A DNA stretch of 64,000 nucleotides. It comes from Parasedimentitalea psychrophila (lineage in GTDB: Bacteria; Pseudomonadota; Alphaproteobacteria; Rhodobacterales; Rhodobacteraceae). Position numbers and translations under genes: made by a program. This document shows, piece after piece, positions 1 to 64,000 of this stretch (positions are counted from its first letter, which is position 1; the number at the start of each line of letters is the position of its first letter). A model generated the notes under the pieces. It was not told where the DNA came from, did no database searches, and was given only the letters and a program-made list of their open reading frames with translations. The stretch is from assembly GCF_030285785.1 (NCBI RefSeq), contig NZ_CP127247.1:1325501-1389500 (forward strand), in the 5' to 3' direction.

Positions 1-306
1 CATGGTCAACAGTTCCGAGGCCACCGGAAAGCCACTGTCGCGCCGGTCCATCGCTAACGATCCAAAGAACCGCCCCGTATCCCGCCCCACCAGCAGGTAT
101 TTCATGGAGAGCGCCCGAAAGGTGAAGTTCAGCCGCATCAGATAGCTGGTCAGCGCCTTGACATCATGCTTGCCCAGCGCCCCCTCACCCTGCATCGTTG
201 CCGCCACGCGGGTCAGATGCCCGGTAATGATCTCAAACTTGCGAAAATACCGGCGCGAGGCGAAGGTGTCACTGAGGCCTGTGTGGTCTTTGGCGGGATC
301 AGTCAT
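1..306 (-). CDS. Unknown protein, N-terminal 102 codons only (runs off left edge)
   Basis: The frame opens with ATG at 306 (MTDPAK) and stays open to base 1, so the 3' part lies outside the window. The start overlaps the stop of the upstream small membrane protein by 8 nt (ATGACTGA), which suggests translational coupling. The visible part is mixed polar and hydrophobic, with no signal peptide or clear membrane segment; a GRDTGRFFGS stretch lies near residue 78. I do not recognise the family. It is probably the third gene of a unit starting with the coiled-coil protein at 1721. Confidence 0.6.
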   Translation of the reverse strand, partial: MTDPAKDHTGLSDTFASRRYFRKFEIITGHLTRVAATMQGEGALGKHDVKALTSYLMRLNFTFRALSMKYLLVGRDTGRFFGSLAMDRRDSGFPVASELLTM

Positions 307-586
307 TTTTACGGTCCCTCTCAAAATCGTCTCCAAAAATTCTTTTGGCATGAGCTTGGCCATACAGCTGTGCAGTTCCTTCCCCCAACCCAATCCGACG
401 CAAGGCATTTGTCACCTCTGCCGCTAGCCAAATGAAGCCAATAATTGCCGACATCATAATAGCTCCAATGCACGCGACCATCGCCCCATCAGTTCGAAGA
501 ATGAACAGGGCTCCGGCGCATCCTGTTGCGAATAGCAAAGCAAGTAAAAAGGCGGAACGAAGTATCTGTCTTTCTTGAATTTTCAT
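299..586 (-). CDS. Small two-helix membrane protein, function unknown
   Basis: This 95-aa protein has two hydrophobic stretches (about residues 11-31 and 35-58) followed by a charged C-terminal tail ending ERDRKND. That predicts a small inner-membrane hairpin protein with a cytoplasmic tail. It starts 52 nt after the coiled-coil gene and overlaps the next gene by 8 nt, so the three are probably co-transcribed. A Cys in the first segment (FATGCAG) does not make a convincing lipobox. No family recognised. Confidence 0.6.
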   Translation of the reverse strand: MKIQERQILRSAFLLALLFATGCAGALFILRTDGAMVACIGAIMMSAIIGFIWLAAEVTNALRRIGLGEGTAQLYGQAHAKRIFGDDFERDRKND

Positions 587-638
587 TCCAATATCATCCG
601 TGTCCTTTTGTCAGTCGGAAAAGTAACTGAGGACAAGC

Positions 639-1721
639 TCACCCACCATACAGGTTCTTGTCATGCTTCTCGACGATCTTGGCAAACCGGCGGGCAAAGC
701 GTTCATCCGCCTTGGCCTTCTTCTCCAGCACATCACGGGCAAACACCATGTGATCGCCGTGGGCCTCTAACATATCGGCCATCTTCTGGTTGGTCGCGGT
801 GCCAATCGCCGCCATTGCGGTCTGTGCCTCTTGGTCGGTTTTCACCCCAATTTCGTTGATCCGGTGTGCAACGTCCTGCTGCTGTGCGGTTTTCAACGAC
901 TTGGTCAGCGCATCATACAGCACCACCCGCTGCTGGGTGTCGGTCTGCAGCTTGTTGATCAGCACCATCTGCGTCGCCGCCTGGTTCTGCAGGCTATCAA
1001 CCCAGGTCTTGCCCTTCTCGATATAACGCTCCAGCGTCTGGGACTTTGCCAGCTTGACCTGCTCATCTTGGATCATCGCGTTGTAACCGGCGTTCAACTC
1101 CGCCAGTTCGGTTTCCAGCTTGGTGCGCGCGGCGGCGTCCTGCTCAACCGAGATCAGCCCCTCCAGCGCGATGATCTTGGGATCCAGCGTCAGAATTTCT
1201 GCCCGCACATTCTCCAGCTCTTGCACAGTGGCCTCGCGCTCGTCCAGAGTTTCGGTCAGGTTGACCTGCACCTTGTCCTTCTGCTCGTCCAGCACCGCCA
1301 ACTGGCCCTCCAGCAGCTGAACGATGGTATCGGATTTGGCGATCAGATCCTGCAGCTTGTCGTCAATACTGGCGGTGCGCATACGTTCCTGACGCATCGA
1401 ATCCGACTTGCCAGCGGCAAAGAGTCCAACAAAACTCTCCCAGCCGGTCTTGTTGCGCATCTCGTCGAAATCCTGCGAAAACCCCGAGGTCACGTCATCC
1501 AGACCCATGATCAGCTCGGCAATATTTGAGTTCATCACCTCGGTATGGGCATGTACGTCCTCAAGGGTGGCGTTTTCAATGTCGATGGTGGCATCTTCCC
1601 CCGCCGAGATCTTGTCGCGCGCCGCCTCAATCCGCGAGGTCAAATTCGCGATCTTGGCTTGCGACTCTTTCACCTTGCTCTGGGTCTCATCCACCATGTT
1701 CTCAAAATTCGAAAACGCCAT
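639..1721 (-). CDS. Long coiled-coil cytoplasmic protein, function unknown
   Basis: The protein has 360 aa from ATG 1721 (MAFSNFENMVDE); a 13-codon upstream extension is possible but lacks a better ribosome site, whereas this ATG follows a purine-rich GGAAAAGGGATT. It has no signal peptide or membrane segment. Heptad-rich helices cover about residues 10-55 and 120-220, then a helical C-terminal half rich in Gln, Ala and Lys. The helical pattern loosely recalls TelA/KlaA-type or PspA-like proteins, but I see no diagnostic motif. It heads a three-gene unit with a small membrane protein, so a membrane-associated stress role is possible (inference). Confidence 0.65.
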   Translation of the reverse strand: MAFSNFENMVDETQSKVKESQAKIANLTSRIEAARDKISAGEDATIDIENATLEDVHAHTEVMNSNIAELIMGLDDVTSGFSQDFDEMRNKTGWESFVGLFAAGKSDSMRQERMRTASIDDKLQDLIAKSDTIVQLLEGQLAVLDEQKDKVQVNLTETLDEREATVQELENVRAEILTLDPKIIALEGLISVEQDAAARTKLETELAELNAGYNAMIQDEQVKLAKSQTLERYIEKGKTWVDSLQNQAATQMVLINKLQTDTQQRVVLYDALTKSLKTAQQQDVAHRINEIGVKTDQEAQTAMAAIGTATNQKMADMLEAHGDHMVFARDVLEKKAKADERFARRFAKIVEKHDKNLYGG

Positions 1722-1870
1722 AATCCCTTTTCCTTCCCCGTAAATCCTTGCCCATAACATAGGTATGTAAATATAATTTACATCCCCCGGGCGACCTAAA
1801 TCTATAAATTCAAGCAGAGCTTCGCAGACAAGGCCGGTAAAGGGAAGGAAAGGTATTGTCGCAATAAAAA

Positions 1871-1891
1871 AGCCGCGCCCTAAGCGCGGCT
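1871..1891 (-). terminator. Rho-independent terminator after the creatinase gene
   Basis: An 8-bp perfect stem (AGCCGCGC/GCGCGGCT) with a 5-nt loop is followed, reading the minus strand, by a run of six T. It lies about 65 nt past the creatinase stop. Confidence 0.85.
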
Positions 1892-1954
1892 TCCTTGGAT
1901 ATCAGCGGTGCGTGCCAGCACGCACCCTACAGTGGCTGCAGGGGCTCCGCCTGT

Positions 1955-3163
1955 TCAGCCAACCACGTTGAACTCAGGCCCATAGGGGTACTTAGTGACG
2001 TTTTCGTTGTCGTCTTCGTGGATCACCAGGATATCATGCTCGCGGTAGCCACCGGCACCGGGTTGGCCGTCGGCAATGGTCAGCATCGGCTCCATCGAGA
2101 TCACCATGCCGGGTTCCAGCACCGTGTCGATATCCTCGCGCAGTTCCAGACCTGCCTCGCGACCATAGTAATGCGACAACACCCCGAACGAGTGGCCATA
2201 GCCAAAGGTGCGGTATTGCAGCATGTCGCGCTCTTCAAAGAAGGCGTTGATCTTATGGGTGATGTCAGAACAGCTGGCACCGGGTTTCAGCAGCGAGATA
2301 CCATATTCATGGGCCGCCACATTGGCCTCCCAGATCTTCAGGCTGGCGGCGTCCACTTCGCCGACAAACAGGGTCCGTTCCAGCGCGGTGTAATAGCCCG
2401 AGATCATCGGGAAGGTGTTCAGCGACAGGATATCGCCGCGTTGAAGCTTGCGCGCGGTGACCGGGTTGTGGGCGCCATCGGTGTTGATGCCCGACTGGAA
2501 CCAGACCCAGCTGTCACGGTATTCGGCATCGGGAAAGCGCTTGGCAATCTCCAGTTCCATCGCGTCACGCCCGGCCATCGCCACGTCGATCTCGCGCACG
2601 CCCTCACGGATCGCATCGCGAATGGCAAAACCACCGACATCAGCCACCGCAGCGCCCTGACGGATCATTTCGATCTCGGCCTCGGACTTGGCCATCCGCT
2701 GCACCATGGTGGCCTGATACAGGTCCACGGTGGATTTTGGCTTCAGGTAGCTATCCAGCTTGGTCTTTTGTAGCAGCGACAGGTGGTCGCTCTCAAAGCC
2801 GACAACCGCGTCTGCACCGGAGACCGACAGAATCGCCCGCCAGTAGTTGTCGCGCTGCCAGTCGGTATAGGTGATGTTGTCGCCAAAACACCGGCGCCAG
2901 GGCTGGCCCGCATCAATACCGGCTGAAATCGTCACACAGTCCTCGGCGGTGACAACCAACCCGTAAGGGCGGCCAAAGGCGCAGTAGGTAAAGCCCGAAT
3001 AATACGAGATATTATGCATCGAGGTAAAAACAGCGGCGGTCACGCCTTTGTCCACCATGATTTTGCGCAGACCTGCTACGCGGCTGGCATATTCGCCTTG
3101 GGCAAATTGCAAAGGTGCTTTTTCACCATTGTGAAAACGATACATTTCAGGACGTGAAGTCAT
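1955..3163 (-). CDS. Creatinase (creatine amidinohydrolase)
   Basis: The enzyme hydrolyses creatine to sarcosine and urea in the cytoplasm. The protein has 402 aa, the usual length, with the two-domain pita-bread fold of family M24. It reads like Pseudomonas creatinase along its length: HNISYYSGF near 50, GQPWRR near 87, QSGINTDGAHNPVT near 223 and GYGHSFGVLSHYYGREAGLELRE near 321. His232, Glu262, Arg335, Glu358 and His376 stand where I recall the catalytic or substrate-binding residues. M24 metal ligands are not expected in creatinases. ATG 3163 follows AAGGAAGGG. It sits 140 nt behind an HGGYW hydrolase, probably one transcript. No sarcosine oxidase or creatininase is in the window. The roseobacter DMSP lyase DddP is also M24-like, but this sequence fits creatinase much better. 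Confidence 0.93.
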   Translation of the reverse strand: MTSRPEMYRFHNGEKAPLQFAQGEYASRVAGLRKIMVDKGVTAAVFTSMHNISYYSGFTYCAFGRPYGLVVTAEDCVTISAGIDAGQPWRRCFGDNITYTDWQRDNYWRAILSVSGADAVVGFESDHLSLLQKTKLDSYLKPKSTVDLYQATMVQRMAKSEAEIEMIRQGAAVADVGGFAIRDAIREGVREIDVAMAGRDAMELEIAKRFPDAEYRDSWVWFQSGINTDGAHNPVTARKLQRGDILSLNTFPMISGYYTALERTLFVGEVDAASLKIWEANVAAHEYGISLLKPGASCSDITHKINAFFEERDMLQYRTFGYGHSFGVLSHYYGREAGLELREDIDTVLEPGMVISMEPMLTIADGQPGAGGYREHDILVIHEDDNENVTKYPYGPEFNVVG

Positions 3164-3303
3164 GTTTGACCCTTCCTTCTTACAAGAAAGGTCCCGGCGT
3201 TCAGGACGGTTTTAAGAGAGGGGGCAGCATGGAGATCCATGCGGCGACGCCATCGCCTGACCCTCGGCTGGAAACTGCGGCGGATTGCTCCGCCGCGCAA
3301 GTG

Positions 3304-4089
3304 TTATTTTGTGACCACTGCCACCATTTCGCTATTCGCGTCGCAAAGCGCATCAATGACGTCGAAATGATGTTTGTCCGGATCCACCACATGAGCACAT
3401 CCCCAGGCCTCGGCCAGCCACCGGGCCTGATCCAGGAAGGCCGAGCGCTCATCACTGCCCACCCAGGCCGTCACGGCGGCGTCATGGCGATCATGCATCA
3501 GCACCGGACTTTCGGCCTCGGCCGAGGCCTGATCCAGTTTGAAATCTTCGTTCATCGAGGTCTGCAACAAGGGGCGAAGATCCGACACCGGCGAGATCGA
3601 CAGCACGTTGCGCAGCCGCGCCGCCACCTCGGGGGCCAGCAGGCTCTTGTCCAGCATCCGGGCCACCAGATGGCCGCCAGCCGAATGCCCCGCCAATGAA
3701 ATCGGACCCTCGACCTCGGCCGCGCTTCGGGTGACCGAGGCTGCGATCTGACGCGAGATTTCGGCAATCGATACCTGCGGGCACAGGTCATAAGACGGTA
3801 TTGCAACAGCCCAGCCCCGCGCCAGCGGTCCAGCCGCCAGATGCGACCAAAAGCTCTTATCAAAGGCCCGCCAGTAGCCGCCATGCACAAACACCAGCAG
3901 CCCTTTGGGTTTTTCTTCCGGCAGAAACAGATCAAACCTGTTCCGCTCAGATGGGCCATAGGCAATATCCAGCGTGGCGCGATCCCCTAGGCTGCTGCGA
4001 AAACCCTCAGCCTGGGCGCTCCAGCGCGGTGGAAAATCGTCGGCCCCTTTGATAAAGGCCCCGTTGGTATATGCCTCGGTGAGATCCAT
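3304..4089 (-). CDS. Alpha/beta hydrolase, kynurenine-formamidase-like
   Basis: This 261-aa cytoplasmic alpha/beta hydrolase has an oxyanion-hole motif HGGYW (69-73), nucleophile elbow GHSAGGH with Ser136, and a late His (KHHFDVID, about 242) for the triad. HGGYW is typical of the esterase/formamidase group that includes eukaryotic-type arylformamidases, which hydrolyse N-formylkynurenine. The substrate here cannot be read from sequence. The gene is upstream of creatinase on the same strand and divergent from gabD. ATG 4089 follows AAGGAAG at good spacing. An amide- or formamide-hydrolysing step linked to creatine or related N-compounds is possible (inference). Confidence 0.75.
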   Translation of the reverse strand: MDLTEAYTNGAFIKGADDFPPRWSAQAEGFRSSLGDRATLDIAYGPSERNRFDLFLPEEKPKGLLVFVHGGYWRAFDKSFWSHLAAGPLARGWAVAIPSYDLCPQVSIAEISRQIAASVTRSAAEVEGPISLAGHSAGGHLVARMLDKSLLAPEVAARLRNVLSISPVSDLRPLLQTSMNEDFKLDQASAEAESPVLMHDRHDAAVTAWVGSDERSAFLDQARWLAEAWGCAHVVDPDKHHFDVIDALCDANSEMVAVVTK

Positions 4090-4196
4090 GTGGGCTTCCT
4101 TAATCTGTTATCAGTTCAATCTGGACTTACCGGTCCTGCTGGACAAGTCTAATGCTAAATGCTTTGCATCGGCGAAAGAAATTTCAGGAGGCCTCC

Positions 4197-5669
4197 ATGC
4201 TCGACACCATCACCGATCTTCCCACCCTGCTGAGAGATCCCAGCTTGCTGGAAACCCGCGCCTATATCGGCGGCCAGTTTGTCGAGGGCGACACTACATT
4301 CGCGGTTACAAACCCCGCCCGTGGGGATGTGATCGCTGATGTTGCCGACATCAGTCGCCCGCAGGTTGCAGGGACGATTGCTCAGGCCGAAGCGGCGCAG
4401 AAAGACTGGGCCAAGTGGACCGGCAAAGAGCGCGCCAACGTGCTGCGCAAATGGTATGATCTGATGATGGCGAACCAGGAAGATCTGGCCGTCATCCTGA
4501 CCGCTGAAATGGGCAAGCCGCTGGCCGAGGCCCGGGGCGAGATCGCCTATGGTGCCTCGTTCATCGAATTCTTTGCCGAAGAGGCCAAGCGCATCTACGG
4601 CGAAACCATCCCCGGTCACCAGCGTGACAAACGCATCACCGTGCTGAAACAGCCCATTGGTGTTGCCGCCTCGATCACCCCGTGGAACTTTCCCAATGCG
4701 ATGATCACCCGCAAGGCGGGTCCGGCGCTGGCGGCCGGCTGTGCCTTTGTCGCCCGCCCCGCCGAACTGACCCCATTGTCGGCCACCGCACTTGCGGTGC
4801 TGGCGGATCGCGCCGGCATCCCGGCTGGTGTGTTCAGCGTGGTGCCCACGTCAAATGCCTCCGAAACCGGTAAAGAGTTCTGCGAGAACAACGCGGTGCG
4901 CAAACTGACCTTCACCGGCTCAACCGAGGTGGGCCGCATCCTGATGCGTCAGGCGGCGGACACGGTGATGAAATGCTCGATGGAACTGGGCGGCAATGCG
5001 CCGTTTATCGTGTTCGACGATGCCGATCTGGATGCCGCTGTTGAGGGCGCCATCATGTGCAAGTTCCGCAACAACGGCCAGACCTGTGTCTGCGCCAACC
5101 GGATCTACGTGCAGTCCGGCGTCTATGACGCCTTCGCAGCCAAGCTCAAGGCCGCTGTCGAGAAAATGCACGTCGGTGACGGCTTGGATGACGGCATCCA
5201 TTTTGGTCCGCTGATCAACGCCAAGGCCGTGGCCAAGGTTGAGGCCCATATCGCCGACGCCACCGCCAAAGGCGCCGAGGTCATTCTGGGCGGCAACCCG
5301 TCTGAACTGGGCGGCACATTTTTCCAGCCGACAATTCTCACCGGTGCCACCAAGGACATGCTGTTCAGCACCGACGAGACCTTTGGCCCGCTGGCGCCGC
5401 TGTTCAAATTCGAGGATGAGGACGAGGTCATCGCATTGGCCAATGACACCATCTTTGGTCTGGCGTCATACTTCTACGCCAAGGATCTCAGCCGCGTATA
5501 CAAGGTGGCCGAGGCGCTGGAATATGGCATTGTTGGCGTCAACACCGGCATCATCTCGACCGAACTGGCGCCCTTTGGCGGCGTCAAGCAATCGGGTCTG
5601 GGCCGCGAAGGCAGCCACCACGGCATCGAGGACTATCTGGAGATGAAATACATCTGCATGTCGGTCTGA
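4197..5669 (+). CDS. gabD: Succinate-semialdehyde dehydrogenase
   Basis: It oxidises succinate semialdehyde to succinate with NAD(P)+. From ATG 4197 (MLDTITDL), preceded by CAGGAGG, the protein has 490 aa; the 15 codons upstream are leader. Visible ALDH landmarks are TPWNFP (161-166), FTGSTEVG (239-246), general-base Glu263 in MELGGN and nucleophile Cys297 in NNGQTCVC, matching the GabD class. One oddity: the usual VVKPAE cofactor lysine is replaced by arginine (VARPAE, Arg187). It is transcribed away from the creatinase unit and may serve GABA or polyamine breakdown. A related semialdehyde as true substrate is possible. Confidence 0.88.
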
Positions 5670-5800
5670 TCAGCCGCTTCGGCCCCTGAGCCAAAATCCT
5701 GTTGCGCTGAGCAACGGTAACGCGTTCGCCCCACGGCGGGCGCGTTCAACGTTCTCCCTTGCGAAAGCGCGGCGCCACCAAAACTCTCTGGGTTGCCCCG

Positions 5801-6229
5801 TCAGACCAAAGGATCACCGGTCTTTGGTCGATCGTCAGGAACGGCCATCGCGCCAACCAACGCAGTTGCGGCAGCCGCCCATGCCGCATCTTCCTCGGCA
5901 GAAAGATCGTCCTGCAGAACCTCACGAAATGCCAGTATCAAGGCGTCAACAGCGGCTCTCCATTGCTCCTTATTGATCGCCAGGGGCGCATGCTGTTTGC
6001 GCAGCTTGTCCGTCAGCAAGTAAAATAATTCCGGTTGCTCCAGAGCCCGCACAACCAGTGCCAGCATGGAGGAAAACATTTCCTTTTGGATACCGAAATT
6101 CTTGGTGAACATGACCTCGATTTCGGGCTGGGCCAGGAAAAAGTGATGGTAAAAGCGGTTGGTCAATTCTGCCTTTTTGGCAAAAACCCGCGAAAAACTG
6201 GATCGGACAACCTCAGCTTGTTCAGCCAT
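5801..6229 (-). CDS. Single-domain haemoglobin-like globin
   Basis: From ATG 6229 (MAEQAEVV), preceded by GGAAGGA, the protein has 142 aa; the 42 upstream codons are not needed. It has globin helices with a YHHFF segment (27-31), CD-loop phenylalanines in MFTKNF (40-45) and a probable proximal haem ligand His80 in RKQHAPL. It resembles the globin module of flavohaemoglobin/Vitreoscilla haemoglobin but lacks a reductase domain. Likely roles are O2 or NO binding. It is monocistronic, and its upstream region carries the 22-bp repeats described at 6434. Confidence 0.82.
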   Translation of the reverse strand: MAEQAEVVRSSFSRVFAKKAELTNRFYHHFFLAQPEIEVMFTKNFGIQKEMFSSMLALVVRALEQPELFYLLTDKLRKQHAPLAINKEQWRAAVDALILAFREVLQDDLSAEEDAAWAAAATALVGAMAVPDDRPKTGDPLV

Positions 6230-6433
6230 TCTGCTTTTTCCTTCCATTCCAGACAATAATCCAAGGCCTGAGCAAGGGCTTGCCTCGCTATGGTGCGGGT
6301 ATTGCCTGTGCAATCCCCACTCGATAGAGCTCGCATCAGAGATGTGTTTTTTCAACTAAAATATTGTAACTCTTAGGAAAAAACGTAAAGTCACTTGGCA
6401 AATAAATTGTAAACTCGGCCTCATATTGAAGTC

Positions 6434-6492
6434 AATGATAAGTACAGCCCTCAAAAATGATAAGTATAGCAATTAAAAATGATAAGTATAGC
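6434..6492. repeat. Three 15-bp direct repeats at exact 22-bp spacing
   Basis: AATGATAAGTAyAGC occurs at 6434, 6456 and 6478; copy 1 differs by one base, and the 7-nt spacers differ. A 22-bp period puts all copies on one face of the helix. They sit in the 349-bp region between the globin and the ECF sigma factor, about 90 bp before the sigma start. This looks like an array of regulator sites. The rest of 6230-6578 is AT-rich and holds no gene I can support. Confidence 0.7.
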
Positions 6493-6578
6493 GCCCAAAA
6501 AACCTTTCTGACCAAAAATAACGTAATCGACCTGATCGCGCCAAGAAACTGGCATCGGTCTGCGTTACAATTTACGTA

Positions 6579-7121
6579 ATGCGTATGATGGTAGAGGATC
6601 AACAATTGGCTGCGGCTGCAGCGGCGGGCGATGCAGAGGCGTTTTCAGCCCTGCTTGGTCGCCACTATGATCGTGTCTTCGGACTGGCCTACCGGATGAC
6701 CGGCCAGCGCGCCGAGGCCGAGGATCTGACCCAGGACATCTGCGCCGCGCTGCCCGACAAAATGGCACATTACCAGCCCAGCGCCCGCTTTAGCACCTGG
6801 CTCTACCGGGTGGTGGTCAATGCCGCCCATGACCGCCGCCGCCGCGCCGCCACCCACAACAAGGCCGCCAGCGGCTGGGGCGATTGGGAGCTGGACCGTC
6901 AGGCCGCCATCGCTGAGACCAACAGCCAGATTGACTGGCTCACCGGCGCCATGCGCGGCCTGCCCGACGATCTGCGCGACACGCTGGCGCTGATACTGGA
7001 CGAGGTAACCCATGCCGACGCCGCCGAGATCCTCCAGGTCTCGCCCGGCACCATCAGCTGGCGGGTGTCTGAGGCCAAGAAACATCTGCGCGCCCTGAAA
7101 CAACAGGAGGACGCCCCATGA
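6579..7121 (+). CDS. ECF-type RNA polymerase sigma factor
   Basis: The 180-aa protein has sigma region 2 (about residues 22-90: HYDRVFGLAYRMTG, AEDLTQDI, FSTWLYRVVVNAAHD) and region 4 (about 120-175, helix-turn-helix ILQVSPGTISWRVSEAKKHLR). These are the only two sigma domains, as in ECF factors. Three near-tandem ATG codons at 6579, 6585 and 6588 all lack a strong ribosome site, so the start is uncertain by 2-3 codons. Its stop overlaps the start of the vWA gene by 4 nt, so the two proteins are probably made together; the partner may control sigma activity. The repeats upstream may be its operator or promoter. Confidence 0.88.
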   Translation: MRMMVEDQQLAAAAAAGDAEAFSALLGRHYDRVFGLAYRMTGQRAEAEDLTQDICAALPDKMAHYQPSARFSTWLYRVVVNAAHDRRRRAATHNKAASGWGDWELDRQAAIAETNSQIDWLTGAMRGLPDDLRDTLALILDEVTHADAAEILQVSPGTISWRVSEAKKHLRALKQQEDAP

Positions 7122-9112
7122 GCGACCCCTTTGACGACTTCGATGATTTTGACGATCTGAAAACCGCCATGCGCGCCGCCACGCCGACGCCTGATGCGAC
7201 GCGCAAAGCCGACAATATCGCCCTGGCGGAAAAAAACTTTGCCGCCCGCCAAGAAAAGGCTGCGCAGCCCCGTTTCACCTCTGATCACCCGCAAAAGGGT
7301 CTCTTCAGAGGAGTAGTTTCCATGTTCAAAGCCATTTCCACCCGTCAGGCGCTCACCGCCTCAACCGCTCTGGTTGCCGTTGGGCTGTTTGCCTATCTGC
7401 CCAGCCTGCAGCAGGGCCCCGATGGGCTGACCGCTCCCAACCCTGAAGCCGCTGTTGTCGAAAGCCTCGCCGGTTCGCTTGACGGCGACGGGCGCACCCG
7501 GCTGCAAGCCACAGGGGAAGCCGAAGAACTCAGTGTGGCGCCAATGGAGGCCCCGGTTATCGCCGAGCAAGCCGACATGGCTGCGCCTGTGGACACTCTT
7601 GCCGGGCTCTCCTCATCAACCTCTGTCATGGCCAGGCCATCTGCCACAGCCAAAATGGAAGCGCGCTCGCTGCCCAGCCCTCCACCTGGATATGTCGACG
7701 ATACCCAACTGCGGATCGAGGCAGACACCGAGGCCTATCCAGACGCAGAGCCTAATCCGCTGAAAATCACCACTGATGAGCCGGTCTCGACCTTTTCAAT
7801 CGACGTCGACACCGCCTCTTATGCGATCCTGCGCTCCAGCCTCAACACTGGCCGCCTGCCCAGCCCCGAACAGGTACGGATCGAGGAAATGGTGAATTAT
7901 TTCCCCTATGACTACGCCGCTCCCCTCGAAGAAGTGCCGTTTTCAACCCGTGCCACGGTGATCGCCACCCCATGGAACCCGGACACACAATTGGTGCACA
8001 TCGCGCTGCAGGGCGAGAAACCGGCGCTGGACACGCGCCCACCACTAAACCTTGTGTTCCTGATCGATACATCGGGCAGCATGGATGCTCCCAACAAACT
8101 GCCCCTGCTCAAGCAGAGCTTCCAGTTGATGCTGGCCCAGCTGCGCCCCGAGGATAAGGTCGCCATCGTCGCCTATGCCGGTTCCGCCGGTCAGGTGCTC
8201 GACCCGACCCCAGCCAGCGACCGCGCCACCATCCTGGCGGCACTGGATAGGCTGGACGCAGGCGGCGCAACCGCTGGACAAGCCGGGCTGCAACAGGCCT
8301 ATGCCACCGCCGAAGCCATGAGCGAGGACGGTGATGTCAGCCGCATCATTCTGGCCACCGACGGCGATTTCAACGTCGGCATCCATGACCCGGACGCGCT
8401 GAAGGATTTCATCGCCAAGAAACGTGAAACCGGCACCTATCTGTCGGTGCTGGGCTTTGGACGCGGCAATCTGGATGACGCCACCATGCAGGCGCTGGCG
8501 CAGACCGGCAACGGTCAGGCGGCCTATATCGACACCCTCTCCGAGGCGCAGAAAACGCTGGTGGATCAGCTCAGCGGCGCCTTGTTCCCGATTGCCAATG
8601 ACGTCAAGATCCAGGTCGAGTTCAACCCCGCCCAGATCGCCGAATACCGGCTGATCGGCTATGAAACCCGCGCCCTGAACCGCGAGGATTTCAACAACGA
8701 CCGGGTCGACGCCGGCGAAATCGGCGCTGGCCATTCGGTGACCGCGATCTATGAGATCACCCCGGTTGGCAGCCCGGCCCGGCTGAGTGACCCGCTGCGC
8801 TATCAAGCCGCGGAAGAGACCGCGACCAGCGCAGAGTACGGTTTCCTGCGGCTGCGCTACAAACGCCCCGGCGAGCACACCAGCAACCTGATCGAAACCC
8901 CGATCCTGCCCGGCGGCGAGGCCACCCCGGACATGGTATTCGCCAGTGCCATTGCCGGCTTTGGCCAGCTGCTGCAGAACAGCCCTTACTTGGGCAACTG
9001 GTCCTACGCTCAGGCGATTGACCTGGCCAATGGTGCCAAAGGCGATGATGCTTTCGGCTACCGCGCTCAGGCGGTGCAACTGATGCGGCTGGCACAGAGT
9101 CTCAGCCAATAG
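7118..9112 (+). CDS. Membrane-anchored von Willebrand factor A protein, YfbK-type
   Basis: The protein has 664 aa. An acidic DDF repeat begins it (residues 5-13), then about 65 cytoplasmic residues, one transmembrane segment (about 78-95), a variable linker, a YfbK-type N-terminal domain (TFSIDVDTASYAILRSSLN), a vWA domain with MIDAS DTSGS near 316, and a C-terminal YfbK-like domain. ATG 7118 follows GGAGG and overlaps the sigma stop. The topology places the vWA domain in the periplasm. Position after an ECF gene and a short cytosolic N-terminus suggest a fused anti-sigma and sensor role, but the N-terminus shows no recognisable anti-sigma fold (inference). Confidence 0.85.
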   Translation: MSDPFDDFDDFDDLKTAMRAATPTPDATRKADNIALAEKNFAARQEKAAQPRFTSDHPQKGLFRGVVSMFKAISTRQALTASTALVAVGLFAYLPSLQQGPDGLTAPNPEAAVVESLAGSLDGDGRTRLQATGEAEELSVAPMEAPVIAEQADMAAPVDTLAGLSSSTSVMARPSATAKMEARSLPSPPPGYVDDTQLRIEADTEAYPDAEPNPLKITTDEPVSTFSIDVDTASYAILRSSLNTGRLPSPEQVRIEEMVNYFPYDYAAPLEEVPFSTRATVIATPWNPDTQLVHIALQGEKPALDTRPPLNLVFLIDTSGSMDAPNKLPLLKQSFQLMLAQLRPEDKVAIVAYAGSAGQVLDPTPASDRATILAALDRLDAGGATAGQAGLQQAYATAEAMSEDGDVSRIILATDGDFNVGIHDPDALKDFIAKKRETGTYLSVLGFGRGNLDDATMQALAQTGNGQAAYIDTLSEAQKTLVDQLSGALFPIANDVKIQVEFNPAQIAEYRLIGYETRALNREDFNNDRVDAGEIGAGHSVTAIYEITPVGSPARLSDPLRYQAAEETATSAEYGFLRLRYKRPGEHTSNLIETPILPGGEATPDMVFASAIAGFGQLLQNSPYLGNWSYAQAIDLANGAKGDDAFGYRAQAVQLMRLAQSLSQ

Positions 9113-9437
9113 GGGGAGGCAGCCGGTCAGCCGCCCGAACCCTAGCAGCCCGAGCCCTGACAACGAGAAATCCCCTTGGTGGGCAACCAAGGGGATCCAG
9201 GCCGGGTTAACGAGGGAAATATGTTGACCCGGTCCTCACACGATCTCTGGCAGAAGATCGATCCGGAGCGTTTCCAGTTCACAGTGTATCAATTTTCACG
9301 ACCTCGCGCCACCGCATTTGATCACAGCCTTTTGCCACCGCATTTGACCACCGCATTTGAACACTGGCTCGAACGGGAAAACGGAGATTTAGATCCCCCA
9401 ACAGCCGGGCGTGTTGGGGGGGCATGTTGGCAACGCG
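9113..9437. other. Gene-free stretch with two hairpins and tandem 13-mers
   Basis: No coding region is supported in these 325 bases. An 11-bp perfect stem with a 5-nt loop lies at 9170-9196 (ATCCCCTTGGT and its complement). It may end the vWA transcript, although no T-run follows. A 9-bp stem (CCCCCAACA/TGTTGGGGG) at 9395-9420 lies just past the hsp20 stop and may end that gene. Tandem 13-mers lie at 9310-9361. Confidence 0.55.
9310..9361. repeat. Four tandem 13-bp units
   Basis: CACCGCATTTGA plus one base occurs at 9310, 9336 and 9349. A degenerate unit (CACAGCCTTTTGC) fills 9323-9335, so the array is four contiguous 13-mers. It is intergenic, between the convergent vWA and hsp20 genes. Confidence 0.7.
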
Positions 9438-9902
9438 TTAGTTGACGGTTTGTGCCTCTACCAGATTGGCTTTAGCGCTCATGGAGGAGATCTCAATGCG
9501 CCGGGGCTTCAGGGCCTCGGGCACTTCGCGTTGCAATTCGATGTGCAACATTCCATCCGCATGGCTGGCCCCTGTCACCCGAACATGATCGGCCAGGGTA
9601 AAGCGCCGCTCAAAGGCGCGGGTGGCAATGCCGCGGTGCAGATAACTGCGTTCGCTCTCGTCAGGGGCTTTCTTGGCGGTGACAATCAACCGGTTTTCCT
9701 TGACTTCCACATTCAGGTCCGCCGCGGAAAACCCGGCCACGGCAATTGAGATACGATAGGCCTCACCTTCGGTTTTTTCGATGTTGTAGGGTGGGTAACT
9801 GGGCTGCGTCCCATCTGCGCTTAGCGCCCGGTCCATCAGATCCGCGATCTGGTCAAAACCAATAGAAGCCCGGTGCAGCGGGGCAAAATCAAAACTACGC
9901 AT
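9438..9902 (-). CDS. Small heat-shock protein, Hsp20/IbpA family
   Basis: This ATP-independent holdase has 154 aa, with an alpha-crystallin domain over about residues 38-135. It shows the Hsp20 landmarks PPYNIEKTEGEAYRISIAVAGF, the G-x-L turn motif GMLHIELQREVPE and a C-terminal I-x-I anchor (IEI, in RRIEIS). Such proteins form oligomers that bind unfolding proteins. The 5' UTR is about 90 nt and contains a hairpin that would hide the ribosome site. A heat-shock type promoter lies further up, so both transcriptional and translational heat control are likely. Confidence 0.93.
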   Translation of the reverse strand: MRSFDFAPLHRASIGFDQIADLMDRALSADGTQPSYPPYNIEKTEGEAYRISIAVAGFSAADLNVEVKENRLIVTAKKAPDESERSYLHRGIATRAFERRFTLADHVRVTGASHADGMLHIELQREVPEALKPRRIEISSMSAKANLVEAQTVN

Positions 9903-9906
9903 AAAT

Positions 9907-9956
9907 TATCCTCATTCAGAGCGATATAGGGTGCGCCTTCCCGTAGTGGGACAGGC
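9907..9956 (-). promoter_or_regulatory. ROSE-like RNA thermometer in the hsp20 5' UTR
   Basis: On the transcript, UAUCGCUC pairs with GAGGAUA around a 5-nt loop (9907-9926), giving 7 bp with one bulged G. The 3' strand contains the AGGA ribosome site, 6 nt before the ATG. The UCGCU with unpaired G opposite AGGA is the hallmark of ROSE thermometers (UYGCU). A second hairpin (GCCTGTCCC/GGGAAGGC, one bulge) precedes it at 9935-9956. Folding was done by eye. Confidence 0.7.
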
Positions 9957-9999
9957 ATCTCATCACCGGACCCCATCAGAGGCGATCCGGATGACACTG

Positions 10000-10027
10000 A
10001 GATAATTACCCAATTGCGCCTTTCAAG
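10000..10027 (-). promoter_or_regulatory. Probable RpoH (sigma-32) promoter of hsp20
   Basis: Reading the minus strand: CTTGAAA (10027-10021), then ATTATCT (10006-10000), with exactly 17 nt between CTTG and ATTATCT. This fits the alphaproteobacterial RpoH pattern CTTG-N17/18-CYTATNT except for the first base of the -10. It lies about 95 nt upstream of the hsp20 start, just past the protease stop. Confidence 0.65.
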
Positions 10028-10033
10028 AGGGCC

Positions 10034-10852
10034 TCAGCCGCCGGGCCGGATGAATTTTGCACCGCTCACCCCATTGCCGCCGCCAACCCGTACCCGCTTG
10101 ATCCGCCGGTCCACCGCCGCCACTGGATTACGTCGCAGTTGCGCCTTCAACTCGGCCACCCGATCCGCCAGCTGCATGCCAAAAGCCACTTTGCGGCCCT
10201 GATAGATGCCGCCGCTTGAGACCACCGACAAGATCCGGCCGCGGCCGCCAACTTGTGAGAAGACCGGCGCACCGGAGGAGCCGAAGGTCACGTTGCAATC
10301 AATCATCATCACCTGCTGAAACTCTGCCATCAGGGTGCAGCTTCGCTGCCGCGACGGGACCTCCGCACGACCCATGCCATAAGAGGTGACAGAAATTTCG
10401 TCGCCGTAGTTGCGACCTGAATGCAGCACAAAAGGATCCGCCTCAAAGCTGCTGATCGGGTTCTCAAGCCGGATCAGCGCCACATCATGGATGACATTTT
10501 CAGCATCGGGACCACGTTCGGGGCGGTACCCCGGATGGGCCGCAATCTGCAGCGCCTGGCGTTCTGCGATGGCCCTGCCATCCTGCAATCCGGCCCGGAA
10601 CTGAATCTGGCTCACGGCGCGCAATTGCCCGTCTCTGTCATAAACGCAATGGGCTGCGGTGAGCACCAGATCCGGCGCAATCAGGGTGCCGCTGCAAAAC
10701 CCTTTTCCGGCAAAATCCAGCCGCCCCACGGCCTCCCAGCCAAGAAGATCCTCGCGGTCGGAAAGCTGGCGCAGGCTGGTACTTTCCGCCAGCGCGGCCC
10801 CGGTCAAAGCCATCGCAGCACAGGCAGCAAGAGCCTTCAGAAGCGCGCTCAT
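10034..10852 (-). CDS. Secreted trypsin-like serine protease (second of a tandem pair)
   Basis: This 272-aa protein carries a Sec signal peptide (about residues 1-22, ending ALA). Chymotrypsin-fold triad: His68 in TAAHC, Asp123 in HDVALIRL and Ser193 in GSSGAP. The GAP in place of GGP around the serine is common in bacterial glutamyl-endopeptidase-like enzymes. The C-terminus carries a basic tail and ends with GAKFIRPGG. Its start overlaps the stop of its paralogue by 4 nt. Likely periplasmic or secreted; target unknown. Confidence 0.88.
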   Translation of the reverse strand: MSALLKALAACAAMALTGAALAESTSLRQLSDREDLLGWEAVGRLDFAGKGFCSGTLIAPDLVLTAAHCVYDRDGQLRAVSQIQFRAGLQDGRAIAERQALQIAAHPGYRPERGPDAENVIHDVALIRLENPISSFEADPFVLHSGRNYGDEISVTSYGMGRAEVPSRQRSCTLMAEFQQVMMIDCNVTFGSSGAPVFSQVGGRGRILSVVSSGGIYQGRKVAFGMQLADRVAELKAQLRRNPVAAVDRRIKRVRVGGGNGVSGAKFIRPGG

Positions 10853-11658
10853 TGCTGGATGAACTTTGCGCCGGTGCTATTGCGCCCTTCGCCGACTTTC
10901 ACCCGGCCCACTCCGGGCGGCAACCGGCTGCCGATCTGCACGTCGCTCAACTGTACCCGCAGCAGATCCAGCTCCTCAGCCAGCGCCGAGCCAAGCGACA
11001 CCTGTTCGCCGTCGACCTCGGCCTTGGCTGAGACCACCGAAACGATCCGCGGCACCCCGCCGTCAAAGGAAAACACTGGCGCACCGGAAGAGCCGAAATC
11101 AACGTCGCAGGACATCACCAGCACCCCTTGCTGGCGGGCCATCACCGCGCAGACTTCCTGCAGCGAAGGCGCCTCAGCGCGGTCATAGGCATAAGAAACC
11201 ACACCGATGCGGGCGCCCTTGCCGGGCCGAACATCTGTTTCAAACGGGGTGACCGTGGTATTGCGGATGGGATGCTGCAATTGCAGCAGGGCGATATCAT
11301 TGCGCACTCGCTCGGTGGAAACCTGACCGGCATAGGTATAATCCGGATGCACCACAGCCCGGCGCACCCAGCGATAGGCCGAGGCACGCCCATTGCGCCA
11401 ACCGGCCAGAAACTCGATGGTTTCCGGCCGCAGCTGGGCCTTGGTCCGGCTATCAAACAGGCAATGGGCCGCAGTCAGCACCAGATCAGGGGCGATCAGC
11501 GCACCGGTACAAAACCCCTCTCCGTTGACATCAAGACGGCCCACAGCCTGCCATTGCCGCCCCGCATCGGTGGTGTCCATCCGCAACAACCGGCTGTCCT
11601 GTGCGGCGGCCACCAAAGGCGCCAGCGCCATCAAACATACCATCACCAATTGTCGCAA
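10849..11658 (-). CDS. Secreted trypsin-like serine protease (first of a tandem pair)
   Basis: This 269-aa paralogue of the next gene has a signal peptide (about residues 1-19), His65 in TAAHC, Asp121 in RNDIALLQL and Ser191 in GSSGAP. It shares blocks with the second protease (AVGRLD, GFCxGxLIAPDLVLTAAHC, FGSSGAPVFS) and a C-terminal tail ending GAKFIQQ. The two are likely an old tandem duplication kept as a translationally coupled pair. Neither retains a long propeptide, so they may be made active or be activated by signal peptide removal. Confidence 0.88.
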   Translation of the reverse strand: MRQLVMVCLMALAPLVAAAQDSRLLRMDTTDAGRQWQAVGRLDVNGEGFCTGALIAPDLVLTAAHCLFDSRTKAQLRPETIEFLAGWRNGRASAYRWVRRAVVHPDYTYAGQVSTERVRNDIALLQLQHPIRNTTVTPFETDVRPGKGARIGVVSYAYDRAEAPSLQEVCAVMARQQGVLVMSCDVDFGSSGAPVFSFDGGVPRIVSVVSAKAEVDGEQVSLGSALAEELDLLRVQLSDVQIGSRLPPGVGRVKVGEGRNSTGAKFIQQ

Positions 11659-11746
11659 AAACTCACCTCCAACACTCTGTGAAACGCAGACTAGAGACGC
11701 CTCACGGCAAAATTACGGCAAAGCCCGCATGAGTACAGGTGATTCC

Positions 11747-11772
11747 TGCATATGTGACCTGCATATGTGACC
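11747..11772. repeat. Perfect tandem 13-bp duplication
   Basis: TGCATATGTGACC occurs twice head to tail at 11747 and 11760, in the 123-bp gap between glcF and the first protease gene. The position, about 90 bp before the protease start, would suit an operator of the protease pair. Confidence 0.65.
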
Positions 11773-11781
11773 GATGCTGCA

Positions 11782-13104
11782 TCAGCGCAGCCGTGGAATT
11801 TGTGGCGCGCGCTTGCCCGGTTGCGTCAGGGCTGGCGGCTGCGGCCCGCCGGTTGCCCAGTCCAGCAACTCAACCGTATGCATAATCGGCAGCTCTGTCC
11901 CAGAGCCGATCTGCATCATGCAGCCGATATTGCCCGCCGCGATTAGATCCGGCTTTCTGGCCTCCAGCGTCTTGATCTTGCGCGCCTTCAACTGCCCCGA
12001 GATCTCGGGCTGCAGTAAATTATAGGTGCCGGCCGAGCCACAACACAGATGACTGTCTGTCGGCTCCACCACCTTGAACCCGGCCCGTTTCAACAGCGTC
12101 TTGGGATATGTCTTGATCTGCTGGCCATGCTGCAGTGAACAGGCGGCGTGATAGGCAACCGTCAACCCCTTGTCCGCGCCCAGTGGCAGGTCCAGCTGCA
12201 TCAGCAACTCCGACACATCCATCGCCCGCTCCGACACCCGCGCCGCATCTGCCGCCAGCGGGTCGTTGCGGAACATATGGCCGTAATCCTTGACCGTGGT
12301 GCCACAACCGCTGGTATTGATGACAATCGCATCCAGCCCCTTGCCATCCATTTCCGCCACCCAGGCGTGAATGTTTTTGGCTGCCGTCGCGTGGCTCTCA
12401 TCCTCGCGTCCCATGTGATGGGTCAAGGCCCCGCAGCAGCCCGCCCCCTCGGCCACAACCACCTCGCAGCCCAGCCGCGTCAGCAGCCGGATGGTGGCGT
12501 CGTTGATATCGGTGTTCAGCGCCTTCTGGGCGCAACCAGTCATCAGCGCCACCCGTTTCTTGCGCGGCTCAGTGGCAGCAAAACTCTGCGGATCATCATT
12601 GCGACTGACCGGAGGGATCTGCCTCGGCGCCATCTCCAGCATCGCCTTCAGCCGTGGGTCCGGCATCAGGCCACGCAACGGCCGGGCCAGCTTGGCGCCA
12701 TACAACGCCAGTCGAAACCGCCCCGGATAAGGCAGGATCCGCGCCAGGATCCAGCGCAGGGCGCGATCACTGAAGGGCCGCTTATAATGGGTCTCAATAT
12801 AGGCGCGCGCATGATCCACCAGATGCATGTAATGCACGCCACTGGGACAGGTGGTCATACAGGCCAGACAGGACAGGCAGCGATCAATATGCTTGACCGT
12901 TTTCTCGTCCGGAACCCGGTTGTTCTCCAGCATATCCTTGATCAGATAGACCCTACCGCGCGGGCTATCCAGCTCATCTCCCAACACCTGATAGGTCGGA
13001 CAGGTGGCGGTGCAAAAGCCGCAATGCACACAGGACCGCAGGATTTCATTTGAGCGCGCAATCGCCGGATCACGCAGTTGGTCTTTGGTAAATGTCGTTT
13101 GCAT
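11782..13104 (-). CDS. glcF: Glycolate oxidase iron-sulfur subunit
   Basis: GlcF passes electrons from the flavin subunits GlcD/GlcE to the quinone pool during glycolate to glyoxylate oxidation at the inner face of the membrane. The 440-aa protein has two 4Fe-4S motifs (CVHCGFCTATCP near 25-36 and CLSCLACMTTCP near 76-87), then two CCG-type cysteine-rich domains (AGCCGALTHH; HLCCGSAGTYNL). It starts 4 nt after the glcE stop. A Pro-rich C-terminal tail of about 20 residues is slightly longer than usual. Confidence 0.94.
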   Translation of the reverse strand: MQTTFTKDQLRDPAIARSNEILRSCVHCGFCTATCPTYQVLGDELDSPRGRVYLIKDMLENNRVPDEKTVKHIDRCLSCLACMTTCPSGVHYMHLVDHARAYIETHYKRPFSDRALRWILARILPYPGRFRLALYGAKLARPLRGLMPDPRLKAMLEMAPRQIPPVSRNDDPQSFAATEPRKKRVALMTGCAQKALNTDINDATIRLLTRLGCEVVVAEGAGCCGALTHHMGREDESHATAAKNIHAWVAEMDGKGLDAIVINTSGCGTTVKDYGHMFRNDPLAADAARVSERAMDVSELLMQLDLPLGADKGLTVAYHAACSLQHGQQIKTYPKTLLKRAGFKVVEPTDSHLCCGSAGTYNLLQPEISGQLKARKIKTLEARKPDLIAAGNIGCMMQIGSGTELPIMHTVELLDWATGGPQPPALTQPGKRAPQIPRLR

Positions 13105-13108
13105 GGCT

Positions 13109-14209
13109 CTATCCCATCAACCCCGGATTAAGGATCCCTCTAGGATCAAACTTGGCCCGCAACCCTGCGGAAATCGCCGCCAGTGGTGCAGGCTGCGGCT
13201 GAAACTGCCGCAACCGTGCCCGCGTCTCAGCGCTACCGCGCACCAGTGTCGCATGTCCCGGCACAGCCATCCGCGCCCGCAGGTCGGTGTCCTTTGCAAC
13301 CAAGGCCCAGACCAGCCCACCGCCCCAGTCAAACTGAAGCGCCTCTGCCTGCAGCTGATCCGCCAGCGCCACCGCATCGGAGGGCTTGACCGAGATCCGC
13401 CAGACATCCCCTTCGCGCCCGTGAAACGCCGCGACATCGCAAATGCCACGCCACAATTCGGCACTGCCGTCCACTTGCTCTGCGCTGCCAAACCGCGCCA
13501 GTTCACTACTCAGCCGATCGGCCCGATAGCCAACCGAGCCGGCAAATCCTTCGACCCGGATATGGGCACTGCGGATGTCAGGATCATAGGCTACTCCACT
13601 CACATCATAGGGTGATCCCAGCGCCGCTGACATCACCCGGACCGCCACCGCCAGATCGACATCGGCAATACGCACAGTCGCTTGCGCCTCGGGGATTGGC
13701 AGCACCTTAAAGGACACTTCGCTCAACACCCCCAGGGTGCCATGCGCCCCGGCCATCAGCTTGACCAGATCATAGCCAGTGACATTCTTCATCACCCGAC
13801 CGCCATTCTTGACCACCTGCCCGGTGCCATCGACAAACCGCACCCCCAACAGGAAATCCCGCGCCGCGCCACATTGAATGCGCCGGGGTCCCGAGACATT
13901 GGCCGCGAACACCCCCCCAATCGTCGGCTCGCCACCGGTTGCCAGCAAGCCGCGATGGTCCATCGGCTCAAACGCCAGCCGCTGGCCGCTCTGCGCCAAC
14001 AGGGCCTCAATCTCACGAACCGGCGTTCCCGCCCGCGCCACCAGCGTCAAGGCGCCCGGCTCATACAGCTCAACCCCTGTCAAACCACGGGTGCTCAGCG
14101 TCTCGCCTGCCACTTCAAACCCACGGGTGCCGCCGCCACATACAGCCAGCGGCGCCGCAGCCCCGGCAACAAACTCGATCAATTCAGCTTCTGTCTCAGG
14201 TGTCATCAT
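13109..14209 (-). CDS. glcE: Glycolate oxidase FAD-binding subunit
   Basis: The protein has 366 aa from ATG 14209 (MMTPETEAEL; 14206 is equally possible); the 46 codons upstream are leader. It is an FAD_binding_4-type half-flavoprotein with GGGTRGFEV, TIGGVFAANVSGPRR near 90 and MKNVTGYDLVKLMAGAHGTLG near 130, as in GlcE. It works with GlcD and GlcF. The start has only a weak AAGAAG ribosome site, and a hairpin (14250-14264) lies between glcD and glcE, which may lower glcE translation. Confidence 0.92.
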   Translation of the reverse strand: MMTPETEAELIEFVAGAAAPLAVCGGGTRGFEVAGETLSTRGLTGVELYEPGALTLVARAGTPVREIEALLAQSGQRLAFEPMDHRGLLATGGEPTIGGVFAANVSGPRRIQCGAARDFLLGVRFVDGTGQVVKNGGRVMKNVTGYDLVKLMAGAHGTLGVLSEVSFKVLPIPEAQATVRIADVDLAVAVRVMSAALGSPYDVSGVAYDPDIRSAHIRVEGFAGSVGYRADRLSSELARFGSAEQVDGSAELWRGICDVAAFHGREGDVWRISVKPSDAVALADQLQAEALQFDWGGGLVWALVAKDTDLRARMAVPGHATLVRGSAETRARLRQFQPQPAPLAAISAGLRAKFDPRGILNPGLMG

Positions 14210-14210
14210 C

Positions 14211-14264
14211 TTCTTCTTGTTCCAAATACCTCGGGGGAGTCCGCAGGACGGGGGCAGCGCCCCC
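14211..14264. repeat. Dispersed motif copy and GC hairpin between glcD and glcE
   Basis: A copy of the dispersed TTCTTnTTG...AAATACCTC motif (14211-14232) is followed by a perfect GGGGGC-AGC-GCCCCC hairpin (14250-14264). It fills the 59-nt gap inside the glc operon and resembles a REP-like element. Confidence 0.55.
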
Positions 14265-14268
14265 ACTG

Positions 14269-15717
14269 CTACTGCGCCGCCACGCCGCCAACGCGCCGCG
14301 CCTCGGTCACCGCCAGAGGAAACACTTTCGCCGGGTTCAGCAGCCACTGCGGGTCAAACACATCCTTGACCTTCAGCTGCGCTTCCAGATCCTCAGGCGC
14401 ATATTGATGCAGCATCAGGTCGCGCTTCTCGACCCCCACACCATGCTCACCGGTCAAACATCCCCCCGCCTCAACACAGAGCTTCAGGATATCAGCACCA
14501 AACTCTTCGCAGAGCTCCAGATCCCCCGGTTTATTAGCATCAAACAGAATCAGCGGATGCATATTGCCATCACCGGCATGGAACACATTCGCCACATCCA
14601 ACCCGTACTGCTTGGACAGCTCACCAATCCGGCGCAGCACCATCGGCAGTTCGGTTACCGGGATGGTGCCATCCAGACACATGTAATCGTTAATCTGCCC
14701 CATGGCACCAAAGGCCGACTTGCGCCCCAGCCAGATCCGCCCAGCCTCCTCGGCATCCTGTGCTTCGCGCAGCTCAACCGGATTATGCGAGCGGGCAATC
14801 TCGGTGATCAGTTTCAACTGATGATCGATCTCATCCGGGCTGCCCTCGACCTCGATGATCAGCAAGGCCTCACACATGGGATAGCCGGCCTTTGCAAAGG
14901 CCTCGCAGGCCTCAATGCACGGACGGTCCATGAATTCGATCGCCACCGGCAAAACACCGGCCTTGATGATGTCGCTGACACAGGCGCCGGCCACCTCGTT
15001 GCTGTCATAGCCAATCAACACCGGCCGCGCACCCTCGGGCTTGTGCAAAATCCGCAATGTCGCCTCGGTCACCACGCCCAGTTGACCCTCGCTGCCGCAG
15101 ATCACCCCCAACAGATCAAGGCCCCCTGCATCCAGATGGGCACCGCCAATCTCGACCACGGTGCCATCCATCATCACCAGCGTCACCCCCATCAGATTGT
15201 TGGTGGTCACGCCATACTTAAGACAATGCGCGCCGCCTGAATTCATCGCGATATTGCCGGCAATCGCACAGGCCAGTTGCGATGACGGATCCGGCGCATA
15301 AAAGAAGTCCTCTTCCTCCACCGCTCCCGAAACACTCAGGTTGGTGCGCCCGGTCTGCACCCGAATCACCCGGTTGTCATAATCCGTCTCCAGCACCTCG
15401 TTCATCCGGGCGACACCCAGAATGACCGAATCCGCGGTCGGCAACGCGCCGCCCGCCAGCGAGGTCCCCGCCCCACGCGGCACCACCGGCACCCCCTCCT
15501 GGTGACAGATACGCAGCACCTGCGACACTTGCTGCGTGGTGCGCGGCAGCACCACCAGCAGCGGCGGACAGCGATAGGCGGTCAGCGCGTCACATTCATA
15601 GGCGCGGGTTTCGACCTCGTCCTGGATCAACGCATCCGCGGGCAAGACCGCTGACAGCCTGGCGGCCAACTCGGCTTTGCGTGCCAGAATGGCGGGGTTG
15701 GGGGATGGCATCTCCAT
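14269..15717 (-). CDS. glcD: Glycolate oxidase catalytic (FAD) subunit
   Basis: GlcD oxidises glycolate to glyoxylate. The protein has 482 aa from ATG 15717 (MEMPSPNPA), preceded by AAAAGGAGAG. It has the VAO-type FAD domain (VVPRGAGTSLAGGALP near 90; AIAGNIAMNSGGAHCLKYGVT near 150) and a C-terminal FAD-linked oxidase domain with NVFHAGDGNMHPL and GCLTGEHGVGVEKR. First gene of glcDEF. A palindrome sits directly before the ribosome site, so a repressor or activator there would control the operon. D-lactate dehydrogenases share the fold, but the glcE/glcF neighbours settle the call. Confidence 0.94.
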   Translation of the reverse strand: MEMPSPNPAILARKAELAARLSAVLPADALIQDEVETRAYECDALTAYRCPPLLVVLPRTTQQVSQVLRICHQEGVPVVPRGAGTSLAGGALPTADSVILGVARMNEVLETDYDNRVIRVQTGRTNLSVSGAVEEEDFFYAPDPSSQLACAIAGNIAMNSGGAHCLKYGVTTNNLMGVTLVMMDGTVVEIGGAHLDAGGLDLLGVICGSEGQLGVVTEATLRILHKPEGARPVLIGYDSNEVAGACVSDIIKAGVLPVAIEFMDRPCIEACEAFAKAGYPMCEALLIIEVEGSPDEIDHQLKLITEIARSHNPVELREAQDAEEAGRIWLGRKSAFGAMGQINDYMCLDGTIPVTELPMVLRRIGELSKQYGLDVANVFHAGDGNMHPLILFDANKPGDLELCEEFGADILKLCVEAGGCLTGEHGVGVEKRDLMLHQYAPEDLEAQLKVKDVFDPQWLLNPAKVFPLAVTEARRVGGVAAQ

Positions 15718-15729
15718 GGGGCTCTCCTT

Positions 15730-15750
15730 TTGGTAAAATATTATTACCAA
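15730..15750. promoter_or_regulatory. Palindromic operator candidate at the glcD / DUF599 divergent promoter
   Basis: TTGGTAA-N7-TTACCAA is a perfect 7-bp inverted repeat with an AT-rich centre. It ends 12 bp before the glcD start and lies 45 bp before the divergent gene. The GGT...ACC arms recall GntR-family sites, but the gap is wider than usual for the FadR type. Confidence 0.55.
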
Positions 15751-15795
15751 TCCATGGACGCTGGCAAGAACCAAAATGTCACGCTAGACTACGGC

Positions 15796-16521
15796 ATGAA
15801 CTGGACCGAACGACTGAACCTGTTTTCCGCCCTCGACATCACCGCCCTTGCCCTGCTGATTGGCAGCTGGATGTGGATCGGCTGGCGGATTGAAAATCCC
15901 AGACCCGGGCGCCCCTCGGTCTCGGTGCTGATGGCCGACTTCCGGCGTGACTGGATGGTGCAAATGGTGACCCGGCAACCTCGGATGTTTGACGCGCAAC
16001 TGATCAGCAGCCTGCGTCAGGGCGCCATATTTTTCACCTCGGCCTCGATGATTGCCATTGGCGGCGGCCTCGCCCTTATTGGCAATACCGACCAACTGGC
16101 CGGTGTTGCCAACGACCTGACCCAAAGCACCGTGCCTGCCTTTGTCTGGGAGATCAAACTGCTGACCGCGCTGCTGCTGCTGACCAACTCGTTTTTGAAA
16201 TATGTCTGGGCCCATCGGCTGTTCGGCTATTGCTCGGTGCTGATGGCGGCAGTGCCCAACGACCCCGATGATCCGCTGTCGCTGCCCCGCGCCGCCCAGG
16301 CGGCCGAGCTCAGCATCACCGCCGCCCGCAGCTTCAACATCGGTATGCGCTCCACCTATTTTGCGCTGGCAGCACTGGCCTGGCTGGCCGGTTCGGTGGC
16401 GCTAATCGGCGCCACCCTGCTGACCCTGGCGGTTCTGTTCCGCCGCGAGTTCGCCTCGCAGTCGCGCAGCATCCTGCTTCAGGTCCCGGCCACCTCGGCC
16501 AAGGCAACCGCAGCAAAGTGA
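15796..16521 (+). CDS. DUF599 inner-membrane protein
   Basis: The protein has 241 aa from ATG 15796 (MNWTERLNLFSALD); the earlier ATGs at 15730 and 15754 would put the start inside the glcD control region. Four hydrophobic segments are visible (about residues 12-30, 75-97, 115-137, 190-220). It has the DUF599 pattern RxxWM...R.PR..DaqLi..L..gaiFF.S and SFNiGmRsyyFa. Function of the family is unknown. It is divergent from glcD with a 78-bp shared promoter region. Confidence 0.85.
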   Translation: MNWTERLNLFSALDITALALLIGSWMWIGWRIENPRPGRPSVSVLMADFRRDWMVQMVTRQPRMFDAQLISSLRQGAIFFTSASMIAIGGGLALIGNTDQLAGVANDLTQSTVPAFVWEIKLLTALLLLTNSFLKYVWAHRLFGYCSVLMAAVPNDPDDPLSLPRAAQAAELSITAARSFNIGMRSTYFALAALAWLAGSVALIGATLLTLAVLFRREFASQSRSILLQVPATSAKATAAK

Positions 16522-16659
16522 ACACCGGCACAGACCATCCGCTGCACCGCATGGACGTCTTCGACAGCTGCGGCACGGTAGCAGGCCCTGCCTGACCCCA
16601 GCAGCCTCGCAGACCTTTGCGCGCTGAGGAGGTCACTGTGACAGTGTCCCACTCAACGT

Positions 16660-17652
16660 CTAATGCTGGCTGGAAAAATCATTGAGCCCCGCAGCTTCGG
16701 CACGCAGGCTTGCCAGTGTCACCATCAGATCAAGCTTCGGGGTTGCGACCCCGACCATTTCCGCCAGGCGCAGGATGATTGTATAGAGCGACTCGATCTC
16801 CATCTTCCGGCCTTGCTCAAGATCCTGGAGGATACTGGGCTTGTGCGCCAGCGCCTGCATATGCGCGACCACCTTGTCGATATCGCGTGAGGGCGCCCGA
16901 CCGAGCGCTTCAGCGACAGCAATGATTTCAGCCAACAGCCCCCGCATGGCGGCCTCGCAGGAGGGTCGCGCTGTGATCTGATCAACGGTGCATTGGGTCA
17001 GAATGGCCATCAGGCCGGAGGCCACGTTGTTCTGCAGTTTCGACCAGATCACATCGCGAATGTCACCGGTGACCGATGTTGCCAGCCCTCCACCGGTGAG
17101 GACATCCGCGACTGCGGTCGCGCGGGCCGATACGGTGCCATCGGGTTCGCCAATGACCAGACGGCTGTTTGCCTGCGCCAGCCGCACAACGCCGGGTGAC
17201 ACCACTTCGCTGGCCGAATAGACCACACAGCCCAGGGCGCGTTCGGGTCCGACGGCCTCCCAGACTGCGCGCTCGGGATCAATGGTGGCAAGCTGGGTGC
17301 CGTCCAGGTTGCCGCCGTGGCGGTAGAAGTACCACCACGGGATTCCGTTCATCGCAAAGACCACCGCAGTACCGGGACCAAGCAAAGGCCCGATGGCCCG
17401 GGCAACCCCGGCAAGTGCGGGCGCTTTCACCGCCACGATCACCACGTCCTGTGGCCCCAGCTCCCTGGGGTCCTCAGTCGCCGCAACCGGGGCCATTAGC
17501 GCGCCCTCAGGGGTCTGCACCCGCAACCCGGCGCTGCGAATTGCGGCAAGGTTCTGACCGCGGGCAATGACAGAGGTCTCGGCGCCGCCCAGATGACATC
17601 GCGTCGCGAGATATCCGCCGACCGCACCGGCGCCAAATATGCATATTTTCAT
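16660..17652 (-). CDS. Ketopantoate-reductase-family (PanE/ApbA-like) oxidoreductase
   Basis: This 330-aa protein starts at ATG 17652. It has an N-terminal NAD(P)H Rossmann motif GAGAVGGYLATRC (near 7), a central AVKAPAL segment, the family Lys in VIWSKLQNNVASG (about 205-217) and a helical ApbA C-terminal domain. PanE-like proteins in catabolic clusters often reduce or oxidise other 2-keto or 2-hydroxy acids. Because it sits behind an SDR and opposite an isomerase, a role in the local pathway rather than pantothenate synthesis is likely (inference). Confidence 0.8.
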   Translation of the reverse strand: MKICIFGAGAVGGYLATRCHLGGAETSVIARGQNLAAIRSAGLRVQTPEGALMAPVAATEDPRELGPQDVVIVAVKAPALAGVARAIGPLLGPGTAVVFAMNGIPWWYFYRHGGNLDGTQLATIDPERAVWEAVGPERALGCVVYSASEVVSPGVVRLAQANSRLVIGEPDGTVSARATAVADVLTGGGLATSVTGDIRDVIWSKLQNNVASGLMAILTQCTVDQITARPSCEAAMRGLLAEIIAVAEALGRAPSRDIDKVVAHMQALAHKPSILQDLEQGRKMEIESLYTIILRLAEMVGVATPKLDLMVTLASLRAEAAGLNDFSSQH

Positions 17653-17711
17653 CACTCTAGTCCTGTCATGACGGGGTTCTGGATCAAAGCCAGCGGCCTG
17701 ACTTACCTGGT

Positions 17712-18458
17712 TCAGCCCCGGCCCAGGAACGGCATTTGCGAGGACATCACCATAACCGATTGCATGTTTGCCGACAGATCCATGTTTGCCATCAGCAGGA
17801 TCGTGTCGCCAACATTGGCGGCGTCCATCGTGGGCTCTGATACCACTGTGCCATTGGGCTGTGGAACACCGCCTGCCATGCGGGCAGTCATCGGTGTCGC
17901 CGCGTTGCCAATGTCGATCTGAGCACAGACGATATTATGCGCCCGACCGTCCAGGGCAATGCATTTTGTCAGACCGGTGATCGCATGTTTGGTGGTGGTA
18001 TAAGGCGCCGATCCCGGCCTTGGCGCATGGGCCGACAATGAGCCATTGTTGATAATGCGACCGCCTTGAGGCGACTGATCACGCATGGTGCGATAGGCCG
18101 CATTTGCGCAGAGGAACATCCCGTTCAAATTGACCTCAACAACCCTGAGCCAGGTGTCATAGGTTACCTCTCCGAAATTGGTGCTGGGCGCGCCGCCACC
18201 GGCATTGTTGAACAATGTGTCCAACCGCCCAAAGGTTTCGGTCACAGTGGCAAACAAGTTTTCCACCTCTTCAGGCATGGTCACATCCGTCGGCACAACC
18301 AATGGCGTCCCTGCGGTGGCCATGGAGGCGGTTTCCTCCAGCACATCTGATCTGCGACCGGCCAAGCCGACGGACCAGCCGTCGTTCAACAACGCCAGCG
18401 CCGCCGCACGCCCCACTCCGCTGCCTGCGCCAGTCACCACTGCAACACCTTTTCCCAT
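17712..18458 (-). CDS. Short-chain dehydrogenase/reductase
   Basis: The protein has 248 aa from ATG 18458 ([10 protein letters not shown]), preceded by AAGGGGAGA; 28 extra upstream codons are rejected. Classical SDR features are TGAGSGVG (cofactor binding), NNAGGG, Ser in NNGSLSAH, and YTTTK (Tyr/Lys of the catalytic tetrad). Substrate unknown. The PanE-like gene follows 59 nt downstream on the same strand, so the two oxidoreductases probably act in one pathway. The downstream half ([35 protein letters not shown]) is typical of polyol or sugar-acid SDRs. Confidence 0.85.
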
Positions 18459-18895
18459 TTCATTCTCCCCTTCAGCATCCGCTTGTTTTCTCATGCATGC
18501 TTGCTTCAACCGGAACGGCAAACGGCAAGTCATTCGCTGCATTGGCTATATGCAGGACCCGCAGCTTGGTAAGGGGTGTCGCTGACCCAATTGGCCAAAT
18601 GGTTCCGCTTTGAAATTCCGCCCACTCCAGAATGCCCCTAGTCTGAGACGGGAATTTCATCACTGGAGCAAGCAAATCCCGCTCCGCCAACCGCCTTGGT
18701 TGCAAGGAGCGCATGTCATCACCCGAAAAATCACGGCTCGGTTTGGACCTCCGATATGAAGGCACCAGTTCGGAGCCATGTGACTGCACATGGACACGAA
18801 CAAACCTGCCCAACTGTCATTTTGTAGCCGCAGCCATTGCGGTCCAGCAGATATGCGCAATGCGTTCACATAATTCTTTGAAGTAGACGAAAATC
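18459..18895. other. 437-bp gene-free divergent promoter region
   Basis: The region separates the minus-strand SDR/PanE-like pair from the plus-strand isomerase. Open frames here lack coding character and ribosome sites. I see no repeat or strong promoter; it presumably holds control sites for both directions. Confidence 0.5.
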
Positions 18896-19738
18896 ATGAT
18901 CCGTAACTTTAGAACTGCCCTTCACACATGGACCATCCATACCACGCCGCTTGACGTCTGTCTGGATGCGGCTGCCAAGGCTGGGTTTGATGCCATTGAA
19001 ATCCGAAGAAGCGACATCGTCGATTGCTATGATCGCGGAATGCGCAAACAGGACGTTATTTCAATGATCCGGGACAGCGGCCTCCAGCTGGGTGTACTGG
19101 GCACCGAATACGGCTGGTTCTTCACGCCTCCGGACGAACAGAAGCGGTTGTTTGACGTTCTGCACGAGACTTGCGAGATTGCCAGCGCACTTGGCTGTGA
19201 CATGATCATGAGCGCTCCGGGTCAGGTGACCGGCACCGTCGCCGACGCCACCGCCGCCACCCGGACCGCAGGGGCTATCGTCGCCGAACACGGGCTGAAA
19301 CTGGCGCTGGAGTTCAATTCCCAGCACCCGGTTGTCAATCGCACCGAGGTATTGCGGCAGATCATAACCGGAGCGGGTCAGCAAAACTGCGGCATGTTGC
19401 TGGATGCCTATCACCTGCAGCGCAGCGAAGGCATTCGGGGTGGCCTGAGCACTGTCAGCGGCGCGGAATTATTTGCCTTTCAGTACAGCGATGTGCCGCC
19501 TCAGCCGGCACCAGGGGTGCGGCGACCGATTGACCGGTTGGTTCCGGGCAAGGGCATCATTGACTGGAACCACCTGTTCACCCGGCTGAGCGAGATCGGC
19601 TACCACGGCTACCTGAGTTACGAAGCGCCGAACCCCGAGTTTTGGCAGCGCTCTCCCTACGAGGTCTGCGCCGAAGGGATTGAGATCACCAAGACCTTGT
19701 TGGAGCGTGCCCAGCAATCTCTGAACACCACTGCCTAA
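18896..19738 (+). CDS. Sugar phosphate isomerase/epimerase-like TIM barrel
   Basis: This 280-aa protein of the xylose-isomerase-like AP endonuclease 2 superfamily shows the metal ligands typical of the fold: Glu near 149 (LALEFNSQHP), Asp/His in LLDAYHLQRS, an FQYSDVPP strand and Glu in YLSYEAPNPEFW. Such enzymes isomerise or epimerise keto sugars and keto acids, or dehydrate inosose and 3-dehydroshikimate. Substrate not readable here. It lies 30 nt upstream of a GlcG/HbpS-like gene, probably co-transcribed. Confidence 0.82.
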   Translation: MIRNFRTALHTWTIHTTPLDVCLDAAAKAGFDAIEIRRSDIVDCYDRGMRKQDVISMIRDSGLQLGVLGTEYGWFFTPPDEQKRLFDVLHETCEIASALGCDMIMSAPGQVTGTVADATAATRTAGAIVAEHGLKLALEFNSQHPVVNRTEVLRQIITGAGQQNCGMLLDAYHLQRSEGIRGGLSTVSGAELFAFQYSDVPPQPAPGVRRPIDRLVPGKGIIDWNHLFTRLSEIGYHGYLSYEAPNPEFWQRSPYEVCAEGIEITKTLLERAQQSLNTTA

Positions 19739-19768
19739 AGAAAACTGCCTGAAAAAAGGAATACAAAC

Positions 19769-20200
19769 ATGACCACTATTTCACTCAAGGACGCCTCTGT
19801 CATTGTGGATACCGCGCTCGCAACGGGCCGTGAAAACAGCTATGATCCGCTGACGGTCATCATCTTGGACGCCGGCGGGCATATTGTGGCCGCCAAGCGC
19901 GAGGATGGCAGCGGAATCCTGCGGTATGAGCTGGCAAATGGTAAGGCCTATGGAGCGCTGGGGTTCGGATTGGGCTCCCGCGATCTTGCCAAGCGGGCGC
20001 AAAAAGTACCCGGTTTCATGAGCGCCGCCTCTGACGCCTCTGGCGGGCGCTGTGTGCCGGCCCCGGGCGGTGTCCTGATCAAGAATTCCAACGGCCAGAT
20101 CATTGGCGCTGTCGGGATCTCGGGCGACACCGGCGACAATGACGAAATCTGTGCCATGGCTGGAATTGAGGCGGCTGGGTTGCGCGGTGATGGTGGCTGA
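19769..20200 (+). CDS. GlcG/HbpS-family protein
   Basis: This 143-aa single-domain protein has the DUF336 (GlcG/HbpS) pattern: DPLTVIILDAGGHIVAAKREDG, KAYGALGFG, and PGGVLIKNSNGQIIGAVGISGDTGDNDE. No signal peptide. The family includes haem-degrading HbpS and many small proteins in hydroxyacid and aromatic catabolic clusters whose role is unclear. It follows the TIM-barrel gene closely, supporting a place in the same pathway. Confidence 0.83.
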   Translation: MTTISLKDASVIVDTALATGRENSYDPLTVIILDAGGHIVAAKREDGSGILRYELANGKAYGALGFGLGSRDLAKRAQKVPGFMSAASDASGGRCVPAPGGVLIKNSNGQIIGAVGISGDTGDNDEICAMAGIEAAGLRGDGG

Positions 20201-20257
20201 AGCAATCGTCTTGGCCGCTTGATTGCCTAGCAACAGGCGTTTCGACAGATCCGTTAG

Positions 20258-20284
20258 AGGGAGGCGTTCACTGGACGCCCCCCT
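20258..20284 (+). terminator. Probable terminator after the GlcG/HbpS-like gene
   Basis: A 10-bp stem with one mismatch (AGGGAGGCGT/ACGCCCCCCT) and a 7-nt loop is followed by TTAGCCTTTGG. It lies about 55 nt past the stop, between convergent genes. The T-run is weak. Confidence 0.5.
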
Positions 20285-20385
20285 TAGCCTTTGGCCGCTG
20301 ATGACTATAATCAGTGGTGAGATGTAAATTGCGACACAGAGGCCAGCATCTGTCTTGGCCCAATTGCAATTGGCACCCGGACATT

Positions 20386-21345
20386 TCAGCCAATAAGGTC
20401 AAACGTCGATGGCTCAAAGAGGTCCTCAAGCGTCACCGGTTGGGTCAGCACGCCCTGCGACAAGCATTGGTCCAGATAGCCCTCAAGCAATGCCCGGTTG
20501 GGGGCGATGCCGTAGGGAAGGGGGTCGGCACCGCGCTCCAGTATCCGTTGGTGCATCTTGTCGATAGGCGTTGGGGTCTCGATATCGCCAGCCCGCAGCC
20601 GATTGATGTAGATCTGCTTGGAGGCGGTGAAAGCCTTGAACAGGGCTTTTGGCAACTCAGGATAACGCGCCAGCACATCATTGCGCACCACCATCAGATG
20701 ATTGATCGGGTAGTGTCCGCGCTGGTCGAATGCGTTCAGCCCGGCGGCAAGCCCATCGGCATGCAGAGGCACCACATTGTCATATTCCGCGGGGATATCT
20801 TCCTTGAAAAACCCAATGGTCGCCGGCAACGCACCGGTCTGAAGCTCTTGCCTCAGATCACGTCCGGCCTCCAATTGTCGGGTATTCGCCGGCGGGCGAA
20901 ACTCTGCCACATGATCGTCGCTGGTCAGCACCCAGTTTACGCTTTCCGGGCTAAGCCCGTGTTCCTTGGCCAGGATCTCGCGCGCCCATACACCGGTGGT
21001 GACCGTGTAGCCCCGGTCAACGCCGACGCTCTGGCCGGCCAATTGTTTGGGGTCGGTGATCCCGGCATTGCGGTTGAACAGGATGGCCCCGTGGTGGAAC
21101 TCCCGCACCAGGAATATGGGAAGTGCAGTAAACTCGGCGCCCTGTTCGCGGGCCGCAACATAGGTCGTCAACGCCAGCTCGCTGATCGCGAATTCGTTGG
21201 TGCGGACCATGCGTCGAAAGGCCCCGTCCATCGCCTCCTCGTCATGGATTGTCAGGTCGAATCCATCGACGGACACCTGTCCGTCCCTTAGCGGCGTGAC
21301 ATTGTCCTGCATACGCAGAACGATATCGAGATTGGGTTTGTCCAT
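20386..21345 (-). CDS. 4,5-dihydroxyphthalate-decarboxylase-like protein (paralogue 1)
   Basis: The 319-aa protein lacks a signal peptide and has the periplasmic-binding-protein-like fold seen in Pht5-type decarboxylases. Typical stretches are DNVTPLRDGQVSVDGFDLTIH at the start, FAISELALTTYVAAREQG near 52, TALPIFLVREFHHGAILFNRNAGI near 73 and a KxLxGxxVGVDRGYTVTTGVWAREIL segment. It is distantly related to the second copy at 26176. ATG 21345 follows AAGGACAACG. Last gene of the tct block, 84 nt after tctA. Decarboxylation of an aromatic or keto acid is possible; the real substrate is unknown. Confidence 0.75.
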   Translation of the reverse strand: MDKPNLDIVLRMQDNVTPLRDGQVSVDGFDLTIHDEEAMDGAFRRMVRTNEFAISELALTTYVAAREQGAEFTALPIFLVREFHHGAILFNRNAGITDPKQLAGQSVGVDRGYTVTTGVWAREILAKEHGLSPESVNWVLTSDDHVAEFRPPANTRQLEAGRDLRQELQTGALPATIGFFKEDIPAEYDNVVPLHADGLAAGLNAFDQRGHYPINHLMVVRNDVLARYPELPKALFKAFTASKQIYINRLRAGDIETPTPIDKMHQRILERGADPLPYGIAPNRALLEGYLDQCLSQGVLTQPVTLEDLFEPSTFDLIG

Positions 21346-21429
21346 CTTCGTTGTCCTTCAAGTCTTCAATTGGGCGCCAACAGGTTGTGACGCCGTCCAA
21401 GCGGAACCGGCAGGCAGTTCGTTCGCCGC

Positions 21430-22959
21430 TTATTCCTGCAATTTGCCCTGGCTTACTGCCTTGCTTCGCATGCTGCCAAAGGCGCTGTAGAGAAAGGTGG
21501 CAAGGGCGAGCGCCAGAATGGTAAGTGTGATCGGTCGCGCCAGCACCACGCTAAGATCGCCTGCATGGATCGTCATCGCGCGCGACATGTTTGTCTCGAT
21601 AATCGGCCCCATAACAAAGGCAAGAACCACCGGAACAACGGGGATGTCGATCTTGACCATCCAATAAGCCACAAGACTAAAGACAATGACCATAACCACA
21701 TGCGCGGTATAATTGGCATAGGCATAGGTGCCCAGCAGGATCAGGATGAACACAAACGGTCCGAGAATGCGCCGCGCGACGTTTGAGATATAGGCAAAGC
21801 CGCGGGTGTAGATCAGACCCAGTATCAGCAACCAGATGTTGATGAATATCAGCCCAACAAAGATCGTGGTGATAAGCTCTGGCTCTGCCCCGAACAACAG
21901 CGGCCCAGGTACGATCCCCTTGCTAATGAGCACGCTCAGAAGGATGGCGGCAGACCCCGATCCGGGAATACCCAGCGTCAGAGAGGGCACAAGTGTACCC
22001 GCCACTACGGCATTGTTGGCGGTCTCCGGCGCAGCCAGGCCTTCGGGAATGCCGGTGCCGAATTCTTCCTTTGGCCGCTTCGACCAGCGCTTTTCTTCGC
22101 CATAAGCGATAAGCGAGCCAATTGAGGCCCCGGCACCTGGGATTGCGCCAATCGCCGTGCCAATCAAGCTGCAGCGAATCCAAGTCGGGATCAGCCTGAT
22201 CATGTCGCCCTTCTGCAGCCGGTCATCAGTCTTCTGAGCGTCGTGTTGAAGGACGGTCTTTGGCGTCTCCACAGTTTTGCGGTGAGAGATCAGCAGCCGA
22301 AGCGCCTCGGGGCCGGCAAGAAAGGCGATAATGACGACAACAAGCGGGATACCATCGGTAAGGAAGCCCTGATTGAAGGTAAAGCGCATCCCGCCGAAAT
22401 CGGAACTGCCTATTGTGGACAGGAACAAACCAAGCCCTGCGGCAAGAAAGCCTCGGGTTGGATCCCGCCCAAAGAAGCTGCCGATGATCGACAGGCCAAA
22501 AAGTCCTAAAGCAAACATTTCGCCCGGACCGAACTCGAGCGCGATACTGGCAATCCAGCCGCCAACGAAGATGAAAATCAGGGTGCTGGAGATGCCGCCA
22601 ATCACCCCGGAAACCAGTGAAATCTTAAGGGCGCGGTTCGGATAACCTTTTTGAGCAAGTGCATAGCCATCCAAAACTGTAACAGCCTGCGCTGGCGTAC
22701 CGGGCGTTCTTATTAGAATTGCGGGTATAGAGCCGCCGTATTCTGCTGCGGAATAGACCGCGAGAAAGAATATGATCGCCACATCTGCTGGCATGGCAAA
22801 TGTCAGTGGAAACAGCAGCGCCAGAGATTGGGAACTTCCAAAGCCCGGAAGGGCACCAAGGACCACCCCGAATGTAACGCCTGATATGATCGCGACGAGC
22901 ACAGGAATACTGCCCATATTCAGCAATGCAGGTCCGAGATATAGAAATAGATTTTCCAT
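21430..22959 (-). CDS. Tripartite tricarboxylate transporter, large membrane subunit (TctA family)
   Basis: The protein has 509 aa and about 11-12 transmembrane segments. TctA landmarks are GALPGFGSSQSLALLFPLTF near 36, AEYGGSIPAILIRTPGTPAQAVTVLDGY near 72, and IPGAGASIGSLIAYGEEKRWSK near 275. It carries out cation-coupled uptake of organic acids together with TctB and TctC. It starts 6 nt after the tctB stop. Most relatives move citrate-like, dicarboxylic or aromatic acids; the substrate here is unknown. Confidence 0.92.
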   Translation of the reverse strand: MENLFLYLGPALLNMGSIPVLVAIISGVTFGVVLGALPGFGSSQSLALLFPLTFAMPADVAIIFFLAVYSAAEYGGSIPAILIRTPGTPAQAVTVLDGYALAQKGYPNRALKISLVSGVIGGISSTLIFIFVGGWIASIALEFGPGEMFALGLFGLSIIGSFFGRDPTRGFLAAGLGLFLSTIGSSDFGGMRFTFNQGFLTDGIPLVVVIIAFLAGPEALRLLISHRKTVETPKTVLQHDAQKTDDRLQKGDMIRLIPTWIRCSLIGTAIGAIPGAGASIGSLIAYGEEKRWSKRPKEEFGTGIPEGLAAPETANNAVVAGTLVPSLTLGIPGSGSAAILLSVLISKGIVPGPLLFGAEPELITTIFVGLIFINIWLLILGLIYTRGFAYISNVARRILGPFVFILILLGTYAYANYTAHVVMVIVFSLVAYWMVKIDIPVVPVVLAFVMGPIIETNMSRAMTIHAGDLSVVLARPITLTILALALATFLYSAFGSMRSKAVSQGKLQE

Positions 22960-22965
22960 GATTTT

Positions 22966-23520
22966 TTAGTACTCGCCTAGGAAAACGGGAAGGAATTTCA
23001 ACGGCAGAGGCACATTCAGACCGATGACGAAAGCAAAGTACACCAGCACCATGGTGATCAGTGCGCCGCCCAGTGCAACGGCGGCCGCTTTTGGTGCAGG
23101 CATAAGCAATCTTGGAAACAGCAGCACAAACATGAATATAGTCGTTGCGATCTCTAGCCCGAGCGGCCGAAGCAGGCTCATATATGCAAGCGAAACGCCC
23201 AGGATCAAACTTGCTTCCACAAGGTCGAATTTGATCGGACCGCTGCTGTTTTCGTCGGCCTCTTCGGCATTTTCCGGTGTGTGAGCCGCCTCAGCATCAG
23301 ACGCAAAAAATGTGCTCACCAGCAGCAGGCTTCCAAAGATCAATATCACCGCCAGGGAAATCTTGGGAAAGAAACCATCGCCGGGGTAGCCCAGCAGAAT
23401 AGACGGCGGCAAGTGCGCGGCCTTCCAGTATAGAAAGGCAGCAGCTGCCAGTGTCGCGGCCACGGAAATCAGTAGGCAGAGGCGCCGCGGGAGCCTCAAC
23501 GATCTTAAATGAACGAGCAT
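22966..23520 (-). CDS. Tripartite tricarboxylate transporter, small membrane subunit (TctB family)
   Basis: This 184-aa protein has four transmembrane segments (about residues 15-32, 50-68, 103-135, 148-170), the usual TctB plan, with a charged loop (EAAHTPENAEEADENSSGP) between helices 2 and 3. It sits between tctC and tctA in the usual CBA order. A stem-loop in the 134-nt gap upstream may set its level below that of the binding protein. Confidence 0.85.
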   Translation of the reverse strand: MLVHLRSLRLPRRLCLLISVAATLAAAAFLYWKAAHLPPSILLGYPGDGFFPKISLAVILIFGSLLLVSTFFASDAEAAHTPENAEEADENSSGPIKFDLVEASLILGVSLAYMSLLRPLGLEIATTIFMFVLLFPRLLMPAPKAAAVALGGALITMVLVYFAFVIGLNVPLPLKFLPVFLGEY

Positions 23521-23594
23521 TGAGATTAGTCCAACTTGTATAATTTCGAAGCGTAAAACGAGGTGGGCCCTTCGGCTAGCCCCCGCCGTTCCTT

Positions 23595-23618
23595 GCCCCG
23601 CAGGCGAACCTGCGGGGC
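23595..23618 (-). promoter_or_regulatory. Intercistronic stem-loop between tctC and tctB
   Basis: A 10-bp perfect stem (GCCCCGCAGG/CCTGCGGGGC) with a 4-nt loop and no T-run lies 36 nt past the tctC stop. It fits a 3' stabiliser or partial terminator that makes binding protein more abundant than the permease. Confidence 0.7.
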
Positions 23619-23653
23619 TGGGTTGAGTAACGTCACAACACCAAAGTCAGACG

Positions 23654-24679
23654 TCAGCTTCCCTCGATCATTCCAATCTCAAGCAGGAACTCACGTGTCA
23701 CACCCACAGCGGTCTTGAAATCGGCCATGAGTTTGTCACGATCCGCAGCATCAAACGCAGGAACAACATGCGGGTTCTGCGCCATGTAGACGTTTCTGTA
23801 CTGGTCGGAAGTGGTCACTTTTTCCATTGCCGCTGCAAGAATATCCATGCGCTCTGGCGGGGTGCCGGCTTTCACCATAAAGCCCTGCCACTGGTGCGGC
23901 ACATCATAGCTCATTCCGGCCTCACGGATCGACGGAACCTCGGCCCACAGCGGATGATCCAACCGTTCTTCATTGAGGATCAAAATCGGGCAAATCGTGC
24001 CTGCTTCGATATGTGTATTCCACCGGCCAGGCTGAGCGAAGCCAACGCGAAGGTGGCCCCCCACAACATCCTTCACCACTTCGCCGGTGCCTTTGTAGGG
24101 CACAAAGCGCATATCGGCCCCGGCTGGATCCAGACCAATCATGGTGTGCTGCAGGTGGTGCGTTGATCCCACCTTGTTTGAGCCCATGGCCAGCTCACCC
24201 GGATTGGCCTCGTTGTATGCGACCAGATCGTCCCAGCTGCTGATGTCAGGATCGTCGCACCTTACGCCAACGCCGTAAACCGTCTCTTCAAACTTGGCCA
24301 GGAGATGGAAATCATCCGGCGTTTTGGTGAAGTGTGGCAGGTTGAAGTAACTGGTAAAGCTGCGGCTCATGTGCATGAACGTATAGCCATCAGCCGCCTG
24401 ATCCGACAAATAGACCGTGGGTTCGTGATTAGAGCCGCCGTTCATATAGGTAACCTTAATAGGAACGCCCAGATAGTCGTCTTTCGCCAGTTCAACGGCC
24501 AGCATTTCGCACCATACCGCGGTACCAGACCCCGGAGAGGTGGTACAAACCAGTTCCATCGGCTTGGACGGATAGTCACCATCCTGAGCGGTTGACGCAG
24601 TTGCGAACATCATCGTCGCAGGCGCCACCAGCGCTGCGGCAGAAAGAATGCTCTGCGTTGTCTTTAGAAAATTTTTCAT
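23654..24679 (-). CDS. Tripartite tricarboxylate transporter, solute-binding protein (TctC/Bug family)
   Basis: The 341-aa periplasmic protein has a Sec signal (about residues 1-32, ending STAQ). Bug-type features are DYPSKPMELVCTTSPGSGTAVWCEML at the mature start, GSNHEPTVYLSDQAADGYTFMHMS and MRFVPYKGTGEVVKDVVGGHLRVGFAQPG. The segment PISILN-type usually seen late is ICPILILNEERLDHPL. First gene of tctCBA, with GGGGAGAC before the ATG. Ligand unknown. Confidence 0.9.
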   Translation of the reverse strand: MKNFLKTTQSILSAAALVAPATMMFATASTAQDGDYPSKPMELVCTTSPGSGTAVWCEMLAVELAKDDYLGVPIKVTYMNGGSNHEPTVYLSDQAADGYTFMHMSRSFTSYFNLPHFTKTPDDFHLLAKFEETVYGVGVRCDDPDISSWDDLVAYNEANPGELAMGSNKVGSTHHLQHTMIGLDPAGADMRFVPYKGTGEVVKDVVGGHLRVGFAQPGRWNTHIEAGTICPILILNEERLDHPLWAEVPSIREAGMSYDVPHQWQGFMVKAGTPPERMDILAAAMEKVTTSDQYRNVYMAQNPHVVPAFDAADRDKLMADFKTAVGVTREFLLEIGMIEGS

Positions 24680-25131
24680 TTTTAAGTCTCCCCTTACATA
24701 TTGCTTCCATTATTCTTTTGCCTGGATCGTTCGATCTCCCCCCCGAACCCATGCCTGTTATCTTTCCTCTCTTCCTCGCATCTGTGCGCTCAATCCTGCC
24801 CTCTTGGATCGGGACCGGCGCGCTTGACATATAGGAAACATATCGCCACCAGAGCGCCTGTGAATAGGCAGATTGCACACCAATTGCTGCATTGGTTGCC
24901 GCCTCACCTCCTCCCAAAAACCGTGAATTGCTGCATCTCAGCACCTGATAACTGGGGAGCCTGCGGATGCTCGAAAAAGCACAAACATTACCGCAGTCAG
25001 ACGGTTCTCCGCCATGCACTGGGACTGGAACTGGGACTGGCGAGCGTTTTTTCCACCAATCAATACAAAGCCGGGGCCGCACCCAGATATGGCTGGTGCG
25101 GCCCCGGCAAGTTTTCAGTTTATTGACGGGG
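24680..25131. other. 452-bp gene-free region upstream of tctC
   Basis: It holds the kelch-gene terminator (25070-25108), a 12-bp tandem repeat (ACTGGGACTGGn at 25018 and 25030) and presumably the tctC promoter. A 263-codon minus-strand frame crossing it has no ribosome site and is rich in Arg, Cys and Ser, as expected of a chance frame. Confidence 0.55.
25070..25108 (-). terminator. Terminator after the kelch gene
   Basis: A perfect 14-bp stem (GCCGGGGCCGCACC and complement) with an 11-nt loop is followed on the minus strand by TTTGTATTG. It begins 24 nt past the kelch stop and separates that gene from tctC. Confidence 0.75.
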
Positions 25132-26160
25132 TTATCCGAAAGTAAACGAGTCGTGGTAAGCGCCCTGCACGCTGCCGCCGGTGATTGGCGCACCACCCGG
25201 CACGTAAACCTTATTGCCGATGACGGCCGCTGTTTGGCCATGCAGGCCGTGCCGTGGAACGGGCATTGGCGCAACGACCTCCCAGCTGTCAGTTGCCGGA
25301 TCGTAAGCCTCGTTCGCCTCGAAGACCAATCCACGTGCCTCGCCGCCAAAGGCAAGGATCTTGCCATCTACATAGGCCGCGCAATGGCCGCTGCGAATGG
25401 TCGGCATGCCGCCACGAAACGACCAGGTGCGCATCTCGGGATCAAAGACAGAATGCAGGCCAGTGTTGAAATCGTAGGAATCCTTGCGACCGCCGATGCA
25501 GTGAATTTTTCCATCCGCAACAACTGCGCCCATATGGCAGCGCTGACCGGCGAAGGGCTGAGTCGGCGTCGAGCCGCGCATTTCGTTCAGAAATTCGTAG
25601 GTCCGGGTCACCGGATCGTAGATCTCATGCCAATCGACCGAACGCACATTGCGACCACCCAAAAGATGAATTTTCCCGTCCAGAACAACCGATGAAATCG
25701 CCCCACGGGGGCGCAGCAGGTTTGGAATTCTTTCCCATTCATCCGCATCGGCATCGTAGACAAAGCAGTTTGAATGCGGGCAGCGGTTCTGTTCGATAAA
25801 ACCGCCGAAACTGTAAATTTTCGATCCGATCACCGTCATACAAAGGTGATTGCAGGCATAGGGGATCGGCGCTTTCAGCGTCCATTCTCCGGTGGCCGGG
25901 TCAAACACCTGATGGTAGTCGCTGTTGGCTTTGCCGCGTGCATAGCCACCAATGACATGGACCTTTCCGTTGCAAGCGACAACGCCCATTTCCGCTGTTG
26001 CAATTGGCATGCGCGGCTCTTCCTTCCACACGCCCATGTTTGCGGCTTGCGGAACCGGGTCAGGATTCGGCTGCGACACACCCTCTGGAATGCTGGTAAT
26101 CGTCGGATCGAACAGTCCGGAAAAAAGCGGATCTTCTTGAGATTTATATGTATCGGGCAT
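25132..26160 (-). CDS. Kelch-repeat beta-propeller protein
   Basis: The 342-aa protein has six kelch-type blades with the pattern V.V.GG.(18-25)YDP.T..W....P: for example KVHVIGGYARG...FDPATGEWTLKAPIP near 66-100, KIYSFGGF near 114, KIHLLGGRN near 163, KIHCIGGRKD near 218, KILAFGGEARG near 268 and KVYVPGGAP near 321. No signal peptide is seen, so it is predicted cytoplasmic. Kelch propellers in bacterial sugar-acid clusters include mutarotases (NanM) and lyase-like enzymes. It lies 15 nt behind the second decarboxylase-like gene, so the two probably share a transcript. Confidence 0.82.
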   Translation of the reverse strand: MPDTYKSQEDPLFSGLFDPTITSIPEGVSQPNPDPVPQAANMGVWKEEPRMPIATAEMGVVACNGKVHVIGGYARGKANSDYHQVFDPATGEWTLKAPIPYACNHLCMTVIGSKIYSFGGFIEQNRCPHSNCFVYDADADEWERIPNLLRPRGAISSVVLDGKIHLLGGRNVRSVDWHEIYDPVTRTYEFLNEMRGSTPTQPFAGQRCHMGAVVADGKIHCIGGRKDSYDFNTGLHSVFDPEMRTWSFRGGMPTIRSGHCAAYVDGKILAFGGEARGLVFEANEAYDPATDSWEVVAPMPVPRHGLHGQTAAVIGNKVYVPGGAPITGGSVQGAYHDSFTFG

Positions 26161-26175
26161 CAGTATTCTCCTAAG

Positions 26176-27174
26176 TTAAATTTTATCGGCCAGGGTTAGG
26201 GGGCTTGCGTGAAAGACGTCTTCGGGTGCCAAAAGCCGCCCCGTAAGACCATCGCCATGCGCATAGCGCAGCATAGTTTCCATCTCTGGTTTGCTCTCCT
26301 TGAAGCCGTATTTCCATACGTTCTCGCCAATCAGGTCGCGGACTTCAGCGGCGGTTTCGGCGATCCACGGCAAAGTTAGCCGCAGGATGTTGACCTGCTT
26401 CATTTCCTCAAGCGCCAGGGCCTTGGCTTGTACAAACGCCTTGAACACTTCGGCGGGCAGCCAGGGGTGCGCATCCACAAGGCTCTGCCGGATGACGACG
26501 CAATGCATGATCGGAAAGGCCTCGGTGTTGCGGTAATACTCTTTCTCCACGCTGGGATAATCGGGAAACAGGCGCCCGACCCGCGGATCACCGCTGGCAA
26601 AAGACGAGGGCGGCTTGGTTGCGATCAGCGCGTCAAGGCGACCGTCGGCCAACATTTCGTTCAATGTCTCGGTTGCCGGAATTGGTTCCAGGCTGATGGC
26701 CTCGGGCAGATCAAGCTGCAACCGCTCGCCGCCGCCTGGCGCTTCAAACCCGCCATTCATCCACTTCACGTCCTGACTGCGCACCCCGTACTGGTCCCCG
26801 AGCATGCCGCGCACCCACAGTCCCACGGTTTGCTGAAACTGCTGGACGCCAATCGTTCGCCCGCGAAGATCCTCTGGCTTTTTGATACCGCTGTCTTTGT
26901 TGATGTAGATAGAGGAATGGCGAAAGCTACGCGACAGAAAGACCGGGATCGCGACGTAATCGCGAACCCCCCGATCGACCTGGATCAAATGGCTGGCCAT
27001 AGACATCTCGGCTATATCAAACGCCTGCTCATCCAGCACTTGGCGAAAGATCGTCTGTGTTATCCCCGGCAAAGGGATGACATCGCAGCCAGAGATGGAA
27101 ATCCGACCATCAAGGATCGGCGCCGCCCGGTCCGTCTGCGTACATGCGAGCGAGAGTGTGAGCTTGTTCATCAT
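26176..27174 (-). CDS. 4,5-dihydroxyphthalate-decarboxylase-like protein (paralogue 2)
   Basis: The 332-aa protein has no signal peptide and the same binding-protein-like plan as the gene at 20386: FDIAEMSMASHLIQVDRGVRDYVAIPVFLSRSFRHSSIYINKDSGI near 51, then KKPEDLRGRTIGVQQFQQTVGLWVRGML. The family includes Pht5 4,5-dihydroxyphthalate decarboxylase. ATG 27174 follows AAGGAAAAT. First gene of a unit with the kelch protein, divergent from a GntR regulator 121 bp away. Confidence 0.75.
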   Translation of the reverse strand: MMNKLTLSLACTQTDRAAPILDGRISISGCDVIPLPGITQTIFRQVLDEQAFDIAEMSMASHLIQVDRGVRDYVAIPVFLSRSFRHSSIYINKDSGIKKPEDLRGRTIGVQQFQQTVGLWVRGMLGDQYGVRSQDVKWMNGGFEAPGGGERLQLDLPEAISLEPIPATETLNEMLADGRLDALIATKPPSSFASGDPRVGRLFPDYPSVEKEYYRNTEAFPIMHCVVIRQSLVDAHPWLPAEVFKAFVQAKALALEEMKQVNILRLTLPWIAETAAEVRDLIGENVWKYGFKESKPEMETMLRYAHGDGLTGRLLAPEDVFHASPLTLADKI

Positions 27175-27295
27175 ATTTTCCTTAAAAGCTGCCCATGGGC
27201 AAGACCGGACAGAGACGTCATGCTATCCAGTCAGCCGGATGCCTAAGTCTCGAAAACTTATTCCGATTTTCAGTTCCACTGCGGAAAATTAACAG

Positions 27296-28012
27296 ATGAA
27301 AACCGTGACCAATTGTGTCATTGGTAGTTCCATGCCCTCACAACGCGCCTCCGAAGCACTCGAAAAGCTAAGCTCCTATATTGAAGAGCATAATTTCTCT
27401 CTGAACGCCCGGATCCCACCGGAACGGATGCTGTGCGAAGAACTCGGAATGACCCGTTCTGACTTTCGCAGCGCGATGAGCGTTCTGGAGGGCGAAGGGC
27501 GCGTTTGGCGTCAGGTCGGGCGCGGAACCTTTATCGGGGCACGTTCGGTCCTGAACCTCTCCGAGGTCCGATATCTCAGCGGCATTACCACACCGAAAGA
27601 GATCGGCGACGCACGGCTGGTTATTGAGCCTAAACTGGCAGGACTGGCCGCACTGAACGGTGTTTCGACGGAGCATGGCGAACTTAGGCGCTGCAATCGG
27701 CGTTGTCGCGAGGCGAAGGATTGGCGCATATTTGAAGCATGGGACAACCGCTTCCACTACGCAGTTGCGACCGCGACGCGGAACAAGTTGCTGATGACCG
27801 TTTTTGAAACCCTGAACGCTGTGCGTCGCTCTCATGTTTGGCAGACGCAACGGACAACTTCAGGACCCTCTGCCAGCCATCCGTCTCATGCCGAGCACAA
27901 TGCAATTTATGACGCGATCGTGCAGAAAAAACCAGACGACGCAGCCGAGGCGATGCGGGTCCATCTCGACTCGGTGAGCAGTCGGTTGATCCTGCAGAAC
28001 GCCTCGGCCTAG
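27296..28012 (+). CDS. GntR-family (FadR-subfamily) transcriptional regulator 1
   Basis: This 238-aa protein (or 226 aa from ATG 27332) has an N-terminal winged helix (about residues 20-82: RIPPERMLCEELGMTRSDFRSAMSVLEGEGRVWRQVGRGTFIG) and a helical FCD effector domain (about 100-225, with FHYAVATATRNKLL and HxxIYDAIVQKKPDDAAEAMRVHL). FCD domains usually bind small organic acids through a metal site. It is divergent from the decarboxylase-like/kelch unit, so it likely controls the tct block. Confidence 0.86.
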   Translation: MKTVTNCVIGSSMPSQRASEALEKLSSYIEEHNFSLNARIPPERMLCEELGMTRSDFRSAMSVLEGEGRVWRQVGRGTFIGARSVLNLSEVRYLSGITTPKEIGDARLVIEPKLAGLAALNGVSTEHGELRRCNRRCREAKDWRIFEAWDNRFHYAVATATRNKLLMTVFETLNAVRRSHVWQTQRTTSGPSASHPSHAEHNAIYDAIVQKKPDDAAEAMRVHLDSVSSRLILQNASA

Positions 28013-28047
28013 CCCCCCTGCCGTCTACATTGCAACGGCAACAGCCC

Positions 28048-29544
28048 CTAGTTCGCCGGTAAAATTTCGTTTGGAATGTTCTGATAACAAACCGGACGCA
28101 GAAAGCGACGGATAGACAGCGTACCGACGGACGTGGCCCCGAAATTGGTCGAAGCCGGATAAGGGCCGCCGTGGACCATTGTATCGGCGACCTCCACACC
28201 TGTGGGGAACCCGTTGGCAAGAATACGGCCTGCTTTGCGCTCGAGGATCGGCATCAATGTCCGGGCGGCTTCGATGTCGCCGTCATCCATGTGTATGGTG
28301 CAGGTCAGCTGCCCCTGAAGAGCCCGCGCCACCTGGTGCATTTGGTCCAGATCATCCGCGACAACAACCAGGCCCAGCGGGCCGAATACCTCTTCGCCCA
28401 ATGCAGGGTTGCCGAGCCAGTCAGACGCGGTGGTCTGATAGAGATAAGGTGTGGCATTGCGCTGATCGCAGCTGGATGTCAGCAGGTCCTGAACCCCGGC
28501 GCCTGAGGCTATCCGGGTCTGTCCGGCGCGGTAAGCCTGGGCGATACCGTCGGTCAGCATGGTCTGAGCGCCAACCTGTGACAGCGCCTCTTGGGTGGCC
28601 GAAACAAAGGCTGCGGCCTGATTTTTCAAGACCACGGCAATGCCGGGTTTGGTGCAGAACTGGCCGGCGCCCATGGTTAGCGATCCCGCCCAGCCGCAGC
28701 CGATTTCAGCGCCCCGTGCTCTCGCCGCCGCAGGCAGCAGGAACATCGGATTGACGGACCCCAGTTCGCCGAAAAACGGAATAGGTTCAGGGCGCTGCGC
28801 GCAAAGATCAAAGAGCGCGCGGCCACCGGCAAGGCTACCGGTAAAGCCAACGGCCTTGATCAGCGTGTGCTGCACAAGGCGGGTTCCAACATCGCGCTTG
28901 CCGCCCTGAACCAGGGAAAAGACGCCGGGATGAATGCCACATTTGACAATTGCAGCGTCGATCGCCTCGGCCACGATTTCGCCTGTTCCTGGATGCGCCG
29001 AGTGGCCTTTGACCACCACCGGGCAGCCGGCCGCCAAGGCAGCGGCGGTGTCTCCACCGGCGGTGGAGAAGGCCAGCGGGAAGTTAGAGGCGCCAAATAC
29101 GGCAACCGGGCCAACCGGCCGCTGAAACAGTTTCAGATCCGGGCGCGGCAAGGGCGCGCGGTCCGGTAAGGCTTTGTCGTGACGGGCATCCAGGTAGTTG
29201 CCTTGCAGAATGTGATCCGCGAACAGCCGCAACTGACCGACAGTACGGCCGCGTTCCCCCTGCAGGCGGGCTTCGGGCAGGCCACTTTCCTGACAGCCGA
29301 TTTTGGTGATCTCTTCGGCCCGGGCCTCGATTTCGTCGGCAATCGTATTCAGAAAGACGGCGCGTTGTTTGCGGGTGGAAAATCCGAAACTCCAAAACGC
29401 AGCTTCTGCGGCCTCCACCGCAGCGTCCACATGGGCGGGCGTTCCAACCGAGTATGCATGGGATGTCCCCTGGATGGGGTCCGATTTGAATGTCTCATCT
29501 CCCGCGACCCAAGTTCCAGCGATCAAGTGATTTCCAGTGGGCAT
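28048..29544 (-). CDS. 2-oxoglutarate (alpha-ketoglutaric) semialdehyde dehydrogenase
   Basis: It oxidises 2,5-dioxopentanoate to 2-oxoglutarate. The protein has 498 aa, typical for the KGSADH class. Features: FGASNFPLAFSTAGGDTAAALAAGCPVVVKGH (150-181, Asn154), VGFTGSLAGGRAL, general base Glu260 in FFGELGSVNP and nucleophile Cys297 in GAGQFCTKPG. The ELGSVNP and GQFCTKPG variants separate this class from ordinary ALDHs. ATG 29544 follows GAAGGAATAA. It completes the pathway with the dehydratase at 30605, which yields its substrate; the GntR regulator 2 is divergent from it. Confidence 0.92.
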   Translation of the reverse strand: MPTGNHLIAGTWVAGDETFKSDPIQGTSHAYSVGTPAHVDAAVEAAEAAFWSFGFSTRKQRAVFLNTIADEIEARAEEITKIGCQESGLPEARLQGERGRTVGQLRLFADHILQGNYLDARHDKALPDRAPLPRPDLKLFQRPVGPVAVFGASNFPLAFSTAGGDTAAALAAGCPVVVKGHSAHPGTGEIVAEAIDAAIVKCGIHPGVFSLVQGGKRDVGTRLVQHTLIKAVGFTGSLAGGRALFDLCAQRPEPIPFFGELGSVNPMFLLPAAARARGAEIGCGWAGSLTMGAGQFCTKPGIAVVLKNQAAAFVSATQEALSQVGAQTMLTDGIAQAYRAGQTRIASGAGVQDLLTSSCDQRNATPYLYQTTASDWLGNPALGEEVFGPLGLVVVADDLDQMHQVARALQGQLTCTIHMDDGDIEAARTLMPILERKAGRILANGFPTGVEVADTMVHGGPYPASTNFGATSVGTLSIRRFLRPVCYQNIPNEILPAN

Positions 29545-29705
29545 TTATTATTCCTTCATCAAAAGCGCGGTGGAGATTAGGGCTCCAGGGGGACAGCAAA
29601 AATTCTTACTGCGGCGGTGCTGTCAGCGAAGGCATGAGATCCGCCCTACCATCCCGAAGTCATCATATATATTTGCCTCGCAAAATGCATATATAAGATA
29701 AGTGA

Positions 29706-29713
29706 TGTCAACA
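29706..29713. promoter_or_regulatory. Candidate GntR site upstream of the semialdehyde dehydrogenase
   Basis: TGTCAACA (TGTTGACA on the minus strand) lies in the 246-bp gap between the divergent dehydrogenase and regulator genes, next to GATAAGT. The same two words, GATAAGT and TGTTGACA, recur before the dehydratase at 30533-30546. TGTNNACA fits a FadR-type core. Confidence 0.4.
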
Positions 29714-29790
29714 TATTTATCAATTGTTGTCGATTGCCCTCCCTCACGCTAAGAATGACATGCAAGTGAAAGCAGGAGCGCGCCCGAGCC

Positions 29791-30513
29791 ATGACCGCCA
29801 CAGAAAACACCCAACCCCGAAAGCGGCGCACCAATCTGGTTGAGACGCTAACCTCCACTCTGCGTGGGCTAATTCTCAACGGCAGCGTCCAGGTCGGCGA
29901 AAAGCTACCAAGCGAAGCTGAGTTAACGTCTGCCTACAAGGTCAGCAGAACGGTGGTCCGCGAGGCCATCGCCTCGCTTCGCTCTGACGGGCTGGCTGAG
30001 GCAAGACAGGGGGCCGGCGTTTTTGTCATCCGCCAGACAATGCCCTCAGATGGAATGCTTAAATCATTTGATTTAAACAAGATTTCATCAATTATTGAAA
30101 TGCTGGAGCTCCGCACTGCTGTTGAAGTTGAAGCCGCTGCCCTTGCTGCCAAGCGGCGATCACCGGCGCAGGAAGGCGCCATTCTGGAGAGCCACAAGGA
30201 AATGGAGGAGCTCATTCGACAGGGGGCTTCAACGGCAGAAGCCGATTATGCCTTCCATCAGGCGATTGCAGCCGCAACAAACAATCCCCGCTTTGTGGAG
30301 TTCCTCGATCTCATGGGCGGGCGCGTCATCCCCCGCAAGCAACTCTCACCCAGCGAGGGTGAAGCCGCCACAGGTCGATACCTTCAGCAGATCGTTCTGG
30401 AACATGGAAAAATTGCCCGTGCTATCTCAGATCAGGATGAGGATGGAGCCCGCGCCGCCATGCGCCAGCACCTAAAGGGGGGAGGCGACCGTTACCGGGA
30501 GTTACTCAGGTAG
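29791..30513 (+). CDS. GntR-family (FadR-subfamily) transcriptional regulator 2
   Basis: This 240-aa protein has a winged helix (about residues 15-80: TLRGLILNGSVQVGEKLPSEAELTSAYKVSRTVVREAIASLRSDGLAEARQGAGVFV, with the classic LPSE motif) and an FCD domain (about 100-230: ELRTAVEVEAAALAA, DYAFHQAIAAATNNPRF, HGKIARAISDQDEDGARAAMRQHL). The acid residues and three histidines of a metal-binding FCD are visible. It lies between the two aldarate-pathway genes, divergent from one and 91 nt before the other, so it very probably represses both. Confidence 0.9.
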   Translation: MTATENTQPRKRRTNLVETLTSTLRGLILNGSVQVGEKLPSEAELTSAYKVSRTVVREAIASLRSDGLAEARQGAGVFVIRQTMPSDGMLKSFDLNKISSIIEMLELRTAVEVEAAALAAKRRSPAQEGAILESHKEMEELIRQGASTAEADYAFHQAIAAATNNPRFVEFLDLMGGRVIPRKQLSPSEGEAATGRYLQQIVLEHGKIARAISDQDEDGARAAMRQHLKGGGDRYRELLR

Positions 30514-30522
30514 CCCTCTCGT

Positions 30523-31507
<985 letters not shown>

Positions 31508-31735
31508 TGAAATTTGGCTGGGACGTCTGACGGCAAACAAGCACAGCCGCAGCTTTGACCTGTGAGCGAGACCTCAAGGGCTGCCCCGCGGCTGGCGCGG
31601 AACAAAACGCCGGGCGGATTGCACATTTTCAACCGCTACCACCGGCAATCTTGCGTCCAGCCATAGCCCACCAGAGCGATGCTGATAGGCTATAACTCAT
31701 GTCCATCATTGGCCGCAGAGCTGGATCAAATCACG

Positions 31736-32185
31736 TCAGGCCTCAACCGGGGCCACAACTTCCGCGAATTTCTTAAAGAACTTTGCTGCCAGCTTTTTTG
31801 CAGTGCTTTGGATCAATCGCCCACCAAGCTGCGCCAGTTTGCCGCCGATTTCTGCTTTGGCGGTGTATTTCAGCACAGTTTTGCCATCGACCTCCTCCAG
31901 GGTAACATCTGCGCCGCCTTTGGCGTGACCCGCAGCCCCGCCGTTGCCTTGCCCAGTCAGTGAAAACGCGCCGGGTGCGCCCGAAGTGTCCAATACAACA
32001 TTGCCGCCAAAACGGGCCTTGACCGGCCCAATTTTCAGCACAACCTTGGCTTCCAATTCAGTATCCGAATGCTTGATCAACTCTTCACAACCCGGAATGC
32101 ACTGCTCAAGGATGTCGGGATCGTTCAGTGCTTCATAAACCCGGGTCATTGGGGCATCGATGATGATTTCATCGTTCAGTTCCAT
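31736..32185 (-). CDS. coxG: CoxG, CO dehydrogenase subunit G family
   Basis: This 149-aa SRPBCC (START-like) protein opens MELNDEIIIDAPMTRVYEALNDPDILEQCIPGCEEL and continues with VVLKIGPVKARFGGNV, the CoxG pattern. CoxG is linked to membrane recruitment or maturation of CO dehydrogenase and may bind quinone or lipid. The C-terminus lacks a clear anchor helix, ending in a helical FFKKFAEVVAP segment. Last gene of the cox unit, 13 nt after the small ORF stop. Confidence 0.88.
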   Translation of the reverse strand: MELNDEIIIDAPMTRVYEALNDPDILEQCIPGCEELIKHSDTELEAKVVLKIGPVKARFGGNVVLDTSGAPGAFSLTGQGNGGAAGHAKGGADVTLEEVDGKTVLKYTAKAEIGGKLAQLGGRLIQSTAKKLAAKFFKKFAEVVAPVEA

Positions 32186-32198
32186 AGTCTTGTCTTTC

Positions 32199-32342
32199 TT
32201 AACAACAGGGGAATTTGATTGTGGCCAGGGTTTCGGCCTGATCGGCGGTCAGTTTGGGCCAGCGAAAAAGGCCTTGCAGACGGAGCACCACAGCTGTCAC
32301 CGCGCCCGGCTTTGCTGCGGGTTTGTTTTCAGTGTTACCCAT
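32199..32342 (-). CDS. 47-aa small ORF between xdhC and coxG
   Basis: ATG 32342 overlaps the end of the xdhC-like gene (ATGGGTAA), and TAA at 32199 is 13 nt before coxG. The protein is Lys/Ala/Pro-rich at the start, then has a helical VTAVVLRLQGLFRWPKL segment and ends with a Cys-Cys pair. Codon choice is GC-rich at third positions, as in the neighbours. The ribosome site is weak, as is usual for a coupled gene. No family recognised; it could be a cox-specific small protein. Confidence 0.55.
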   Translation of the reverse strand: MGNTENKPAAKPGAVTAVVLRLQGLFRWPKLTADQAETLATIKFPCC

Positions 32343-33138
32343 CCGGCACGCTTTCAGTCCGATGGTTGCGGCGCCGGACCAGGGTCAATTGTGCCAGGAT
32401 GGAAAGCGCGATTTCCTCGGGCGTTACCGCCTCTATGGCCAGTCCTGCCGGGGCCTGCACCTGAGCCAGCTTTTGCGACTCGATGCCTGCCTGAATCAGC
32501 TTTTCGGACAGCGATTTGAATTTGCGGCGACTGCCGACAAAGGCGACAAACTCAGCTTCGGCTGTCAGCGCCGAGGTCAGGCTGGCGGCGTCATCCTTGC
32601 CCTGTGTCGCCACCACAATCATCCGCCGCGCCGCGTCCGGCAACGGCGCGATCGCAGTTTTGGCTTCGGCTTCCTGAACAGACCATTTGAATTGCGCGCC
32701 AAGCTTAGCCAGGCATTGCGCGACGGGCGAGGCGCCAAAGATCACCAATTCAGGCAGCGGCAGGATCGGTTCGACAAAGATATCCATCGAGCCCTTGGAC
32801 GGGCAGCCGTTGCGGGCAAAGCGCACGCCGTCGAGATCGTCGCCTGCAACCACACCTTTTTCGGCCAGCACTTCTTGCGGATGTAAGGAAATCAGCTGCG
32901 GGGTGCCCTCGGCCATCGCCCGTTTGGCCGCCTTGGCAAGCGCCGCGCGCACGCAGCCGCCGCCGATCCAGCCCTGCTGAATGGTTCCGTCGGCGCTCAG
33001 CAGAGCCTTGGCGCCGGGCTTGGCAGCGGTAAGACCAAGAGTGCGCACCACCGTGGCAATGGCAAAAGGCGCCCCCTTGTCCCTTAGTTTCTGGGCCAAT
33101 GTGGCGATGTCCTGATCTGTCAATTCAGCGAGGGTCAC
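32335..33138 (-). CDS. XdhC/CoxI-family molybdoenzyme maturation factor
   Basis: The 267-aa protein has an XdhC_CoxI N-terminal domain (about residues 10-85: FAIATVVRTLGLTAAKPGAKALLSADGTIQQGWIGGGCVRAAL) and a Rossmann-like C-terminal domain (about 125-245: ELVIFGASPVAQCLAKLGAQF). XdhC-type proteins bind the molybdenum cofactor and help its insertion and sulfuration. Its start overlaps the coxE stop by 4 nt, tying it to CO dehydrogenase. It could correspond to CoxF or CoxI of Oligotropha, which I cannot tell apart here. Confidence 0.87.
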   Translation of the reverse strand: MTLAELTDQDIATLAQKLRDKGAPFAIATVVRTLGLTAAKPGAKALLSADGTIQQGWIGGGCVRAALAKAAKRAMAEGTPQLISLHPQEVLAEKGVVAGDDLDGVRFARNGCPSKGSMDIFVEPILPLPELVIFGASPVAQCLAKLGAQFKWSVQEAEAKTAIAPLPDAARRMIVVATQGKDDAASLTSALTAEAEFVAFVGSRRKFKSLSEKLIQAGIESQKLAQVQAPAGLAIEAVTPEEIALSILAQLTLVRRRNHRTESVPDG

Positions 33139-34319
33139 AGGCGGGTCAGCTCCGGTTCTAGGGCAGCCAGATCGGCAAGCCGGTTGGCAGCGCGAAAGAG
33201 ATCGAGATGAGGCAAGGCCGCAGCCATGCCCTGGGCAATCGGCTGGTAGCCAGCCCAGCCCTTGAGCGGATTCAGCCAGATGATTTTGCAGCCGCGTTTT
33301 TTCAGCTTGGCCAGCGCAGTGCCGAGCAATTCGGGGGCATCGGTGTCATAGCCATCCGAGAGGATCAGCACGACGCTGCGCCCATCGACAAAACGGCGGG
33401 CATAGCTGCGGGAAAATTGCTGCAGCGAGGCCCCAATTTTGGAACCGCCACCAAAGCCATCCGCAAGAACAGACATCCGCCCCAAGGCGCGCAACGCATC
33501 CCTATCTCGCAGGGCGTCAGCGATGCGCACCAGACGGGTGTGGAAAAGATAGGCATCGCAGGCATCATCTGCCCGCATCAGACCGGCCAGGAACGCCAGA
33601 AACACCTGCGCGTATAGCGTCATCGACCCGGAAACATCACAGAGCGCCACGATCTTCAGCGGCCGGTCCGGGCGGTGTTTCTTGGGCAAGCTGAGCGGCT
33701 CACCCCCGGTTGCGAGGCTTTGGCGGATCAGTTTGCGGAAATGGATCTGGTCGCCCTTGCGGGCCGCCTTGCGCCGACGCGAACGACGGTGCCGCAGGGC
33801 CGCGCCCAACCGACGTGCAATAGCCTCGGCCTCAGCTATCTCTTCGGGCTGCACCAGATCGCGCAGGTCTTTTTTCATTAGGTTTTGCAGGGATGAGGCC
33901 ACCAGTTTGCCGTCCCCATCCGCCTCTGCTTCGCCAGTGCCATCATCAGGAGTGGTGGTCTGGCCAGCGCCAGAGGCGACCTGCTCACTATGAGCCTGCC
34001 GCGAGGAGCGCACCGTTTCAAGATTGGGCGTCACCTGAGCGGGCATAACCTTTTGCCGCACCCGACCGCCGTTCAGCCAGTAACTGTCAAACAAATCATC
34101 GAACCGCTCAACATCCTCGGCGCCGCCAGTGCAGACGGTTTTAAGCGCCCGGCGGGTCTCATCTGGATCACCGGCCTGTACATGGGTCAGCGCCCTAAGT
34201 GCGATGTCGGTCTCCGCCACCCCAACGCGCAGCCCATGGGCGCGCAAATGCGCCATAAACCCAGCCATCCGCGCTGCCGGGCCGGGATCGCGCCCGGCAA
34301 ATTTGCTGACCCGGCTCAT
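33135..34319 (-). CDS. coxE: CoxE, vWA-domain maturation protein
   Basis: The protein has 394 aa: a helical N-terminal half, an acidic linker (TPDDGTGEAEADGDG), and a C-terminal vWA domain with MIDAS CDVSGSM near 228 and SDGYDTD near 323. CoxE works with the AAA+ ATPase CoxD in assembling the sulfur-copper-molybdenum centre of CoxL. It overlaps coxD upstream and xdhC downstream by 4 nt each, so coupling is tight. Confidence 0.9.
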   Translation of the reverse strand: MSRVSKFAGRDPGPAARMAGFMAHLRAHGLRVGVAETDIALRALTHVQAGDPDETRRALKTVCTGGAEDVERFDDLFDSYWLNGGRVRQKVMPAQVTPNLETVRSSRQAHSEQVASGAGQTTTPDDGTGEAEADGDGKLVASSLQNLMKKDLRDLVQPEEIAEAEAIARRLGAALRHRRSRRRKAARKGDQIHFRKLIRQSLATGGEPLSLPKKHRPDRPLKIVALCDVSGSMTLYAQVFLAFLAGLMRADDACDAYLFHTRLVRIADALRDRDALRALGRMSVLADGFGGGSKIGASLQQFSRSYARRFVDGRSVVLILSDGYDTDAPELLGTALAKLKKRGCKIIWLNPLKGWAGYQPIAQGMAAALPHLDLFRAANRLADLAALEPELTRL

Positions 34320-35191
34320 GCTGCCTGCCCCGCCAGTCGTTGGCAGACTTCCGCGGTGATGTTAAACCGGTCCGCTTCAGTTTTCAGCAAGGTGGCAAGG
34401 CTGGCCTGCAGCAGTTTGGGGTCCTGGGTCAGATCAGCAATGCCCAGCCCCATCAGGGCGGCTGAGAAATCCAGCATCTCGGCAATGCCGGGTTTCTTCT
34501 CCAGATCTTCTTGGCGCAGCGATTGCACAAAGCCGATGATCTGATCGGCCAAAGCTGCCTCGACCCCGGGGCAGCGGGCCTTGAGGATTGCCAGTTCGGT
34601 GTCGCGCTCTGGATAACCCACATGGGCATAAAGACACCGACGACGTAGGGCGTCACTTAAATCACGGGTGCCGTTGGCCGTCAGGATAACAATCGGGCGG
34701 GTTATCGCCTTGATGGTGCCCAATTCGGGCACGGTGATCTGAAATTCCGACAGGATCTCGAGCAGGTAGGCCTCAAATTCTTCATCCGCCCGGTCGATCT
34801 CATCAATCAGCAGCACCGGCGATTTTGATTGGCGGATTGACTTCAACAGCGGCCGCTCAAGCAGGAAGTCTTCGGAGAAAATGCGTTGCTCGACACTGCG
34901 GCCGGTTTCACCATCTTCGGCAGCGGCGCGGATGGTCAGCAATTGGCGCTGGTAGTTCCATTCATAGATCGCCTGCGCGGCATCCAGCCCTTCGTAGCAT
35001 TGCAACCGGATCAGCTGGGTGTCGCAGATCGCGGCCAACACCCGGGCGATTTCGGTCTTTCCAACACCTGCAGCCCCTTCCAGCAGCAAGGGACGCCCCA
35101 GCGACAGGGCCAGATGAACGGCCATCGCCAGATCGTCCGAGGCAATATATCCCTGTTCCGCCATGGCGGTTTGTCGTGTCATCCAGTGCAT
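34316..35191 (-). CDS. coxD: CoxD, MoxR-family AAA+ ATPase
   Basis: This 291-aa protein has Walker A GAAGVGKTE (39-47), Walker B LLIDEIDRADEE near 126, sensor 1 VILTANGTRDLSDALRRRC near 169 and a C-terminal lid. MoxR ATPases of this type act as chaperones; CoxD with CoxE matures the CuSMo site of CO dehydrogenase. The start may be at 35191 or three codons later (MTRQ). It follows coxL by 55 nt. Confidence 0.91.
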   Translation of the reverse strand: MHWMTRQTAMAEQGYIASDDLAMAVHLALSLGRPLLLEGAAGVGKTEIARVLAAICDTQLIRLQCYEGLDAAQAIYEWNYQRQLLTIRAAAEDGETGRSVEQRIFSEDFLLERPLLKSIRQSKSPVLLIDEIDRADEEFEAYLLEILSEFQITVPELGTIKAITRPIVILTANGTRDLSDALRRRCLYAHVGYPERDTELAILKARCPGVEAALADQIIGFVQSLRQEDLEKKPGIAEMLDFSAALMGLGIADLTQDPKLLQASLATLLKTEADRFNITAEVCQRLAGQAA

Positions 35192-35246
35192 TTTGCAGTC
35201 CAGTCTAGGGAATGCGCCGCCCCGGTGGGGGCAGCGCAGGTCTCAG

Positions 35247-37664
35247 TTACTCGTGCAGGCCCAGATCATTGGCGGTCTGCCAGATCCGCCAGTGGTCATG
35301 CGGCATATTGGTGTGACGCAGACCAAAGGCCCGGAAGGCATCCTGCACCGCATTCGAGAAACACGGCACACCGCCCACATGCGGGCTTTCGCCAACGCCC
35401 TTGGCCCCAATGGGGTGATGCGGGCTGGGGGTGACGGTGTGGTCGGTCTCAAAGTTGGGCACTTCCCAGGCCGTTGGCAGGAAGAAATCCATCAGCGTGG
35501 CGGTCTTGACGTTGCCCATCTTGTCATAGGCAATCTCTTGCCCCAGAGCGACGGCCAGCGCCTCGGTCAGACCGCCATGCACCTGGCCTTCGATGATCAT
35601 CGGGTTGATGCGGGTGCCGCAGTCATCCAGCGCATAGAAGCGGCGAATTTCAGGGACACCGGTGTCAACGTCGATGTCCATCACACAGACATAGGCGCCA
35701 AAGGGGTAGGTCATGTTGGGCGGATCATAATAGCTGACCGCCTCCAGCCCCAGCTCCAGCCCTGGAATGGCCTGATTGTAGGCGGCATAGGCGATGTCTT
35801 TCATCGTCTTGAACCGCTCGGGCACGCCCTTGACCACAAAACGATCAACATCGAATTCAACGTCGTCGTCGTGGACCTCAAGCAGATAGGCCGCAATCAT
35901 CTGCGCCTTGGCACGGATTTTACGCCCCGCCATCGCCGCCGCCGCCCCGGCCACCGGGGTCGAGCGTGACCCGTAAGTGCCCAGACCATAAGGCGCCGTA
36001 TCGGTGTCGCCTTCTTCGATGGTGATGCTATCGGCAGAGAGGCCTATTTCACTGGCGAGGATCTGGGCAAAAGTTGTGGCGTGCCCCTGCCCCTGACTGA
36101 TGGTGCCCAGCCGGGCAATCGCCGATCCAGTCGGGTGAATGCGGATTTCGCAGCTGTCGAACATCCCCATACCCAGGATATCGCAATTCTTGACCGGCCC
36201 GGCCCCGACGATCTCGGTGAAAAAGCTGAGACCGATGCCCATCAGTGTACGGGTTTCACCGCGTTTAAAGGCCTCGACCCGTTCGGCCTGTTCCTTGCGC
36301 AGCCCGTCGTAATCAACAGTCTTCAGCGCCTTGTCCCAGGCGGTGTGGTAGTCGCCGCTGTCATATTCCCAGCCCAGTGCAGATTGATAGGGGAACTGCT
36401 CTTTCCTGATGAAGTTGATCCGGCGCAGCTCTGCCGCATCCATGTCCAGCTCAATCGCCAGAACCTCGATCATCCGTTCGATGAAATAGACCGCCTCGGT
36501 CACCCGGAAGGAACAGCGATAGGACACGCCGCCGGGGGCCTTGTTGGTGTAAACCCCGTCCACTGCCAGATAAGCGACCGGAATGTCATAGGACCCGGTG
36601 CAGATGTTCATGAAGCCGGCCGGGAACTTGGTGGGGTCAGCGCAGGCGTCAAAGCCGCCGTGGTCTGCGGTCACCTGGCAGTGCAGCCCGGTGATCTTGC
36701 CCTCTTTGGTGGCGGCGATTTTGCCGGTCATCCAGTAGTCACGCGCAAAGGCGGTGGCCATCAGATTTTCCATCCGGTCTTCGACCCATTTCACCGGCTG
36801 ACCAGTGACAATCGAGGCGACGATCGAGCAGATATAGCCGGGATAGACGCCAACCTTGTTGCCAAAGCCACCGCCAATATCGGGCGAGATAACGCGGATG
36901 TTGTGCTCTTCGATACCAGACAGCATCGAGGCCACGGTGCGCACCACATGCGGCGCCTGAAAGGTGCCCCAGAGCGTCAGCTTGCCGTTGACCTTGTCCA
37001 TCGACGCAACACAGCCGCAGGTCTCCAGCGGGCAGGGATGGGTGCGGTGGTAGTACATGCTCTCCTCAACAACCACATCGGCACTCTCCAGCACCTGATT
37101 GGTGGCGGTCTCGTCGCCCTGCTCCCAGGTAAAGATGTGGTTGTGGTGTTTGCGCGGACCGTGCGGACCTGTTGTCTGACCTGCCAGATCTTCACGCAGG
37201 ACAACGTCAGATTTCAGCGATTCAAACGGGTCGGTAAGGACCGGCAGTTCTTCGTATTCAACCTCGACCAGTTCCACCGCATCAGCGGCAACATAACGGT
37301 CGCGGGCGACGACAAAGGCAACTTCCTGACCCTGAAACAGCACCTTGCCATCGGCCAGCACCATCTGTTTGTCGCCCGCAAGCGTTGGCATCCAGTGCAG
37401 GTTCAACGGCGCCAGATCTTCGGCGGTCAGCACCGCAACAACGCCGTCCAGCGCCAGAGCAGCGTCTTTATTGACCGAAACGACGCGGGCATGGGCGTAA
37501 GGAGAGCGCACAAAGTCACCGTGCAACATGCCGGGCATCTTCACGTCATCGACATAATTGCCCTTGCCTTGGGTGAACCGGGCGTCTTCCACGCGTTTGC
37601 GGGAACATCCGAGGCCTTTCAGATTGGCAGAGCGTTCTTCGCGCTCGGGTGTCAAATCGTTCAT
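35247..37664 (-). CDS. coxL: Aerobic CO dehydrogenase large subunit, form I
   Basis: CoxL oxidises CO to CO2 at a Mo-Cu centre. The 805-aa protein matches the family length and architecture (aldehyde-oxidase/xanthine-dehydrogenase a/b hammerhead, then Moco domains). The decisive loop is SYRCSFR with Cys384, the Cu-binding motif of form I enzymes (AYXCSFR); form II has AYRGAGR. GGGFGNK (264-270), [12 protein letters not shown] and the late GAKGVGES glutamate are also present. It overlaps coxS by 4 nt. The first motif residue is Ser instead of Ala, a mild change. Confidence 0.95.
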
Positions 37665-38170
37665 TCTGCTGCCTCCACTTTCTGGTCTTCGGGCACGGCG
37701 TTGAGCTCACTTGCGGCGGCAAGGATGGATTTCACAATGTTCTGGTAGCCGGTGCAGCGGCAGATATTGCCAGCCATGCCAAAGCGCACCTCTTTCTCAG
37801 TTGGGTTGGGGTTCTCTTCCAGCAGCTTGGTGGCGCGGGTGATCATTCCCGGCGTGCAAAAGCCACATTGCAACCCGTGATGTTCACGGAAACTTTCCTG
37901 CAGGACATGCAGCGCGCCGGGCTGGCCGATGCCTTCGATGGTGGTAATCTCGGCACCATTGGCCTGCGCCACAAACATGGTGCAGGATTTCACCGATTTG
38001 CCGTTCAGCGTCACCGTGCAGGCACCACAATGCGAGGTGTCGCAACCCACGTGAGGACCGGTAATATTCAGCTTTTCACGCAGCGTGTAGATCAGCAGAT
38101 CCCGGGGTTCAGCCAGAAATTCATGGTTCTCGCCGTTTACATTCAGCTTGATATGCATCTTGTCAGACAT
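37661..38170 (-). CDS. coxS: Aerobic CO dehydrogenase small (2Fe-2S) subunit
   Basis: The 169-aa protein has both 2Fe-2S clusters of the xanthine-oxidase family: plant-type Cys43, 48, 51, 63 ([16 protein letters not shown]) and helical-domain Cys102, 105, 137, 139 ([17 protein letters not shown]). It carries electrons from CoxL to CoxM. It starts 13 nt after the coxM stop and overlaps coxL. A short tail ([13 protein letters not shown]) follows the usual C-terminus. Confidence 0.95.
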
Positions 38171-38183
38171 TTGATGGTTTTCC

Positions 38184-39038
38184 TTACGCGCGGTCCCAGG
38201 CGCGAGTGATCGCGCGGGTCAGGATGATACCGGCCACATGACGTTTGAACGCCACCGGGCCGCGGTTGTCTTCGGTGGGGTCAATATCGCCCAGCATCGC
38301 GGCAACTGCAGCTTTCAGCGCGCCTGCATCACAGGCGGTGCCAACCAATGCGTCAGCGGCGCCTACGGACCAGACCGGCACATCGCTGAGGTTGGTCATC
38401 GCAATCGAGGCGGTGGCGACTTTGCCGCCAACCTCGGTGATCTGAACGGCGGCAGCAGCGGTCGCATAATCGCCAATTTTGCGTTTTTGTTTTTCATAAG
38501 CATAGCCGCCGGTGGGCACTGCAAAGCTGACCGAGATCAGAATTTCATCATCCTCACGGTCAGTCATATAGGCGGCTTCGAAATAGTCGCGGGCTGCAAC
38601 AACACGGCCGCCCTCTGGCCCCAGAAGTTCGAATTGCGCATTCAGGCATTGCATCAGGCCGGGCATATCGTTGCCCGGATCACCATTGGCGATATTGCCA
38701 CCCACAGTGCCCATGTAGCGCACCTGAGGGTCGGCGATCTGCAAAGCCGCCTCGCGCAGAATTGGCGCAGCCGCCTGTAAGCCTTCGTGGTTGATCAACT
38801 CATGCTGAGACACCATCGCGCCGATAGTGATCGTATCTCCGTCAATGCTGATGCCCCTAAGGGCTGCGATATCCTGAAGATCGATGAGATGCGGCACCTC
38901 GGCCATACGAAATTTCATCATGGGGATCAGGCTGTGCCCGCCCGCCAAAACACGCGCGTCGTCGCCGTGTTCCTGCAGAAGGGCTAAAACCCCTTCCACA
39001 TCTTTGGGGCGGTAATAGTCAAACGCCGCTGGTATCAT
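38184..39038 (-). CDS. coxM: Aerobic CO dehydrogenase medium (FAD) subunit
   Basis: The protein has 284 aa from ATG 39038 ([11 protein letters not shown]), preceded by GGGAGGACC. FAD motifs are [13 protein letters not shown] (32-44) and [14 protein letters not shown] near 110, followed by a CO-dehydrogenase flavoprotein C-terminal domain. Takes electrons from CoxS and passes them to the quinone pool. First gene of the structural operon; the region before it carries direct repeats suited to a LytTR regulator. Confidence 0.94.
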
Positions 39039-39091
39039 TGCTGGTCCTCCCTGACGTGCAGTTGATCTGGCTGAGGGAAAACCTGCATGTT

Positions 39092-39172
39092 TTCGCATCG
39101 GGAACATGCTGTTTTCTATTGGGTTTCGTCATCCGCTGCACGAAATGCGAAATAGTTGACACCAAATGCGAA
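39092..39172. promoter_or_regulatory. Direct repeats upstream of coxM, LytTR-type operator candidate
   Basis: CACsAAATGCGAA occurs at 39139-39151 and 39160-39172, 21 bp apart, the spacing typical of LytTR sites. A third, inverted ATGCGAA lies at 39092-39098. The cluster sits 54-135 bp before the coxM start; coxC, which encodes a LytTR protein, is the next gene upstream. Confidence 0.6.
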
Positions 39173-39297
39173 GGCATTTCACTGCGCTCATCAGAATTCG
39201 GATCAGCTGGACGGGAAGGAGGGAATGCTCAGGAACCGGATCAGGAACAAGAACAGGCCTGAAGCAATGGAACCACGCTTCACACCGGTGCCAGATC

Positions 39298-40431
39298 TTA
39301 TACGCCCAGTATCTCGCGCACTTGTTTTAATCGCGACCGGCTGACCGGAACCTTGGCCAGGCCCGGCAGATCAAAATGGCACACGCCATTGTCTTTCAGG
39401 CGTTCAAAACCGGTGACATGGGCAGGATTTATCAGATAGCTGCGATGCGTCTTCAGAAAGGGCCGGGGCGACACCCGCTTTTCCGCCTCGGTAATGGACC
39501 AGGCACAAAAGAACACCCCACGCGCCGTGTATATTTGGGTGTAATGTCCTTCGGCCCGGATTGCCGCCACCGAGTCCAAATCGGCAAAAAAGGTCTGACC
39601 TTTCAGCTCATACGGGATCTGTTTTCCACGCGGTTCGATCTCGGCTAGCCCGCTCACTGCCTGGGTTGGGGGGCCCTCGCCGACTGTGCCTGCGACACCC
39701 TCGGGGACAGCCTGTTGCGACGGCACCAGAAATGTCACTGCTGTTAACAAAAAGGCACTGCACAGAACAAAGCTACTGAGCACAACACCCATTGCCATGA
39801 TCTCTTTTCCGATCGAAGGCCCAACTTCGTTGGCAACGGAAACGGCAACAAACCCAGTTCCTGCAATTGCGATAAAATGCACTGCAACCACGGCCAAACC
39901 AAAACAGGCTGTCCCCAAGAGAATGTTCCGGTGGCTCCGCTGACCATAGGCAATCCAAAACGCCGCTATGTTCAGCAGACAGGAGGCCAGCACAGCCGAA
40001 GAAATACCCCAAGGCGTGTACAGCGCCCGGCACAACTCCAATCCGGCCATGCCGATATAATGCATCGCTATAATGCCCAGCCCCACAATCGTGCCTGCAC
40101 TGATCAGCACCAATGGTGTGCGCTCGCGAAAATGCAACAGCAGCAGGGCAACCCCAACAACCAGTATTGCGACCAGCGCCGAGGACAGGGTGACTGCCGC
40201 ATCATAGTAAAACAGGATAGGCAATTGCAGGCCCAGCATGGCGACAAAGTGCATCGACCAGATCCCACCACCCAATGAAATGGCCGCCAATGCAATTGAC
40301 AGTTTTTTCTGCAGAGTGCTGCGTTGCGACAACCCTTGGGTTAATGTCAGACCCGTAAATCCCGCCATCAGCGCCACCAGCAATGACGCGCCAATTAGTA
40401 TTGAATTGTGGGAATAGTCCAGAAATTGCAT
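39298..40431 (-). CDS. coxC: CoxC-like regulator: MHYT membrane sensor with LytTR DNA-binding domain
   Basis: The 377-aa protein has seven membrane helices over about residues 10-235 with three MHYT-like motifs (SMHFVAML near 59, AMHYIGMA near 122, AVHFIAIAG near 184), then a linker and a LytTR domain (about 275-377: EGHYTQIYTARG, FLKTHRSYLINPAHV). This architecture is that of CoxC/CoxH in Oligotropha, thought to sense CO or O2 through metal in the MHYT domain. It sits upstream of coxM on the same strand, with 259 bp between. ATG 40431 follows AAGAGG. Confidence 0.88.
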   Translation of the reverse strand: MQFLDYSHNSILIGASLLVALMAGFTGLTLTQGLSQRSTLQKKLSIALAAISLGGGIWSMHFVAMLGLQLPILFYYDAAVTLSSALVAILVVGVALLLLHFRERTPLVLISAGTIVGLGIIAMHYIGMAGLELCRALYTPWGISSAVLASCLLNIAAFWIAYGQRSHRNILLGTACFGLAVVAVHFIAIAGTGFVAVSVANEVGPSIGKEIMAMGVVLSSFVLCSAFLLTAVTFLVPSQQAVPEGVAGTVGEGPPTQAVSGLAEIEPRGKQIPYELKGQTFFADLDSVAAIRAEGHYTQIYTARGVFFCAWSITEAEKRVSPRPFLKTHRSYLINPAHVTGFERLKDNGVCHFDLPGLAKVPVSRSRLKQVREILGV

Positions 40432-40565
40432 TACCTCTTATATCGCTGTGCGCTTTTTGCTGCAATCGGCTTATAGAGGTTCCTCTGCGAGAGGATAGAA
40501 ATTCTGATCAAACGCGGCCTGCGCCGTCAGGCGTTTTTATACCAAAGCTGCGCCGTCAGGTGCCG

Positions 40566-41036
40566 TTACACCCGATGATATGGGCTGCCGCCCAAAATGG
40601 TCGCGGCGCGATAGATCTGCTCGGCCAGCATCACCCGCACCAACATATGCGGCCAGACCATCTTGCCAAAGGATATCGAGAAATCCGCCTCTGCCCGCAG
40701 GCTGGGGTCGATACCATCGGCGCCACCGATGATCAGCGCCAGATCCTGACGACCGCTATCGCGCCAGCCGGCCATCTTCTGGGCAAAATCCGGCGAGGAG
40801 AGCAGCTTGCCGCGTTCATCCAGCGTACAGATGACTGCGCCCTTGGGCAGCGCTTTGCGCAGCAGCGCCGCCTCGGCTGCCATACCGGCGTTTTTCTTGT
40901 CCTCGACCTCGATCAGCCGTGCAGGCCCCAGCCCCAAGGCCCGGCCACTGCGGTCAAACCGGGTCAGATAATCATCGATCAGAGTTTTTTCGGGGCCGGC
41001 CCGCAGGCGGCCAACAACACAGAGATGCACGCGCAT
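40566..41036 (-). CDS. rlmH: 23S rRNA (pseudouridine1915-N3)-methyltransferase
   Basis: This 156-aa SPOUT enzyme methylates pseudouridine 1915 in helix 69 of 23S rRNA. Conserved elements are LCTLDERGK-like (ICTLDERGKLLSS), the SAM-binding loop LALIIGGADGIDPSL, and the C-terminal knot SFGKMVWPHMLVRVMLAEQIYRA..ILGGSPYHR. It follows rsfS by 57 nt, the common bacterial order. Confidence 0.95.
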   Translation of the reverse strand: MRVHLCVVGRLRAGPEKTLIDDYLTRFDRSGRALGLGPARLIEVEDKKNAGMAAEAALLRKALPKGAVICTLDERGKLLSSPDFAQKMAGWRDSGRQDLALIIGGADGIDPSLRAEADFSISFGKMVWPHMLVRVMLAEQIYRAATILGGSPYHRV

Positions 41037-41093
41037 GGTGACTTACCCCGGCAGCAGCCCGTGCGCCTGCACGGGCCAGTCTGGTGTCAGGGC

Positions 41094-41447
41094 TCAGACG
41101 GCGCTATCGCCGCCAAGCCACATTTTTTCAAGCTGATAGAACTCGCGCACTTCGGGGCGGAAGACATGGACGATGACATCGCCGGTATCAACCAAAACCC
41201 AATCGCCAGTATCGCGGCCTTCGGTCTTGCAGGTGAAGCCATATTCTTGCTTGATCCGATCAGCCAGCTTTATCGCCAGCGCAGTCACCTGGCGGGTCGA
41301 CCGGCCAGTGGCAACCACCATATGATCGCCAATCGCAGTCTTGCCGCGCAGATCAATCTGCACCACATCTTCGGCTTTGTCGTCGTCAAGCGAAGACAGG
41401 ATAAAAGCCAGCAGTTCGTCGCTGGAGGGTCGGGTTTGAGCGGCCAT
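41094..41447 (-). CDS. rsfS: Ribosomal silencing factor
   Basis: RsfS binds uL14 and blocks subunit joining when nutrients are short. The protein has 117 aa from ATG 41447 (GTG 41450 is adjacent). DUF143 features are DLRGKTAIGDHMVVATGRSTRQV near 33, a GFTCKTEG segment, and DWVLVDTGDVIVHVFRPEVREFYQLEKMWLG near the end. In an operon with rlmH. Confidence 0.94.
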   Translation of the reverse strand: MAAQTRPSSDELLAFILSSLDDDKAEDVVQIDLRGKTAIGDHMVVATGRSTRQVTALAIKLADRIKQEYGFTCKTEGRDTGDWVLVDTGDVIVHVFRPEVREFYQLEKMWLGGDSAV

Positions 41448-41927
41448 CACGGCTGCCCCACGGTCAGCGGCATTAACCGCTTCAGAATCAGGTGACAGGA
41501 CATTGTCCTCCTTTTTGGGCGCCGTCCGTCCCCCGGCGCTGGGGATAGGGCAAAAATAGCAAGCCTCAGACCTGTTTTCAACGCGGCCGATAAGATTTGA
41601 GACGAATCAAGACGCCTCTGTGCCCGATCTGCACGGCAGAGTGAAGAGGGTAGCCGCCATGCGCACAGGGAATTCGCGTAATCTTTGCCCTGTTTACCGC
41701 AGTTGAGCCCTTCTTTACCGCAGCTGGGCCTGTCGAACCCTTGATTGACCAGACCACCGCCTGTATCTGACAGCCATGATACCCGTATTGGCGCAAAAAA
41801 TCGAACTGCAAGATCGCACCCGCCTGCGCGAGCGATTCTTTGGTGCCGCCCGCTCGGTTTTGGCCCGGCTATAACGCCTGCCCGCCGCTCAGCCAGCTTA
41901 TTGAAAATACAACACGGGAGAGGACAT
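41448..41927. other. 480-bp region between rsfS and leuC
   Basis: This divergent control region holds no gene I can support. A 32-codon frame at 41776-41874 (ATG to TAA) has no ribosome site and scattered, not clustered, Leu codons, so it is not a convincing attenuator leader. The leuC promoter must lie here. Confidence 0.5.
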
Positions 41928-43331
41928 ATGTCCCCCAAGACGCTTTATGACAAAATCTGGGATGCGCATGTTGCGCATCAATCAGAAGACGGCACCTGCC
42001 TGCTGTATATCGACCGCCATCTGGTCCACGAAGTGACCAGCGCCCAGGCCTTTGAAGGGCTGCGGATGACCGGCCGCACGGTGCGCGCACCGGACAAGAC
42101 CATCGCGGTGCCGGACCACAACGTGCCCACCACGCCGGATCGCGTTGACGGTATTGAGAACGAAGAAGGCCGCATTCAGGTTGCCGCACTGGATACCAAT
42201 GCCAAGGAATTTGGCATCCACTATTATCCGATGAACGACATCCGTCAGGGCATCGTGCATATCGTTGGCCCGGAACAGGGCTGGACCCTGCCCGGCATGA
42301 CCGTGGTCTGCGGCGACAGTCACACAGCCACCCACGGCGCCTTTGGCGCGCTGGCACATGGCATCGGAACGTCTGAGGTCGAGCATGTTCTGGCCACCCA
42401 GACGCTGATCCAGAAAAAGTCCAAAAACATGAAGGTCGAGATCACTGGCAAATTGCAGCCGGGTGTGACCGCCAAGGATATCACCATGGCCGTCATCGGT
42501 GAAACCGGCACTGCCGGCGGCACCGGCTATGTCATCGAGTATTGTGGTCAGGCGATTCGTGATCTGTCGATGGAAGGTCGCATGACCGTCTGCAACATGG
42601 CCATCGAAGGCGGCGCCCGCGCTGGCCTGATCGCCCCGGACGATACCACCTTTGATTATGTCAACGGTCGCCCCCACGCCCCCAAGGGTGCGCAATGGGA
42701 AGCCGCAATGAACTGGTGGAAGACCTTGTTCACTGACGAAGGTGCAGAATTCGATCTGGTCGTCACCTTGAAAGGTGAAGACATCCAGCCGGTTGTCACC
42801 TGGGGCACCTCGCCCGAGGACGTGCTGCCAATCACCGCCAAAGTCCCCTTCCCCGAGGACTTTACCGGTGGCAAGGTCGATGCGGTCAAACGGGCGCTGG
42901 ACTATATGGGTCTTGAATCGGGCACCAAGCTGACCGACATCAAAATCGACACCGTGTTCATCGGCTCCTGCACCAATGGTCGCATCGAAGATCTGCGCGC
43001 CGTGGCGGATGTGGTCAAAGGCAAAAAGATCAAAGACGGCATGCGTGCGATGATTGTTCCGGGTTCCGGCCTGGTTCGGGCACAGGCCGAAGAAGAAGGT
43101 CTGGGCGACATCTTTATCGAGGCTGGCTTTGAATGGCGTCTGGCTGGATGTTCCATGTGTCTGGCAATGAACCCCGATCAACTGGCCGAGGGTGAGCGCT
43201 GCGCCTCGACCTCGAACCGCAATTTTGAGGGTCGTCAGGGCTATAAGGGCCGCACCCATCTGGTGTCTCCCGCCATGGCCGCCGCTGCTGCCCTCACCGG
43301 TCACCTGACCGACATCCGCGATTTGGTATAA
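41928..43331 (+). CDS. leuC: 3-isopropylmalate dehydratase large subunit
   Basis: With LeuD it isomerises 2-isopropylmalate to 3-isopropylmalate in leucine synthesis. From ATG 41928 ([11 protein letters not shown]) the protein has 467 aa, the usual length. Aconitase-type 4Fe-4S ligands are Cys in [10 protein letters not shown] near 347 and the pair in [10 protein letters not shown] near 408. [33 protein letters not shown] is also diagnostic. GGGAGAGGAC precedes the start. Confidence 0.96.
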
Positions 43332-43342
43332 GGAACACGCGC

Positions 43343-43948
43343 ATGGAAAAGTTTGAAAAACTCCAGGGCATCGCGGCCCCTATGCCGCTGGTCAATATCG
43401 ACACCGATATGATCATCCCAAAGATCCATCTGAAATCGATCAAGCGGACCGGCTTTGGCAAGAACCTGTTTGACGAGATGCGGTTTAATCGCGATGGCAC
43501 CGAAATCGCTGATTTCGTGCTCAACAAGCCGCAGTATCGCGATGCCGAGATTCTGGTGGCCGGTGACAACTTCGGCTGTGGCTCGTCACGCGAACACGCG
43601 CCTTGGGCGATTGCTGATTTTGGCATCAAATGTGTGGTTTCGACCTCGTTTGCTGACATCTTCTTCAACAATTGCTTCAAGAACGGCATCCTGCCGATCG
43701 TCCTGCCACAGGATCAGGTTGATCTGCTGATGGCCGACGCGGAAAAAGGCGCAAATGCGCGGATGACCGTGGATCTGGAAGCGCAGGAAATCACCACATC
43801 TGATGGTGAGGTGATCAAGTTCGACGTCGATGCCTTTAAAAAGCACTGCCTGCTGCAGGGTCTCGATGACATTGGCCTGACCATGGAAAAAATCAGTTCC
43901 ATCGACACCTTTGAAAGCAAGAACGCACAAGAGCGTCCCTGGGTCTAA
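43343..43948 (+). CDS. leuD: 3-isopropylmalate dehydratase small subunit
   Basis: This 201-aa swivel-domain partner of LeuC shows the family motifs [22 protein letters not shown] near 20, [45 protein letters not shown] (73-117), and [19 protein letters not shown]. It starts 11 nt after leuC. A clear terminator follows at 43974, so leuCD form one transcript apart from leuB. Confidence 0.96.
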
Positions 43949-43973
43949 GCCATCGGTTCGATACAACGTAAAG

Positions 43974-44003
43974 AAGGCCGCCCAACTTGGAGCGGCCTTT
44001 TAT
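43974..44003 (+). terminator. Rho-independent terminator after leuD
   Basis: An 8-bp stem (AAGGCCGC/GCGGCCTT) with a 10-nt loop is followed by TTTTATTTT, 25 nt past the leuD stop. Confidence 0.9.
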
Positions 44004-44047
44004 TTTGGTTTTTGAAAAACCCATCCCAGGGCAACTGAATGTAGAAA

Positions 44048-44332
44048 TCAGGAGGCTGCAATCACATCCCCGGCGTGCACACCCTCCATGGTCATCGTAA
44101 ATTCACTTGAGGCCTGACTTCGCAATTTTGCGATTTTTTCCTGGGCGGCCGCCGCTGCGTCGGAATCAGAATACTGGGTGATCACACACATCGTCAAATC
44201 GCCGGTGCGCACCATCTGCACACCCGTCGCCCCAATTGACATAATCATAGGAACGTATTTTTCTTTTGCTATAGCCAGCATTTCGTCTGACATTTCGCCC
44301 ACAGACCAAAGGGTCAAAGTTACATAAGCCAA
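44048..44332 (-). CDS. Small conserved-type protein of unknown function, TTG start
   Basis: The 94-aa protein begins at TTG 44332 with GAGGAG 9 nt upstream; the first in-frame ATG would lose 13 residues of a plausible beta strand (AYVTLTLWSVG). The pattern strand-helix-strand with MIMSIGATGVQMVRTGDLTMCVITQYSD and a helix AAAAAQEKIAKLRSQ resembles a ferredoxin-like dimeric alpha/beta-barrel (ABM-like) domain. Cytoplasmic. It is monocistronic and points towards leuD. Function unknown. Confidence 0.65.
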   Translation of the reverse strand: MAYVTLTLWSVGEMSDEMLAIAKEKYVPMIMSIGATGVQMVRTGDLTMCVITQYSDSDAAAAAQEKIAKLRSQASSEFTMTMEGVHAGDVIAAS

Positions 44333-44571
44333 TACTCTTTACTCCTCTCAAATAACGGCGAATCAAACACGCCGAATGTTTGACCGTAACATATGAGCTC
44401 TGCACCTGCCGACAGTGCGCGGCTTCTAGCCGGAGTATCTGCCTTCCGGTGACGCGTTCCTAAAAATTTCCCCCTGCAAACGGATCAAAAATTAAGCCAT
44501 AGTGGCTCCACATCGACCTCAATTGTTTTGGTTTTGTAGGTTTAGAAGCATTGGTTTTAGGGAGAGATAAG

Positions 44572-45093
44572 ATGTCAGACTCTATGAAATGGATTTTACT
44601 GGGCGCTCTATCACTGTTTTTCAGCATTCTGGTGTTGGGCAATACCGTCATTGCAACCATGGCAGTCACCACCCTGACCGGCGCAATGTTGATGGTGGCC
44701 GGTGTGTTTCAAGTGATTGGTGGCTTTTCCAGCACTGAATCAATGGCTAGCAAGGTATTTGCTATCCTGATGGGGCTTCTGTTGGGCTTTCTTGGCACGA
44801 ACTTCCTGTTTAACCCACTGCAGGGCGCCATCTCGCTGACCATGCTGGTGCTCATCCTGTTGCTTTCTAGCGGCGTTGTCCGGCTGATCTTTGCATGGAG
44901 AATGCGCAGCACTGGGTATTTTTGGCCAATGATCCTGTCTGGCGCCATCTCTGTACTGCTGGCCGGTTACATCTGGACCAATTTTGCCGCCGCATCTTTG
45001 ACCTTCCTGGGCATAATGCTGGGCATCGAGCTGATGATGAACGGGTTTAGTCTAATTGTGATAGGGCTCTCAGGCCGCAGCCAACGAAACTGA
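44572..45093 (+). CDS. HdeD-family membrane protein
   Basis: From ATG 44572 (MSDSMKWILLGAL), with GGGAGAG before it, the protein has 173 aa and six membrane helices in three pairs. The HdeD (DUF308) pattern is visible: GALSLFFSILVLGNTVIATMAVTTLTGAMLMVAGVFQVIGGF and GAISVLLAGYIWTNFAAASLTFLGIMLGIELMMNGFSLI. HdeD is linked to acid resistance in enterobacteria; the role elsewhere is unclear. Confidence 0.85.
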   Translation: MSDSMKWILLGALSLFFSILVLGNTVIATMAVTTLTGAMLMVAGVFQVIGGFSSTESMASKVFAILMGLLLGFLGTNFLFNPLQGAISLTMLVLILLLSSGVVRLIFAWRMRSTGYFWPMILSGAISVLLAGYIWTNFAAASLTFLGIMLGIELMMNGFSLIVIGLSGRSQRN

Positions 45094-45427
45094 ACCAGTC
45101 AATTGAGACAACAGATCCAGTCAGGCCGCCACTCTCACTGGTAGCCTGACCTACCATATGGCAACAGCCATCCTAACCACCACATGTAGTGATCATTGCT
45201 AAATAGCCATAAATACTGGGGTGTTCATGATGCATTCTCGCACCACTGCCCCAGCCATAAACCTCACCAAGGGCAATTTTTGCCTGCCAGATCTTGAGAG
45301 AATTCGCAAAACAAGGCACAAATGAGGCGCAAATGAGGCACAGTGATCCCAGAGCATTCGGGGTTGCGTCAAGTTGGAACAAAGGTTCGGCAACGTATCG
45401 ACCTGTCCAGTTTGAAGGGAACGAACA
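45094..45427. other. 334-bp gene-free region with short tandem repeats
   Basis: No gene is supported. GGCrCAAATGA occurs in tandem at 45315 and 45326 (11-bp period), with a degenerate third unit. The promoter of the next gene should be here. Confidence 0.5.
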
Positions 45428-46261
45428 GTGTTAACACGCATAACAGGCGCAGCAATGCGCGGTATACTGGTGGCGTTTCTGATCGCCATGCCGTCCCTGC
45501 TATTGCGGGAATCGGCAACAGGATCAACCGAGATCGTGGCCTTGATGGCCTTGCTGGGTGGTCTGCTGATATTTGCCGAATATTACTCCAGCTTTCCCAG
45601 CTTCATCGAATTCCGCGAGGCGCCGCCGCTGAACCGCATGCGGTTCCTGTCCCTGCTGCTGACCCTCGGCGCTCTTTGCCTGATGGCCCGGCACCCAATT
45701 GATCCCACCGGCCTGACATCGCTGATTTATGGGCTGGGTTTCAAACTGGGCAACGCCTTGGATTTCGCATACTCGCCGGTGCATCTGATCACCCTGATGC
45801 TGCCCACAGGGACCCGGCCTGAGACAGTGAATATGGTCCGCGCCGCTGCGGGGCTGTCTTATGTAATCGGACTGATCAGTGTTGGGTGCTTTTTCTTCAC
45901 CATTCACATCCGCAACTGGCCGGTCGCCAATGGCGCATTCAATGTCTGGGTGAACCTCCCCTTGTTCGACCCCACCACCGGCGGCGACGTGGTGCACCGT
46001 CTACAGCGTGACGGCCGCGTCAACATGGTGATTGGCGTGTTGCTGCCATTTGCTATTCCAGCTGCGGTCAGCTTTCTGTCAGCCGCTCTGAACCTGACAG
46101 ACCTGAGCAATCCGCAAACCTTGGTCTGGATGATTGGCGCCTGGGGCGTCCTGCCCGCCTCGATGCTGATGCGCGGCATGGCGATGTTGCGGGTGGCCGA
46201 GCTGATCGAACAAAAACGCCGCCGCGCCTATGCCAACGCTGAAGCCCTGCTAACCGCATGA
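45428..46261 (+). CDS. Polytopic membrane protein, function unknown
   Basis: GTG 45428 follows AAGGGAACG, which supports it over ATG 45455. The 277-aa protein has about six or seven hydrophobic helices (near residues 10-28, 36-52, 70-88, 96-130, 140-162, 200-220, 232-250) and a charged C-terminus (EQKRRRAYANAEALL). I know no function; similar proteins occur beside leuB in roseobacters (recollection, not checked). Its stop overlaps the exonuclease-like gene by 4 nt, which makes a functional link likely. Confidence 0.75.
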   Translation: MLTRITGAAMRGILVAFLIAMPSLLLRESATGSTEIVALMALLGGLLIFAEYYSSFPSFIEFREAPPLNRMRFLSLLLTLGALCLMARHPIDPTGLTSLIYGLGFKLGNALDFAYSPVHLITLMLPTGTRPETVNMVRAAAGLSYVIGLISVGCFFFTIHIRNWPVANGAFNVWVNLPLFDPTTGGDVVHRLQRDGRVNMVIGVLLPFAIPAAVSFLSAALNLTDLSNPQTLVWMIGAWGVLPASMLMRGMAMLRVAELIEQKRRRAYANAEALLTA

Positions 46262-47301
46262 GGGGATGGGCCGCAGGTCTGCTGCTGCTGTTCTTTGTCC
46301 TGCCTGTCCACGCCGAAACCCTGCGCATCGCCACCTTCAACACGGAAATGTCGCGCCAGGGCCCCGGCCTGCTGCTGCGCGACATTGAGCGGGACAAAGA
46401 TCCTCAGATCAGCGCAGTGGTGGCCCAGATCGCCTCGGTGAACCCCGATATCCTGGTGCTGCAAGGCATCGACTGGGACTATGAAAACCGCGCCCTTCAG
46501 GCGCTGCAACTGCGGCTGCAACAGGCCGGAGCCGCCTATCCTTATGTCTTTGCGCGCCAGCCCAACTCGGGGATGGCAAGTGATCTGGACCTCGACGGCG
46601 ATGGGCGCCTTGGCGGAGCCCGAGACTCGCAGGGCTATGGCAGCTTTACCGGCGCAGGCGGCAACGCGGTGCTGTCGCGGCTGCCCATTGATCACGGGGC
46701 AGTGCGCGATCTGAGCCCGCTGCTGTGGCGCGACCTGCCCGGCGCCCTGCTGCCGCAGCACCCGGATGGAACCCCGTTTCCATCCCCACAGGCGCTGCAG
46801 GTCCAGCGCCTGTCCAGCACCTCCCACTGGCTGGTGCCGTTAAAGCTGCCAGATGGCGGCAGCCTGACCCTGCTGATCTTTCAGGCCACGCCACCGCTGT
46901 TCGACGGGCCTGAGGATCGCAACGGCCGCCGCAATGCCGACGAGATCCGCCTGTGGCAGCTGCTGCTTGACGGCGCCCTCGGCGCCGCCCCTGCCCCGCC
47001 GCTGGTGATCGCCGGTGGCGCCAATCTGGATCCCAATCGCGGCGCCGGACGCCGCGCCGCCATCGCCGCCCTGCTGGCTGACCGCCGCCTGCAGGACCCG
47101 CGCCCCTCCAGCCCCGAGGCGGGCGTCAACACCGTAGAATGGCAGCGCGCCGGCCGGATGCGGGTGGACTATCTGCTGCCCTCGGCCGATCTGCAGGTGC
47201 TGCAGGGTGGCGTACTCTGGCCCGCCACCTCAGATCAGACCGCAACCCCGGCCAGCCGTCACCATCTTGTCTGGCTGGATCTCGCCCTCGCCCCACAGTG
47301 A
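46258..47301 (+). CDS. Secreted endonuclease/exonuclease/phosphatase-family protein with degenerate motifs
   Basis: The 347-aa protein has a signal peptide (about residues 1-19, ending VHA). EEP-fold landmarks are RIATFNTEMSR near 23 and VNPDILVLQGIDWD near 62. However, the usual catalytic GDFN is GGAN (VIAGGANLDP near 258), the SDH triplet is SRHH, and the LQE glutamate is Gln. Loss of the Asp suggests altered or absent phosphodiesterase activity. It is coupled to the membrane protein upstream and sits 243 nt before leuB. Confidence 0.75.
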   Translation: MRGWAAGLLLLFFVLPVHAETLRIATFNTEMSRQGPGLLLRDIERDKDPQISAVVAQIASVNPDILVLQGIDWDYENRALQALQLRLQQAGAAYPYVFARQPNSGMASDLDLDGDGRLGGARDSQGYGSFTGAGGNAVLSRLPIDHGAVRDLSPLLWRDLPGALLPQHPDGTPFPSPQALQVQRLSSTSHWLVPLKLPDGGSLTLLIFQATPPLFDGPEDRNGRRNADEIRLWQLLLDGALGAAPAPPLVIAGGANLDPNRGAGRRAAIAALLADRRLQDPRPSSPEAGVNTVEWQRAGRMRVDYLLPSADLQVLQGGVLWPATSDQTATPASRHHLVWLDLALAPQ

Positions 47302-47331
47302 CAACAAGCCCGAGGCAACCAGCACCCCGGG

Positions 47332-47354
47332 TTTCTTCTTGTTAAAAATACCTC
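47332..47354 (+). repeat. Copy of the dispersed TTTCTT-AAATACCTC motif before leuB
   Basis: TTTCTTCTTGTTAAAAATAC then CTC lies 30 nt past the exonuclease-like stop and is followed by GC-rich DNA. In the same 243-bp gap, GCCTCATTGACCCT occurs twice (near 47457 and 47480). No gene is seen here. Confidence 0.6.
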
Positions 47355-47544
47355 CGCCGGAGGCCCCCGAGGTGGCCGCCGCAAGGCGGACAACGAGATA
47401 GGACAGCGCGCCAAAGGCGCTCATTTTGACACCCCAAGCCCCGCAGCGACATCCCAGCCTCATTGACCCTCAGGGGCTTAGCCTCATTGACCCTTCGGGT
47501 CACAGCGGATACCTCCGGTACAACCATTTTCAAGGAGTATCCGC

Positions 47545-48648
47545 ATGTCCAACCCTTCGATCCTGATTCTGCCCGGTGACGGCATTGGCCCCGAAGTCAT
47601 GGCGCAAGTCACCCGGATCATTGACTGGTATGGCAACAAGCGCGACCTGGCATTCGACGTCAGCACAGACCTGGTCGGCGGCGCCGCCTATGACGCCCAC
47701 GGGGTGCCGCTGCATGACGACACCATGGCCCGCGCGATGCAGGTCGATGCGGTGCTGCTCGGCGCTGTCGGTGGCCCCAAATATGACGATCTTGACTTCA
47801 GCGTTAAGCCCGAGCGCGGGTTGCTGCGGCTGCGCAAGGAAATGGATCTGTTCTCCAACCTGCGCCCGGCCCAGTGCTTTGACGCGCTGGCAGATTTCTC
47901 CTCTCTGAAGAAAGACATCGTTGCCGGTCTCGACATCATGATCGTGCGCGAGCTGACCTCGGGTGTTTATTTCGGCGAACCCCGCGGCATCTTCAACGAA
48001 GGCAACGAGCGGGTTGGCATCAACACCCAGCGCTATACTGAGTCCGAGATTGAACGGGTCGCCCGCTCAGCCTTTGAACTGGCGATGGCGCGCGGCAAAA
48101 AGCTCTGCTCGATGGAAAAAGCCAACGTGATGGAGAGCGGCGTGCTATGGCGCGAAGTTGTCACTCGTGTGCATGCCGACTACCCCGAGGTTGAGCTGAG
48201 CCATATGTATGCCGACAATGGCGCCATGCAGCTGGTCCGGGCGCCAAAACAGTTCGACGTGATCGTCACCGACAACCTGTTTGGCGATATTCTGTCCGAT
48301 TGCGCCGCCATGCTGACCGGCTCACTGGGCATGCTGCCCTCGGCCTCGCTGGGCGCTCCAATGGACAACGGCCGCCCGCGCGCCATGTATGAGCCGGTAC
48401 ACGGCTCGGCACCGGACATCACCGGCCAGTCCAAGGCCAACCCAATCGCCTGCATCCTCAGCTTTGCCATGGCGCTGCGCTACAGCTTTGATCAGGGCGC
48501 CGAGGCCGACCGGCTGGAGGCCGCCATCGAGACGGTTCTGGCCGACGGTCTGCGCACCGCCGATCTGCTGGGCGAAGACGGTGTTACCCCGGTTTCAACC
48601 AGCGGCATGGGCGATGCCATCCTGGCAGCACTGGACGCCAGCCTGTAA
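47545..48648 (+). CDS. leuB: 3-isopropylmalate dehydrogenase
   Basis: It carries out NAD-dependent oxidative decarboxylation of 3-isopropylmalate in leucine synthesis. The protein has 367 aa with CAAGGAG before the ATG. Family motifs are [11 protein letters not shown] near 7, [22 protein letters not shown] near 91, the [16 protein letters not shown] segment, [28 protein letters not shown] (235-262) and [17 protein letters not shown]. Separated from leuCD by about 3.6 kb of unrelated genes. Confidence 0.96.
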
Positions 48649-48675
48649 ATATACAGTTCCGCTGTAAACAGACCC

Positions 48676-48711
48676 GGCCCCGCCTGCCTGTCAGTGCGGG
48701 GCCCTTCTTTT
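48676..48711 (+). terminator. Rho-independent terminator after leuB
   Basis: An 8-bp perfect stem (GGCCCCGC/GCGGGGCC) with a 12-nt loop is followed by CTTCTTTT, 28 nt past the stop. Confidence 0.85.
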
Positions 48712-48799
48712 GTAGACAAAAAACAACCATAGGTTAAGTTCCCTCCGAGACAGTGGCGCTCAGGGCCAGTAACGCAGATCCTATTCTGGGGCGATACGC

Positions 48800-49606
48800 A
48801 TGGAACATTTTGAAACCATAGAGACAATCACCCGTTCGCTTCGTGACAATGCCGCCATTCGCGCAGTGTTCCTAAGCGGCAGTTACAGCACCGGTCTTGC
48901 CGATGAATACAGCGACATTGACTTTCTTATTGTCGCCCGAGACGGTGCCACCGACGCGGTTTCCGCACTCTGCCACAAAGCCATCAGTCAGACCGGAGAA
49001 ATCGTCCTGTGGCGGGATCGAACCCCTCGGCCAGTGCTTATCAATGCGATCACCGACGACTGGACCCGAGTCGACGCTCTGATCCTGAAGGCCACTCAAA
49101 TGGGCGGCCAAACGCAGGACAGCCTTACCCCTCTTTTTGACTATGACGGCATTTTCAATGCCCTGCCTGCAACCTCGAAAAACCAGGGGCCAAACCCTGC
49201 CAAGCTCAAATCCCAGTTCGAAGAGTTCATCAAAATTCTTGGGCTTCTGCATCTGGCGGCAGGTCGCAAGGAATACATCAACGGGATGCTGGGTGTTTTC
49301 CATCTCCGAAATTTTCTGGTCGAGTTGCTGATCGAAGAAACCGACGCGCCCAATCGCGGCGGGGTTTTGCACCTGAACCGGTTGATTACCGATGAGCAAA
49401 AGGCACTCTTGATCTCCATGCCCCCCGCGATCCCGAACCGCGAGGCAATGATCACAGCCCACCTCGCCTATGCACAGGCCTATCTGCCACGGGCGCGAAA
49501 GCTGGCACTGCAATGGGGCGTCGAATGGCCGGAACGCTTTGAGGAAGTGACCTGGAACCAGCTAAGAAAAAGCATGTCGATTGAGCGGCCTTACGACTGG
49601 AGTTGA
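48800..49606 (+). CDS. Nucleotidyltransferase-domain protein
   Basis: The 268-aa protein has the Pol-beta-type nucleotidyltransferase signature GS-x10-DxD (Gly27-Ser28, Asp39, Asp41; GSYSTGLADEYSDIDFLI), then a helical C-terminal domain. The layout resembles aminoglycoside adenylyltransferase-like and minimal nucleotidyltransferase families. It would transfer a nucleotide to an unknown small molecule or protein. It stands alone between leuB and the DMT transporter. No antibiotic resistance claim can be made from sequence. Confidence 0.75.
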   Translation: MEHFETIETITRSLRDNAAIRAVFLSGSYSTGLADEYSDIDFLIVARDGATDAVSALCHKAISQTGEIVLWRDRTPRPVLINAITDDWTRVDALILKATQMGGQTQDSLTPLFDYDGIFNALPATSKNQGPNPAKLKSQFEEFIKILGLLHLAAGRKEYINGMLGVFHLRNFLVELLIEETDAPNRGGVLHLNRLITDEQKALLISMPPAIPNREAMITAHLAYAQAYLPRARKLALQWGVEWPERFEEVTWNQLRKSMSIERPYDWS

Positions 49607-49794
49607 GAGCCATCTGACCCACTGAGATCCGACGTAAGACCCTCCGGGGCGGCTTTATTGACCAGCAGGATTAATCAACTTCCACTTTATTGCCCCACTG
49701 ACGGATTTCATATTTCCGCAACGTCGCTAGCGCTATAAGCTATTTCAGACGACCCCAGACCGCCCCCCACGACCCAAAAAATTTGGTGACAGCG

Positions 49795-50739
49795 ATGAAC
49801 CTGAAAGCCACCCTGCTGGCCCTGCTGGCCTATGCGATTTTTGCGACCCATGATGTGGTGGTGAAATTCCTTGGCGCCAGTATGTCGCCGTTTCAGCTGG
49901 TGTTCTTCAGCAGCCTGCTGTCCTTTCCGCTGGTGACGGTGATGCTGGTCCAGGACACCACCCTTGGCAATCTGCGGCCGATCCACCCCTGGTGGGCGGC
50001 GCTGCGCTCGATGACTATGTCGGTGGTTCCGGCCAGTGCGTTTTATGCCTTTGCCCATCTGCCGCTGGCGCAGGTCTATGCGCTGCTGTTTGTCACCCCG
50101 CTGCTGATCACCCTGCTGTCGATCCCGATCCTAAAAGAAAAGGTCGGCCTGCCGCGGATGCTGGCGGTTCTGGTCGGTTTCGCCGGGGTGCTTGTGGTGC
50201 TGCGTCCCGGTGGGGTGGATTTCGGCCTGGGCCATGCCGCGGCGCTGTTTGCGGCCTTTGGCTCGGCGTTCCAATCGGTGATCCTGCGCAAGGTCGGCAA
50301 CGAAGAGCGCCGCGTGGTGATGATGGTCTATCCGCTGGTCGCCACCTTTGTGATGATGGGGTTGGCGATGCCCTTTGTTTATGTCCCATTTGACGCAACT
50401 GCGTTGGGTGGTCTTGGCATCGTGGCGATATTTGGCTTCTGCGCCACCCTGATGATGATTAGCGCCTATACTCTCGGCGAGGCGGCAATCGTGGCGCCAA
50501 TGCAATATTCGCAGATCATCTGGGCGACGCTGTTTGGCGTATGGCTGTTCGATGAAAATATTGACCTGATGACTCTTGTTGGCGCCGGCATCATCATCGC
50601 CAGCGGTATTTTCATCGTCATCCGCGAGGCGGCGGGCGGCCGTTCGCACAACACTCCGGTGCTGCGCAGCCGCACCCGGGGCTATGCACCCGGCGGCTTT
50701 AACATCTCATTGTTCCTGAAACGGAAGACGCCGAAATAA
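49795..50739 (+). CDS. DMT-superfamily (EamA) transporter
   Basis: The 314-aa inner-membrane protein starts at ATG 49795 (MNLKATLLALLAYAIF). Ten transmembrane helices form two EamA repeats (about residues 5-135 and 145-280), with typical DVVVKFLGASMSPFQLVFFSSLLSFPLV and PLLITLLSIPILKEKVGLPRMLAVLVGFAGVLVVLRPGG. An Arg-rich cytoplasmic tail follows (GRSHNTPVLRSRTRG). Probably a metabolite exporter; substrate unknown. Confidence 0.9.
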   Translation: MNLKATLLALLAYAIFATHDVVVKFLGASMSPFQLVFFSSLLSFPLVTVMLVQDTTLGNLRPIHPWWAALRSMTMSVVPASAFYAFAHLPLAQVYALLFVTPLLITLLSIPILKEKVGLPRMLAVLVGFAGVLVVLRPGGVDFGLGHAAALFAAFGSAFQSVILRKVGNEERRVVMMVYPLVATFVMMGLAMPFVYVPFDATALGGLGIVAIFGFCATLMMISAYTLGEAAIVAPMQYSQIIWATLFGVWLFDENIDLMTLVGAGIIIASGIFIVIREAAGGRSHNTPVLRSRTRGYAPGGFNISLFLKRKTPK

Positions 50740-50795
50740 CAGTTCAAAATTGGGCTTGCATCTCCCATTCCAAGCGACTATTCCGCCCTCACGGT

Positions 50796-50872
50796 CGGGC
50801 TATGGCGCAGTCTGGTAGCGCACCTGTTTTGGGTACAGGGGGTCGGAAGTTCGAATCTTCCTAGCCCGACCA
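50796..50872 (+). tRNA. tRNA-Pro (anticodon TGG)
   Basis: A 77-nt cloverleaf with acceptor stem CGGGCTA/TAGCCCG, anticodon stem CCTGT/ACAGG and loop TTTGGGT (anticodon TGG), a GTTCGAATC T-loop and an encoded CCA. A short CCCC-TTCG-GGG hairpin 26 nt downstream could end its transcript. No integrase or direct-repeat attachment site is seen beside it. Confidence 0.96.
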
Positions 50873-51108
50873 GTTTATCTGACGAGATCCCAAGTCAGCC
50901 CCTTCGGGGTCTGTCATCGGTCAGATCCCACCCTACGAAATGTCGGCTTTTACGATGCTTCCTCGGAAGATCCGCTCGCCGCAGCTCCGCCATCCTGAGA
51001 AAATCTAGCCGCATGGCCACGGTGCCGATGTCTGCCCCCATAGCCCACCCGTTCTCTTAAGGGAAATGGCGCCGAAAAACCGTTCTAGTTTGGCTGGCAG
51101 TCCTGGTC

Positions 51109-51243
51109 CAACATCGAGAACTATTCGGCCTGGCACAATACACCTGTGTTGCGGGCGTCTTCCAATATGTCTCGGCTGCCGAGCAGCAGGCCTACTGGCA
51201 CCAGAACACCGGCTATGCGCCCGTCACCACCGCCAACGACTGA
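51109..51243 (+). pseudogene. Remnant of a UgpB-like glycerol-3-phosphate-binding protein
   Basis: The frame ending TGA 51241-51243 encodes GVFQYVSAAEQQAYWHQNTGYAPVTTAND, which matches the conserved late part of UgpB (F..fls.pe.QA.WHQ.TGY.PvT.AAy). It lacks a start and the first roughly 300 residues, and the reading frame is lost afterwards. The surrounding stretch 50873-51520 has no intact gene. Its position next to a truncated glycerophosphodiesterase suggests a decayed ugp locus. Confidence 0.65.
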
Positions 51244-51520
51244 TAGCCTCTCGCGATCAGACCTCGGGAGTCGCCGCAAAGGGCCTCCCATTATGCAGGC
51301 GCCCCGAACACCTGCATCAGGACAGCCCGGGCAAAACCCGGATCCAGCTCTCGGTTGGCTTCATCGAGCAACTGGGGGCCGACACTTTGGTGCAAGCACC
51401 CTGGCAATTCGTAAACACCGCTGGCGGTCCGGCTGAATGGCGTGCAAGTTCACAGCAGCGGCGACAACATCGCGCTCAGCTGCGCGGCGCAATAGACCAG
51501 AGACTGAATTGGGAGTAACA

Positions 51521-51925
51521 GTGACCTCATTGCCAAAAATATTTGCCCATCGCGGCGCCCCGGCCGCCCCGCCTGAGAACACTCTGGAGGGATTTCAATA
51601 CGCGATGGACGCGGGCGCCGACGGGATAGAGCTGGACCTGCTATTGACCCGCGACGGCGCGGGGGACTGGCTACACGGCAAAGCTCCGGCCATCAGAGAC
51701 CTGACACTGGAGGAATTGCGCTGCTATGACGTCGGGGGCCTCCGCCCTGGCGCCGCACCAAAGCCCCCCCATCAGGCGCAATTGCAGCACTGCCGCATCC
51801 CCACGCTGGATGAATTCCTGACGCAGGTGAAGACCAACGCGCAGGACATTGAACTGCTGGTCGAGCTGAAACACAGCCCGACCGCCAACAGTCAGGTCCA
51901 ATTCCTTGAGAGCATATCAAAATGA
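51521..51925 (+). pseudogene. Truncated glycerophosphodiester phosphodiesterase (UgpQ-like)
   Basis: GTG 51521 after GGGAG opens a 134-aa frame: IFAHRGAPAAPPENTLEGFQYAMDAGADGIELDLLLTRDG has the GDPD catalytic start (HRG, PENT, ELD). The middle jumps straight to GDWLHGKAPAIRDLTLEELRCYDVG. The HD segment that normally follows ELD is missing, as if a deletion had joined two LTRDG-like words. The C-terminal half of the usual 250-300 aa is absent. Its stop overlaps the HAD gene start by 4 nt. Probably inactive. Confidence 0.75.
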
Positions 51926-52815
51926 CCCCAGATCAGGCCTTTACCCGCTATGAGGAAATTCGCAACCGGCTGCCCGCCGCGCCGCAGGGGGGCGACAGGG
52001 TACAGATTGCAGGGCTGCACGAACTGGCCGATCAGGTCGATGTCTTTGTGTTTGATGCCTTTGGTGTGCTGAACGTCGGCGAACGCCCGATCCCCGGCGC
52101 CCATGACCGCGTAAACCAATTGCGCCAGATGGGAAAACAGGTGCTGGTGCTGACCAATGCAGCCAGCTTTACCCGGTCCCAGACGCAGGCCAAGTTTGCC
52201 CGTTTGGGGTTCCAATTCACCCCTTCGGAGATTATTTCCAGCCGCGATGTCTGTGAGGCGCATCTCTATCGCGTCAGCCCAAAAGGCCAGTGGGGGGTGA
52301 TCGCGCCGCCGGGTTTTTCTCCGGAGGATCTGAGGGTTGACGCCTTGGCACTGCAGGACAACCCGCGCGATTATGACCAAGCTGGCGCCTTCCTGATGCT
52401 GAGTGCTGCCGGTTGGAGCGCCGAGCGACAGGCGCTGTTGCACAACAGCCTGCGCCGCAATCCACGCCCGCTGGTGGTGGCCAACCCCGATCTGGTGGCC
52501 CCGCGCGAAGATGGGCTGTCGCTGGAACCCGGCTATTATGCCCATGACCTGCAGGACCGGCTGGGGCTTCAGGTTGTCTTTCACGGCAAACCCTTTGCCT
52601 CGGTCTATGAAACCGTTGAACGCCGGGTACCAAATATTGATCCCAAGCGCATTGCCATGATTGGTGACACCCTGCACACCGACATTCTGGGCGCCCGGGC
52701 GCGCGGCTGGAGCGCCGCCCTGATCACCGATCACGGATTGTTCGCCGGTCTTGACGTGCATAGATTCATTGACATCAGCGGCATATCACCGGATTGGATC
52801 GCACCCTCCATTTAG
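51922..52815 (+). CDS. HAD-superfamily IIA hydrolase (NagD-like)
   Basis: The 297-aa protein has HAD motif I FVFDAFGVLN with nucleophile Asp45 (the DxW/FGV variant of this subgroup, lacking the +2 Asp), motif II VLVLTNAAS near 74, a C2 cap, Lys in VFHGKPFASVYE near 214 and motif III/IV IAMIGDTLHTDILGARARGW near 240. Likely a small-molecule phosphatase. Coupled by a 4-nt overlap to the broken glycerophosphodiesterase, so it may once have served glycerol-phosphate metabolism. Confidence 0.85.
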   Translation: MTPDQAFTRYEEIRNRLPAAPQGGDRVQIAGLHELADQVDVFVFDAFGVLNVGERPIPGAHDRVNQLRQMGKQVLVLTNAASFTRSQTQAKFARLGFQFTPSEIISSRDVCEAHLYRVSPKGQWGVIAPPGFSPEDLRVDALALQDNPRDYDQAGAFLMLSAAGWSAERQALLHNSLRRNPRPLVVANPDLVAPREDGLSLEPGYYAHDLQDRLGLQVVFHGKPFASVYETVERRVPNIDPKRIAMIGDTLHTDILGARARGWSAALITDHGLFAGLDVHRFIDISGISPDWIAPSI

Positions 52816-52841
52816 TGAGTTCCTGCCGCCAGGTTGCATTT

Positions 52842-52910
52842 GAGTATTTTCAGCAAAAAGAAACGGTCAAGGGAGCGCAGACAGCTGCATTCTCGTTGCC
52901 AAAAATACTC
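52842..52910. repeat. Two copies of the dispersed TTTCTT-AAATACTC motif, inverted
   Basis: A minus-strand copy (52842-52864, TTTCTTTTTGCTGAAAATAC on the minus strand) and a shorter plus-strand copy (52891-52910, CTCGTTGCCAAAAATACTC) face each other past the HAD gene stop. Other copies lie at 14211, 47332 and 62721. Confidence 0.6.
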
Positions 52911-52944
52911 AGACTGCATCCTCGCGGCTCAGGCTGACCTGCCA

Positions 52945-52971
52945 AGAAAAAGGGCGACCCCAAGGCCGCCC
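52945..52971 (-). terminator. Terminator of the polyamine-type ABC operon
   Basis: On the minus strand a 9-bp stem with one mismatch (AGGGCGGCC/GGTCGCCCT, loop 4 nt) is followed by TTTTTCTT, 8 nt past the last gene stop. Confidence 0.85.
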
Positions 52972-52978
52972 TAATGTT

Positions 52979-54259
52979 TCAGTCGTTTTGCAGTGCGTTC
53001 GGATCAAACACATTTCCGAACCCGGAATTGTTACCGGGGGTCGCCGGCTCCGCCTCTGGCTCATCGGTGCCATCGTCCTGCAAGGCGCCCGGGTCAAACA
53101 CATTGCCAAAGCCCGAGTTGTTCGAGGCTTTGGGCGTGGTATCCTCGGTCGCCGGCTCCTGGCCTGATTGCTCAGCCTGCTCTGCGTCCCGACGGGCAGC
53201 TTGCTCGGCGCGGCGTTGCAGCAATTCCTGGATCCGTAAATCGGTTTCCAGGCGCTTTTGTTCCCGCACGTCGGCGATACATTGCTGCGGGCTATAGACC
53301 GTGGCTGTGCCCACCACCGCGATGGTCATCATCGCAACCACCACCAGAACCACCGCTGCAGTGTTGGAGCTGAGGAAACCGGGCAGCCGGAGCTTGCCGC
53401 TTTCCAGTTCTGCTACTGTGGCGCTTTTTCGCGCTGCGGCAACCAGTTCCTTGCGACGAATGCCAGCCTCGTTTGCCAGGGCGGCAAACACCGTCAGCAC
53501 CACGATGATAAAGGCCAGGGCCGAAATCGCCGGGGTAATGCCGTAGCGCACCTTTTGTGCCAGCTCGATGGTCAGAGTTGGGTATTCGCCAAAGGTGAAT
53601 GTGGTGGTGTTGTAGTTCTCGAAGCTGGCCAGAAAGGCCAGCACCGCAGCACTTGCAATGGCCGGACGCATGAACGGCAACAGCACCTTGCGGAACGCCT
53701 GGGCATGGGTTGCGCCCAGATCCAGCGCCGCCTCGGTCAGACCGTTGTCATAGCGCTGCAGACGCGCCACCAGCACCAGCATGCAATAGCTGGCGATAAA
53801 GGTGGACTGGCCGATGATGGTCAGGAACAAGCCGTTGGACAGGACGCTATCGGCATCCAGGCCGAACAACCGGTTGACCCGATCCCAGAACACCAGGGTC
53901 GAGATACCAATCACCACCCCGGGGATCAGGATCGGAGCAATGATGATGGTATAGTAAGTTGCCCGCAGTTTCGGCCAGATCTGGGTCAGCATCAGCGCGC
54001 CGGCCAATCCCATAGAAACCGACAGGGTGACCGTGCCTGCGCCCACCAGGATCGAGTTCTTGATACCATTCAGGATCCTTTCATCCTGAAACAACGCCGA
54101 GAACCATTCAAAGGTCAGGCATTCCCACGGGGCAGCCCGCGGAAATCCCGGAGAGTTGAAGGCGGTGACCGACATGATCACCAGCGGCCCCAGCAGATAG
54201 GAGAAGAACAGCGCCAGGTAGACCCAGATGCTTATGCGCATAAGAGAGAAATTCTTCAT
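52979..54259 (-). CDS. PotC-like ABC permease with a long C-terminal extension
   Basis: From ATG 54259 (MKNFSLMRISI) the protein has 426 aa against about 270 for PotC. Residues 1-275 are a normal six-helix permease with the EAA-type loop LTEAALDLGATHAQAFRKVLLPFMRP (174-199). The extension has a seventh helix (299-320), a charged coiled-coil stretch (330-362) and two near-identical 17-residue repeats, NNSGFGNVFDPGALQDD (380-396) and NNSGFGNVFDPNALQND (410-426). The start overlaps the PotB-like stop by 4 nt. With an odd number of helices the tail would lie outside the cytoplasm. Confidence 0.88.
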   Translation of the reverse strand: MKNFSLMRISIWVYLALFFSYLLGPLVIMSVTAFNSPGFPRAAPWECLTFEWFSALFQDERILNGIKNSILVGAGTVTLSVSMGLAGALMLTQIWPKLRATYYTIIIAPILIPGVVIGISTLVFWDRVNRLFGLDADSVLSNGLFLTIIGQSTFIASYCMLVLVARLQRYDNGLTEAALDLGATHAQAFRKVLLPFMRPAIASAAVLAFLASFENYNTTTFTFGEYPTLTIELAQKVRYGITPAISALAFIIVVLTVFAALANEAGIRRKELVAAARKSATVAELESGKLRLPGFLSSNTAAVVLVVVAMMTIAVVGTATVYSPQQCIADVREQKRLETDLRIQELLQRRAEQAARRDAEQAEQSGQEPATEDTTPKASNNSGFGNVFDPGALQDDGTDEPEAEPATPGNNSGFGNVFDPNALQND

Positions 54260-55176
54260 TTGCCAATATCCCCCATGTTCACCTTGAACAGCCGCATCAA
54301 TGCCAGCACCAGCAGAATACAGGTGACCAGAAGAACCACTGCATAGGCCGCCCCTTGTGGCCAATCGCTATTGTCGTTGAACTGCTGATAGATCAGCTGC
54401 GTGAACCACAGGCTGCTGGGTCCGCCCAAGATTTGCGGTGCCGCCAAGGCGCCGGCCGACAGCATGAACACCATGGTGCAGCCCGAGCTGATGCCCGGCT
54501 TGGCATAGGGAATGACCACCCGCCAGTGAATCCGAGGCCAACTGGCCCCCATGTCCCGCGCCGCCTCGATCTGGTTGCGGTCCAGGCTTTCGATGACGTT
54601 GTAGATCGGGAAGATCATCAGCAGGATATAGGCATAGCCCAGCCCCGCATAGAGCGCGATATCGTTGCGGATGAAGTCAAACGGCGTGTCAAACACCCCC
54701 ATGCCCACCAGCACATTGTTCAACACTCCGCTTTCCCCAAAGATGATCCGCAGCGCAAAAGCCCGCAGGATCTCGTTGATCCAGTAGGGGATGATCAGCA
54801 TCAGCGCCAAAACGCGGATGTGGTTGCCCTTGGTCTGCGCCAGATAATAGGCGATCGGGTAACACAGCATCAGATTGAACGCGGTCACAAAGATCGCCGC
54901 AATCAGCGTGCGGTAAAACACCCTGAGATCGACGGCATTGTAGGACTGGCTGCCACCCTCGGGGCCAAAGATCAGGTATTTGTAGTTCTCCAGTGTATAG
55001 AGATCCTTGGGGCCGCCGATCTCGGGCGGCGGCAGGTTGGGGCGGAATGAGAAGTCGAGCATCGACAGCTGTGGCAGGATGATCAGGCCAACGGTCCAGA
55101 ACAGCACCAGACCCAACATGACCGACCCCAGCCCAAAGCCGTTGCGGTTAAAATATTCCTTTAGGAAGCGGGGCAT
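54256..55176 (-). CDS. PotB-like ABC permease
   Basis: The 306-aa protein has six transmembrane helices and the EAA-loop NQIEAARDMGASWPRIHWRVVIPYAKPGI near 203. The long periplasmic loop after helix 1 (PNLPPPEIGGPKDLYTLENYKYLIFG) is typical of spermidine/putrescine type permeases. It works with the PotC-like subunit, the PotA-like ATPase and the binding protein at 56456. It lies 14 nt after the ATPase stop. Confidence 0.9.
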   Translation of the reverse strand: MPRFLKEYFNRNGFGLGSVMLGLVLFWTVGLIILPQLSMLDFSFRPNLPPPEIGGPKDLYTLENYKYLIFGPEGGSQSYNAVDLRVFYRTLIAAIFVTAFNLMLCYPIAYYLAQTKGNHIRVLALMLIIPYWINEILRAFALRIIFGESGVLNNVLVGMGVFDTPFDFIRNDIALYAGLGYAYILLMIFPIYNVIESLDRNQIEAARDMGASWPRIHWRVVIPYAKPGISSGCTMVFMLSAGALAAPQILGGPSSLWFTQLIYQQFNDNSDWPQGAAYAVVLLVTCILLVLALMRLFKVNMGDIGK

Positions 55177-55190
55177 ATGTCCAGGCCTCC

Positions 55191-56303
55191 CTATTCCGTT
55201 GCCAGCACGCCGGCAGGCAGTGCAACAGCGTTTTTGACTTGATATTCTAGGGTCATCGGCTCGCCCATGTGGCTCTCAAAAGACTGGCCGACATTGGGCA
55301 GAGCCACTTTGATTTCCTTGCCGCCCTCGCCTTCCATGAAGATGTTGAAGGCATTGCCCTCAAATTCTTCCTTGGTGACCTGAGCTGTGACAAAATGATC
55401 GCCCTGCGTGCCGACTGGGGCCAGCGCAAAGGCCTCGGGGCGGATGAACAGCATCGCCTCGTCACCCTGTTTCAGCTTGCCCTGATTGGCGGTTGAAATC
55501 CGCGCCATCAGATCGCCGGAGCGGTTGGTTCTGATCATCACCTCGTTGCCGATCACCTGCTTGACCGTGCCACGAAATACGTTGTTTTCTCCGACAAATG
55601 AGGCCGCAAAGGCAGTGTTGGGGTCGTTATAGATGGATTTTCCATCGCCAATCTGGTCGATCACCCCGTCGCGCATCACCGCGATATTGTCTGACATGGT
55701 CAGCGCCTCGCCCTGATCATGGGTGATGTAGATAAAGGTAATGCCAACCCGTTTCTGGATCTCACGCAGCTCGGACCGCATGTGCTGGCGCAGTTTCAGG
55801 TCCAGCGCCGACAGCGGTTCGTCCAGCAGCAGCACATCCGGCTCGGCACAGAGAGCCCGGGCAATCGCCACCCGCTGCTTTTGGCCACCCGACAGTTCGG
55901 CGGGCAGTTTGTCGCCCTGGCCGGTGAGGGCAATCATGTCCAGCAACTCGTCCGCGCGCTTGCGGCGCTCCTTTGCCGAGGCGCCTTTGATCTCCATCGA
56001 GAAGGTGATGTTCTCCCAGACCTTCATCAGTGGAAACAACGCCAGGTTCTGAAAGATCAGCGCGGTTGGACGTTTGTTCGGGCCGATGCCCTTCATGTTA
56101 TTGCCGCCAATCAGCACATTGCCCTGGCTGGGCTCCAGAAAGCCAGAAACGGCCCTGAGGATGGTGGTCTTGCCACACCCTGATGGCCCCAGAAACGAAA
56201 AGAAATCGCCCCCGTTAATATGCACGTTCGCGTCACGCACCGCGACGAAGTCTCCGAATCGGATCCAGAGATCTTCGAGATTTACGCCAACCCCAGCACT
56301 CAT
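55191..56303 (-). CDS. PotA-like ABC transporter ATPase
   Basis: The 370-aa protein has Walker A GPSGCGKT (39-46), signature LSGGQKQRVAIARAL near 139, Walker B LLLDEPLSAL near 163 and a C-terminal TOBE regulatory domain (about 285-365). It drives uptake through the PotB/PotC-like pair. ATG 56303 follows GAGGAG. The unusual word QKQRV in place of QQQRV is harmless. Confidence 0.93.
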   Translation of the reverse strand: MSAGVGVNLEDLWIRFGDFVAVRDANVHINGGDFFSFLGPSGCGKTTILRAVSGFLEPSQGNVLIGGNNMKGIGPNKRPTALIFQNLALFPLMKVWENITFSMEIKGASAKERRKRADELLDMIALTGQGDKLPAELSGGQKQRVAIARALCAEPDVLLLDEPLSALDLKLRQHMRSELREIQKRVGITFIYITHDQGEALTMSDNIAVMRDGVIDQIGDGKSIYNDPNTAFAASFVGENNVFRGTVKQVIGNEVMIRTNRSGDLMARISTANQGKLKQGDEAMLFIRPEAFALAPVGTQGDHFVTAQVTKEEFEGNAFNIFMEGEGGKEIKVALPNVGQSFESHMGEPMTLEYQVKNAVALPAGVLATE

Positions 56304-56407
56304 GTGGTTACTCCTCGGTGCAGGCCTTCAACCCAGTGACAGCGCACCGGCCTTGAACAGACTGCATCCAGTTTATGTCTAAAAAACTTGCGCCATAGGC
56401 GCCAAAA

Positions 56408-56433
56408 TGGCCCCCTCCGACAGGAGGGGGCCA
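56408..56433 (-). promoter_or_regulatory. Intercistronic stem-loop between binding-protein and ATPase genes
   Basis: An 11-bp perfect stem (TGGCCCCCTCC and complement) with a GACA loop lies 22 nt past the binding-protein stop, followed by ATTTTGG on the minus strand. It fits a partial terminator or 3' stabiliser that favours the binding protein. Confidence 0.75.
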
Positions 56434-56455
56434 AAGGATCACAGGATCAAAAGCT

Positions 56456-57580
56456 TCAAGCGCTCTTGAACTTGTTGACGAACTCGGTCCGCACATCTGC
56501 ATACCAGGGTGCTTCGGCCGGCCATGGATTCAGGTTGGCCAGGCTGCTGCCCGGATAGGCTTCGGCAAAGTTCTTTTTGTAGTTGTCACCCGAGAAGGTG
56601 TCAGCGCCCAGAACCGGCGAGTTGTAGCCGTGGCTGTCGATCGCCACGCCAGCGGCCTCTTTGCCATAGGCGTAATCGATGAAGGCATAGATCTGATCGG
56701 TGTTCTTGGCACCAACCGGCATCGACAACCCGTCAACCCAGGCCATCGCACCCTCAACAGGGGCTTGGTAATGCACAGGCTCACCAGCGGACTTCAGAGC
56801 CAGCGCCGGACCATCCCAAGTCTGACCAACAATAACGCCTTCGTTGAGAAGACCGTTTTTCTGAGTGTCAGCATCGTTCCAGATCAGCTTGATGCGCGAC
56901 TTGCGCTCAACACACCAATCAGCGATCTGGCCCCAGACCTTACGCATGTTCTCTTCGTTCTCATAGGCAGACCACACCGAACCGGCGTCCATCTGGCCCG
57001 AGGCTTCCATGTACAGACCAGCACCCAGCATCATCGAGTGGGCGCGACCCATGGTCTTGCCAGCGTTGGCTTCGCTCCAGACATCGCCATAAGACGGTGC
57101 ATCGCCTTCGGGCAGCCATTTGTCGGTGCGATATGCGATACCTTCGGTGCCCCAGATATGCGGCAGCCAGTGAACACCAGCGTCGCCAAAGTTCCATGCA
57201 TCGGTACCAATTTTGGCCATAGCAGGGTTCACAGCGTCAATGTTGATCCGGTTCATGTCAAACGACTGAAGCAGTTCCAACGGACCCCACTGCAGCGAGC
57301 GGTTGTTGGTGGGTGAAACGATGTCGAAACCCTGGCCTTTGGTGGCCTTCATCTTGTTGATGATTTCTTCGTTCGAGCCAATACCTGTGTAGTTGACTTT
57401 GATGCCGGTGGCAGCTTCGAAACCCGAAATGAATTCTGGCGGCAAATAGTCCGACCACATCAGGATGTTGATTTCACCCGAGGATGCCAGAGCGCTTTTG
57501 GAAAACAGCGGAGCGGCCAGTGCGGCGGCGCCAGCGCTTTTCAGCAGCGAGCGGCGGGTTACAGATGATTTAATAGACAT
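56456..57580 (-). CDS. Polyamine-type ABC transporter, solute-binding protein (PotD/PotF-like)
   Basis: The 374-aa periplasmic protein has a twin-arginine signal (SVTRRSLLKSAG, Arg9-Arg10; cleavage near SALA, 32). The mature start INILMWSDYLPPEFISGFEAATGIKVNYTGIGSNEEIINKMKA is typical of PotD/PotF. IWGTEGIAYRTDKW near 143 and AFIDYAYGKEAAGV are also family-like. The ligand is probably a polyamine or related cation; Trp-rich sites fit but are not proof. First gene of a four-gene operon. Confidence 0.9.
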   Translation of the reverse strand: MSIKSSVTRRSLLKSAGAAALAAPLFSKSALASSGEINILMWSDYLPPEFISGFEAATGIKVNYTGIGSNEEIINKMKATKGQGFDIVSPTNNRSLQWGPLELLQSFDMNRINIDAVNPAMAKIGTDAWNFGDAGVHWLPHIWGTEGIAYRTDKWLPEGDAPSYGDVWSEANAGKTMGRAHSMMLGAGLYMEASGQMDAGSVWSAYENEENMRKVWGQIADWCVERKSRIKLIWNDADTQKNGLLNEGVIVGQTWDGPALALKSAGEPVHYQAPVEGAMAWVDGLSMPVGAKNTDQIYAFIDYAYGKEAAGVAIDSHGYNSPVLGADTFSGDNYKKNFAEAYPGSSLANLNPWPAEAPWYADVRTEFVNKFKSA

Positions 57581-57929
57581 AGTGATTTTCCCCGTTGGAA
57601 GGTTGTTTGATTTTTTTGTTATTAAAGAGCAGTTTTGCGGGTGTATTCAGAACTCCTACAGTGACAGTTTCAAAAATTGTTAAGGCCAGATCTTATAGTA
57701 GTGAACAAAAATCGGTCCAGTTGTGTGCGCGTGTCTTGCGACAAGCCAAGCAAAACGCCTGCGGCTTTGTTGCCATAAATTCAGTCTGCGCTTGCAGATT
57801 GCTCTACGTCAACGACGTAACCCATATGTGACGGATCTTGGATAAATTAGCGTATCTCCATGGCAATTGCGCCCGCGTCATCCAACTGACGATGGCGCAA
57901 TTTCAAGCAAGGCTTTGACGAATCGAACC
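57581..57929. other. 349-bp gene-free region upstream of the ABC operon
   Basis: It lies between the Na/Pi transporter stop and the divergent-facing binding-protein start. I see no gene and no strong repeat; it should contain the operon promoter and the 3' end of the Na/Pi transcript. Confidence 0.5.
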
Positions 57930-59612
57930 TCAGGTCTCGATCTGGTCGCCATGCATATCCTCAATCAGCCGGGTCTCGAGCAACTGGCCGTTCTGATACA
58001 GGATCGGATAGGCCACGGCGGCAATATGACTGTTGAACTCGCGCAGGGCGCGCAAGGTTTCGAGATGGATGTCCGAGGTTTCAAAACTGTCAGCGCGGCC
58101 ACTCTGCAATCGTTTCAGGTGCCGCTTGCGGCTGTCCCGTTCCGCCCGCTTCAACTCGGTTTTCTCCAGGCTCAGCAGGCGCGCGCTTTCCAGATCATCC
58201 GAGACGAGGACATTCGACGCCAGACACATATTGGCCATAATGCTCTCATGCAGCCGGGTCAGCTCCATCCAGCCCTCATCCGAGAACTTGCCTTTTTTCT
58301 TTTTCACTTCTGCAGCCAGCACCGTCAATCGCTTGGCCACCACATCGCCGGCGGTCTCTAGGCGGATCGCATATTCCACCATATCCCGCGCCGTCTTGGC
58401 GTTGGCTTTGCCGATCTCCTCGGGGGGCATCGCCGCAACAAATCTGCGGATGCCGGACAGGCATTCGTTGACCTCGCCATCCAAGGCCTGCACCGCTTTG
58501 ATCTGGGTTTTGTCTCCGGATTGATACAGCTCCAACACCGGCCGGAACATCGTCTCAACCAGCCCCGCCATGCGCAGCAATTCACGCTTCAGGCTGGACA
58601 GGGCCTGCGCCGGAGGCCCGACATTATCGAAATCCAGCACAGTGGTCGGCAGGCCGGTGGCCACCTCGGTGTCTTTGACCACCGTATCCGGCAACAGTTT
58701 CAGCATCAAACGCTGACAGGAGGCGCAGAACGGCAGCGCCAGGATCAACAGCGAGGCGTTGAAGAAAAGATGGGCATAGACCAGCATCTGGCCGCCCTGC
58801 GGATCGCCCAAAGCCCCCGAGCGCAAAGCCAAATTGGCCGCAAACAGAGTCACCACCGCCCAGGTGCCGCGCAGCATAAGATTGGCAAAGGGAATACGGC
58901 GCGCCGCTAGGTCCATCCCCCGGCTGAGCCAGATTGGAATGAAACCCGAGCCAAAGTTGGCCCCCAACACCAGCGACAAACCGGCCGCAAAGGGGATCGC
59001 ATCAATCTGCACCAGTGTCACACACATCAGGATCGCCGCCACCGAGGAATGCATCACAAAGGCCAGCGCCGCGCCAACCAGAAACGCGGTCACGTAGTCG
59101 CGCGCCAGATATTCCGCGATGGCGGGCAGAAAAGCACTGTCGCGGATCGGATCCATCGCCTCACGCAGGAACCGCAGTGAAATCAGGATAAAGGCGACGC
59201 CCAGCAGAATCCGGCCCAGTTGCCGTATCTTCCTGGCTTCGACTTTGACGAACATATAGCCGCCCACCGCCAGCAGGGCCGGCACCAGCCAGTCCAGATT
59301 GAACGACAGAATTTGAATGATCAGCGCCGAACCCAGATCGCCGCCCAGCACAATCGCCAACCCGGTGGCAAAGCTCAACATGCCGCTGGCGGCAAAGCCG
59401 GCGGTCAACAGGGCCACCGCAGCCGAGCTTTGTAAGACAATCGCAAGAGCCACGCCCACCAGACTGGCCTGCGCCAGACTGCGCTGGCCGGTCAGCAGCC
59501 GCTGGAACGAGGCGCCATAGCTGCGCTCAATCCCGGTCCGCACCATGCGCACCGCAAACAGCAAAAGCATGGTTGCCCCCGCCAAGCTGATCATAAAGCT
59601 CACAATTGCCAT
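57930..59612 (-). CDS. Na/Pi cotransporter family protein with PhoU-like tail
   Basis: From ATG 59612 (MAIVSFMISLAG; GTG four codons upstream is possible) the protein has 560 aa. It has two Na_Pi_cotrans repeats with the QSSAA-type motif (VLQSSAAVALLTAGF near 60; VMHSSVAAILMCV near 190) and GANFGSGF. A cytoplasmic helical PhoU-like domain (about 340-540) follows. Likely Na-driven phosphate uptake, or a sensor of phosphate status. In the second motif Gln is replaced by His (MHSSVA). Confidence 0.9.
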   Translation of the reverse strand: MAIVSFMISLAGATMLLLFAVRMVRTGIERSYGASFQRLLTGQRSLAQASLVGVALAIVLQSSAAVALLTAGFAASGMLSFATGLAIVLGGDLGSALIIQILSFNLDWLVPALLAVGGYMFVKVEARKIRQLGRILLGVAFILISLRFLREAMDPIRDSAFLPAIAEYLARDYVTAFLVGAALAFVMHSSVAAILMCVTLVQIDAIPFAAGLSLVLGANFGSGFIPIWLSRGMDLAARRIPFANLMLRGTWAVVTLFAANLALRSGALGDPQGGQMLVYAHLFFNASLLILALPFCASCQRLMLKLLPDTVVKDTEVATGLPTTVLDFDNVGPPAQALSSLKRELLRMAGLVETMFRPVLELYQSGDKTQIKAVQALDGEVNECLSGIRRFVAAMPPEEIGKANAKTARDMVEYAIRLETAGDVVAKRLTVLAAEVKKKKGKFSDEGWMELTRLHESIMANMCLASNVLVSDDLESARLLSLEKTELKRAERDSRKRHLKRLQSGRADSFETSDIHLETLRALREFNSHIAAVAYPILYQNGQLLETRLIEDMHGDQIET

Positions 59613-59867
59613 ATCAGGCCCCACTCTCTGTCAGTCCTAGACAGTTTATTTCTCTATGTTCAAGTGACGGTATGGCAGGCGCGGAGAGAAGTTTCGCGCA
59701 ATCGTCGAGGTCTGCGCAGAAACGCACAAAACCCCACAAACTACAAGTTACTTGCTAAAAATCCCCACATTCACAGGCACAATTCTCCCCAATTTTGCAA
59801 ATTTTACCCTTTCCAACGCGGTGTATCCGCGCTTATCTGGCGCCAGACCCGGTGAAGGAGATGCACC

Positions 59868-61412
59868 ATGGCGGCCCACAAAAATGTCTTGTTCATCCTC
59901 ATTGATCAGCTGCGCGCCGACTGCCTGTTTGGCGCTATGGCCAACCACGTGGAGCTGCCAAATCTGCGCGACTTTATGCAGCAATCGGTCACTTTTGAGC
60001 GCAACTATACCGTGGTGAACCCCTGCGGCCCCTCCCGCGCCTCGCTCTTGACCGGTCAATACGCGATGAACCATCGCTCCACGCGCAACGGCACGCCACT
60101 GCGTCACGACACCCCCAATATCGCCACCGAGATGCGCAAGGCCGGCTATCTGCCGATGCTGTTTGGCTATACCGACACCAGCCAGGACCCGCGTATTCAT
60201 CATCCAAATGACCCGGCAGTGCGGTCTTATGAGAACCCGATGAATGGCTTTCACGAGATGCTGGAGATGCGGCTGGAGATGTCTTATCCGTGGCGCTCAC
60301 ATCTACTGAACCACGGTTATGAATTCGGCGATTACGCTAATGTTTTCAAACCTGTCTCTCCCACCGGAGGGGCGCCTAGATTAAACGATCCCGCCCTGTA
60401 CAGTGCCGCTCACAGCGACACCGCGTTTCTGACCGACCAGTTTCTGGCGACCCTGCCATCTTATGCCGAGCACAGCTGGTTTGCCCATCTGACCTATATC
60501 CGCCCGCATCCGCCGCTGGTGGCACCGGCGCCTTATAACGACATGTATGATCCCGCCACATTGCCGCTGCCCACACGGCTGCTCAACCCCGAGGCCGAAG
60601 CCGCGCTGCACCCGTTTTTCGCCCCCACCCAACAGGCCTATTCGCCGGCAGATTTCGTGGTGGGCTTTCCGGACCTGGCCGCCACGGATGACACTGTCCA
60701 AACCCTGCGGGCGCTGTATCTGGGGCTGGCCACCGAGGTCGACGCCCATATTGGCCGGGTGTTGCAGTTCCTGAAAGACAGCGGTCAGGACGACGACACT
60801 CTGGTGGTGATCTCGGCCGATCACGGCGAGATGCTGGGCGATCGTCACAGCTGGGGCAAGTTCACGGTCTATGACGCGGCCTATCACACGCCGCTGATCA
60901 TCCGGCAACCGGGCAACAGCAGCCGCGCGGGCACCACCGTGTCACAGATCACTGAATCTGTTGATCTGATGCCAACCATCCTGGACTGGGTCGGGCAAGA
61001 GATCCCCAACGCGGTGGACGGAAGGTCGCTATTGCCGCTGCTGCGCGGAGAGCTGCCACAGGATTGGCGGCGCTATTCCTTTTCCGAGCTGGATTTCTCA
61101 CAGCCCGGCGCTCCCAGCCACTGGGAGCAGGCACTGGCCACCACGCCACTGAACTCCTCGCTGGGCATTCTGCGCGATGAGCGGTTCACCCTGGTGGAAT
61201 TTGCCGCCGATCTGCCACCGATGTTGTTTGATCATCAGGGCCGCGGCGAGTTGGAGAATGTCGCCGATCATCCCGACCTGCAGGGCGATCTGATGCGGCT
61301 GACCCGAATGATGCTGCGCCACCGCATGTGCAACGCCGATCACACCCTGTCATTGGACCTGATTACCGCCGATGGGCCACAACATCATCGCCGCTGGCCC
61401 GGATCTGGTTGA
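59868..61412 (+). CDS. Sulfatase-superfamily enzyme, phosphonate-monoester-hydrolase type
   Basis: The 514-aa cytoplasmic protein equals the length of Rhizobium PMH. The formylglycine site is Cys53 in NPCGPSRASLLTGQ (CxPSR). Metal ligands are visible in LFILIDQLRAD (8-18) and ISADHGEMLGDRHSWGK near 318. MNHRSTRNGTPL, RPHPPLVAPAPYNDMYDP and SVDLMPTILDWVG also match PMH. It would hydrolyse phosphonate monoesters, phosphodiesters or sulfate esters after maturation by a formylglycine-generating enzyme. GAAGGAG precedes the start. Confidence 0.88.
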   Translation: MAAHKNVLFILIDQLRADCLFGAMANHVELPNLRDFMQQSVTFERNYTVVNPCGPSRASLLTGQYAMNHRSTRNGTPLRHDTPNIATEMRKAGYLPMLFGYTDTSQDPRIHHPNDPAVRSYENPMNGFHEMLEMRLEMSYPWRSHLLNHGYEFGDYANVFKPVSPTGGAPRLNDPALYSAAHSDTAFLTDQFLATLPSYAEHSWFAHLTYIRPHPPLVAPAPYNDMYDPATLPLPTRLLNPEAEAALHPFFAPTQQAYSPADFVVGFPDLAATDDTVQTLRALYLGLATEVDAHIGRVLQFLKDSGQDDDTLVVISADHGEMLGDRHSWGKFTVYDAAYHTPLIIRQPGNSSRAGTTVSQITESVDLMPTILDWVGQEIPNAVDGRSLLPLLRGELPQDWRRYSFSELDFSQPGAPSHWEQALATTPLNSSLGILRDERFTLVEFAADLPPMLFDHQGRGELENVADHPDLQGDLMRLTRMMLRHRMCNADHTLSLDLITADGPQHHRRWPGSG

Positions 61413-61443
61413 CCTGCCGGACGGCAGCGGCCACAGCTTGGCC

Positions 61444-62703
61444 ATGAAAGATCTCCGCGACACCGCCCTAGCCCTGTTCCACGCCGCCGTTAAACGCGCC
61501 GATCCCGCCCGCGCCCTGCGCGATCAGCTGACCCGGACACCATTGCCGCCCTTGCCAGATGGTGGGCGCAGCATAATTATCGCCCTGGGCAAAGCCGCCA
61601 GCCCGATGATGCGCCAGGCCTTGCTGATGACCCCGGAACCGCGGCAGGCGCTGGTGGTGACCAACCCCGAAAACCTCTGCGACATTCCCGGCGCCACTTG
61701 CATGGCAGGCGCCCATCCGGTGCCGGATGATACCAGCGCCGCCGCCGGACGCGCGGTGATTGATCTGCTGCAAAGTGCCAGAGCCAAAGATCGCGTTGTT
61801 GCCTTGATCTCAGGTGGCGGCTCGGCGCTGATGGTGGCGCCCGCACCGGGGCTGACCCTGGCCGACAAGGCCACCGTCAACAGGGCCCTGCTGGCCTCGG
61901 GGCTGGACATCAACGATATGAACCTGATCCGCCAACAGCTGTCAGACCTCAAGGGCGGCGGCCTGCTGCGCCATGCGGCACCAGCCCCGGTCAGTGCCTT
62001 CATTCTGTCGGACGTCATCGGCGACGATCTGCGCGCCATTGCATCCGGGCCCAGTGTCGGCCCCATCGGCAGCCGGGCTCAGGCGCGAGAAAGGATGCAG
62101 CGTGCGGGCATCTGGCAAGCCATGCCAGCGGCAGTGCGGACGCATCTGAATGCGACAGACACTGCCAGTGGAGCGACCCCCAAAGCCAGCAACACTCTGA
62201 TCGGATCAAATCGGCACAGCCTGCAGGCAATGCTGGATGCCGCCATAGGCTGGGATGCTCAACTGGTCAGCGACACATTGGTCGGCGACGTAGAGCATGC
62301 CGCACAGTCCGTTGTCGACGCGGCTCTTGCCGCCCCATCCGACCGGCCCATCGCATTGGTTTTTGGCGGAGAGACCACCGTGCAAATAAAAGGCAGCGGC
62401 TTGGGTGGCCGCAATCAAGAACTGGCGCTAAGAGTTGCCAAACTGGCGGCCGAGCAACTGACCGGCAATTGGCTGTTCCTGTCCGGCGGCACCGATGGTC
62501 GCGATGGCCCAACACAGGCTGCCGGCGGCATCGTTACCCCCGATACCTGGGTCCAGATCCGCAACAGCGGTGCAGATCCTGACGCCCTGCTGGACAACAA
62601 CGACAGCAACACTGCCCTGGCCGCAGCGGATGCGTTGCTGACCATCGGCGGCACCGGAACCAATGTGGCGGATGTGCAGGTCTTCCTGCGGCGTCCGGGT
62701 TAA
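61444..62703 (+). CDS. Glycerate 2-kinase (MOFRL family)
   Basis: From ATG 61444 (MKDLRDTALALF) the protein has 419 aa; ATG 61372 would add 24 residues overlapping the sulfatase-type gene. DUF4147/MOFRL features are IIALGKAASPMMRQAL near 43, LISGGGSALMVAPAPGLTLADKATVNRALLASGLDINDMN near 118 and the C-terminal MOFRL motif GGETTVQIKGSGLGGRNQELALR near 318. It phosphorylates D-glycerate to 2-phosphoglycerate (older name TtuD, hydroxypyruvate reductase). Probably co-transcribed with the PMH-type enzyme 31 nt upstream. Confidence 0.9.
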   Translation: MKDLRDTALALFHAAVKRADPARALRDQLTRTPLPPLPDGGRSIIIALGKAASPMMRQALLMTPEPRQALVVTNPENLCDIPGATCMAGAHPVPDDTSAAAGRAVIDLLQSARAKDRVVALISGGGSALMVAPAPGLTLADKATVNRALLASGLDINDMNLIRQQLSDLKGGGLLRHAAPAPVSAFILSDVIGDDLRAIASGPSVGPIGSRAQARERMQRAGIWQAMPAAVRTHLNATDTASGATPKASNTLIGSNRHSLQAMLDAAIGWDAQLVSDTLVGDVEHAAQSVVDAALAAPSDRPIALVFGGETTVQIKGSGLGGRNQELALRVAKLAAEQLTGNWLFLSGGTDGRDGPTQAAGGIVTPDTWVQIRNSGADPDALLDNNDSNTALAAADALLTIGGTGTNVADVQVFLRRPG

Positions 62704-62720
62704 CAAAAAATCCGCACAGG

Positions 62721-62742
62721 TTTCTTTTTGCTAAAAATACTC
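62721..62742 (+). repeat. Copy of the dispersed TTTCTT-AAATACTC motif
   Basis: TTTCTTTTTGCTAAAAATAC then TC, 18 nt past the glycerate kinase stop. Compare 14211, 47332, 52842 and 52891. Confidence 0.6.
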
Positions 62743-62801
62743 AATCCACCACTGGCACCACAACGCAACAGTGGCGGACCCAGCCCTTCAGCAGTCACAG
62801 G

Positions 62802-63236
62802 TTACAGCTTGATCCGATCCAACTCGTTCAACAGATCCAATAGCGCCTCATAGCGATCCTCGCCCATTTCGGCGCGTGTTTTGGCCACCAGCACCAGACT
62901 GGCCTCCAGATTATTGGCAATGACCGCTTCGCCACCCGAGGTGATGGTGATCACCTGCTTGCGCCGGTCCTGCTTGTCCCGCGTGCGGCTGATCATCTTC
63001 TTGTCTTCCAGCTTTTGCAGGATCCGGGTCAGGCTGGGCAACAAAAGACAGGCCTGTTCGGCGATCTGGGTCGGGTCAATGGCACCGCTTTCCTGCACCA
63101 CCCGCAACACCCGCCATTGTTGTTCCGTCAGATCCACATCACTCAGCAATGCGCGGATGGGCCCCATCACCCGCTCGCGAGCACGCAGCAGGGCAATTGG
63201 CAAAGATCGGTTGGTTGTCGGCAGAGCTGTTGTCAT
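62802..63236 (-). CDS. hpaR: MarR-family regulator, HpaR/HpcR-like
   Basis: The 144-aa winged-helix repressor resembles the homoprotocatechuate operon regulator: SLPIALLRARERVMGPIRALLSDVDLTEQQWRVLRVVQESG near 11, PTQIAEQACLLLPSLTRILQKLEDKKMISRTRDKQDRRKQVITIT (55-99). GAGGTGATAA lies before ATG 63236. It is divergent from hpaF with a 113-bp shared region holding two copies of a TAAsTAATTATy word, one of which overlaps its own start codon. Confidence 0.88.
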   Translation of the reverse strand: MTTALPTTNRSLPIALLRARERVMGPIRALLSDVDLTEQQWRVLRVVQESGAIDPTQIAEQACLLLPSLTRILQKLEDKKMISRTRDKQDRRKQVITITSGGEAVIANNLEASLVLVAKTRAEMGEDRYEALLDLLNELDRIKL

Positions 63237-63337
63237 AACTAATTATCACCTCACCGGACCATAAAGGCAATTGCCGCCGTCAAAATTCCAACATTGACCC
63301 ACCATCAACAAATTGCTACACAAGTTAAGTAATTATT
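63236..63337. promoter_or_regulatory. Two TAAsTAATTATy sites in the hpaR-hpaF intergenic region
   Basis: TAACTAATTATC at 63236-63247 and TAAGTAATTATT at 63326-63337 differ at two of twelve bases and lie 90 bp apart, one by each start. AT-rich near-palindromes of this size suit a MarR repressor. Confidence 0.5.
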
Positions 63338-63349
63338 CGGATTGTACTG

Positions 63350-63748
63350 ATGCCACACATCTCACTGGACTATTCCGCCAATCTGGAGCTCTGCGTTGAC
63401 ATGGCATCCCTGTGCGACACCCTGCGCTGCGCCGCCATCAACACCGGCAGCTTTCCGGTTGCCGGGGTGCGGGTTCGCGCCTTTGCCGCAACCCATGTCT
63501 CGATCGCTGACGGTGCGGCAAAGCACGGCTACATCGATATATCCGTGCGGCTTCGCGGCGGCCGCGATCTAGAGACCAGACAGCGCGCCACCCAAGAAAT
63601 TTTTGACGCCGCCCGTGAGTTTCTGGCGCCGGCACTGCAACAGCACTCGATCGCCCTGTCGCTGGAAATGCGCGACATAGATCCGGCACTTGCGCCAAAA
63701 TGCGGCACCATCCGCGATCACCTGCCAAAGGTTGACCAAAATGACTGA
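63350..63748 (+). CDS. hpaF: 5-carboxymethyl-2-hydroxymuconate delta-isomerase
   Basis: HpaF isomerises the ring-cleavage acid of homoprotocatechuate degradation. The 132-aa protein matches the CHMI family: MPHISLDYSANLE (Pro2 would be the catalytic N-terminal proline after Met removal), VRVRAFAATHVSIADG near 41 and HGYIDISVRLRGGRDLETRQRATQEIF near 64. Its stop overlaps the next start by 8 nt (ATGACTGA). Confidence 0.92.
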   Translation: MPHISLDYSANLELCVDMASLCDTLRCAAINTGSFPVAGVRVRAFAATHVSIADGAAKHGYIDISVRLRGGRDLETRQRATQEIFDAAREFLAPALQQHSIALSLEMRDIDPALAPKCGTIRDHLPKVDQND

Positions 63749-64000
63749 GCTGAGCACAAACATCGCCAAGCTGAACGGATATCTGGAGCGGTTCCGCCAG
63801 ACCGGCATTTTGAACCTGATCGCAGGGGAAAGCCGCCCGGCGTTGTCAGGCGCGGTTTTCAACACCCTGTCGCCCACCGATGAAAGCGTCATTTGCAGCG
63901 TTGCACAGGGTGGCAGCGCTGACATCGACGCCGCCGCTCAGGCCGCCAAGGAGGCCTTCCCAGCCTGGCGCGACATGGCCGCGCCTGAGCGCAAGAAGAT
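63741..64000 (+). CDS. hpaE: 5-carboxymethyl-2-hydroxymuconate semialdehyde dehydrogenase, N-terminus only
   Basis: The first 86 codons of an ALDH are present (LIAGESRPALSGAVFNTLSPTDESVICSVAQGGSADIDAAAQAAKEAFPAWRDMAAPERKK), cut by the right edge. The N-terminal ALDH strand pattern and the position after hpaF support HpaE, which oxidises the ring-cleavage semialdehyde. The rest of the homoprotocatechuate operon presumably follows. Confidence 0.82.
   Translation, partial: MTELSTNIAKLNGYLERFRQTGILNLIAGESRPALSGAVFNTLSPTDESVICSVAQGGSADIDAAAQAAKEAFPAWRDMAAPERKK

Follow-up and report, generated by a model that had tools for sequence, protein, structure and literature searches.

A ROSE-like leader of three hairpins and a heat-shock-type promoter upstream of an ibpA-like hsp20 gene in Parasedimentitalea psychrophila

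The small heat-shock gene hsp20 lies on the minus strand of the 64,000-nucleotide stretch of DNA analysed here (the window), and the region upstream of it raises the question of whether its expression is set by the promoter, by the folding of the mRNA leader, or by both. The initial annotation had proposed both, reading a heat-shock promoter ahead of the gene and an RNA thermometer of the ROSE type in its 5' UTR. The argument below refers to the following features.

9438..9902, minus strand: hsp20 (ibpA-like), 154 aa, Pfam HSP20 68.9 bits
9909..9912, minus strand: AGGA ribosome site, 6 bases upstream of the ATG, read from the sequence
9920..9924, minus strand: UCGCU, the ROSE motif facing the ribosome site, which includes the bulged G9922
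9907..9926, minus strand: hairpin 3, the putative thermosensor, UAUC-g-CUC-UGAAU-GAG-GAUA, bulged G at 9922
9934..9957, minus strand: hairpin 2, UGCCU-g-UCCC-ACUAC-GGGA-AGGCG, bulged G at 9952
9966..9990, minus strand: hairpin 1, CCGGAUC-g-CC-UCUGAU-GG-GGUCCGG, bulged G at 9983
10000..10006, minus strand: -10 box ATTATCT, read from the sequence
10022..10027, minus strand: -35 box CTTGAA of a heat-shock-type promoter, CTTG being 10027-10024

The reading frame from 9902 to 9438, with its ATG at 9902-9900, encodes a protein that shares 46% identity with E. coli IbpA and scores 149.3 bits with the NCBIfam IbpA model, below the cut-off of 212; by these matches the product is an IbpA-like Hsp20. Both promoter boxes are present on the minus strand as first described (CTTG at 10027-10024, ATTATCT at 10006-10000), separated by 17 bases, or by 15 if the count begins after CTTGAA. 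Their proposed match to the alphaproteobacterial heat-shock promoter holds for the upstream half, as CTTGAA-N15 agrees with the -35 box and spacing of the S. meliloti RpoH1 consensus, CTTGAA-N15-16-CCTATAT (quoted in PMC4843759), but the -10 heptamer shares only 4 of its 7 bases with CCTATAT, and CCCANAT is the form found at this box in most relatives. Among 97 relatives, whose selection is given below, the -35 box reads CTTG in 92 and GTTG in 5, and the spacing from TTGA to the -10 heptamer is 17 bases in 77, 16 in 14 and 12-15 in 6. All 97 carry the A and T of the -10 box, in part because the scan itself demanded these two bases together with TTGA. A plain sigma-70 promoter was sought in 9100-10120 and none was found. 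On the same strand, two tandem trypsin-like protease genes with a four-base overlap occupy 10034-11658, and since the first of them ends a few bases before the -35 box, read-through into hsp20 is possible; from the other side (6579-9112, plus strand), a sigma-70 region 2/4 gene and a von Willebrand/YfbK-type gene that overlap each other converge on hsp20.

The leader of this transcript would run on the minus strand from ~9994, its putative 5' end, to the ATG at 9902, and at 37 °C it folds into three hairpins upstream of the start codon. In the terminal hairpin UCGCU with its bulged G stands opposite AGGA (9924-9920 against 9912-9909), just as had been claimed, and the upstream helper hairpin of the initial annotation is likewise present, but as two hairpins rather than one (9990-9966 and 9957-9934). 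We rejected the single-sequence fold as proof, with z at only -1.32 and 23 of 200 shuffles folding equally well, and because the lone sequence folds no better than many of its shuffles, the case for the leader rests on comparison. The same figures speak for an alternative, namely that the hairpins were read by chance into a GC-rich leader.

All 8 genus genomes, that of the window among them, contain a protein match to the window's Hsp20, as do 196 of the 198 family genomes. The comparison covers 97 leaders: the window's own, those of 7 genus genomes, those of the 29 best family loci and 60 from the next matches listed, with weaker matches, one match that starts at residue 3 and 20 further regions left aside; the set is therefore one of closest relatives, not a random sample. 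Applied without a given structure to a MAFFT alignment of these leaders that was not fitted to any model (A1), RNAalifold returns the same three hairpins with 20 pairs, 13 of which have changed on both sides among the 97 relatives. Pairing holds in 98.0% of cells, compared with 88.5% in column shuffles, and the covariation score reaches 0.375, compared with 0.178; none of 500 column shuffles comes as high in pairing or covariation, and sliding the pairing partner by at least one base lowers pairing to 60.1% or less. Set against covariation that beats all 500 shuffles and all slid controls, and against the ability of a covariance model of these leaders to pick out sHsp leaders in whole genomes, the chance reading retains a negligible probability. 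We conclude from this sequence comparison that the three-hairpin leader is real and conserved to an extent beyond chance.

Assignment of the leader to a known class is less straightforward by score than by structure. At curated Rfam cut-offs the whole window yields one tRNA and no member of the ROSE families. A permissive search gives 20.1 bits with ROSE_2 (RF01832, gathering cut-off 65) and 16.2 bits with ROSE (RF00435, gathering cut-off 45), with both sub-threshold alignments on the correct strand and in the correct place, ending just inside the gene; the ROSE covariance models suggested as a check thus do score at the site, but far below their cut-offs. Neither RF00435 nor RF01832 has a match at E <= 0.01 in the genome as a whole, and the cut-offs are reached in none of the 20 relatives tried out of the 97 (best scores 33.0 bits for ROSE and 32.1 for ROSE_2). 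As positive controls, the E. coli ibpA leader scores 100.4 bits with ROSE_2 and two Rhizobium plasmid leaders score 66.5 and 48.5 bits with ROSE. We nevertheless file the leader as ROSE-like, since the cut-offs test two narrow seeds and the structural features of the class are each found here: it lies in the 5' UTR of a small heat-shock gene, sets a bulged-G U(U/C)GCU on the SD, has three hairpins where two to four have been described, and is homologous to characterised ROSE leaders through the model R1 described below. Classified by these features, the window leader is a ROSE-like element with a heat-shock-type promoter and a putative thermometer function.

Model R1 is a covariance model built from the 97 leaders only, spanning hairpin 1 to the ATG, and it scores 73.2 bits on the window leader. 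It also recognises the leader of E. coli ibpA, with 38.1 bits (E 2.9e-6), and a small search gave scores of 25.4 and 21.7 bits (E 6.7e-5 and 0.0004) for two plasmid leaders from rhizobia, the very two that pass the Rfam ROSE model; R1 thereby gives a sequence link between two families that Rfam lists apart. R1 matches all 80 leaders of the best protein matches among genome contigs, 7 of which are identical to one of the 97, and R1-positive genera include Ruegeria, Leisingera, Roseovarius, Sulfitobacter and Shimia. In a scan of the class, 81 of 289 genomes carry an R1 match at E <= 0.01, compared with 17 for Rfam ROSE (1 over its cut-off) and 2 for ROSE_2 (0 over) in the same genomes; in a scan of the phylum, 51 of 299 genomes do so at the same threshold, 6 of the 51 outside the class, and at least one family genome (G176) has no R1 match there. 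For 54 loci with matches other than the window's own, drawn from the class and phylum scans with up to 30 per scan, an sHsp gene starts at most 15 bases from where the R1 match ends in every case, and exactly at that point in 50. Three weak matches elsewhere in the window's own genome (17.5, 17.1 and 15.2 bits; E 3.2-9.5) were rejected, with no sHsp gene nearby. Comparison by covariance model thus shows that the element and the E. coli ibpA thermometer, with its three hairpins, are homologous, and that the element is the usual leader of the IbpA-type sHsp genes of the family.

The likeness to E. coli ibpA (RF01832, ROSE_2) extends to three hairpins of which the last lies on the ribosome site of an sHsp gene, to a bulged G in each hairpin of the E. 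coli sequence read here, and to a hairpin 2 core, GCCUGUCC/GGAAGGC, common to the window and the Rfam consensus. Unlike R1, however, the Rfam ROSE_2 model spans only hairpins 2 and 3, and in the SD hairpin E. coli carries UCUCGCUG where the window has UAUCGCUC. With rhizobial ROSE (RF00435) the window shares a hairpin 1 with a bulged G, an SD hairpin combining U(U/C)GCU and a bulged G, and the sHsp gene itself, but the rhizobial SD stem is longer and the second hairpin has no bulge (Rfam consensus and locus L247). The short ROSE-like thermometers of Pseudomonas ibpA, as described in a passage of PMC3669281, similarly precede an sHsp gene and combine a U(U/C)GCU facing the SD with a stable upstream hairpin, although they have two hairpins. 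That number is comparable to the leader of a second sHsp gene of the window's own genome, which lies outside the window (L011, G000:C1:2500581-2500934, apparent GTG start) and in which hairpin 1 and the SD hairpin can be made out by eye in 8 of 8 genus genomes. R1 scores 19.7-23.6 bits (E 0.003-0.021) on 6 of the 8 genus copies of this leader, and the genome therefore appears to have two ROSE-like leaders.

The expectation that a roseobacter example would widen the ROSE family is out of date. A passage of PMC3230580 (2011) mentions that in the roseobacter Nautella sp. R11 both ibpA and hspD are preceded by ROSE-like motifs, a case that resembles the present one in its clade, its two sHsp genes and the class of element, but the mention is a single sentence without sequence or structure, so that the likeness is one of description; furthermore, a 2005 survey cited in a passage of PMC4166951 puts the number of ROSE-type elements in alpha- and gamma-proteobacteria above 40. 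The open-access literature searched yielded nothing relevant on ROSE in Rhodobacter. Considered as a thermometer, the present leader adds another ROSE-like element to a clade from which such motifs had already been noted, and the parts worth following are the bulged G in each hairpin and the bridge between the two Rfam families.

How the leader would respond to temperature was addressed by energy modelling. At 37 °C hairpin 3 is the weakest of the three (-5.0 kcal/mol, compared with -13.9 and -10.8 for the other two), and predicted AGGA exposure, 0.0009 at 25 °C, reaches 0.0089 at 42 °C and remains below 3% up to 45 °C. In the folding check proposed for 25-45 °C the ribosome site is thus predicted to be closed at low temperature and slightly more exposed with warming, but this behaviour is not unusual: among 300 leaders with shuffled upstream sequence, 25% match its closure at 25 °C and 29% equal or exceed its rise to 42 °C. 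Since shuffled leaders often behave alike, we rejected the melting predicted by the energy model as proof of thermosensing. These low and unexceptional exposures speak for a reading in which heat control lies in the promoter only and the hairpins either lend stability to the mRNA or persist by inheritance with no thermosensing role at present; a stabilising role has been proposed for the 5' hairpin of Pseudomonas ibpA (in a passage of PMC3669281). That reading nonetheless has to account for UCGCU, the bulged G and AGGA being kept in nearly every relative and across classes, and because stability alone would not require these elements, their conservation counts against it and makes promoter-only control improbable.

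We therefore favour dual control and consider it very likely, on the strength of the promoter boxes and the conserved leader, that hsp20 is governed both by a heat-shock sigma-factor promoter and by a ROSE-like RNA thermometer. Stress would lead the heat-shock sigma factor to make a transcript from the boxes described above, the 5' end of which would carry two stable upstream hairpins and the weak hairpin 3; within the latter, UCGCU and its bulged G would hold the AGGA ribosome site, and upon warming hairpin 3 would open and translation start, as in characterised ROSE elements. The leader hairpins would thus probably keep the chaperone mRNA silent until the cell warms.

A feature for which temperature sensing by itself does not account is that the bulged G recurs in every hairpin. 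RNAalifold places one unpaired column on the 5' strand of each stem, and the base in this column is G in 97 of 97 leaders for hairpin 1, 91 of 97 for hairpin 2 and 97 of 97 for hairpin 3, while most loop columns vary. In the six exceptions of hairpin 2 (L051, L066, L071, L072, L075 and L086) the bulged G lies one base further along in an altered stem, as though selection acted on the bulge itself. When non-overlapping hairpins with a single bulged base on the 5' strand are counted, those with a bulged G number three in 90 of the 97 leaders and two in the remaining 7, and not one of 485 dinucleotide shuffles reaches three; the equivalent counts of leaders with three hairpins for bulged A, C and U are 0, 4 and 0 of 97. 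In 35 distant leaders, E. coli included, the bulge columns hold G in 35, 34 and 35 of 35 while the neighbouring pairs vary, and 32 of the 35 have three bulged-G hairpins, although these counts lean towards the model, as the leaders were found by R1 and their alignment (A3) was fitted to it.

To avoid this lean we used protein matches to pick 59 sHsp genes from the class, a chosen subset of the matches listed that comprises 20 type-1 genes from genomes without an R1 match in the class scan, 20 type-2 genes, and 19 of the 20 listed matches below 40 bits, which are divergent sHsps. Type-1 leaders hold 2.75 bulged-G hairpins each, compared with 0.73 in their shuffles, and 13 of 20 hold at least three; for type-2 leaders the values are 2.25 and 0.89, with at least three in 7 of 20. 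The 19 divergent leaders have 0.47, compared with 0.66 in shuffles, and none has two. Hairpins with a bulged A, C or U number 0.50-0.95 per leader in all three sets, near their shuffles. The bulged G is not universal, the second hairpin of the rhizobial consensus and of L247 being the exception given above. In the portions of open-access text searched, only the bulged G opposite the SD is described, with no description of one in the upstream hairpins.

The energy model separates these bulges by position. Deletion of G9922 lowers the predicted AGGA exposure at 25 °C from 0.0009 to below 1e-8, whereas deletion of the bulged G of hairpin 1 or hairpin 2 leaves it at 0.0009, and with no predicted effect on the opening of the ribosome site the upstream bulges may serve something else. 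In E. coli ibpA the two upstream hairpins are described as stable between 20 and 50 °C (in a passage of PMC9450479), and the role of such upstream hairpins was called not fully understood in a passage of PMC3669281 from 2013; a conserved bulged G away from the ribosome site offers a single-base handle on that role. One candidate function is binding by the chaperone itself, and perhaps the upstream bulged Gs serve it. According to a passage of PMC10474464, IbpA of E. coli binds to the leader of its own mRNA and represses translation, with R93 required and Y34 also needed for binding, and the same source notes both residues in alphaproteobacterial IbpAs and suggests self-repression there. The equivalents in the window protein are R95 and Y36, and all 80 family proteins compared have both; in the accompanying set of 34 distant loci, 3 had no readable frame and were set aside. 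Among the 59 class genes, all 20 type-1 and all 20 type-2 proteins carry R93 and 0 of 19 divergent sHsps do, and an R1 match at E <= 0.1 is found for 18 of 20 type-1 genes, 11 of 20 type-2 genes and 0 of 19 divergent ones. This association between R93 and the leader is clean in the sequences compared, but it is confounded by descent and proves no contact.

On a rival reading, the leader would be first of all a protein-binding regulatory RNA, on whose bulged-G hairpins IbpA oligomers repress their own translation until protein aggregates draw IbpA off, with temperature acting mainly through that titration and the promoter. Residues needed for leader binding in E. coli are indeed kept here and throughout the family proteins, R93 and the R1 match co-occur by sHsp type, and the bulged G is conserved in the very hairpins where the model gives no effect on AGGA. 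However, the association follows descent, the open-access literature searched yielded no binding data for an alphaproteobacterial IbpA, ROSE leaders act as thermometers elsewhere, the SD hairpin alone suffices for thermoregulation in Pseudomonas (in a passage of PMC3669281), and rhizobial ROSE dispenses with the bulge in its second hairpin, all of which leaves this reading unlikely.

Keeping the thermometer of the dual-control reading in place, we tentatively propose a broader scheme, which is possible but doubtful at present: the ROSE leaders of alpha- and gamma-proteobacterial IbpA-type genes would be arrays of a repeated hairpin whose 5' strand has a single bulged G, and of this hairpin only the last copy would act as a thermometer, while the upstream, non-melting copies would bind the sHsp oligomer via R93. 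If this were so, one leader would read both temperature and the load of protein aggregates, and the Rfam ROSE and ROSE_2 families would be partial views of one ancestral element.

Two observations from the R1 searches stand apart from these questions. Three genomes of the class scan (G457, G205 and G480) each hold two or three strong R1 matches. Furthermore, a contig titled Nocardioides marinus (L176) carries a Rhodobacteraceae-type hsp20 (75% identity) with an R1 match of 65.9 bits, and its assembly is probably contaminated or mislabelled.
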